A DNA stretch of 31,458 nt from a virus, in IMG/VR virus record IMGVR_UViG_3300036832_000358, positions 1 to 31,458 of that record. One strand, written 5' to 3'. The notes under the pieces were generated by a model, which was given only the letters and a program-made list of their open reading frames with translations, did no database searches and had not been told where the DNA came from. A program made the translations under genes and the position numbers. Position 1 is the first letter of the stretch. The number at the start of each line of letters is the position of its first letter. Below are positions 1 through 31,458 of the stretch, piece after piece.

Positions 1-195
1 CATGACGTGAAACAGTGCTGTCAGATGCTGGCGGCTTTGATGGCTGAAGGCACTGATGTCGCCCCGGAAGTGATCGATCGGTTCAAGGACTACATCGCCG
101 AGATTGATCAAGCGCTGAAATCGCTTATCCCCCAACGCACAACCAAACGCAGCAGCAATCTGCGTCTTATCGTCAACAGGGAGGACGTTGCATGA
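1..195 (+). CDS. Small helical protein of unknown function, possibly 5'-truncated
   Basis: The frame is open from the first base of the window and ends in a TGA that overlaps the ATG of the next gene (ATGA). A GTG at position 7 could be the start, giving 62 residues. The frame also runs off the left edge, so the protein may be longer, and no ribosome site can be judged. The visible part is predicted helical and acidic in the middle (AEGTDVAPEVIDRFKDYIAE), followed by a basic tail (QRTTKRSSNLRL). I do not recognise the family. The overlap implies translational coupling to the downstream gene in one early operon. Confidence 0.55.
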   Translation, partial: HDVKQCCQMLAALMAEGTDVAPEVIDRFKDYIAEIDQALKSLIPQRTTKRSSNLRLIVNREDVA

Positions 196-818
196 GTGAA
201 ACGCAAGAGCGTCATAAGGCGTCGATCAGTCTGGCTCAGCAATTCTATGAAGATCACAAGGCGTTTTTCGAGGAGGCGGCTGAAAAGAACGAGCTTGACC
301 AGCAATGGTTCGAGATAACATCCGGAGAGTTCGATCGCTGGCTGGTGCGGCAGGGGCTCCTCGATGAGCCGGCCGACGTATTCCACAGTAACACGGTGCA
401 GCGTTATGGCGTGGTCCAGCACCGCAACAGCTCGCGTGGCAAGATCAATATTGCGGCGCGCAAGGCGACCGACCACCCAGCCTATTCGATCAAGACGCGG
501 CCGGCGGCCAATACGATGCGGGTGAAGTTGCTGGAGCTTTATGCGCGGGATGCCCCGGCGGACATTGCCGGCGGTTTTCGGACCTCGACCGCGCACTATC
601 TACGTCAAGTCAAGCGGATCGTGAAGCTTGCCAACTCGTCGGAGTCCGTCAGCGATACGGTGCGCCAACGGGTGAACCTGTGTGCCTCGGTGATGGAGCC
701 GCTGCTGAGCGCCTTCACCTGGGCTGGTATGAATATGCAGGCCGAGATCAAGCAGCAGGATGAGGGGAAGGCGATGGGACTGCCGACCGGCAGCAGGCGG
801 CGGCTTAAGACGCGATGA
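192..818 (+). CDS. Unknown early-region protein, 208 residues
   Basis: It starts at the ATG overlapping the stop of the preceding gene, with GGGAGG about 7 bases upstream. No catalytic motif is recognised. It is rich in charged and aromatic residues in the first 60 positions (FYEDHKAFFEEAAEKNELDQ) and has an Arg/Lys-rich C-terminus (GSRRRLKTR), which would suit a nucleic-acid-associated protein; that is inference only. It is followed by a structured non-coding leader, so it may be the last gene of the leftmost transcription unit. Confidence 0.75.
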   Translation: MSETQERHKASISLAQQFYEDHKAFFEEAAEKNELDQQWFEITSGEFDRWLVRQGLLDEPADVFHSNTVQRYGVVQHRNSSRGKINIAARKATDHPAYSIKTRPAANTMRVKLLELYARDAPADIAGGFRTSTAHYLRQVKRIVKLANSSESVSDTVRQRVNLCASVMEPLLSAFTWAGMNMQAEIKQQDEGKAMGLPTGSRRRLKTR

Positions 819-858
819 CTGCGTTGCGAAACCCGGAGAATCAGTCCACAAGCAGAAA

Positions 859-947
859 CCGCGCTCAGTTGGAGCTGAGCGCGGCCTGTAACTTTTTCAA
901 CTGGCCGAGGGGCCACGCGAGAAGGGACCTGAACGACCCCTTTTCGC
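859..947 (+). promoter_or_regulatory. Leader with three tandem hairpins; terminator or antiterminator-like RNA
   Basis: Three inverted repeats stand in a row in the gap between two genes. The first is a perfect 10-bp stem at 859-868 / 875-884 (CCGCGCTCAG with its complement, 6-base loop). The second is a 5-bp stem at 902-906 / 911-915 (TGGCC, GGCCA). The third is a 10-bp stem with one G-U pair at 917-926 / 938-947. A run of five T lies at 893-897, nine bases after the first stem, so the first hairpin may be a weak intrinsic terminator. The whole could equally be an attenuator or a put-like antitermination RNA. The role is inference; the base pairing is seen directly. Confidence 0.45.
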
Positions 948-982
948 ACAGCCTCTTTGCCCGCGCAAGGAGGCTCGTGCCT

Positions 983-1255
983 ATGACCTACCGCCATACC
1001 TGTGACCGCCCGGTGGACATCCGCGGCCGGGAGGTCCGCCGCGTGCTGCTGGCGGTGATCCGCCGCTGCGAGGCGGGCGGGCTGCTGCTGCCCCAGTACG
1101 CTGTGCTCGGCCGCTCGCTCGGCATCGACCGCTCGCAGGTCAGCCGGCACCTGAAGCGGCTACGCGCCGAGGGGGCCTACGTGGAGCTGCCGGCCAAGCA
1201 GTGGCGGCGGCACGTCACGACGATCCGCAACCAGCATCTGAGGAGGGCGGCATGA
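983..1255 (+). CDS. Winged-helix DNA-binding protein, 90 residues
   Basis: The frame is open further upstream (to 815), but the ATG at 983 is preceded by AAGGAGG at a good distance, and everything upstream of it is the hairpin leader, so I place the start here. The core reads as a winged helix-turn-helix: a first helix VRRVLLAVIRRCEAGG, then LPQYAVLGRSLGIDRSQVS with a typical recognition helix (SQVSRHLKRLRAEGA), then a wing (AYVELPA). It is basic throughout. Its stop overlaps the start of the replication-like gene (ATGA), so the two are probably co-translated. A regulator or replication accessory role is inferred. Confidence 0.7.
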   Translation: MTYRHTCDRPVDIRGREVRRVLLAVIRRCEAGGLLLPQYAVLGRSLGIDRSQVSRHLKRLRAEGAYVELPAKQWRRHVTTIRNQHLRRAA

Positions 1256-1854
1256 GCGCCAACGGCAACGGCCATCATTGGTCGAAGTTCTGCTGGCAGG
1301 ACTGGCAGAAGGACGTGGCGTTGCGGTCGTGCAGCCTGGGCGCCAGGGGGTTCTGGATCGAGTGCCTGGCCGCCATGCACGCCGGCGATCCGGTTGGATA
1401 CCTGACGTTCAACGGCCGGCCGGCTACGCTCAAACAGATGGCGGTGAACGCGAATTGTAGCGAGAAGGAAGCGAAACGATTTTCCCAGGAGCTTGAGGAC
1501 GCCGGAGTTTTCTCGCGTTCAGAAAATGGGACAATCTTCTGTCGGCGTATGGTGAGGGACGCACAAGCCGCTGAAACTGCAAGAGAGAACGGCAGGAAGG
1601 GAGGCAATCCAAACCTCAAGGGGGTTAACCCCCCTATTAACCCCCACGATAACGGGGAGGTTAAAGCTAAGAGTCTAGAGGTAGAAGAAGAACAAGAAAG
1701 AGCCCCCCGTAGCCCCCCGCTGGGCGGGGGGCGCGCCGCGCGCTCTCAAGTTCCCAAAAATGGCTTTGACGTGATCTGGGCCGCACAGCACGGGCCGCCA
1801 GAAATCCTAGCGGCTGCCGAGGCGGGCAACACGAGGAGATTGCGCCATGGCTGA
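1252..1854 (+). CDS. Phage replication-initiation-like protein (DUF1376/O-type N-terminus)
   Basis: The start is the ATG overlapping the previous stop, after GAGGAGGGCGG; a longer reading frame from 1201 exists but lacks support. The N-terminal ~115 residues look like the winged-helix domain of DUF1376 / lambda-O-like phage replication proteins: HWSKFCWQDWQKDVALRSCS, then a helix-turn-helix stretch (ATLKQMAVNANCSEKEAKRF) and an ARENGRKGGNPNLKG linker typical of this group. The C-terminal part is a low-complexity acidic then Gly/Pro-rich linker. An unusual run of inverted repeats lies inside the linker coding sequence (see 1620-1732). Family membership is by pattern only; a regulatory winged-helix protein is the alternative. 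Confidence 0.6.
   Translation: MSANGNGHHWSKFCWQDWQKDVALRSCSLGARGFWIECLAAMHAGDPVGYLTFNGRPATLKQMAVNANCSEKEAKRFSQELEDAGVFSRSENGTIFCRRMVRDAQAAETARENGRKGGNPNLKGVNPPINPHDNGEVKAKSLEVEEEQERAPRSPPLGGGRAARSQVPKNGFDVIWAAQHGPPEILAAAEAGNTRRLRHG
1620..1732 (+). repeat. Inverted-repeat cluster inside replication gene; candidate origin
   Basis: A perfect 14-bp palindrome GGGGGTTAACCCCC lies at 1620-1633. A second TTAACCCCC follows at 1637-1645, and a nearly complementary GGGGAGGTTAA lies close downstream. Next comes a purine-rich stretch (1681-1702), then a perfect 9-bp hairpin with a 3-base loop (GCCCCCCGC at 1712-1720, complement at 1724-1732), itself preceded by a direct repeat of AGCCCCCCG. In lambdoid phages the origin lies within the initiator gene O, so a cis-acting origin role is plausible. 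Alternatives are a mutational slippage site or merely a low-complexity linker. Confidence 0.35.
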
Positions 1855-2335
1855 TCTCCATCGGGTCGAGCAGTGGCTCGTGGCCCTCGGTCGCGTCACC
1901 GCGGTACGGATTACCGCGCAAGATGCCGCGGACTTCGTGGATAAGTTCGCCACCATGCTCGCCGGCCGGTTCCCCGATGAGACGTTCACACCTCGTTCGG
2001 TCGAACACGTCGCGGCGGAATGCAAGTATCTTCCCACATACGGCGAGATCGTTGCGCTGCTTCGCTCGCTGCCAGCCGAAACGCCACAGCCCCGACGCGA
2101 TAACGTCGTGCCGATCCGCGACGACGTGGTGGTGCTCAGCCCCGAGGAGCGGAAGTGGCTGGCCTACTGGCACGCCCGTGAGGGCGAAGGTTTCGCGCCG
2201 CTTCGCGAGCCGGACGGCAGCCTGTCGCGGCCGGAAATCACCGACTGGCGCGCTCACACCCTCAGCCTGCTGCGCCAGTACGCCCCCGATGTCTGGGTGA
2301 TTGTCGCCACCGCCGACGACCGGAGCGCCGCATGA
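1847..2335 (+). CDS. Unknown protein in helicase-loader position, 162 residues
   Basis: The ATG at 1847 overlaps the end of the preceding gene by 8 bases and follows GGAG. No clear domain is recognised. The first ~70 residues are helical (VEQWLVALGRVTAVRITAQD), followed by YLPTYGEIVALLRSLP and a second half ending in WRAHTLSLLRQYAPDVWV. Lambdoid phages usually place a helicase loader (P or DnaC type) after the initiator, and this gene sits in that place. However, there is no Walker motif and I see no sequence proof. Its stop overlaps the next start (ATGA). Confidence 0.65.
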   Translation: MADLHRVEQWLVALGRVTAVRITAQDAADFVDKFATMLAGRFPDETFTPRSVEHVAAECKYLPTYGEIVALLRSLPAETPQPRRDNVVPIRDDVVVLSPEERKWLAYWHAREGEGFAPLREPDGSLSRPEITDWRAHTLSLLRQYAPDVWVIVATADDRSAA

Positions 2336-2493
2336 TCACGGCACCCGACGAGCACGACTGGCTCCAGGTCACCGCGCCCAACGGCGACCGCGGCTACCAG
2401 TGCCAACGCTGCCGCCTCACCGCCATCTCCCTCCCGGTGCCGCCGGAATGTCGCTGCTGCCCGCTACCAGGCTGGTCAACCGATGCCGCTTGA
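2332..2493 (+). CDS. 53-residue cysteine-rich, zinc-ribbon-like protein
   Basis: The short frame starts at the ATG overlapping the previous stop and ends inside the next gene's start region. It has five cysteines in a knuckle-like arrangement: CQRC at residues 24-27 and CRCC at 40-43, flanked by TAISLPVPPE. This spacing (CX2C, 12 residues, CXCC) could form a small zinc ribbon. Tight ATGA coupling on its left and a short overlap on its right argue that it is translated. The function is unknown; small phage zinc-ribbon proteins often contact DNA or RNA polymerase, which is only a suggestion here. Confidence 0.55.
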   Translation: MITAPDEHDWLQVTAPNGDRGYQCQRCRLTAISLPVPPECRCCPLPGWSTDAA

Positions 2494-3076
2494 CGCACAA
2501 CCCGCCATGCGGTTAGTTCGTCGCAGAACGGCCACATCTCGCCATGAGCGAAATGACGCGCCGTGCTGCGGCAATGCACCGTGGTGCGTCGTCCAAACCC
2601 ACAGCCAAGCCGAGCGCTGGGCCAATGCCAATCTACGTCGCGCCGGTTATGTCACATACCTCCCGCTCGCCGTCGTCCGCCGCCGCGATAACGCTATCCG
2701 CTCGCTCTGGCATCGCGTTGAGGTTCCACTCTTCCCATCCTACCTGTTTCTGCAACATGCCAACCGCGACCTCTGGCGACCCATCCGCGAACTCCCAGGC
2801 GTCCTCGCCGTCCTCCGAACCGGCGATCGCATCCACCATGTCCGTGCGGGCGTTCTGGAGGCCGTACAGGCCGCCGAGGCTTCGGCCGCTACCCAACCAC
2901 CAAGATGCCGCTCCTGGGCGCCTGGCACCCCTTGCAGCCTCCGCACGGGGCCACTCACAGGACACCCCGCCGTGGTCCTCGCCACACACCGCGATACTGC
3001 TACCCTCGGGGTCATGATCTTCGGCGCTCTGCGGCAAGTCCAGGCACCCATCGCGTGGCTCGTGGAACGCAGTTAG
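2483..3076 (+). CDS. NusG/RfaH-like transcription elongation or antitermination protein
   Basis: The protein has 197 residues. Residues 33-130 match the NusG N-terminal (NGN) domain pattern: WCVVQTHSQAERWANANLRR, then VPLFPSYLFLQ (residues 81-91) and the GVLAVLRTGDRIHHV segment. Residues ~145-190 look like a KOW-type domain (GTPCSLRTGPLTGHPAVVL). NusG homologues bind the RNA polymerase clamp and prevent pausing or termination. This gene lies just before the packaging and late genes, the place where lambdoid phages put their late antiterminator Q, so a late-gene role is inferred. The start is uncertain: ATG 2483 or ATG 2507, neither with a strong ribosome site. The first ~30 residues are outside the usual domain. 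Confidence 0.8.
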   Translation: MPLDAQPAMRLVRRRTATSRHERNDAPCCGNAPWCVVQTHSQAERWANANLRRAGYVTYLPLAVVRRRDNAIRSLWHRVEVPLFPSYLFLQHANRDLWRPIRELPGVLAVLRTGDRIHHVRAGVLEAVQAAEASAATQPPRCRSWAPGTPCSLRTGPLTGHPAVVLATHRDTATLGVMIFGALRQVQAPIAWLVERS

Positions 3077-3099
3077 CGCCAATCTAACGAGGCAACGTT

Positions 3100-3411
3100 A
3101 TTTCCCCTGTAAACAAAACGCTGCCGACCGCTGATATCGTTCCATATTCCCGGAATGCGCGCACTCATTCGCCATCGCAGATTGCCGCAATATCCGCATC
3201 AATCGCCCAGTTTGGCTTCACAAACCCCCTGCTTGTCGCCGAAATGACCGGGCGCGCGGCGCATTGTATCGAGATCAGCCCAGCCTACTGCGATGTCGCC
3301 ATCCTCCGCTGGCAGGCGTTCACCGGCCAGACCGCAACCCGACCAGACGGCACACCCTTCGGAGCAGCCCTTGAGCCGACGCGGACCAGCGAAGCACGAG
3401 CCGACGCCTGA
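3100..3411 (+). pseudogene. Relic of ParB-domain DNA methyltransferase with internal deletion
   Basis: One uninterrupted frame joins two ends of a well-known phage fusion protein. The left part (VPYSRNARTHSPSQIAAISA, then FGFTNPLLV) is the start of the ParB-like nuclease domain. The right part (TGRAAHCIEISPAYCDVAIL, then RWQAFTGQTATRPDG) is the extreme C-terminus of the fused N6/N4 DNA methylase. The middle, normally some 300 residues with the ParB GHGR motif, the DPPY motif and the SAM site, is missing; the join falls near 3240. There is no ATG: the natural start position is an ATT at 3100 with GAGG seven bases upstream, which looks like a mutated ATG. The 3' end overlaps the terminase small-subunit start. 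Confidence 0.75.
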
Positions 3412-3790
3412 ATCCCGCCGCCAGGTCATGACCATGACCGGCTTCGGCATCATCCAGGACGACATCGCGCGCTGGCTCAGCGTCGATGACAAGACGCTGC
3501 GCCGGCACTATCGCCGCGAGCTCGACACCGGCGCCATCGAGGCCAACACCCGCGTCGCCGCCTCGCTCTACGCCATGGCCACCAAGGACAAGGTGCCCGC
3601 CGCCGCCATCTTCTGGATGAAGGCCCGCGCCGGCTGGAAAGATAACAACCCCGAGCCCAGAGACGACAGACCGCGCGTGATCGAGTTCGTCTGGCAGGAC
3701 GCCACGCCACCAAAGGCCCTCAATGCTGACACTCACACCACTATCGACGCAGGACCGACCGAGGCGGTCTGGCAAGACGACACATGCTAG
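3371..3790 (+). CDS. terS: Terminase small subunit
   Basis: This is the DNA-recognition subunit of the packaging motor. The conserved body begins RRGPAKHEPTPESRRQV and continues GFGIIQDDIARWLSVDDKTL (a helix-turn-helix), RRHYRRELDTGAIEANTRVA and AAIFWMKARAGWKD, a typical small-terminase layout. The frame has an ATG at 3293, but that lies in the methyltransferase relic and has no ribosome site. The TTG at 3371 has GGAG six bases upstream and gives a 139-residue protein beginning just before the conserved region, so I choose it; ATG 3293 (165 residues) is the alternative. The stop lies inside the large-subunit gene, consistent with coupling. Confidence 0.85.
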   Translation: MSRRGPAKHEPTPESRRQVMTMTGFGIIQDDIARWLSVDDKTLRRHYRRELDTGAIEANTRVAASLYAMATKDKVPAAAIFWMKARAGWKDNNPEPRDDRPRVIEFVWQDATPPKALNADTHTTIDAGPTEAVWQDDTC

Positions 3791-5108
3791 GCGCGATCGA
3801 GTCACGCTGCCGTTCAGCCCACGCCCATGGCAGCGACCGCTGATCGACGATCCCGCCAAGCGCATTGTCGCCGTGGTCCACCGCCGCGCCGGCAAATCCA
3901 CCGGCCTCATGTGGCGCGGCATCAAACGTGCCATCACCGAGCCCAAGCCGCAGCCGCGCGTCGTCCATCTGCTGCCCTACAACGTCATGTGGAAGCGCAC
4001 CGGCCTCTGGGATCAGGTGGCACGCGCCGCAGAGGCCATCCCGGACACCGTCGTCATGCGCTCCGAACTCGTGGTGCGGTTTCCCAACGGCGGCGTCTAT
4101 CAATGCGGCGGCGCCGACAACCCCGACGCCTGGCGAGGCGGATACGCAGATGAGCTGATCGCCGACGAGTTCGACGACATGCCGCCCGGCCTCGTGCCGC
4201 TGGTCATCGAGCCGATGCTGGCCGACCGCGGCGGCACGCTCGTGCGCTCCGGCACGCCCAAGGGCAAAGGGCTGTTGCAGGAGGCATTCGATCGCGCCAA
4301 GACCACGCCAGGCTATTCGACGTATCTGCTCGACCACACCAAGACCTGCGCGCTGCCGGACGAGGCGATCGAGACGCTGCGACGCGAGATGAGCGCCGAG
4401 GAGTTCGCCCAGGAACTCGAATGCTCGTTCAACGCACCCAACAGCGGCAGCTACTACGGCGCGCTGATGAACGACGTCGAGTTGCAGGGACGCATCGGCG
4501 AGGTTGCCTACGATCCGTCACTCGCGGTGTGGACCGCGTGGGATTTAGGCATCGACGATGCCACGGCTATCTGGTGCTGCCAGATCACGGTCGGCGGCGA
4601 GTTCCGCTTTGTCGACTACATCGAGGACAGCGGCGCGGCGCTGGATCACTACGTTGGGCTGCTACAGGAGCGGCCGTATCACTACTCGATGCACCTGCTG
4701 CCACACGATGCTGCGGTGAAGGAGCTCGGCAGCGGACGGTCACGCACCGAGACGCTGGGCAGCCTCGGCTTGTTTCCGTATCGCGTGCTGCGGGCGCACA
4801 GCGTCGCCGATGGCATCAACGCGGTGCGGCTGGTGCTGCCGCGCGCCTGGTTCGATGCGGAGAAGTGCGCCAAGGGTATCAAGGCGTTGCGCAACTATCG
4901 CCGGGAATGGAATCCGGCCGGCGAGACCTGGCGCGTCAATCCACGGCATGACTGGTCGTCACATGGCGCCGATGCGATGCGGTATCTGTGCCTTGGTGCG
5001 CGTGACACGATCGCACCGCCGGCGCCGGAGCGGGTTAGGGACAGCTGGGACATCGCTTTCCAGCGTGCCGCACAGGCCGAGGAGCCACGAGGCTGGAGAA
5101 TCGCCTAG
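3723..5108 (+). CDS. terL: Terminase large subunit (ATPase and nuclease)
   Basis: The protein has 461 residues. The ATPase domain has a Walker A at residues 51-60 (VVHRRAGKST) and a Walker B at 144-150 (ELIADEF), followed by the coupling-motif region VRSGTPKGKG. The RNase-H-like nuclease domain begins TAWDLGIDDATAI near residue 271 (first acidic residue Asp274), continues LLPHDAAVKELGSGRS, and ends HDWSSHGADAMRYL with a final metal-binding Asp417. It cuts and translocates DNA through the portal into the prohead. The start at 3723 has AAAGG upstream and overlaps the small subunit. The length is normal for P22-like large terminases, and no key residue looks missing. Confidence 0.95.
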   Translation: MLTLTPLSTQDRPRRSGKTTHARRDRVTLPFSPRPWQRPLIDDPAKRIVAVVHRRAGKSTGLMWRGIKRAITEPKPQPRVVHLLPYNVMWKRTGLWDQVARAAEAIPDTVVMRSELVVRFPNGGVYQCGGADNPDAWRGGYADELIADEFDDMPPGLVPLVIEPMLADRGGTLVRSGTPKGKGLLQEAFDRAKTTPGYSTYLLDHTKTCALPDEAIETLRREMSAEEFAQELECSFNAPNSGSYYGALMNDVELQGRIGEVAYDPSLAVWTAWDLGIDDATAIWCCQITVGGEFRFVDYIEDSGAALDHYVGLLQERPYHYSMHLLPHDAAVKELGSGRSRTETLGSLGLFPYRVLRAHSVADGINAVRLVLPRAWFDAEKCAKGIKALRNYRREWNPAGETWRVNPRHDWSSHGADAMRYLCLGARDTIAPPAPERVRDSWDIAFQRAAQAEEPRGWRIA

Positions 5109-5110
5109 GG

Positions 5111-5233
5111 CCCTTTGCTAGAGGTGGCACCAACGATAAGCAGAACCTGCAACTGACGTGCGAGCCTTGCAATCTACGGAAATCCGACATTGATCCGATC
5201 GTCTTTGCTCAGCGTCGCGGTCTGTTGGTCTAG
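5111..5233 (+). pseudogene. C-terminal relic of an HNH endonuclease
   Basis: Directly after the large-terminase stop, one frame reads PFARGGTNDKQNLQLTCEPC and then NLRKSDIDPIVFAQRRG, ending in TAG at 5231-5233. This is the distal half of an HNH nuclease: the GGTND-x2-NLQL-x2-CxxCN signature and the trailing DPI-x-FAQRRG helix. The preceding catalytic His and the N-terminal half are absent, and there is no start codon or ribosome site. Many phages carry an HNH gene next to the terminase, where it assists packaging, or as a homing element. Here only a stub remains. Confidence 0.75.
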
Positions 5234-5241
5234 GAGGTGCC

Positions 5242-5439
5242 ATGATCGAAGAACCACCGATGAGCGGCGCTGAGTTCCAGCGCGCGGTCGAGGCCGACCT
5301 CGACAGCTGGGCCGACCAGATGCTGGCGAGTGCCAAGCGCAATGGATACACGGTTGAGCGCGAGTGGCTGCGCGAGTGGCTCGGCGATGCCATGCAGGCC
5401 GCGCGCAAGCAGGTACCGATGATTGCGAAGGAGGCATAG
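5242..5439 (+). CDS. Small acidic helical protein, 65 residues, unknown
   Basis: The start has an excellent ribosome site (AGGAGGTGCC before the ATG), which supports real translation. The sequence is mostly helical with alternating acidic and basic residues (AEFQRAVEADLDSWADQMLA, later REWLREWLGDAMQAA). No family is recognised. It stands first in a run of small genes between the terminase and the portal; small proteins at this place are often head-assembly or packaging accessories. The next gene starts directly after its stop. Confidence 0.65.
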   Translation: MIEEPPMSGAEFQRAVEADLDSWADQMLASAKRNGYTVEREWLREWLGDAMQAARKQVPMIAKEA

Positions 5440-5637
5440 ATGGCCAAGGGCATCCGTGAGCCGGCGCATCCGAGCAAGCGCATACCGGGGAGTGCGCCGC
5501 CGTCTAGGCCGATCCGCAGCGCCGGGCCGAAGGCTGAGCCGGCCTACAGGACGACGTCCGGCGCCTCGGTGAACAAGCGCGCGGTGCCGCGTGAACCGGC
5601 GTTCAAGACCACGCCAGGTGCCGGCAGCGACGCGTGA
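5440..5637 (+). CDS. Small Pro/basic-rich protein with short repeats
   Basis: The ATG lies directly after the previous stop and is preceded by GAAGGAGG. The 65-residue product is rich in Pro, Arg and Lys and predicted to be disordered. A motif of the form EPA-aromatic-basic-TT-x-GA occurs twice (EPAYRTTSGA and EPAFKTTPGA), with a looser third version near the N-terminus (EPAHPSKRIPGSA). No family is recognised. Its stop overlaps the next start region. Confidence 0.6.
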   Translation: MAKGIREPAHPSKRIPGSAPPSRPIRSAGPKAEPAYRTTSGASVNKRAVPREPAFKTTPGAGSDA

Positions 5638-5870
5638 TGGCGGAACCGTTGGGCGACGATGCGCTGGCGGTCTATCAGGATACGCTCGTGCGGGCCTATC
5701 AACGCTTGCGCGAACTAGGCTGCGACGACATCAAGCAAGCGACCCCAGAGCAGCTGGACACGGTCATGCGCGAAATACTCGCACCACTGGCCGGCACTCG
5801 CCTTACGGCCAAGCAGATCATGCGCGATCATCGCGAGTTGGAGCGACGTAGGAAGGCCAGCCAGCACTAA
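5637..5870 (+). CDS. Small helical protein, 77 residues, unknown
   Basis: It starts at the ATG 5637 that overlaps the previous stop; a GTG three bases earlier is the alternative. It is predicted all-helical (ALAVYQDTLVRAYQRLRELG, then EQLDTVMREILAPLAG) and ends in a charged segment (DHRELERRRKASQH). No domain is recognised. AAGGAGG follows its stop and serves the next gene, in line with a compact polycistron. Confidence 0.65.
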   Translation: MAEPLGDDALAVYQDTLVRAYQRLRELGCDDIKQATPEQLDTVMREILAPLAGTRLTAKQIMRDHRELERRRKASQH

Positions 5871-5879
5871 GGAGGCATA

Positions 5880-6068
5880 ATGGCCAAGAGCACTGCGGGT
5901 CTCGGGCCGAAGGGCAAGGCGAAGGTCGCGAGTGTCATGCACGAGTGGGGCGCGGGCGAGTTGCATAGCGGTTCCAAGCGCGGCCCGAAGGTCAGCAGCC
6001 AGAAGCAGGCTGTTGCGATTGCACTATCGCAAGCCCGCAAGACCAGCCGGGCAGGACGCGGCAAGTGA
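5880..6068 (+). CDS. DUF6496-like small basic protein
   Basis: The start follows AAGGAGGCATA. The 62-residue protein has the recognisable pattern of DUF6496: KVASVMHEWGAGELHSG followed by KVSSQKQAVAIALSQARKT, i.e. a short helix, an ELHSG turn, then a lysine-rich helix with KQA-IALS-AR. Proteins of this kind are common in bacterial genomes and in alphaproteobacterial phages. Their function is not known to me; the basic helical character suggests nucleic-acid contact. Its stop overlaps the GTG of the next gene. Confidence 0.75.
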   Translation: MAKSTAGLGPKGKAKVASVMHEWGAGELHSGSKRGPKVSSQKQAVAIALSQARKTSRAGRGK

Positions 6069-6238
6069 ACCCGATCTGGCTGATTGTCGTGGTGCTGCTC
6101 ATTCTTCTTCTCTTTGGCGGCGGCTGGGGCTGGCGCGGCGGCTACTACGGCACATACCCCTATTACGGCTACGGCATCGGCGGCCTTGGTATCGTCGTGC
6201 TGATCCTGCTCATCTTGCTGCTGTTCGGACGCATCTAG
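6065..6238 (+). CDS. DUF3309-like two-helix membrane protein, 57 residues
   Basis: A GTG start overlaps the previous stop (GTGA). The protein has two strongly hydrophobic segments, residues 4-17 (IWLIVVVLLILLLF) and 38-54 (IGGLGIVVLILLILLLF). They are joined by a Gly/Tyr/Trp-rich loop (GGGWGWRGGYYGTYPYYGYG), and the protein ends in GRI. This is the DUF3309 architecture, found widely in Proteobacteria and of unknown function. Membrane insertion is predicted. A tiny holin-like or envelope-stress role is conceivable but not shown. Its TAG forms a CTAG shared with the opposing gene on the other strand. Confidence 0.7.
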   Translation: MNPIWLIVVVLLILLLFGGGWGWRGGYYGTYPYYGYGIGGLGIVVLILLILLLFGRI

Positions 6239-6453
6239 CACGCATCCCTCTCTGCCACCGCACGTATCAACTCACGGTCGGCGTCCGATAACGGCTCCTG
6301 TAGCCATATCAGGATATCGACCAACCGCGACGGCGTGAACTCATCGTCGCAGAGCGATGACGCAAGCTGCAACTCGCTCAGCAGCAATGCGAGCAGTTTC
6401 TTCCTGTGGCGCTGAACAGTTCGCAGCTTCGCTTTAAACTTCTGGTCGCCCAT
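6235..6453 (-). CDS. Reverse-strand small helical protein flush between two genes
   Basis: The frame encodes 72 residues (starting MGDQKFKAKLRTVQRHRKKL, later LSELQLASSLCDDEFTPSRL) with a basic N-terminal helix and acidic C-terminal helices. Longer upstream extensions of this frame are only the antisense of the portal gene. It fills exactly the space otherwise left empty between the DUF3309-like gene and the portal: its stop shares the palindrome CTAG with one neighbour and its start shares CATG with the other. The balanced composition argues for a true gene. The ribosome site is weak and the function is unknown. Confidence 0.55.
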   Translation of the reverse strand: MGDQKFKAKLRTVQRHRKKLLALLLSELQLASSLCDDEFTPSRLVDILIWLQEPLSDADRELIRAVAERDAC

Positions 6454-8650
6454 GTCTGACACCGCAGTAACCCTCCGTCGCAATGACTGGCCGGCTGCTG
6501 TCGCTGCATATAACGGTGCCGGCGAGGACTTTCCGCGCGACCTCAACGAGCAGCATGCACGCCTCATCCGCTGGTTTGAAGAGGCCGAGCGCGCCAGCCA
6601 GGACAGCCGTGAGACATCGGAGAACTGCCGCAGATACGTTGACGGCGTGCAATGGACATCGGAGGAGCTCAGCGTCCTCAACGCCCGCGGCCAGCCACCC
6701 ATCACGTTCAACTACTGTCGGCGCAAGATCGACTTGCTGTGCGGCCTCGAACGCAAGGCCCGCACCGACCCGAAGGCGTTCCCACGCACGCCGGTCGAGG
6801 ACGATCGAGCCGACGCGGCAACGCAGGCGCTGCGCTACATCGCCGACGACAATGATTTCCAGGTGCTGCGCAGCAGCGTGTTCAACGAGATGCTGGTCGA
6901 GGGCTTCGGCGGCGCTGAGGTCGGGCTGGAGGACGACGGCCAGGGTGGCGCGAACATAACGTTGCATCAGGTGCCGTGGGACCGCATCTGGTATGATCCG
7001 CATTCCCGGCAGGATGATTTCTTGGATGCACGCTACAAGGGCATCGTCATCTGGATGGATCGTGATCAGCTGCTGGAGATGTATCCGGACGCTGGCGATG
7101 TCATCGATACCTCGTTCTCGCAGAATGATGCGACGCAGTATGCCGACCGGCCGGACTGGATGGTCTGGACTGACACGCAGCGCACACGGGTGCGCGTGGT
7201 GCAGTGCCATTGGAGCGAGCGTAATACGTGGTGGTCGGCGACCTACACGCGCAGCGGCTATCTGGTCGAGCCGCAGCAGTCGCGGTTCAAGGACCGGCAC
7301 GGCAAGAGCGCGTGTCCGCTGATCCTGCAAAGTAGCTACACCGATCTGGATAATACCAGATACGGCATGGTCCGTGACCTGGTCAGTCCCCAGGACATGA
7401 TCAACAAGGCGTTCTCCAAGGCCATTCACCAGATGTCGGTGCATCAGGTGATTGCCGAGAAGGGCGCGGTCACGGACGTGGACAAGGCGCGTCGCGAGGT
7501 GGCGCGGCCGGACGGCTATGTCGAAGTCATGCCCGGAATGAAATTCGAGGTGGCGGACGGCGCCAATATGGCGGCGGGGCAGTTTCAGCTGTTGCAGCAC
7601 GCGGTGCAGGAGATGCAACTCAGCGGCCCGAACGCGGCCATGTCGGGCACTGATCCGCGCGAGTTGTCGGGGCGGGCGATCCTGGCACAGCAGGCGGGCG
7701 GGGCGACGCAGAACGAGCCGCTGGCCGACAGCCTGCGCATGTGGTCGCGACGGGTTTACGAGATGTGCTGGATGGCGGCGCGCGAATACTGGACCGCCGG
7801 CAAGTGGGTGCGCGTTACGGACGATTTGCAGGATACGCGGTGGGTTGGCATCAACCGGCCGATTACCGTGCAGGACAAGCTTGCCGCTATGTCGCCGGAG
7901 GAACGCGCCATGGCGATGCAGCAGATGCAGCCGCCGCTGATGCCCGGTGATCCACGGCTGACGCAGGTGATCGGCATCCAGAACGATATCACCGACCTCG
8001 ACGTGGACATTACCGTGGCCGAGGGCCAGGACGTGCCGGCGCTGCAGGCCGAGACGTTCCAGACGCTGGTGCAGCTGGCCAGCTTGCAGCCGGGGCTGAT
8101 ACCGGGCGACGTGCTGATTGCGGCGAGCAGCTTGCGCGATAAGGACGCGATCCTGGAGCGCATGAAGCAGCACCAGCAGCAACAGGCGCAGATGGGCCAA
8201 CAGGCGGCACAGCTTCAGACGCAGAAGGTGCAGGCCGGGATCCAGAAGGACGCAGGCACGGCGGCGGCGAACTTCGCGCTGGCCAACGAGCGCAAGGTGA
8301 ATGCCGCACGCGGCGTGCATGACATCCACGCGGACTTTAGTGCCGATCCGTATGGCCAGCCGAACGTGGCACCGGACAATCCGCCGGGCGCACCGGACAA
8401 TCCCGAGCAGATGTCGCCGGACGTGGCGCTGGCGCATCACATCGCCGACCTCGCGCAGAAGCACGCCAACATCCGGAAGACGCAGGCGGATACGGCGTTG
8501 CAGCAGATGAAGGCGACGCAGGTGCCGCATCAGATCGGCGAGAACCAGGCGAACGCGGTGAACACGCTGCATCAGGCGGCGAATACTGCGGTCACCACGA
8601 ACCGGTTAATCCGCACGCCGATCCCACCGGCGACGGCACCAGGTGCATGA
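6452..8650 (+). CDS. P22-type portal protein
   Basis: The 732-residue protein would form the dodecameric ring at one capsid vertex through which DNA is packaged and released. The length is close to that of P22 gp1 (725). It shows the usual order: an N-terminal helical part (SENCRRYVDGVQWTSEELSV), PPITFNYCRRKIDLLCGLER, WDRIWYDPHSRQDDFLDARY and DLVSPQDMINKAFSKAIHQM. A long Gln/Ala-rich C-terminal helix (KQHQQQQAQMGQQAAQLQTQ onward) matches the barrel or crown extension of P22-like portals. The start shares CATG with the opposing small gene. Its stop overlaps the next start (ATGA). Confidence 0.9.
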   Translation: MSDTAVTLRRNDWPAAVAAYNGAGEDFPRDLNEQHARLIRWFEEAERASQDSRETSENCRRYVDGVQWTSEELSVLNARGQPPITFNYCRRKIDLLCGLERKARTDPKAFPRTPVEDDRADAATQALRYIADDNDFQVLRSSVFNEMLVEGFGGAEVGLEDDGQGGANITLHQVPWDRIWYDPHSRQDDFLDARYKGIVIWMDRDQLLEMYPDAGDVIDTSFSQNDATQYADRPDWMVWTDTQRTRVRVVQCHWSERNTWWSATYTRSGYLVEPQQSRFKDRHGKSACPLILQSSYTDLDNTRYGMVRDLVSPQDMINKAFSKAIHQMSVHQVIAEKGAVTDVDKARREVARPDGYVEVMPGMKFEVADGANMAAGQFQLLQHAVQEMQLSGPNAAMSGTDPRELSGRAILAQQAGGATQNEPLADSLRMWSRRVYEMCWMAAREYWTAGKWVRVTDDLQDTRWVGINRPITVQDKLAAMSPEERAMAMQQMQPPLMPGDPRLTQVIGIQNDITDLDVDITVAEGQDVPALQAETFQTLVQLASLQPGLIPGDVLIAASSLRDKDAILERMKQHQQQQAQMGQQAAQLQTQKVQAGIQKDAGTAAANFALANERKVNAARGVHDIHADFSADPYGQPNVAPDNPPGAPDNPEQMSPDVALAHHIADLAQKHANIRKTQADTALQQMKATQVPHQIGENQANAVNTLHQAANTAVTTNRLIRTPIPPATAPGA

Positions 8651-9684
8651 GCGGCACGCGCAACCAGCTATTTGAGCCGTTACAGATCCAGCAGCCGGAC
8701 TCCCAGCAGCCATCGCCGGCCGATGCGTGGACGGCCAACACCAAGCTGCTGACGGACTGGCTGAACCAGCAGCAGCAGATCAGCGCCGACCGTGGACTAT
8801 GGCAGGGCGGTCAGCCGTGGGAGGGCGGTGGTCCGACCGGTGCCGGCGTGGTGAACGCGGCGGGGCAATGGGCCAGTGGTATTCAGCCCGGCACTATCGC
8901 CGGCGTCGGGGCAGCGACTGCCGATACGGCGGCACTGGCCAAGGCTCAACAGATGGCCGCCAGAGGCGTCGGTCGCGATGACATTCTGTCTGAAACAGGA
9001 TGGTTCCGAGGGCCGGACGGACACTGGCGATTCGAGATCAACGACCAGGGAATGACGGTCAACAGATCCATTCCCGATGAAACGACACTTGGCGCGGCGG
9101 TCAATCATCCGGAGTTGTTCGCGGCTTATCCCGAAATGGCCAATACCCGCGTCATCGCCGGCGGCGACCGTGGTGTTTACTATTCTGCGAAGGGTTCCGG
9201 TGATCCGCCGATCATCGGTCTACCACCAGTCCGTAATCCCGAGGGCGTCATGCTGCATGAGATGCAGCACAATGTGCAGGATATCGAAGGTTTCGAAAGA
9301 GGCGGATCGTCCAGCACATCGCCGGCTCGGCCGGAGTTTGGCCAACTCTTGGCTGACCGCATTCGCAAGATCACCACGCCGCTGTCCTATGATGAATATG
9401 CGCAGGCCGCCTGGGGCGGCGAGAAGTCTGCGGACTCACTGGCTGATTACAACAACACATACCTAAAGACGGTGCCGAAATCGGTCGATCTTTATAGCGA
9501 TTTCGGTAGGCAGCTTCAGCAGGACGTTGCGCGCGAGGTTTATATGAACCTGCATGGCGAGGTCGAGGCCAGAGCGGTTCAGTCGCGCATGAATCAGGAC
9601 CCTGCCGCACGCCGCGATGCCGGCCCTTGGTGGAGCTACGACGTGCCCGAGAGCCAGCACATCGTGCGGAACCCAGCAAAGTAA
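8647..9684 (+). CDS. Zincin-type polyvalent-protein domain (LPD23-like) virion protein
   Basis: The protein has 345 residues. The first ~100 are Gln/Gly-rich and flexible. The C-terminal ~230 match the pattern of large-polyvalent-protein domain 23: ETGWFRGPDGHWRFEI (residues 116-131), HPELFAAYPEMANTRV, then the zinc motif HEMQH at 204-208 in VMLHEMQHNVQDIEGFERGG, and GEVEARAVQSR near 304-314 as likely source of a third ligand. HExxH plus a downstream Glu is the layout of a gluzincin peptidase. It sits between portal and scaffold, a spot empty in P22. It could be a virion-delivered effector or a head-maturation protease; which one cannot be decided from sequence. Confidence 0.7.
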   Translation: MSGTRNQLFEPLQIQQPDSQQPSPADAWTANTKLLTDWLNQQQQISADRGLWQGGQPWEGGGPTGAGVVNAAGQWASGIQPGTIAGVGAATADTAALAKAQQMAARGVGRDDILSETGWFRGPDGHWRFEINDQGMTVNRSIPDETTLGAAVNHPELFAAYPEMANTRVIAGGDRGVYYSAKGSGDPPIIGLPPVRNPEGVMLHEMQHNVQDIEGFERGGSSSTSPARPEFGQLLADRIRKITTPLSYDEYAQAAWGGEKSADSLADYNNTYLKTVPKSVDLYSDFGRQLQQDVAREVYMNLHGEVEARAVQSRMNQDPAARRDAGPWWSYDVPESQHIVRNPAK

Positions 9685-9716
9685 CCCCGGCGCGAGCGCG
9701 CCATCCCGAGGACTTC

Positions 9717-10619
9717 ATGGCAGACAATCCAGCACTGGACTCGTTCCTGGCGACAGGAGCGCAGGAGGGGGCCGCGCAGCTCGCGCAGGAGCCTGTACAG
9801 GCGCCTGAGCCGGCCGCCGCGCCCGAACCACAGCACGACGCCCAGAAGCCGTCAGAGGCCAAGCCAGAGGGGCCTGCGGCCAAGGAACCGGAGCCTGAGC
9901 CGGAGGACGAGGCGCTCCAGCACGTCCAGGGCGGCGACAACCGCACCGTGCCGTTCTCCGCGCTGGAAAAGGTGCGCAACGACTGGAAGTCCAAGGCCGC
10001 CGCCGAGAAGGCCCGCGCCGATCTCGCCCTGAAGCAACTCGAGGAATTCCAGCAGCGGCAGCAGGCGCCCGCACCGCAGCCCCAGCCGCCGCCGCAGTTC
10101 CAGCTGCCGCCGATGCCCGATCCGCAGACCGACCTCTACGGCTATCTGCGCTATCAGGAGGTGATGACGGAGCGGAAAATGCTCAACGAACGGCTGAACG
10201 TCAGCGAGGCGTTCATTACCGACAAGATCGGCGAGGACAAGCTGCGCGAGTATGTCGCGGAGTTCAAGCAACACGCCGACAAAGATCAGGCACTGTGGGG
10301 CAAGCTCTACAACCAGCCGAACCCTTACGGGTGGATGATCCGTGAGATGGATCGGCAGCGCCAGCACGCCGAGATCGGCGACGATCCGGCGGCGTTCCGG
10401 TCGCGCCTTGAGGCCGAACTGCGCGCCAAGTGGGAAGCCGAGATGCTGCAACCGCAGCCGGGCAACGGTGGTGCGCGTCCATCGCCGGTCGCCGGTATGG
10501 CGCCATCGCTCGCCAACGCGCGCAGCGTCGCAGGACGTTCGCAGCCGACCTTCACCGGGCCGCCTAGCTTCGACGACATCCTGCGCCGGCCTGACCGCCG
10601 CAACGGCGCGCGAAACTAG
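9717..10619 (+). CDS. Scaffold-like protein
   Basis: The start at ATG 9717 has GAGG five bases upstream; a longer frame from 9627 overlaps the previous gene and lacks support. The 300-residue product is highly charged: an Ala/Pro/Glu-rich disordered N-terminus (AKEPEPEPEDE), a coiled-coil stretch (KAAAEKARADLALKQLEEFQ), a Pro/Gln linker, a helical middle (KLREYVAEFKQHADKDQALW), and a basic C-terminal tail ending DILRRPDRRNGARN. A basic helical C-terminus that binds coat protein is known for P22 gp8. Its position between portal and coat and its overall composition support scaffolding. Confidence 0.75.
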   Translation: MADNPALDSFLATGAQEGAAQLAQEPVQAPEPAAAPEPQHDAQKPSEAKPEGPAAKEPEPEPEDEALQHVQGGDNRTVPFSALEKVRNDWKSKAAAEKARADLALKQLEEFQQRQQAPAPQPQPPPQFQLPPMPDPQTDLYGYLRYQEVMTERKMLNERLNVSEAFITDKIGEDKLREYVAEFKQHADKDQALWGKLYNQPNPYGWMIREMDRQRQHAEIGDDPAAFRSRLEAELRAKWEAEMLQPQPGNGGARPSPVAGMAPSLANARSVAGRSQPTFTGPPSFDDILRRPDRRNGARN

Positions 10620-10802
10620 CGTCTCGTTCGTGCCGTGCCTGTCCGGCCGCCGCGGATAATCGGGCGTCACGCGAGCATCGCGCGTTATCGATGCAAGCCG
10701 CCGCCGGGCTGATATCCGGGCGTCTCCTGCCGCCGAGGTTACGGGCGTTGCCGAAACATAACGAAGCAACTCCCCACAACCTCAGCGACAGGAGAAGTCC
10801 GC
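10620..10802 (+). other. Non-coding gap before the coat gene
   Basis: No reading frame of note fills these 183 bases. There is a 6-bp inverted repeat (GCATCG at 10675-10680 with CGATGC at 10689-10694) and an imperfect direct repeat of 14 bases (10655-10668 and 10711-10724, 12 matches). ACAGGAGAAG just before the ATG is the ribosome site of the coat gene. A dedicated coat promoter or an mRNA-stabilising structure would make sense here, but no clear -35/-10 pair can be named. Confidence 0.35.
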
Positions 10803-11912
10803 ATGGCGGACATGAACGTCACGCCGGCAAGAGCCGGCTTAACCCCGCTTATCTGGGACTCTGATTTCTTCAGCGAATACGTTCGGAGGAATCAGTTCGC
10901 GAAATACATGGGGACTTCCACCGGAAGCCTCATCCAGGTCCGCGAGGACCTGACCCGCAAGGCCGGAGATACCGTTGTCTTCCCCGCCATGCGCCGCCTG
11001 GTCGGTGCAGGCGTCACCGGCAACACCATCCTCGAGGGCAACGAGGAACTCCTCAACCTCCGCTCGATGAACCTGGTCGTCAGTGCCTTCCGGCACGCGG
11101 TCGCGGTCAGCGACTGGGACGAGCAGAAGTCCGTGGTCGATCTCAGGGAGGCAGCGCGCGAGGCGCTGATGACCTGGGAACTGGAGAAGATGCGCGCCGA
11201 TATCATCACCTCGCTCGGGGCGATGACCGCAGACGGCAACGTGCAGGTCAGCTACGGCGCCGCCACCGCCGCACAGCGCAACGCCTGGCTGGTCAACAAT
11301 ACCGACCGCGTGTTGGTGGGCCACCAGAAAGCCAATTCGGTTTCCGGCGTCATGGCCACGGCACTGCTGACCCTGGCATCGCCCGGCGATCGCATGAGCG
11401 CCGCCATCCTCACCCTGGCCAAGCGCATGGCGCGCACCGCCAATCCACGCATCCGGCCAATCACCGTCAACGACGACGAGGAATGGTTCGTCTGCTTCAT
11501 GCCGTCGCTGGTGTTCCGCGATCTGCTGCTCGATCCGGTCATCACCAACGCGCTGCAATATGCTTGGAACCGCGGCAGCGACAACCCGCTGTTCACCGGC
11601 GGCGACATCATCTTCGATGGCATCATCATCCGCGAAGTGCCGGAACTCGGTATCATCACCGGGGCTGGCGCCGGCGGCATCGATGTCGCGGCCTCGTTCC
11701 TGTGCGGCGCGCAGGCCCTCGGCGTGGCATGGGCGCAACGGATGAAGTCGACAACCAACACGCGTGACTACGGCTACATGCATGGCGTTGGCCTGCAGGA
11801 GATCCGCGGCATCGGCAAGCTGCGGTTCGGTGTCGATCCCACGGTTGATACAACTAAGCCTGTCGACAACGGCATCTTCACCATCTTCACCACCGCCGTC
11901 GCCGACGCATAA
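10803..11912 (+). CDS. Major capsid protein, N4-gp56 family
   Basis: The protein has 369 residues with a strong ribosome site. The N-terminal half carries the family pattern: LIWDSDFFSEYVRRNQFAKY, YMGTSTGSLIQVREDLTRKA, GDTVVFPAMRRLVGAGVTGN, LEGNEELLN, and RHAVAVSDWDEQKSVVDLRE. The C-terminal half has PITVNDDEEWFVCFMPSLVF and ends in the usual beta-rich GNxR-less tail (RFGVDPTVDT). It would adopt the HK97 fold and form the icosahedral shell with the scaffold encoded just upstream. No truncation is seen. Confidence 0.9.
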   Translation: MADMNVTPARAGLTPLIWDSDFFSEYVRRNQFAKYMGTSTGSLIQVREDLTRKAGDTVVFPAMRRLVGAGVTGNTILEGNEELLNLRSMNLVVSAFRHAVAVSDWDEQKSVVDLREAAREALMTWELEKMRADIITSLGAMTADGNVQVSYGAATAAQRNAWLVNNTDRVLVGHQKANSVSGVMATALLTLASPGDRMSAAILTLAKRMARTANPRIRPITVNDDEEWFVCFMPSLVFRDLLLDPVITNALQYAWNRGSDNPLFTGGDIIFDGIIIREVPELGIITGAGAGGIDVAASFLCGAQALGVAWAQRMKSTTNTRDYGYMHGVGLQEIRGIGKLRFGVDPTVDTTKPVDNGIFTIFTTAVADA

Positions 11913-11927
11913 CCCGAGGAGTCACCC

Positions 11928-12476
11928 ATGAAGGCAATTCTGTTTGCCGGCGCAGCACTGTTATTCGCTGGGCCTGCACTCGCGCTGCCACAGATCGGCG
12001 CGGGCGATACACTGAACGTCGTCGGCAATGCGACGTTCAATGGCGTCAATGTCACGTTCTCGCCAACCGCCAATCTGGTGACCGGCACGGGCGCCTATAC
12101 CACGCTCGGCACCTGTGTCGGCTGCGTCACCGTGAACACGCCGCTGGAGTATTCGCCGTTCACGAACATTAGCAACCTGTTCGTGGCGATGAACAACGGG
12201 ATGACAGCGACGGTATCGCTGACCAGCCAGGTTGATCCGCCGTCGCTGGTGGGAAACGACCTCAGCCTGAACGACACCGCGCTGCTGACGCTGACCGGCT
12301 TCGCGCCCACAGCCGGTCTACTTGAATTGACCGTCAACCAGGCGACCGGCGTTGCCTCCGGCTCGTTCAGCAGCACGGTGCAGGGCACAGCGGCGCCCGA
12401 GCCGCTCTCGCTCGCCATCCTCGGTGTCGGGATGCTTGGCATCGCGCTGGTGAAGCGCCCTGCACGTCGATCCTGA
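11928..12476 (+). CDS. Secreted PEP-CTERM surface protein in the head gene cluster
   Basis: The 182-residue protein has a clear signal peptide (MKAILFAGAALLFAGPALA, cleavage predicted after residue 19) and a classical C-terminal sorting signal. The signal starts PEP at residues 157-159, continues with a hydrophobic helix LSLAILGVGMLGIALV, and ends in the basic tail KRPARRS. In bacteria this tripartite tail is recognised by exosortase (EpsH/XrtA type) and is linked to exopolysaccharide-producing envelopes. The mature part is Thr/Ser/Asn-rich, beta-like, with one CVGC pair. GAGGAGTCACCC before the ATG is a strong ribosome site. The gene lies 15 bases after the coat stop, so it is likely expressed late. 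The role is unknown: virion decoration, or a moron altering the host surface. Confidence 0.8.
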   Translation: MKAILFAGAALLFAGPALALPQIGAGDTLNVVGNATFNGVNVTFSPTANLVTGTGAYTTLGTCVGCVTVNTPLEYSPFTNISNLFVAMNNGMTATVSLTSQVDPPSLVGNDLSLNDTALLTLTGFAPTAGLLELTVNQATGVASGSFSSTVQGTAAPEPLSLAILGVGMLGIALVKRPARRS

Positions 12477-12488
12477 AAGGAGCCATCC

Positions 12489-12986
12489 ATGGCACAACAG
12501 CCCCACAACCACGACGACGAACACCAGCGCCAGCAGCACGAGGAGCGGGAGCGGCAACGTCAGGAGCAGCAGGAGCGACCGCGGCAGCCCTCCGCAGCCG
12601 AGCGGCAGGCTGCCGACAAGCAAGCGGCCGAGGTGAGGGAAACGCAGGCTTTCGGCTCGATCGGCGCGCAGATCATCCTCGACTACAACGGCGATGGCTC
12701 GCTCGGGGCACGCGGTGGCGCAGCTCCGACCATCGAGGCGAACATCGTGGCCAGGGACGCGCACCTGATCGCGCTCGGTCTCGATCCGCTGGCACCGTCC
12801 GGGCCGCCGCCATCGCTGGAGGCGCGCAAGGCGAGGCAGGCGGCACTCGACGCGCAGGCGAAGGCGAACGAGCAGATCGCGGCGGCTCATGCTGCGCCAG
12901 GCGCGGGTGCGGCGTCGCGCGTCTCCAGCCTTGCCGCCGGGCTCATCACCGAGCCGGCCGACGTACCGGTAGCACCACCGCCGTGA
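12489..12986 (+). CDS. Unknown protein with charged Gln/Arg/Glu-rich N-terminus
   Basis: AAAGGAGCC precedes the ATG. The first ~50 residues are almost only Gln, Arg, Glu and His (HDDEHQRQQHEERERQRQEQ) and probably form a helix. The middle includes a short EF-hand-like loop (DYNGDGSLG, residues 65-73), too little for a firm claim. The rest is Ala-rich and helical. The gene sits between coat and connector, where head-decoration or head-completion proteins occur. No family is recognised. Its TGA overlaps the GTG start of the next gene. Confidence 0.65.
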   Translation: MAQQPHNHDDEHQRQQHEERERQRQEQQERPRQPSAAERQAADKQAAEVRETQAFGSIGAQIILDYNGDGSLGARGGAAPTIEANIVARDAHLIALGLDPLAPSGPPPSLEARKARQAALDAQAKANEQIAAAHAAPGAGAASRVSSLAAGLITEPADVPVAPPP

Positions 12987-13627
12987 CGGTATCCGTGGCC
13001 ACGCTGGGGGAGATGGCGCTACGCCGCCTCGGCGTGGCCGTGGTGCCCGTCGCCGACCGCCCGCCGCTGGCAACCACCATCCCGGCCGCCACGCTGGCGA
13101 CGAATGCCTTGACCGAACTCGGCGTCATCGCCTCGGACGAAACGCCGATCGCCTCCGATCAGGCGCTGGCGCTCGCCAAGGTCCAGGCAGCACACGACAG
13201 CCTGGTGGCCAATGCCGACGTGCGCTGGACCGTCGATGCCGTGCCGCAGGCGGTGAGCGAGGAATATACCCGCCTCGCGGCGCTGCATGCCGCCAGCAGC
13301 TTCGGCAAGCAGGTGGACCCGGCAATGCTGGCGATGCTGGAGGGCCGCGTGCGCAAGGTGGCGATGATCATACAGGCACCCGACGAGGCGTCGCTCGCGG
13401 TCATGGCGGTACACAACGACCTGTCGGCGCGCGGCTTGGTCAGGTGGACGAGCCAGGACATTCCGGATGCCGCCGGCACGGCATACATGATGCTCGCGGC
13501 CAACCTGCTCGCGCCGTCGTTCGGCGACCAGGCCGATCCCGCGTCGGCAGTCGTGGCCACCACGTCGCTCGCCCGCATGATCGCACTCGATAGCAGCGGT
13601 GAGCGCGTCATGGCGGAGTACTTCTAG
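12983..13627 (+). CDS. Head-tail connector, P22 gp4-like, with internal duplication
   Basis: A GTG start overlaps the previous stop (GTGA). The protein is all-helical, 214 residues. An N-terminal unit typical of gp4-type adaptors (TNALTELGVIASDETPIASD followed by QALALAKVQAAHDSL) is followed by a sequence repeated in tandem. Residues ~70-129 align with ~143-202 at a constant offset of 73, sharing VRWT, a Pro, LAA, SFG-x-Q-x-DPA and a late Arg. Gene order (after the coat, before tail genes) fits the adaptor ring that closes the portal after packaging. The identification rests on position and helical pattern rather than a signature motif. Confidence 0.65.
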   Translation: MTVSVATLGEMALRRLGVAVVPVADRPPLATTIPAATLATNALTELGVIASDETPIASDQALALAKVQAAHDSLVANADVRWTVDAVPQAVSEEYTRLAALHAASSFGKQVDPAMLAMLEGRVRKVAMIIQAPDEASLAVMAVHNDLSARGLVRWTSQDIPDAAGTAYMMLAANLLAPSFGDQADPASAVVATTSLARMIALDSSGERVMAEYF

Positions 13628-14695
13628 ATGGCCGCAGACGGCCTCGCCTTCGGCGCGCCAAACCCGGCACCGGCCGAGCACAGCGACGACGGGCTAGACT
13701 TCAACGGCTGGATCAAGCCGCCAGACATCCCGCCAGATCCGGTCGGTGATGAGTGGCGCGGGCCTCCAGGGCCTCCAGGACCGCCTGGGCCGGGTGCGGC
13801 GCCCTCGGACACCGTGCCGCTTATGGACGGCGCTGGGCAGGCTGGTACAGCCGCCACGGCCAGTCGTGGCGATCACCGGCACCCATCCGACACGTCGCGC
13901 GCGGCGCTGGCTGGAGCGACGTTCACCGGGCCGGTGAGCCTCTACACATCCGCGCCATCGACAGCCCTGGAGGCCGCCAGCAAGGGTTACGTCGATGCGC
14001 ATGCAGGCGGTGGTGGTGCGCCGTCCGGTCCAGCCGGCGGATCGTTGAGTGGCACCTATCCCAATCCCACCATTGCCGCCTCCGGTGCCACTGCTGGCTC
14101 TTACACGCTGGCGAATGTCACGATCGGTGCCGATGGCCGTGTGACCACAGCGAGCAATGGCGTCGTCGCGGCGACCGTCCAGACGCCGGCACCAACGCTC
14201 AAACCGGAGGGCGGGCTTTGGTTCGATAGCGTCGGCCTGCAACTCTATGTCGCGCACAGCGGCGCCTGGGTCGTCGCGGTCAACAACTCCGGCTATGTCA
14301 TCGACGCGCCGTCCGATGGCACCACGTACGGCCGCAATAATGCCGCCTGGGTGCGGGTCACGCCCCGCAATGCCGCGCGCATGCAGCTCGCGTGGGATAC
14401 CCCCGCTATCGTCGTCAACGACACGGTGTATTTCGTCTATGACGCACCATACGCCGGCACCATCAACTCGATGACCTACTTCACCGGCAATGGCAGCTTT
14501 ACGTGCAACGTACAGATTGCGGGAACGTCCGTGACCGGGCTTGCGGCGGTCGCGGTCAGCAGCGCCACACCGGCCACCGCAACAGCGACAGCGGCCAACA
14601 CCTTCACGGCGGGACAGCGGATCGGCGTGGTGATCACCGCGGCCACGGGAAGTCCGACGGATGCGCTGCTGTCGCTCAATGTGACCTGGAGCTGA
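13628..14695 (+). CDS. Tail fibre-like protein with short collagen-like segment
   Basis: The ATG directly follows the connector stop. A short collagen-like run (GPPGPPGPPGPG, near residues 45-56) is followed by a fibre repeat (ALAGATFTGPVSL and ALEAASKGYVDAH), as in many phage side fibres. A Gly/Ser-rich middle (GGSLSGTYPNPTIAASG) leads to a shaft with WFDSVGLQLYVAHSGAWVV and a C-terminal beta domain ending DALLSLNVTWS. A trimeric receptor-binding or bridging fibre is inferred. Its last codons (TGG AGC) also supply the GGAG ribosome site of the next gene. Confidence 0.75.
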   Translation: MAADGLAFGAPNPAPAEHSDDGLDFNGWIKPPDIPPDPVGDEWRGPPGPPGPPGPGAAPSDTVPLMDGAGQAGTAATASRGDHRHPSDTSRAALAGATFTGPVSLYTSAPSTALEAASKGYVDAHAGGGGAPSGPAGGSLSGTYPNPTIAASGATAGSYTLANVTIGADGRVTTASNGVVAATVQTPAPTLKPEGGLWFDSVGLQLYVAHSGAWVVAVNNSGYVIDAPSDGTTYGRNNAAWVRVTPRNAARMQLAWDTPAIVVNDTVYFVYDAPYAGTINSMTYFTGNGSFTCNVQIAGTSVTGLAAVAVSSATPATATATAANTFTAGQRIGVVITAATGSPTDALLSLNVTWS

Positions 14696-14699
14696 AGCA

Positions 14700-16046
14700 A
14701 TGGCCGGTCTCCCGCCTAATCCGTCCGTCGGCGACATCGTCATCACCGACAGCGGCGCGGCGTATCAGTGGGACGGCGAGAAGTGGACCGCGAACAGCGC
14801 GCCGCAGACGCACCCGTATTTGCCGCTCTCCGGCGGTGAATTGACCGGGGCGCTCATCATCACAGCAGCGGCGCGCAGCGGTGGGACGTCCGGGCTGCAG
14901 GTGCAGGGTCCAGCCGAGATCGATGGCCCGCTGACGCTGACGGTGCCGCCAGCCAATGCCTCCGATGCGGTGGACAAGGAATATGTGGACGATGCCGTTG
15001 CCGGGGTGGCATCCCAGCCGGGACCGGTAGGTCCGCAAGGACCAGCGGGACCAACCGGCGCCACGGGACCACAGGGGCCGGCCGGTGCGACTGGATCGGC
15101 AGGTCCCCCCGGGGCCGCCTCCACGGTGCCAGGACCTGCCGGGCCGCAAGGCCCAAAGGGTGATCCCGGAGCGACCGGTGCCACCGGACCACAAGGAGCC
15201 ACCGGCACGACTGGAGTCGCTGGACCACAAGGTCCGAAGGGCGACACCGGAACAACTGGAGCGCAAGGCCCAGCCGGTCCTACTGGGTCACAGGGAGCGA
15301 CTGGCGCGCAGGGCACGACGGGGCCGCAGGGTGCAACAGGCGCGATCGGACCGCCGGCCGGGCGCAACCGGCTGCAAAATGCGGGGTTTCGCATCAATCA
15401 GCGAGCCTATACCAGTGGCACCGCGCGTGCTGCCGCTGCCTATGCGCACGATCGTTGGAAGGCCGGCGGCGGCGGCTGCACCTATACGTTCACCCAAACC
15501 TATCCCACGACCACCATCACGATCACCGCCGGCACGTTGCAGCAGATCGTCGAGTCGCTGGAAGTCGAGGGTGGCAGCTACATGCTGTCATGGACCGGCA
15601 CGGCTCAAGGGCGGGTGAACGCCGGCACATATGCTGCCAGTCCGGTATCCGTCACGGGACTGGCTGCGAATACCGCAATCACCGTCGAGTTCAACACTGG
15701 AACGCTTGCCACGGTACAGTTGGAGTCTGGTACGGTTGCCACGGCATTCGAGCGTCGGCCGATGCAGCAGGAACTTGCTTTGTGCCAGCGGTTTTATCAG
15801 ACATCGGTGGTTTACGGTGCTGGATACGCTGGCGCGGCGGGCGCCTATGCGACATTGACGGTCGGTCTGCCGGTTTCAATGCGCGCCAACCCGACGTTGG
15901 CAGTCATTAACAATTCCGGAATGAGCAATATCGCTTCGCCGTCCTTCGTCACGCTCGCAACCAACGTTATAGGATATGGCAACGCAGCGACGACGACTGG
16001 TAATTGGGTGATAAGTTGCACCTTCTCGGCATCGGCTGACCTCTGA
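14700..16046 (+). CDS. Collagen-like tail fibre with beta C-terminal domain
   Basis: The protein has 448 residues. The N-terminal part has [20 protein letters not shown] and a fibre repeat ([25 protein letters not shown]). Residues 108-219 are Gly-X-Y repeats: 11 triplets, a 4-residue break (STVP), then 25 triplets, with GPKGDP/GPKGDT units typical of bacterial collagen-like shafts. The C-terminal part begins [15 protein letters not shown] and [13 protein letters not shown], a pattern seen in many carbohydrate-binding fibre tips, followed by beta-rich sequence. Trimerisation through the collagen helix and host-surface recognition are inferred. Confidence 0.8.
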
Positions 16047-16047
16047 C

Positions 16048-16095
16048 ATGGCGCCCACCGACGCGCTGCTGTCGCTCAACGTGACGTGGAGCTAG
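16048..16095 (+). pseudogene. Duplicated fibre C-terminal stub carrying a ribosome site
   Basis: Between two genes a 15-residue frame reads APTDALLSLNVTWS after ATG. It is nearly identical to the last residues of the fibre gene that ends at 14695 (SPTDALLSLNVTWS), and the DNA matches closely over about 45 bases. This is a leftover of a second copy of that fibre tail. Its final TGGAGC provides GGAG for the gene starting at 16099, just as the original does for the gene at 14700, which may be why it survived. Confidence 0.7.
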
Positions 16096-16098
16096 GCG

Positions 16099-17571
16099 AT
16101 GGCGTTCATATTCGGCGATGGCTTCGATCTCTACGCCGCACCGGCTGATGCGGTCGCGGGCTACTGGGACAGCGGCACGACCACGCTTTTTACCCTGGCG
16201 GTAGGTCGTTTTATTGGTAGTCAGGCCATTCAGAGCGGTTCTGCCGGAGCGGCTATGCTGGTGAAATCGTCTGGTTCAAACGATCCCATCCACCATATCG
16301 TGTGCGCGTTTGACCAGACAGCGGTATTGAGCGGCACTACGGCTGGGTTGTATATCAGTCTTGGCGACGGTGCCACCGCGCAATGTTCCATCGTGTTTCG
16401 TTCGGACGGCGCCGTTCTGCTGACTTCCGGGGGACCTACCGGCACAACACTGGCGACCTACACTGGAGCGGTGAGCGCACAGAACACCTGGACCGCGTTC
16501 GAGTTCGAGGTGGTCATCAACAATACGACCGGATCGTTCACGGCGCGCAAGAACGGTAACACCAGCAACGATTTTACTTTGGGATCACTCAACACGCGAA
16601 CCACGGCAAACAACTATGCCAATCGGATTTCTATCGGAAATAACGGGGCTATTGCCGCTCGACTTGACGACCTGCTCTGGCGCAGCGACGCGTCGTCCGT
16701 CGCATGGATCGGCGACGTGCGGTGCTATACGCGGATGCCGGCGAGCGATGCCAGCGCGCAGTTCTCGCGCAGCCCGGCGACGCTGGTGCAGACGCCGTTT
16801 GCTGGTAGCACTACCAGCGCCGTCGCCAATACAGCCGCGCGCTTTACGCCGTTCATAGCGACCTACGACGGAACGATAGCCACCGTCACTGTGTCGCTTA
16901 GTACCGGTTATACCGGCAACATGAAATGCACCATCTTTGCCTCATCCGGCACCGCGCCAACGACAGTGCTCGGTAATGCTACGCCGATCAGTAACCCGGT
17001 CACCGGGAGCAGCACTTTTACATTCAGCACGCCGGTTACGGTGACCAGGGGCACGCAGTATTGGATTGGGTTCATGTCCGATACATCCTCGGGCTTTTGG
17101 ACCACGACAAGTGCATCCAGCGGCGTGCAGCAGGTAAGCACAAGCTATGCGGCATTTCCCACGGCATCGCCAGCAACCGGTGCCGCGGCAGCACCCATTT
17201 GCACCCTGACCCTGACAGTTGGCAGCAACGCCGCCTTGGTCAACGAGACGCTACAGGACGGCGCCACCAGCTACGTCTACGACGCCAACGTGGGCGACGC
17301 GGATTTCTACACCATCGCCGCGACCGCCGGCACGCCGACCACTGTGGTTGCCGTGACCACGCGCGGCTTCGTGCAGAAGTCCGACGCCGGCAGCCGCAGT
17401 GGCGCGGTGCAACTCAAGAGTGGGGCAACGACCGTAGCCAGCACGACGACGGCGCTGTCCACGACGTTCGCGTGGCTGTGGCGCACTGACCAGACCGATC
17501 CGGCGACCAGCGCGGCGTGGACACCGACTGGCGTGAACAACGTGCAGATCGGGCCGGTGGTGATCAGCTGA
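16099..17571 (+). CDS. LamG/concanavalin-like virion surface protein
   Basis: The 490-residue beta-rich product starts MAFIFGDGFDLYAAPADAVA and includes WTAFEFEVVINNTTGSFTAR and NYANRISIGNNGAIAARLDD with DDLLWRSD, a pattern of LamG/concanavalin-A-like jelly rolls in phage tail proteins. A second beta domain lies around residues 220-380. The C-terminal segment (YVYDANVGDADFYTIAATAG to WTPTGVNNVQIGPVVIS) recurs in phage appendage proteins. It is Thr/Ser-rich with no enzyme motif. A glycan-binding appendage is likely. The ribosome site is the GGAG of the preceding stub. Confidence 0.7.
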   Translation: MAFIFGDGFDLYAAPADAVAGYWDSGTTTLFTLAVGRFIGSQAIQSGSAGAAMLVKSSGSNDPIHHIVCAFDQTAVLSGTTAGLYISLGDGATAQCSIVFRSDGAVLLTSGGPTGTTLATYTGAVSAQNTWTAFEFEVVINNTTGSFTARKNGNTSNDFTLGSLNTRTTANNYANRISIGNNGAIAARLDDLLWRSDASSVAWIGDVRCYTRMPASDASAQFSRSPATLVQTPFAGSTTSAVANTAARFTPFIATYDGTIATVTVSLSTGYTGNMKCTIFASSGTAPTTVLGNATPISNPVTGSSTFTFSTPVTVTRGTQYWIGFMSDTSSGFWTTTSASSGVQQVSTSYAAFPTASPATGAAAAPICTLTLTVGSNAALVNETLQDGATSYVYDANVGDADFYTIAATAGTPTTVVAVTTRGFVQKSDAGSRSGAVQLKSGATTVASTTTALSTTFAWLWRTDQTDPATSAAWTPTGVNNVQIGPVVIS

Positions 17572-18263
17572 TGGCCAACACCACTTGGAGCGGGACGGAC
17601 AAGACCGCTGGCATTACGCTCTCCGGCACGAACAACCTGACGCTGACGACTAGTGGCGGCGGCGGCCAGAACGTCCGCAGCATCGATAAGCAGAACACCG
17701 GTAAGTTCTATTGCGAAGCGACATGCACGACAGCGACCAACATCAATTTCGGCTTTGCTAACGGGCTATGCACTCTCACCAATAACCTTGGCAGCGCCGC
17801 CGGATCGGTCAATTCGGCGGTCGTCTTCAGCACCGGCAACATCTTCATCAATGGGGTGCAGACCGCACCGACTGTCGGCTCGATTGCCAACGGTGCAATC
17901 GTATGTGCGGCGATTGACCTCGCTGCTGGGCTTGTCTGGTTCCGCAATGGCGCTGCTGGCAACTGGAACGGTAATGCCAGCAACAATCCAACAACCGGCG
18001 TCGGGGGTCTGGCAGTCGGGCCTCTTGGAAACGGTTTTGCAGTGTATGCAGTAGGCGGTTCCGCTAGTGCTGCCGGGAGTTCACTGACTGCTAACTTCGG
18101 TGATACCAGCTTCGCGGGTGCGGTGCCCGCCGGCTTCACCTCTGGCTTCACGTCTGGCGTATTACCTCCACTCAACGAGGTGATGACCCAATGCGGCGTC
18201 GAGATGTGGGCCTCCGTGGCACAAGCCGCGCGCGCCGGCCCGCGGCAGAGCCTGATCATGTGA
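17571..18263 (+). CDS. SPRY-domain virion protein
   Basis: The ATG overlaps the previous stop (TGATG). A longer frame from 17517 is only an extension into the neighbour. The 230-residue product has a SPRY-type beta-sandwich pattern: GKFYCEATCTTATNINFGFA, GNIFINGVQTAPTVGSIANG, IVCAAIDLAAGLVWFRNGAA and GNGFAVYAVGGSA, then ANFGDTSFAGAVPAGFTSGF. The closing NFG-x3-F-x4-P-G-F is typical of phage SPRY proteins. SPRY domains bind proteins or sugars; an adhesin or fibre-network role is inferred. Confidence 0.75.
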   Translation: MANTTWSGTDKTAGITLSGTNNLTLTTSGGGGQNVRSIDKQNTGKFYCEATCTTATNINFGFANGLCTLTNNLGSAAGSVNSAVVFSTGNIFINGVQTAPTVGSIANGAIVCAAIDLAAGLVWFRNGAAGNWNGNASNNPTTGVGGLAVGPLGNGFAVYAVGGSASAAGSSLTANFGDTSFAGAVPAGFTSGFTSGVLPPLNEVMTQCGVEMWASVAQAARAGPRQSLIM

Positions 18264-18269
18264 GGCATA

Positions 18270-18785
18270 ATGCAGCAGTCCTTCGTCCTGCCATACTTCC
18301 GCAACTCACCCATCCACATCCCGCGCCGCGACCTCGTGCTGGCCGCTTCCGACAGCGTGTGGCTCACGATCAGCATCATCGAGAGCGACGACCCGGCAGC
18401 CGAGGCGTTGGTGCTGACCGGCGGCATCGGCGGCCCGACGCTGCGCATGACCGTGTGGCCCGATAGCAGCCGCTGGTATTGCGATTACGGCATGCGCACG
18501 CCCGCCGCCGGCAACGTGCTGTGGTCCGGCGTCGGCACCGTCGACGCCGACGCGCTCGGCACATTCAACCTGCTGGTGCCGCTTGCCACCATGGCCACGT
18601 GGCCACTCCGCTGCATCTACGCGCTGCAACTCGACTGGCAAGGCAACACCCGCTCGGAGACACTCTCCATCGGCTCGCTGCATGTGCGCCTGAGTGCAAT
18701 CAACGGCACGTTTGTGGCGCCCGCGCTGCTGACCGACACCAGCATCCCGGTGCTCGAAGACGATACCACCCCGGTATTTGCCTGA
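18270..18785 (+). CDS. Unknown virion-associated protein, 171 residues
   Basis: GTGAGGCATA precedes the ATG. The product is beta-rich and has no recognised domain: an N-terminus with PYFRNSPIHIPRRDLVLAAS, a middle with SRWYCDYGMRTPAAGNVLW, and a hydrophobic C-terminal half (LQLDWQGNTRSETLSIGSLH). It closes the plus-strand appendage run before the reverse-strand methyltransferase. A baseplate or fibre-associated role is inferred from position only. Confidence 0.6.
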   Translation: MQQSFVLPYFRNSPIHIPRRDLVLAASDSVWLTISIIESDDPAAEALVLTGGIGGPTLRMTVWPDSSRWYCDYGMRTPAAGNVLWSGVGTVDADALGTFNLLVPLATMATWPLRCIYALQLDWQGNTRSETLSIGSLHVRLSAINGTFVAPALLTDTSIPVLEDDTTPVFA

Positions 18786-18798
18786 TGCTGCTCGGTTA

Positions 18799-19467
18799 CT
18801 AGCGGATGGCGTGGAAGATGCCGCGGTTGGCATGCACCGGATTGACCGTATGCCGGACGGTGCCGAAACCCAGGTCGTACAGCATCGCCGTAACGCACGC
18901 CACATTCGGCCCCCACCAGTTCGTCGGATCGCCCGCGCACTCTGCTTCGGGATAAAAGATCATCGCCGGCCGCTCGATGTCCATCGCGTCCAGGTAGGTC
19001 TCCACGATCAGCGTCGAGCCGACCAGCGGGGCAATGCGCTCGAGCACGTGGAACGGATGGCGCAGATGATAGAACACGCCGAGAAACAGCACGATGCCCC
19101 ATCGCCCGACTTTCTCCAGCGTCAGCTCGGCGACGTCGATGTCCATCGCCTCGATCTCCGGTGCCAGGCGCGCGCGGGCCAGATCGAAGGCGCGGCGGTC
19201 GCCCCAGCCGGCATCCGACCAGGTGAAGTGGTCGGTCCCCAGCACGCGCGATGCTCCGCGCCGGTATGCCTCGATCGAATTGAAGCCGTCCCAGCAGCCG
19301 ATATCCAGCACCGATCGCCCGCGCGGATCGGCGATCGAGAAATACGCCGCCGCCTGAGCCTGAAGGTCGGCCAGCAGGCCTTTACCCGGGGAAACGCAGC
19401 CGTTGCCGAAGTCTATCGAGTGAAACCAGGGCAATTTGGCGATCTGATCAATAAGGGTCTCTGACAT
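18799..19467 (-). CDS. Class I SAM-dependent methyltransferase (CmoB/DUF1698-like)
   Basis: The protein has 222 residues, read on the reverse strand, with GGAGG six bases before the ATG. SAM-binding motif I is clear at residues 53-61 (VLDIGCWDG), preceded by PWFHSIDFGNGCVSPGKG, which recalls the CmoB family (W-x-HSIDLGNG-x-TPG). VLGTDHFTWSDAGW, FLGVFYHLRHPFHVLERIAP and LIVETYLDAMDIERPAMIFY follow. CmoB acts on tRNA, but many DUF1698-type relatives sit in glycan gene clusters, so the substrate is open. The opposite-strand position inside an appendage block marks it as an accessory (moron) gene with its own promoter, which must lie inside the tailspike gene. Confidence 0.8.
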   Translation of the reverse strand: MSETLIDQIAKLPWFHSIDFGNGCVSPGKGLLADLQAQAAAYFSIADPRGRSVLDIGCWDGFNSIEAYRRGASRVLGTDHFTWSDAGWGDRRAFDLARARLAPEIEAMDIDVAELTLEKVGRWGIVLFLGVFYHLRHPFHVLERIAPLVGSTLIVETYLDAMDIERPAMIFYPEAECAGDPTNWWGPNVACVTAMLYDLGFGTVRHTVNPVHANRGIFHAIR

Positions 19468-19490
19468 ATGTCCTCCAGGAGCACAGGACG

Positions 19491-21035
19491 ATGAGCACGA
19501 CCACGACGGGCATTCGCATCATCGATATGCCCGACCTCGGCAGTGTGAGCGATAGCAGCAGCTTTGTCGGCGAACATGCGGGCTCGGGCCGCTTCTCTGC
19601 GCCAGCGCTCGCCACCTATATCAACGGCGCCGGCGGCGTCTATAACGTCAAGAGCTACGGTGCGACCGGGAACGGAAGCACCGACGACACCGCAGCGGTC
19701 AGTGCCGCGATTGCCGCCTGTCCGAACGGCGGCCAGGTCTATTTCCCGCCAGGGTATTACAACGTCAACGCGACGCTCCAGCTCAATGAGGAGATTACCG
19801 TCAGAGGCGCCGGGCGGTTCGTCACCGTCATCCGGTCGACCAACGCGACCGGGCACATCTTCAACTGCACCGGGCCGGTCGAAATCTGTGATCTCGGGTT
19901 CAACGCCAGCGTAACTCGCACCGGCGGCGCCTATGTCAGCTTCGGCGCCAGCAGCAGCCGCTCGCGCATGTCCAGGTTCTTCATGCTGGCGGCCTATATC
20001 GGTATCAACGTCGATCCGGCAAGCGGCGGCGACGTGGCGATCATGGACGGCGAAATCCTCAACTGGACGTCCGATGCAAATGCCGGCGCGGTGGTGATCG
20101 CCGGGCAGGAAGTTACCAGCATCGCACATTGCTATTTCCAGCAGGGCTCTCGGCCAGGCGTCGGCTTTGGCATCAAACTGCTGAATGGCGGCGGTGTGTT
20201 TCAGGACGTGGATATTGCCGACGCCGGCATTGGTCTCGTCCTTGCGCCGGCGTCTGGCCAGACCTTGGCCAGCGCGTGGTTCGACAACTGCTTCTTCGAC
20301 AACTGCCAGGTCGGCGTTCAGATCAATCCATCGGGCACCGGCGTGGTGCGCCGCTCACGCTTCGCCAACTGCTGGATGTCGAGCTGCACCAACCAAGGCG
20401 TGATAATCACCTCGCCCTCGGTGTCGTCGGTCGATGGCATCGATTTCTCGAACTGCCATATTCTCGGCAATGCTGCGGACGGCGTGCTGTTCCAAGACGC
20501 CAATTCGCGCAATATCTCGTTTGCCAACTGCCAGATTGCCGGCAACGCAAACAGCGGCATCAACCTGTATGCTGGCGGCACAGCCTTCAGCGTCGTCGGC
20601 TGCCGGATCGGCCCCTGGGGCGGCTTTGCTGCCAATGCTGCTGGCGCCATGAACCTTGGCGCCGCCTGTGCGCAATACCGCATCGTCGACAACGATCTGT
20701 CGGGCAATGGCGGGGCGACGTTACAGGGCGCAGGCGTGCAGACCGGCACCTCGCCGGGCCACAATGAATACATCAGCAGCAATATCGGCTACGCCGACTC
20801 CGCCGCAGGCACCGTCAATATCGGCGCCGCGGCAACCTCCATCGTGGTCAATCATGGCCTGGCAGGCGCGCCGCCGGTCTACCGTATCCTGCTCACCGCC
20901 ACGACTGGCCTTGGGACCGCCGGCTCGTTCTTTGTCTCGGCGGTTACCGCAACCACGTTCACCATCAGCCTTGCGGCTGCGCCAGGGGCCACGATATCGC
21001 TGTCGTGGCAGGCGCGGATGGCCTGCTCAGTATGA
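19491..21035 (+). CDS. Beta-helix tailspike, pectate-lyase-superfamily fold
   Basis: The protein has 514 residues with AGGAGCACAGGACG before the ATG. A short N-terminal virion-attachment region (MPDLGSVSDSSSFVGEHAGS) is followed near residue 50 by YNVKSYGATGNGSTDDTAAV and GGQVYFPPGYYNVNATLQLN, the hallmark of right-handed beta-helix tailspikes. Repeated coils with CHIL, CQIAGNAN and CRIG turns fill residues ~110-400 (for example IDFSNCHILGNAADGVLFQD). The C-terminal ~80 residues form a separate beta domain. Such spikes bind and often cleave host surface polysaccharide. No catalytic residues can be assigned from sequence. Confidence 0.85.
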   Translation: MSTTTTGIRIIDMPDLGSVSDSSSFVGEHAGSGRFSAPALATYINGAGGVYNVKSYGATGNGSTDDTAAVSAAIAACPNGGQVYFPPGYYNVNATLQLNEEITVRGAGRFVTVIRSTNATGHIFNCTGPVEICDLGFNASVTRTGGAYVSFGASSSRSRMSRFFMLAAYIGINVDPASGGDVAIMDGEILNWTSDANAGAVVIAGQEVTSIAHCYFQQGSRPGVGFGIKLLNGGGVFQDVDIADAGIGLVLAPASGQTLASAWFDNCFFDNCQVGVQINPSGTGVVRRSRFANCWMSSCTNQGVIITSPSVSSVDGIDFSNCHILGNAADGVLFQDANSRNISFANCQIAGNANSGINLYAGGTAFSVVGCRIGPWGGFAANAAGAMNLGAACAQYRIVDNDLSGNGGATLQGAGVQTGTSPGHNEYISSNIGYADSAAGTVNIGAAATSIVVNHGLAGAPPVYRILLTATTGLGTAGSFFVSAVTATTFTISLAAAPGATISLSWQARMACSV

Positions 21036-22507
21036 GCGGCGCGCAGCAACAACCGCCGGCGGGGATGCAGCGGATACCGTTTCCGCTGGAGAGCTACCAG
21101 CATCCATCGCTGCCGCTGACCGCCAAGCGCCTCGTCAACTTGATGGCGGAGCAGGCGCCGCAGGATGCACGGACGCCGGCCTTTCTCGCATCGACGCCGG
21201 GGCTGGTGCCATACGTCGTCGTCGGCGCCGGCCCGATACGGGCTATGAACGACGATATGCCGGGCACTATTTATGTCGTCAGCGGCACGCAAGCCTACCG
21301 CATCACATTCCCGGATAACGCCACGCCGACGCCGTTCTTCATTGGCGACGTCGGCGTACCGGACGCCGGTACCTCGCCATGGAACTCGTTTGTCACGATT
21401 GCCGCCGGCCCCACCGCAGTCGTGATCTGTAGCGCGCCGCATGCCTATACCTGCGGGCATCTGCCGACTGATACGCTGAACCAGATCACCGACCCGGCGT
21501 TTCCCGGTGCAACATCGGTCTGCTATGTCGATGGTTATTTCGCGTTCTCCTCGCTGGGCGATCAGGCGCAATGGTTCATCAGCAAGGTGCTCGATCCGTC
21601 GTCGTTCGATGCACTCGATTTCGTGTTTTCCGATGCGCTGCCGAATGTGATCCGCCGCGTCATCACCCACCGCGGCCAGGTCTGGACGATCGGCGAGAGT
21701 GGCTTCGAAGTCTGGTATGATGCCGGATCATCTGGATTAGAGACGACGCCAGGGACATCGTTCTTTCCGTTCCGTCGTGCCTCGGGCGGCGTGCTGTCGC
21801 CCGGGACCGGCTCGCCGGAGTCCGTCTGTCGCGCCGATATGTCGGTCTGGTGGGTGGGCCTCGACGGCATCGTCTATCGGTCGAACGGCTACAATCCGCA
21901 GCGCGTCTCAACGCACGCCATTGAGGCGATCATCGGCGCGGGTTCGGTCTCGCTGCACGCGCTGACGCACTCCTATCGCGGCCATTGGTTCTATTGTCTG
22001 ACCACGCTCGACAACCGGACGGTGGTTTATGACGTGGCCACCAAGGTCTGGCACGAACGGGCGACCAGCACGGATGGCACCGGGCCATGGCGTGTCACCA
22101 CGGCGGCGGCGGTGGACAACAACTCGGTGCATATGCTTGGCGACGCCACGAACGGCACGATCTACACGCTCGGCATGCAGGACACCGATGCCGGCGTCTG
22201 GGTGCTGCGACAAGCGACACTGCCGACGCTGTGGGCCGGCACCAGGCGCGCGTTCTGTGCCCGTGTCGAGGTTGAGATGGAGGCCGGCAGCGCCTCGCCG
22301 GGCAGCGTACAGATCGAATGGTCGGATGATGGCGCGCGCACCTGGGGACCGCTTCGCACCCTATCGTCAGGTGTTGCTGGCGAAACGCGGAAGCGCGTCT
22401 ACACCACGCGGTTGGGCAGTTTCCGCCAGCGCACGTTCCGCCTGTCGTCGCACGGGTTGACCAGGCTCTACGCGGTCGATGCAGACATCCAGGGCGGCGC
22501 GAGCTGA
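21032..22507 (+). CDS. Packaged-DNA stabilisation protein, P22 gp10-like
   Basis: The start is the ATG that overlaps the tailspike stop (ATGA), giving 491 residues. An alternative upstream start in the same frame would overlap 31 bases. It begins MQRIPFPLESYQHPSLPLTA and KRLVNLMAEQAPQDARTPAF, then LASTPGLVPYV, the usual N-terminal pattern of gp10-like hub proteins. It continues as beta-propeller-like repeats (YVDGYFAFSSLGDQAQWFIS, TIGESGFEVWYDAG, MSVWWVGLDGIVYRSNG). In P22, gp10 hexamers bind under the connector and close the channel. Length and gene order (followed by the needle-position gene) agree. Confidence 0.88.
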   Translation: MSGAQQQPPAGMQRIPFPLESYQHPSLPLTAKRLVNLMAEQAPQDARTPAFLASTPGLVPYVVVGAGPIRAMNDDMPGTIYVVSGTQAYRITFPDNATPTPFFIGDVGVPDAGTSPWNSFVTIAAGPTAVVICSAPHAYTCGHLPTDTLNQITDPAFPGATSVCYVDGYFAFSSLGDQAQWFISKVLDPSSFDALDFVFSDALPNVIRRVITHRGQVWTIGESGFEVWYDAGSSGLETTPGTSFFPFRRASGGVLSPGTGSPESVCRADMSVWWVGLDGIVYRSNGYNPQRVSTHAIEAIIGAGSVSLHALTHSYRGHWFYCLTTLDNRTVVYDVATKVWHERATSTDGTGPWRVTTAAAVDNNSVHMLGDATNGTIYTLGMQDTDAGVWVLRQATLPTLWAGTRRAFCARVEVEMEAGSASPGSVQIEWSDDGARTWGPLRTLSSGVAGETRKRVYTTRLGSFRQRTFRLSSHGLTRLYAVDADIQGGAS

Positions 22508-23034
22508 TGGCCTTCGCTCCGCGCATTGTCGAGCCGCCGTTTTACGATCCGCCGCTGGTCGATAATCCGTCCGGCCAGCAACATTCGCAGGCATGGACCG
22601 AATACCACCAGAGTGTTTCGGATCTGCTGACTGCCTTGCGAGCGAATAGCGGCGTCACGGATGGCTCCGACGCCGCTGCGGGTCAGGTCGGCGAATACAT
22701 GACAGCGAGCGGCAGTGTGCCGCTGGCCAACAACACGGTGACGACGGTGGCGACGCTGAACCTCACGGCGGGCGACTGGGAGGTGAGCGGCGGGGTGACG
22801 TTCACCATCAGTGGCGCGGCGTCGACCCACTATGCGGCGGGCATCGACGGCACGTTCGGCTCGGAGATCATCGCGACTATTCCGACCGGCTCTGGGACGT
22901 GGCGGCTGAGTGCGGGCGCGCCGGTGCGGCGCAACGTGACGGCGGCGACGGCGGTGCATCTGTCGGCGTTCGCCGGGTTCACCTCCGGCGCCGTGTCGGC
23001 GGCGGGCACGCTACAGGCACGGCGGGTGAGGTGA
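22507..23034 (+). CDS. Tail protein in the needle (gp26) position
   Basis: The protein has 175 residues; its ATG overlaps the gp10 stop. The first ~45 residues are Pro-rich then helical (PRIVEPPFYDPPLVDNPSG, AWTEYHQSVSDLLTALRANS). The rest is a small beta domain (GQVGEYMTASGSVPLANNTV to RRNVTAATAVHLSAFAGFTS, ending LQARRVR) found at the tip of many phage tail proteins. In P22 the gene after gp10 is the needle gp26, which plugs the tail. This protein has the place and possibly the role, but lacks the long coiled coil, so the call rests on gene order. Confidence 0.6.
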   Translation: MAFAPRIVEPPFYDPPLVDNPSGQQHSQAWTEYHQSVSDLLTALRANSGVTDGSDAAAGQVGEYMTASGSVPLANNTVTTVATLNLTAGDWEVSGGVTFTISGAASTHYAAGIDGTFGSEIIATIPTGSGTWRLSAGAPVRRNVTAATAVHLSAFAGFTSGAVSAAGTLQARRVR

Positions 23035-23369
23035 TCCTGCCGAACGGGCAGGAACTTGGCCCAGGTATCCTGCCGGTCGTGGTGACGCCGGATTACTACA
23101 TCGGGCTGGAGCGTTACGACGCGGCGACGACGTTCATCCACAGCACGGTGTTCGTCCGCTGGTCGCCACGGTTGGCGCGCGAACTTAGGGCCGCAGCAGA
23201 TGCCATCTGCGCATCGCATGACGGGCCGATCTTCGCAGCGTCTCACCAGCCGCATGGCGGCGATCATGCCAAGTTCGCCAAATTCGTTCGCTTGATGGGT
23301 TTCTCACCATTCCGCACCGTGCGCGGCACCGACGGTGCTGATCATGCGGTGTTTGTCCGCTGGAGATAG
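23031..23369 (+). CDS. Unknown small protein in gp14 position, GNAT-like features
   Basis: A GTG start overlaps the previous stop (GTGA), giving 112 residues; longer upstream frames are shadows. It has LERYDAATTFIHSTVFVRWS, then ICASHDGPIFAASHQPHGGD and HAKFAKFVRLMGFSPFRTVR. The last part, a helix ending in a GF before a beta strand, resembles the end of small acetyltransferase-like phage proteins (T7 gp13/DUF2833 type). The similarity is weak. In P22, gp14 sits here and helps DNA ejection. The function should be read as unknown. Confidence 0.55.
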   Translation: MILPNGQELGPGILPVVVTPDYYIGLERYDAATTFIHSTVFVRWSPRLARELRAAADAICASHDGPIFAASHQPHGGDHAKFAKFVRLMGFSPFRTVRGTDGADHAVFVRWR

Positions 23370-23373
23370 CAGC

Positions 23374-24069
23374 ATGCCACAGGCAGTAATCGGGCCAATC
23401 CTCGGCGGCGTCGCCTCGGCCGGGATCGGCGCGATCGGCAGCGCGATATCCGGTAACAAGGCCGGAGCCGGTGCCGCGCAGGCGCAGCAGGCGTTGCAGC
23501 AGCAGCGCGCCGACCTGGCGCCGTGGCGCACCACCGGTGGGCAGGCGCTTGGAGCCAGCGCCGATTTGCTGGGGTTGAACGGACCGGATGCAGCAGCTGC
23601 GGCGATGGGGAACTTCCAGACCTCGCCGGGCTATCAGTGGTCGATGGACCAGGGCACCCGCGCAGTCGACGCAGGCGCGGCGGCGCGGGGCATGCTGCGA
23701 TCGGGCGCCGAGATAAAGGCGCAGCAGACGTTCGGCACAGGCCTCGCGGATCAGGAGTTCCAGCAATATTACAAGAATCTGACGGGCCTCTCGACCCTTG
23801 GAGAGAACGCAGCTGCCGGCGGCGCCACGACGGCGCAAACTGCTGGGAGCCTGGCGCAGGGCGCCGGCAACACGCAGGGCTCGATCTACGGCAATCAGTT
23901 CGGCGCGCTTGGCTCGACGGTCAACGGGCTGTTCCAAAACCCGGCGGTGAATAACTGGCTGATCGGCGGCGGTGGTGGCGCGCCGAATTATATGGCCGGT
24001 ACAACCAACCTGGCGGGGACATCGCCCGGATATGGCGATCAGCTATTTAATCCAGGGGGCGTCTTCTGA
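23374..24069 (+). CDS. DNA-ejection (transfer) protein, P22 gp7 position
   Basis: The ATG at 23374 has GGAG eight bases upstream; a longer frame from 23335 overlaps the previous gene. The 231-residue protein starts with a Gly/Ala-rich hydrophobic helix (PILGGVASAGIGAIGSAISG), then a Gln-rich coiled segment, then a highly typical block: SPGYQWSMDQGTRAVDAGAA, ARGMLRSGAEIKAQQTFGTG and LADQEFQQYYKNLTGLSTLG. This block is common in phage DNA-transfer proteins. A Gly/Asn-rich tail follows. It is likely packed inside the head and injected to help form the channel across the envelope. Confidence 0.8.
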   Translation: MPQAVIGPILGGVASAGIGAIGSAISGNKAGAGAAQAQQALQQQRADLAPWRTTGGQALGASADLLGLNGPDAAAAAMGNFQTSPGYQWSMDQGTRAVDAGAAARGMLRSGAEIKAQQTFGTGLADQEFQQYYKNLTGLSTLGENAAAGGATTAQTAGSLAQGAGNTQGSIYGNQFGALGSTVNGLFQNPAVNNWLIGGGGGAPNYMAGTTNLAGTSPGYGDQLFNPGGVF

Positions 24070-26303
24070 TGTCCGGTTACGCCAACATCTCGGCGGTTCC
24101 TGATCAGAACATCCTGTTCAATGCCGCGTCGGGTATGACGACCTCGCAGGTTCAGCGCAACCAGCTGCTGAACCAGGAGGCGCAGCAGACCATCGGCGCC
24201 AACGAGATCGGCATGATGGCGCGCGCGGCCAGCTCGATACTTCAGTTGCCGGAGGATCAGCAGGCGGCGGCGTATCCGCAGGCGGTGGCCGAGCTGCAAC
24301 GGCAGGGCTTCGCAAAGAACGCGCCGAGCATCTATCCCGGCGCGGATACGCTGCGGCGCGTGCAGGCGATGGGCCTGACGCTGCCCGAGCAATACCAGTA
24401 TGGCGTCGTCACCGCGCCGGGGCTCCAAGGGCAGATCGATGCGATCCTGGGGAAGGGCGCGACACCGCCGACAGGCACGACGCCGGGCGCCGGTGCTAGC
24501 GGCGGCGGTGGAACCAGTGAGTTCAACTACGGCAATATCCGCCCGGTCGGCGGGACTGGCTTCAACACTTACGCCACTCCGCAGGACGGCATCGCCGCCA
24601 TGTCGTCCAATCTTGCGGCCTACGCGAACCAGCACGGCATCAACACGCTGAACGGCCTGACCGCGCGGTGGGCGCCGAAGGGCGATGGCGCCAACGATCC
24701 GGTTGCCTATGCGAAGCGGCTCGGTGCCGCGCTCGGCATTGACCCGGACGCGGAGATCAACCTGGCGGACCCGCTGCTACAGACGCGCCTCATCCCGGCC
24801 ATGGCGGCGGTCGAGAAAGGACGGCCATTCGATCAACCTTCCGACGTGCTCACGGCCGGCATCCAGAAGGGCCTCGGCAGGGGCGGGACGACCGTGGCCG
24901 TAGCAGGCCCAGGAGGCGGCGTGGTGGCGCGGAACCCCGGGTCGGTGCAGGTGGCAGGGCCAGGGGCGCCACCGGCCTCCACAGCGCCAGCAACGGCCAC
25001 GCCAGACTTGGTCGGCCCGCGACCGTTGCCGGCAATGACCGCGAACGCTCCTGTCGTCACGCCCGAGAGCCTCGCCAATACGCCAGTGCCTGCCGCCCCA
25101 CCGCCTGCGCGACCGAATCAGGTGCTGCCGGGATCGCCGAACGGACCACCAGCGCCCGCGGTTTCAGCCGCGGCACAGCCTGGGTCACGAGGCAACCTGC
25201 CGAGCGCAGCCAGCCTGCCGAGCGGCGTCAACTCGCAGCAATACCAGCAAGCCGTGGACCTACAGCGGAAGGCGCTCGCCCTCGATGCGTTGGTCGATCC
25301 GACCGGCCGCGCCAAGGTGCTCGCCGCCGGGCTGCGTCAGCAGGCGCAACTCCTGCTCCAGACTGACAGCGTGGTACAGACTCAGGAGGGCCAGTTCCAT
25401 CCGCTCTCCGGCAAGATCGACGAGGCAGCTAAGCCCCTGGCGGATTACCACGAGACAACCCCCGGTTCCGGCATCTGGGTAGGCGGTCCCGGCACCGAGC
25501 CGCGCTTCCAACCACCAGGGCGTCTGATCATCGATAAGGCAGGGGATGTCTGGCGGACAACTTCAGGAGGGGCGGAGAAACTCAGTCGCCTTGATCCCAC
25601 TGCGGTTGCTGCGCTGAACGAAGCTGAGGCCGCCGGCACCGCTACCGGCAAAGCTGTTGCGCAACAGTTGCCAGATATAATGGCTCAGGCACGCGATGCG
25701 GCGGCACAAGAAGGCCAGATCGATTATGCCAGCAACCAACTGCGAGAAGCAGCGAAGGGTGGTATTCCCTCGGGGTACTTCTCTCAGGGCTTAGCCACCG
25801 CTGCCGCCGCCGCTAAGTCCCTCGGCATTGATACCTCATCGCTCGGAGTCAATCCCGAAGCGGTTGGCAATGCTCAGACCGCACAGAAAACCCTATCGGT
25901 AATCGGGGGCGCCATTCTACGGCAGGCCCTCGGGCCGGGAAGCGCGATCACCGACGCTAAGGTCGAGCAATTCATTCACACGCAGCCCGGCATCGAGACC
26001 GACCCGCAAGCACTTCAACGCATCATGGGCTGGGCGCGGTCGCAATACACCTATACACGCGAACTAGGCCAAGCTGCGGTGACGGAAGCTGCGAAGCCAG
26101 AAAACGCTGGGCGGCTGCCGCCGCACTGGCTGGCCGCATACTACCGCGATCATGGATTTGCGCCGATCTATGATCCCGGTACGCAGGAGATGCGGCAGCC
26201 GGACGGGGCACAGCCGGCCCGTGTGACGCCGGCGTCACAGCCAGCTACTACAGCGCCATCTCGGGTGATCCAGTATGACGCGAACGGAAAGCGGATCAAG
26301 TGA
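24069..26303 (+). CDS. Internal virion / ejection protein with lysozyme-like segment
   Basis: The protein has 744 residues; its ATG overlaps the previous stop. The N-terminal ~130 residues are helical with NAASGMTTSQVQRNQLLNQE and LPEDQQAAAYPQAVAELQRQ. Residues ~152-255 (FNYGNIRPVGGTGFNTYATP, QDGIAAMSSNLAAYANQHGI, NGLTARWAPKGDGANDPVAY) match the segment often named structural protein P5, a peptidoglycan-directed domain that would open a passage in the cell wall. A Pro/Ala linker (residues ~275-385) and a helical C-terminal half follow. In P22 order it stands for gp20 or gp16. No catalytic Glu can be named with confidence. Confidence 0.8.
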   Translation: MSGYANISAVPDQNILFNAASGMTTSQVQRNQLLNQEAQQTIGANEIGMMARAASSILQLPEDQQAAAYPQAVAELQRQGFAKNAPSIYPGADTLRRVQAMGLTLPEQYQYGVVTAPGLQGQIDAILGKGATPPTGTTPGAGASGGGGTSEFNYGNIRPVGGTGFNTYATPQDGIAAMSSNLAAYANQHGINTLNGLTARWAPKGDGANDPVAYAKRLGAALGIDPDAEINLADPLLQTRLIPAMAAVEKGRPFDQPSDVLTAGIQKGLGRGGTTVAVAGPGGGVVARNPGSVQVAGPGAPPASTAPATATPDLVGPRPLPAMTANAPVVTPESLANTPVPAAPPPARPNQVLPGSPNGPPAPAVSAAAQPGSRGNLPSAASLPSGVNSQQYQQAVDLQRKALALDALVDPTGRAKVLAAGLRQQAQLLLQTDSVVQTQEGQFHPLSGKIDEAAKPLADYHETTPGSGIWVGGPGTEPRFQPPGRLIIDKAGDVWRTTSGGAEKLSRLDPTAVAALNEAEAAGTATGKAVAQQLPDIMAQARDAAAQEGQIDYASNQLREAAKGGIPSGYFSQGLATAAAAAKSLGIDTSSLGVNPEAVGNAQTAQKTLSVIGGAILRQALGPGSAITDAKVEQFIHTQPGIETDPQALQRIMGWARSQYTYTRELGQAAVTEAAKPENAGRLPPHWLAAYYRDHGFAPIYDPGTQEMRQPDGAQPARVTPASQPATTAPSRVIQYDANGKRIK

Positions 26304-26811
26304 CAACAGATAGCTGCGGGGCGGCCCTCTGAGCGTCCTCACGGGCCTTCCCGGTCAGGCAGGTCCCGATTGTCGGGTTCATGAACCACCGTACTTCACG
26401 ACCTTCTTGGTGACGGATCAGGGCGCCGACAGCAGCCAACTCGTTCATCGCGGATGAAACGGCCTGGAGGGTCGCTCCCGCCGCTTCCGCAAGTTGCTGG
26501 CGTGTGGCCACAATTTCTCCGGTATCCATACGCATCCGACAGAAGAACTCGGCCCATAGCTCACCGGAGATGCGCGGGCGCTTCGCGTGAGCATTGATCC
26601 AACGGACCACGATGCGGTTCTGATCCGGCGACAGCATGACGAAGCTCCACCCTTTCGATGCGGCGGTGTGCCGGTCAATGTATGCGACGATCTGCCCAGC
26701 CGCCATGTCCGGCAGGCCGGGGAACTCCAGCACCATCTGCCGGAGCGCCGCGCCCTGATCGAGTCGTAGGGCCTCTCTGCGGCTGACAAACCGGCTGATC
26801 TTGGCTGTCAT
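26296..26811 (-). CDS. Plasmid-type replication initiator-like winged-helix protein
   Basis: The protein has 171 residues; ATG 26811 is chosen over an upstream GTG. The pattern recalls RepL-like or plasmid Rep proteins of Alphaproteobacteria: KGWSFVMLSPDQNRIVVRWI, then ELWAEFFCRMRMDTGEIVAT, a helix-turn-helix (RQQLAEAAGATLQAVSSAMN, ELAAVGALIRHQEG) and the closing RWFMNPTIGTCLTGKAREDA, QRAAPQLSVV. A wing with a FxNP turn is typical of these initiators. It stands alone on the reverse strand between two ejection genes, overlaps the neighbour's 3' end by 8 bases, and has direct repeats and DnaA boxes upstream. A transcription regulator is the alternative. Confidence 0.65.
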   Translation of the reverse strand: MTAKISRFVSRREALRLDQGAALRQMVLEFPGLPDMAAGQIVAYIDRHTAASKGWSFVMLSPDQNRIVVRWINAHAKRPRISGELWAEFFCRMRMDTGEIVATRQQLAEAAGATLQAVSSAMNELAAVGALIRHQEGREVRWFMNPTIGTCLTGKAREDAQRAAPQLSVVT

Positions 26812-26832
26812 GTGAGTTGTTTCTCCCGAGTC

Positions 26833-26951
26833 CCACAGGATGATACCCCTCGGTGCCACAGAGTGATACCTCCATAGACGCGCGCGGCCGGGAGACTTTA
26901 GAGAGAAGATACTTCCTTAAATGGTTTCATCTATCCACAGCCTGTGGATAA
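26833..26951 (+). other. Candidate replication origin: iteron-like repeats and DnaA boxes
   Basis: A 15-base direct repeat occurs at 26833-26847 and 26856-26870 (CCACAG-NN-TGATACC, 13 of 15 identical, 23 bases apart). A third, weaker GATACTTCC lies at 26908-26916. Then comes a relatively AT-rich stretch (26893-26931) and a perfect 9-bp inverted repeat with one central base, TATCCACAG-C-CTGTGGATA (26932-26950). It contains a consensus DnaA box TTATCCACA on the reverse strand (26943-26951) and a one-mismatch box CTATCCACA on the forward strand (26931-26939). Repeats plus DnaA boxes beside a Rep-like gene is the layout of plasmid origins. An operator for Rep autoregulation would share the same repeats. 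Confidence 0.6.
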
Positions 26952-26969
26952 GTAAGCAAGGCGCATCGA

Positions 26970-28763
26970 ATGACGATCAACGCACAGCTTCCCGACGGCA
27001 CGACGCTGCAATTCCCGGACGAAACATCGGACGCGACGATCGACGCTGCTGTTACCTCGCATGTGCAGCAGAACACGCCGCAGCATCCTGCGGCCGGACC
27101 GTCCGGCGATTTGACGACGGACATTCCGCGCCGTCTCGCCACGGCAGGGATCGATGCCATCGCCGGGCTTGGCTCAACCCCGCGTGCGATCGCCCAAGGC
27201 GTAGACTGGCTCGGCAGCAAGGTCGGCCTCGATGTCGGCGCCGATCCGGCCTTGGCTAGCTTGAAGCGTTCGACCGGCGAGCAGAGCTTTCCCGACTTCC
27301 AGACGCTGCGTGAGCGCGGCTTTGCCGATACTGGCGCCACCGAATACGTGCCGCAGACGACGCCAGGCAAGATGGTGCAGGCGGGCCTTACCGCCGTGCC
27401 AAGCGTCTTGTTGGGCGGCGGTGTGAGGGCTGCGTTGCCGGCGTTCGCTGGTGGGGCTACTGGGGAACTTGGTTCTGAGCTCTGGCCAGATCATCCGTTC
27501 CTTGGGCGCCTGCTGGGCTTTGTTCTTGGCTCACATACCGCCGCTGCGGTCGGCAATGCTGCATCGAGGACGGTTGCCAATGCCACCGGCATCGGTGGCC
27601 CGACCACGCCAATCGGGCAGGCATATCAGCGTCAGGGCATCACGCCCACGACCTCGGTCGATGATGCGACAAACGCCTGGCAGACCGCTGCCGAGACTGC
27701 CGCGCAAAAGCTCGGGCCTGGTGCGACGCAGCAAGAAACCGGGGCCGCATTGCAGGGTGCGGTCAATCAATGGAAGTCCGACTGGCAGGCCAACGCCAAT
27801 ACCAAGTGGGACGCTTTTCGCACTCAGGTGCCGTCGGATACGCAGATCCCGGTATCTGGGTTTCAGAAGGCGTTGACCGGTGTGAACCAGGACTATGGCG
27901 GCGCCGCGAATCTGGCAAAGACACTGCAACCGTCGCTTGGAACAACGATACAAGATGCACTGACCAAGGACATATCGCCGACTGGCACACTGCCTTGGCA
28001 AGCGGTGCAGGCCACGCGTACCCGGCTCGGGCAACTCATGCAGAGCAGCGATCCTGACGTTGCGACCGTTGCAAAGCGGCTCTACGGCGGCTTGTCCGAC
28101 GATATGCAGAACGGCGCGTTGGCTGCGGGCTCCAACGCGGCGCAGGCGTTCAAGGAAGCTAGCGATTATACCTGGGCCGGGCACCGGCTGCTGGACGATC
28201 ACCTCAACCCGATCCTGCGCGCGTCCACGCCCGAGCAAGCGGCGCAGTATGCGCTAGCCACAGCACGGCAAGGAGGGACGCGGCTCCAGGCGATCGGTGT
28301 CGCCGCTCCCGACCAGCCGACCGCCCTGGGCGCTGGCATCGTTCGCCAGGCGGCGGACGTTGGGCCGGACATGCTGGCGAAGCGAATGAACGCGCTATCG
28401 CCAGAAGCCCGGACGCAGCTGTTCGGTGGTCCTGGTGTTGGCACGCCGGCTGGAGACCTTGGCGATCTGGTGGACATCGCCGCGAAGCAGCGGCAGATCC
28501 AGCAGACCGCAACACCCCCGCGCTTCTCAAGCGATGCGGGGCGTTTTGTCACTGCGATGGAAGCGGGGCGGGCGGGCCATGAAATTGCCGGAACGCCCGG
28601 CCGCATTGCGGGCCTCGCTGCTGGCTATCTTGCAGCACCCGCGCTGCCGTACCTTGAGCGACAGGTTGCGGCCAATCGGCTGATGTCGGGTGTCTACGGG
28701 CCGCGCGTGACGCCGTTCCAGGCGGCCCCAGTATGGAATGCGCTGATACAGCCTACCCGTTAG
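26970..28763 (+). CDS. Internal virion / ejection protein, gp16 position
   Basis: The protein has 597 residues. It starts with a short domain typical of large phage internal proteins (MTINAQLPDGTTLQFPDETS, DATIDAAVTSHVQQ), then an amphipathic and Gly/Ala-rich part (ALPAFAGGATGELGSELWPD, LLGFVLGSHTAAAVGNAAS) that could insert in membranes, followed by long helices (WQTAAETAAQKLGPGATQQE, RLYGGLSDDMQNGALAAGSN). In P22, gp16 is the last ejection protein and this is the last one here. It was probably contiguous with the previous ejection gene before the Rep module came between. The origin region lies just upstream. Confidence 0.7.
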   Translation: MTINAQLPDGTTLQFPDETSDATIDAAVTSHVQQNTPQHPAAGPSGDLTTDIPRRLATAGIDAIAGLGSTPRAIAQGVDWLGSKVGLDVGADPALASLKRSTGEQSFPDFQTLRERGFADTGATEYVPQTTPGKMVQAGLTAVPSVLLGGGVRAALPAFAGGATGELGSELWPDHPFLGRLLGFVLGSHTAAAVGNAASRTVANATGIGGPTTPIGQAYQRQGITPTTSVDDATNAWQTAAETAAQKLGPGATQQETGAALQGAVNQWKSDWQANANTKWDAFRTQVPSDTQIPVSGFQKALTGVNQDYGGAANLAKTLQPSLGTTIQDALTKDISPTGTLPWQAVQATRTRLGQLMQSSDPDVATVAKRLYGGLSDDMQNGALAAGSNAAQAFKEASDYTWAGHRLLDDHLNPILRASTPEQAAQYALATARQGGTRLQAIGVAAPDQPTALGAGIVRQAADVGPDMLAKRMNALSPEARTQLFGGPGVGTPAGDLGDLVDIAAKQRQIQQTATPPRFSSDAGRFVTAMEAGRAGHEIAGTPGRIAGLAAGYLAAPALPYLERQVAANRLMSGVYGPRVTPFQAAPVWNALIQPTR

Positions 28764-29085
28764 ACAGGATGCGCTTGATCTCGATGAGGTCCGCCGCGTG
28801 GTCAGTGGGAGTTGGGTCGGGATAAAAGCGGTGCGCGAGCGCTGGCGGGGGAGACAGGCTGTAGACGCGTTTATGCGCGCGCAGGCGCAGGTAACGTGGC
28901 AGCCAGATGACGCAGATCACTGCGATGCAAACGAGGCCCCATCCGGGCTGCGGCGGCGTCTGAGCGAAGAATATCAGCGCACCTAGGGCTGGCGCCAGCG
29001 AGAGGAACACGCAGACGAACAGGTTGCCGGCGAAGCAGCCGATGATGAGCAGCGTGGCGACGGTCAGGCCGATGAGCACGATCAT
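28753..29085 (-). CDS. Three-helix membrane protein, holin candidate
   Basis: The protein has 110 residues with three hydrophobic segments near 2-18 (IVLIGLTVATLLIIGCF), 22-42 (LFVCVFLSLAPALGALIFFA) and 49-64 (GWGLVCIAVICVIWLP). A basic stretch (RYLRLRAHKR) and a soluble Pro-rich tail follow. The start overlaps the previous gene's stop (ATGA). Size and topology suit a class I holin, and it ends the reverse-strand operon, but no sequence signature proves it. The 3' end overlaps the ejection gene's end by 11 bases. Confidence 0.6.
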   Translation of the reverse strand: MIVLIGLTVATLLIIGCFAGNLFVCVFLSLAPALGALIFFAQTPPQPGWGLVCIAVICVIWLPRYLRLRAHKRVYSLSPPPALAHRFYPDPTPTDHAADLIEIKRILSNG

Positions 29086-29324
29086 CGGCGATACTCGACG
29101 CCCAGCTTGTCGGCGATGGCGAACAGCACCTCCGACATCTGATCGAGCCGGCTCTGGGTGAATGCTTCGTGCGTCGCAATCCGCTCGGTATGTGCCTCCA
29201 CCAGGCGGCTCAGCGTGTCCTGGTGGAGTTTGGCCTCCATGCGGATCGTCCGAACGTCGGCCTGGAGCCGGCGGATCATCTCGCCGAGCAGTTCCAGACG
29301 GATAGGGTTGGGCTTGTCGCTCAT
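29082..29324 (-). CDS. Coiled-coil protein, 80 residues, lysis-region operon
   Basis: The almost entirely helical protein has a heptad-like pattern (LELLGEMIRRLQADVRTIRM, HQDTLSRLVEAHTERIATHE) and no membrane segment. GAGAAAG lies before the ATG. No family is named. Soluble coiled-coil proteins in phage lysis regions can act as partners of membrane proteins; this is not shown here. It is coupled by ATGA to the membrane protein gene downstream. Confidence 0.65.
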   Translation of the reverse strand: MSDKPNPIRLELLGEMIRRLQADVRTIRMEAKLHQDTLSRLVEAHTERIATHEAFTQSRLDQMSEVLFAIADKLGVEYRR

Positions 29325-29334
29325 GGCTTTCTCT

Positions 29335-29511
29335 CTACGGTGCCGGCAGCTTGAGCACCATGTCCCGCGTCACGCTGTGCTCGTCCCGCAAGTCGCGTAG
29401 ATCGCCGCGCACCTCCCGTATCGCCGTCAGCAGCGACTCGTGGCTGCCGTTGATGCGGCCCATCAGGCGGCTCTCCATCGCCTCCAGGTGCTGCTTTAGT
29501 TCTTCGTCCAT
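29335..29511 (-). CDS. Short coiled-coil protein, 58 residues
   Basis: It begins at the reverse-strand ATG 29511 (product starts MDEELKQHLEAMESRLMGRI, then SHESLLTAIREVRGDLRDLR, and ends MVLKLPAP). It has a clear heptad pattern and no membrane helix. It belongs to the same operon, 10 bases before the next gene. Between it and the upstream gene (29512-29628) there are only two minute frames (14 and 26 codons), neither persuasive. The function is unknown. Confidence 0.55.
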   Translation of the reverse strand: MDEELKQHLEAMESRLMGRINGSHESLLTAIREVRGDLRDLRDEHSVTRDMVLKLPAP

Positions 29512-29628
29512 GTCTGTCTCTCAGGTGGGTTGAGGATCGCCGCGAGGCGCTGGCGCTCTTTCGTGCTGATGGTCACAGCAGCGCCACGCCGGCGGCGAGG
29601 CCGATGATGATGTGCATCTCAGATGTTC

Positions 29629-29832
29629 CTAATGCGCCAGCAAGCGCCACAGCACGCCGAGCGTGACCACCAGATTTGTGCCGACCATCCAAGTCAACAC
29701 GGTCAGGCGTGTGTCGATTGCAGCAAGTCGGTTGTCATAGTTCGCGATGGCTTCCGCAGCCTTGCGCGACTTTTCCTCAGATGCCCCGGCATCCCGCAAT
29801 GCGTCATACACTTCGGTAACCATCGTCGTCAT
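29629..29832 (-). CDS. DUF1640-like coiled-coil protein with C-terminal membrane helix
   Basis: ATG 29832 has AGGAG ten bases upstream; a longer frame from 29955 runs through the preceding small gene and is rejected. The 67 residues comprise TEVYDALRDAGASEEKSRKA and AEAIANYDNRLAAIDTRL, then a membrane helix (VLTWMVGTNLVVTLGVLWRL). An N-terminal helix with DAL-x-AG-x-S, a coiled coil and one C-terminal anchor is the plan of DUF1640/CCDC90-like proteins of Alphaproteobacteria. A second protein with the same plan lies upstream in this operon (30099-30338). Confidence 0.6.
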   Translation of the reverse strand: MTTMVTEVYDALRDAGASEEKSRKAAEAIANYDNRLAAIDTRLTVLTWMVGTNLVVTLGVLWRLLAH

Positions 29833-29851
29833 GCCGGCGCTTCTCCTGAGA

Positions 29852-29989
29852 TCAGAAGCAGGAACGTGTGCAGGTGCGGTAAGCGCCGCTGCCGTAGCAG
29901 TTGGTGGTGCAACTCTGATAGGCGCTGGCCGCCTGGGCAGTGAACGCGACGGCAAGCAGCGCCAGCGCGGCGAGGGATAGCTTCTTCAT
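29852..29989 (-). CDS. Secreted four-cysteine mini-protein, 45 residues
   Basis: AGGAG lies ten bases upstream of the ATG. A textbook signal peptide (KKLSLAALALLAVAFTAQA, cleavage probably after ASA at residue 23) leaves a mature part of about 22 residues, starting YQSCTTNCYG, with cysteines at 27, 31, 40 and 44. The pattern CX3C-X8-CX3C would allow two disulfides between two short helices. No charged lysis motif, lipobox or known toxin signature is seen. It is coupled by overlap to the 38-residue frame upstream. The function is unknown; periplasmic action during lysis or exclusion of other phages is speculation. Confidence 0.65.
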   Translation of the reverse strand: MKKLSLAALALLAVAFTAQAASAYQSCTTNCYGSGAYRTCTRSCF

Positions 29990-30102
29990 AGTCGGTAGTC
30001 TCCTATATGCCGGGAGGGAAACGCGGCGCGGGTCCGGCTATTCCGCATCGCGTCAGGGGCCGGCGGGCGTTGCATCCGCCTTCCGGTCCCGCTTCGGGTC
30101 AT
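29986..30102 (-). CDS. Possible 38-residue arginine-rich peptide
   Basis: The reading frame is locked between its neighbours: its ATG overlaps the stop of the DUF1640-like gene upstream and its TGA overlaps the ATG of the secreted mini-protein. The product is Arg/Pro-rich (MTRSGTGRRMQRPPAPDA) with no recognisable fold. Such double overlap favours translation, if only to couple the neighbours. The sequence is not otherwise convincing. Confidence 0.35.
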   Translation of the reverse strand: MTRSGTGRRMQRPPAPDAMRNSRTRAAFPSRHIGDYRL

Positions 30103-30338
30103 AGATGTGGCGGCCACATATGCAGCGCGCCGAACAAGCCGGTCGTGGCGATGATCAGCGCCGCAATGCCACGACGAGTGAACCGCTCGGTCAGTCGCGC
30201 CTCTAGCGCCGCGAGGTCTGCCTTGGTCGCCACGCTTGAATGGATCGCGTCGAAGATCACGGACGCCAGCCGCTGCGCCTTGTCGCGGGCAATACCGGCA
30301 TCCTCGATGGCGTTGGATAGGGCGAGACGGTCGCTCAC
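30099..30338 (-). CDS. DUF1640-like coiled-coil protein with C-terminal membrane helix
   Basis: The protein has 79 residues with a GTG start overlapping the previous stop. It has NAIEDAGIARDKAQRLASVI, FDAIHSSVATKADLAALEAR (the ATKADL-x-x-LE pattern is characteristic of DUF1640/CCDC90-like proteins) and a C-terminal hydrophobic helix (RRGIAALIIATTGLFGAL). It is probably anchored in the inner membrane by its tail. Same architecture as the 67-residue protein three genes downstream, so the two are likely paralogues. Confidence 0.7.
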   Translation of the reverse strand: MSDRLALSNAIEDAGIARDKAQRLASVIFDAIHSSVATKADLAALEARLTERFTRRGIAALIIATTGLFGALHMWPPHL

Positions 30339-30496
30339 TTCTTCACCTTCTTCAGCCGCGCCTCAAGCGCATCCCGAAGCAGCTCGCGGACGACCCTCGC
30401 TGCGGTCGGCGTTTCGCCGCGTGCCTGGTGTCGTAGCGCCTCGATCTGCTCCCACATCCAACGCGGAAACCGGAGCGACTTCTGTACGTCGTTCAT
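30335..30496 (-). CDS. Ribbon-helix-helix DNA-binding regulator, 53 residues
   Basis: The product starts MNDVQKSLRFPRWMWEQIEA: a short beta strand (KSLRFP), helix A (RWMWEQIEALRHQA), a turn (GETP) and helix B (TAARVVRELLRDALEARLKK), the Arc/CopG fold. It is the first gene of the reverse-strand operon and is coupled to the next gene through GTGA. A perfect inverted repeat overlaps its own start codon (30495-30515), which suits autorepression. The ribosome site is weak (AGGCG). Confidence 0.7.
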   Translation of the reverse strand: MNDVQKSLRFPRWMWEQIEALRHQARGETPTAARVVRELLRDALEARLKKVKK

Positions 30497-30515
30497 GGGT
30501 TCGCCTGTAACCCAT
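30495..30515. promoter_or_regulatory. Inverted-repeat operator candidate between divergent genes
   Basis: ATGGGTT (30495-30501) and AACCCAT (30509-30515) form a perfect 7-bp inverted repeat with a 7-base spacer in the only gap between the reverse-strand operon and the endolysin. It overlaps the regulator's start codon. This is the natural binding site for the ribbon-helix-helix protein and could control both directions. Only the repeat is seen; binding is inferred. Confidence 0.45.
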
Positions 30516-30543
30516 TCCTCCCGTGAGAGTCCAGGACAATCGC

Positions 30544-30918
30544 ATGCCCATCGCCAGTGAGCCCGAGTTGCACATCGGCCAGAGTATCGGGGACGGACAC
30601 TGCGTCGCTCTCGTGAGGTATGCTGCCGACATGGGCCACACCAGCACCTGGCGGCGCGGCGTGCGGGTGCTCGATGCCGCCGTGCCGCGCTTCACTGTGA
30701 TCGCGACATTCGACGAGGAGGGCCGCTACGTGAACGCCACGGATGGCTCATCACACGCAGCCATACTCCTCGAAGAAACGCCGCGCGGCAGCCTGCGGGT
30801 GATCGACCAGTGGGTCGGCAAGCGGGTGTCCGAGCGGGTCATCCGTGACAAGGGCGGCAAAGGCCCGGCCGTGGACGATGCTAGTCAGTACTGGACCGTA
30901 GAAGTTGAAAACACGTAA
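30544..30918 (+). CDS. Endolysin-like cysteine peptidase, BPSL0067 family
   Basis: ATG 30544 has AGGA eight bases upstream and is preferred over GTG 30523. The 124-residue protein matches the BPSL0067 / NlpC-P60-like pattern: IGDGHCVALVRYAAD with nucleophile Cys20, TSTWRRGVRVLD, TVIATFDEEGRYVN, SSHAAILLEE with His71, and RVIDQWVGKRVSERVIR with Asp88. The C, H, D order is that of papain-like peptidoglycan amidases or endopeptidases. No signal peptide is seen, so export would need the holin. It is divergent from the small-protein operon. Confidence 0.75.
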   Translation: MPIASEPELHIGQSIGDGHCVALVRYAADMGHTSTWRRGVRVLDAAVPRFTVIATFDEEGRYVNATDGSSHAAILLEETPRGSLRVIDQWVGKRVSERVIRDKGGKGPAVDDASQYWTVEVENT

Positions 30919-30923
30919 TATGC

Positions 30924-30959
30924 GGGCTGTGGCGACGCGACCAACGTCAGCCACAACCC
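30924..30959 (+). terminator. Hairpin after the endolysin gene
   Basis: GGGCTGTGGC (30924-30933) pairs with GCCACAACCC (30950-30959) with one mismatch, and an inner ACG/CGT extends the stem. It begins five bases after the stop. There is no T-run, so a strong intrinsic terminator is not certain; an mRNA-stabilising hairpin is possible. Confidence 0.35.
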
Positions 30960-30987
30960 TGACCACAGACGAGGAGGCACCTCGCAA

Positions 30988-31458
30988 ATGGCTGACGACG
31001 ATCCTATCATTACGGCACTGCGCGTGAAACTCCGGGCGAACAGCGCCGAGTCTCCGGCGGGATGTCTTGAATGGACAGGCTCAACCCTTGGCTGGGGATA
31101 TGGTGGCTTCCATTTAGGCGGCAGAAGTTACATGGCTCATCGAGCCGCTTGGCTCGCTTATCGTGGGCCCATTCCCGTCGGGGCCTGGGTATTGCACCGA
31201 TGCGACAATCCTCCTTGCATCAACCCGGACCACCTGTTCCTCGGTGATGCCAAAGCCAACACGGCGGATATGTTCGCCAAGGGTCGTCAAGGAGATACCC
31301 GCGTAACCGGTGAGCGCCAAGGAAGTCACAAGCTAACCTGGCAGCAGGTACGTGAAATCCGCGAACGGTATAAGAACGGAGAACGACAGGTCGATCTGGC
31401 TAAGGTTTATGGCGTCAACCAAGGCCAGATATCTTCAGTCCTGCTTTATAAGAGTTGG
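30988..31458 (+). CDS. HNH homing endonuclease, cut by the window end
   Basis: GAGGAGGCACC lies upstream of the ATG. The 157 visible residues have no stop before the window ends, but the pattern suggests the true end is close. The ββα-metal core reads AHRAAWLAYRGPIPVGAWV, then LHRCDNPPCINPDHLFLG with H70, C72, C77, N79 and H82, followed by DAKANTADMFAKGRQG. The C-terminal part is a DNA-binding helix-turn-helix (KLTWQQVREIRERYKNGERQ, VDLAKVYGVNQGQISSV). Free-standing phage HNH nucleases of this type copy themselves into related genomes. It is separate from the HNH relic at 5111-5233, which has a different motif. Confidence 0.85.
   Translation, partial: MADDDPIITALRVKLRANSAESPAGCLEWTGSTLGWGYGGFHLGGRSYMAHRAAWLAYRGPIPVGAWVLHRCDNPPCINPDHLFLGDAKANTADMFAKGRQGDTRVTGERQGSHKLTWQQVREIRERYKNGERQVDLAKVYGVNQGQISSVLLYKSW

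Follow-up and report, generated by a model that had tools for sequence, protein, structure and literature searches.

A putative captured plasmid replicon inserted between virion genes of a P22-like phage

The closest described systems are found in mycobacteriophages and on small plasmids. In mycobacteriophages of cluster A, repA is oriented opposite to the virion genes, and repA together with 171 bp of upstream DNA replicates (PMC7157519). In the RepA prophages Miko and Rachaly, the cassette follows the virion genes, is linked to parABS and replaces the integration cassette, and no repeats were found in it (PMC7157519). The RepL-type Paracoccus plasmid pMOS6 has a minimal replicon with one Rep; its two 18-bp iteron-like repeats are separated by 3 bp, which gives a period of 21 (PMC3832669). 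The Rep type of pAPA01-060, pAES4 and pMARC2, a MarR-like winged-helix protein, is likewise found on small alphaproteobacterial plasmids; it has no direct repeats (PMC3832669).

The locus described here lies in a viral sequence of 31,458 nt (IMG/VR record IMGVR_UViG_3300036832_000358), referred to below as the window. As in Miko and Rachaly, where repA and a short upstream region suffice (PMC7157519), the rep gene of the window points against the virion genes. The cassette thereby resembles known extrachromosomal prophage replicons, those of mycobacteriophage RepA, but is unusual in lying inside the late virion block; it also differs from them in having twin sites, and no parABS was seen in the linear-fragment contigs searched for ParA. 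Like pMOS6, it encodes a single small Rep; however, the pMOS6 protein is RepL by Pfam, whereas the window Rep falls below the RepL cut-off and its repeats have a spacing of 23. With the pAPA01-060 type it shares a winged helix but not the lack of direct repeats.

The window encodes a P22-type packaging and virion set, namely portal (P22_portal, E 1e-117), major head protein, terminase and DNA ejection genes (PHROG 'DNA ejection', E 3e-27), as a preliminary description of a P22-like virion cluster had proposed. The cassette exactly fills positions 26304-26969 (approx. 670 bp), reversed between two virion genes. Position and weak similarity suggest that both neighbours are ejection genes. The gene at 24069..26303 (+) encodes a putative ejection protein with a lytic-transglycosylase-like region (PHROG 873/2276), and its 3' end is overlapped by the stop codon of the convergent rep gene; the second putative ejection gene, at 26970..28763 (+), begins right after the cassette, and a single-sequence query found no relatives of it in viral contigs. 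Several other genes of the window merit mention. A methyltransferase-like gene at 18799-19467 (-), in the tail-fibre region, likewise interrupts the late block in antisense. The product of a gene beside the coat gene (11928-12476, +) has a signal-like N-terminus and resembles PEP-CTERM proteins at its C-terminus, and a tail protein with collagen-like Gly-Pro repeats (14700-16046, +) matches a PHROG of collagen-like minor tail proteins. Moreover, a NusG/RfaH-type antiterminator gene is found just upstream of the terminase gene in two P22-like phages (window 2483-3076, +; L032 10415-11011).

The open reading frame list gives a reverse-strand frame at 26296-26859, in which conservation among relatives places the rep start at ATG 26811 and not at 26859. 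On the evidence of tblastn, phage relatives and dN/dS, rep (26296..26811, -) encodes a winged-helix initiator-like protein of 171 aa. The reverse-strand, Rep-like winged-helix gene of the preliminary description is thus present; its winged helix matches PF13545 (E 4e-5) and is confidently predicted by AlphaFold2 for residues ~61-150 only. The fold and profile matches are mostly generic winged-helix regulators (Fur, CRP, TFE, MarR), and the Foldseek list also includes the partition proteins AspA/TubR and the initiator 4pt7; because only the winged helix is confident and its matches are generic, the fold comparison is not decisive. No close sequence relative of Rep was found among solved structures. 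Membership of RepL (PF05732) was rejected, as the match of 17.0 bits lies below the gathering cut-off of 20.3; one of eight members of the Rep family matches this profile at all at E 0.1. Identity with the pAPA01-060-type Rep was also rejected, the resemblance being confined to 51 columns of a helix-turn-helix (hhalign probability 12%). Scans for sigma-70 promoters and terminators found nothing.

A tblastn search with Rep matched 17 plasmids, mostly small and alphaproteobacterial. In particular, p1318-9 (3,454 bp; 45% identity over 99% of the query, E 8e-42), pAPA01-050 (3,035 bp; 43% identity, E 3e-34), p5317, pTF4.1 of Acidithiobacillus ferrooxidans (4,104 bp) and pCP157_22 (1,211 bp) encode the same Rep family at 42-45% identity. 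Full-length relatives were found on plasmids of 1.2-5 kb, so the protein does not match only transcription regulators, an outcome that the preliminary description had named as evidence against its reading. Relatives are also encoded on 17 genome contigs, nearly all of 3-5 kb; 12 of these, each of approx. 3-4 kb, carry exact terminal repeats (42-141 bp) typical of circular assemblies. Among 397 Acetobacteraceae genomes searched, 25 contain the family, mostly on contigs of 3-5 kb. The Rep family lives mainly on small plasmids. Moreover, the rep relative is the sole annotated gene of the 1.2-kb plasmid pCP157_22 and, for that reason, would most simply be its replication initiator. In pTF4.1 (L005), rep seems to be frameshifted near its 5' end (678-775), ATG 678 being out of frame with the annotated gene.

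Since rep starts at ATG 26811, the twin repeats upstream of it are non-coding. These putative Rep binding sites, at 26830..26847 (gene-proximal) and 26853..26870 (distal) on the reverse strand, are 18 nt each, 83% identical and spaced by 23, in keeping with the two direct repeats first described; a third, partial copy that had been reported with them was not found on re-examination. At a spacing of 23, 14 of 17 positions match, and none of 300 dinucleotide shuffles equalled the repeat pair (p=0.003). Plasmid and phage loci alike have two near-palindromic sites of ~17 bp upstream of rep, and the highest-scoring spacing is 23 bp in 16 of 19 upstream regions. Matches at this spacing sum to 129 in ten divergent loci, where shuffling gave 90 at most (0/400), and to 49 when only the four phage loci are used, where it gave 42 at most (0/400). 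The sequences of the sites vary from locus to locus (CTCCCACCACATGGGAG, GTCGCTCACTGTGCGAC, GTCACACCAGGCGTGAC and others), while the two copies agree within most loci; the second copy is degenerate in the phage contig L013 and in a Phenylobacterium plasmid, and palindromy is weaker in the phage copies than in the plasmids. The twin repeats are therefore a hallmark of the Rep family in layout, not in sequence, and this conserved layout speaks against the loss of repeats in homologues that had been considered as a possible objection.

The complete origin reads, toward rep, as DnaA box, A+T-rich block, CG tract, two near-palindromes 23 bp apart and start codon. The DnaA box TTATCCACA (26943..26951, -), at about -140 from the rep start, is the only perfect one in the 31-kb window, and each of the four phage copies has a perfect box at -138 to -142. 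A second box with one mismatch, CTATCCACA (26931..26939, +), forms with it a perfect inverted repeat (26932-26950) of 9-bp arms and a 1-nt loop. Both boxes and the palindrome had been noticed at the outset and are present, but the second box is not conserved in relatives. A one-mismatch DnaA box is found in the same upstream zone of p1318-9, pAPA01-050 and pTF4.1, and no DnaA box was found upstream of rep in pCP157_22, pSJF2-f and contig L017. The A+T-rich stretch was likewise recovered: the block at 26895..26930, a putative strand-opening region, resembles the TATATCTAT-type block of relatives, and its GC content falls to 0.48-0.51 from ~0.63. An alternating CG-rich tract, ACGCGCGCGGCC (26878..26889), occupies the same place, ~80 bp before rep, in all phage origins and several plasmid origins (window, L012-L014, L002 and L089, that is, phage and Roseomonas-type origins). 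This anatomy is common to the phage cassettes and their plasmid relatives: among plasmids of the p1318-9/pAPA01-050 type, most have the pair of near-palindromes at 23-bp spacing ahead of the start codon and several have a DnaA-like box 120-150 bp upstream. However, these plasmids are free, whereas in the phages the cassette interrupts a virion block, and the phage Reps form a clade of their own.

No Rep relative was found in 50,697 phage records, and no description of the family in phages was found among open-access papers. In viral contigs, a single-sequence scan found no relative, an alignment scan did, and a second alignment scan added none. Three further contigs (L012, L013 and L014) encode full-length relatives that are 60-63% identical; because four independent contigs carry the cassette, an assembly artefact is unlikely. 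L013 (38.8 kb) has a P22-type coat gene, RecT, a D5-type primase-helicase and a NusG-like gene, and its rep follows the ejection genes on the same strand as the virion genes. In L012 and L014, which encode a portal of the lambda family and an S49 protease (and, in L012, a gpA-type terminase), rep is antisense between the portal and protease genes; in L012, the cassette fills 9846-10517 with the same fit between genes as in the window. In a phylogenetic tree, the four phage Reps form one clade (support 100/100). As this clade spans unrelated backbones, there was apparently one capture from plasmids, followed by spread between unrelated phages. Pairwise dN/dS values of phage rep are 0.12-0.26, with dS high and near saturation in most pairs; the gene is under purifying selection. 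The L013 phage also has PAPS-reductase-like, methylase-like and radical-SAM genes together (L032 384-3294), perhaps for DNA modification.

Related phages lack the cassette at the corresponding sites. In L058, the flanking genes touch at TAATG; the C-terminal part of the upstream gene product is 82% identical to that of the window, and the relative of the 26970..28763 gene starts at this junction. In L043 and L044, the portal and protease genes are adjacent and the cassette is absent. L037 and L014 share a flank that is 92% identical, and the homology ends where rep would begin, a different reading frame being present in L037 instead. Relative to these phages, the cassette is an insertion. A winged-helix-like gene directly after the ejection genes of L058 (16380-17021) was considered as a second plasmid Rep and rejected, as it has neither a plasmid match nor a Pfam match.

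It is reasonably probable that window 26304-26969 is a self-contained plasmid replicon that serves lysogenic plasmid maintenance of the prophage. A Rep dimer would bind each of the twin sites, and bound Rep may repress its own promoter; the two sites could also be just an operator. Together with host DnaA, Rep would open the A+T-rich block and load host replication proteins in a theta-type initiation. Sites that differ between loci while the copies agree within most loci are what co-evolution of Rep and its sites would produce. As the cassette is antisense to the late genes in the window and in two of its three relatives, rep may be expressed independently of them, as is the case for morons. 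The cassette would thus keep the prophage as a plasmid in lysogeny, beside the phage's own lytic replication genes, and this appears to be its most economical role.

Other roles can be proposed for the same features. The cassette might be a moron directed against other elements: resident small plasmids, or rival phages that share its replication type, would be excluded or destabilised through incompatibility, and the cassette would not act as the phage's own origin. Such a role would suit a separate antisense unit at a junction whose content varies (in other phages it is occupied by different small reading frames), a plasmid family common in the likely hosts, and twin sites that differ between loci as incompatibility determinants do. 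However, exclusion by sites alone needs no DnaA box or A+T-rich block, yet these are kept in all four phage copies, and the phage sites match none of the plasmid sites seen; this role is unlikely. It is also decidedly unlikely that the cassette is a selfish mini-replicon hitchhiking in phage genomes, kept by spreading and of little benefit to the phage. One phage clade across two unrelated backbones and a compact unit of ~670 bp with an exact fit between genes are what such an element would leave, but the cassette showed neither a transposase nor ends or target duplications, and purifying selection on rep is compatible with either reading.

An initiator-like protein with an origin could further be the lytic replication initiator of the phage, the more so as no clear lytic initiator is proven in the window. 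The presence or absence of the cassette among close relatives, its late-block position and its antisense direction make this very improbable; moreover, a D5 primase-helicase and RecT are encoded by the L013 phage itself, and the window has a weak replisome-organizer-like gene at 1201-1854. Finally, palindromic twin sites near the start codon resemble operators, and fold and profile matches are mostly to winged-helix regulators; both would fit a transcription factor that controls its own gene from two operators, with coincidental DnaA boxes. This is extremely improbable: the nearest full-length relatives belong to tiny plasmids, in one case as the sole annotated gene, and the position of the perfect DnaA box varies by at most 4 bp across the four phages.

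A captured plasmid replicon is well supported by sequence comparison, and a phage-plasmid lifestyle is likely. The preliminary description had offered either a phage-plasmid or a captured replicon interrupting the virion block. The captured replicon stands, given the plasmid relatives, the family-wide origin anatomy, the empty sites and the three further phage copies; the phage-plasmid is not established, since no ParA (PF13614) was found in the four cassette-bearing contigs, all linear fragments, nor any closed circular record, phage or plasmid, that combines Rep with these virion genes. A partition system is expected for a low-copy prophage plasmid. Tyrosine integrase (PF00589) was not found in the same four incomplete contigs either, and because all are fragments, the two missing genes neither prove nor disprove a plasmid prophage. 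A cassette-free relative is located in a chromosome; thus, episomal life is not general in the lineage. A circular 38-kb Caenibius record with a relative of the P22-like portal has an integrase and no annotated Rep relative. In L115, a cassette-free relative of 41 kb, a divergent repressor/Cro-like gene pair (3839-4560) is a sign that the lineage is temperate.

Recognition of phage-plasmids usually relies on rep and par modules. In the present case, a single short cassette within the late block makes up the entire replicon, and the plasmid relatives of Rep are mostly annotated 'hypothetical protein', so that such phages would escape recognition. It may tentatively be proposed that a replicon cassette of ~670 bp is mobile among unrelated tailed phages, inserts antisense at junctions between late-block genes and alone confers a plasmid state on the prophage, with no linked partition or lysogeny module. 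The cassette offers an example, open to direct testing, of the way in which a phage might turn into a plasmid in one step, and of how Rep/site specificity may drift within a family while the 23-bp geometry remains fixed.
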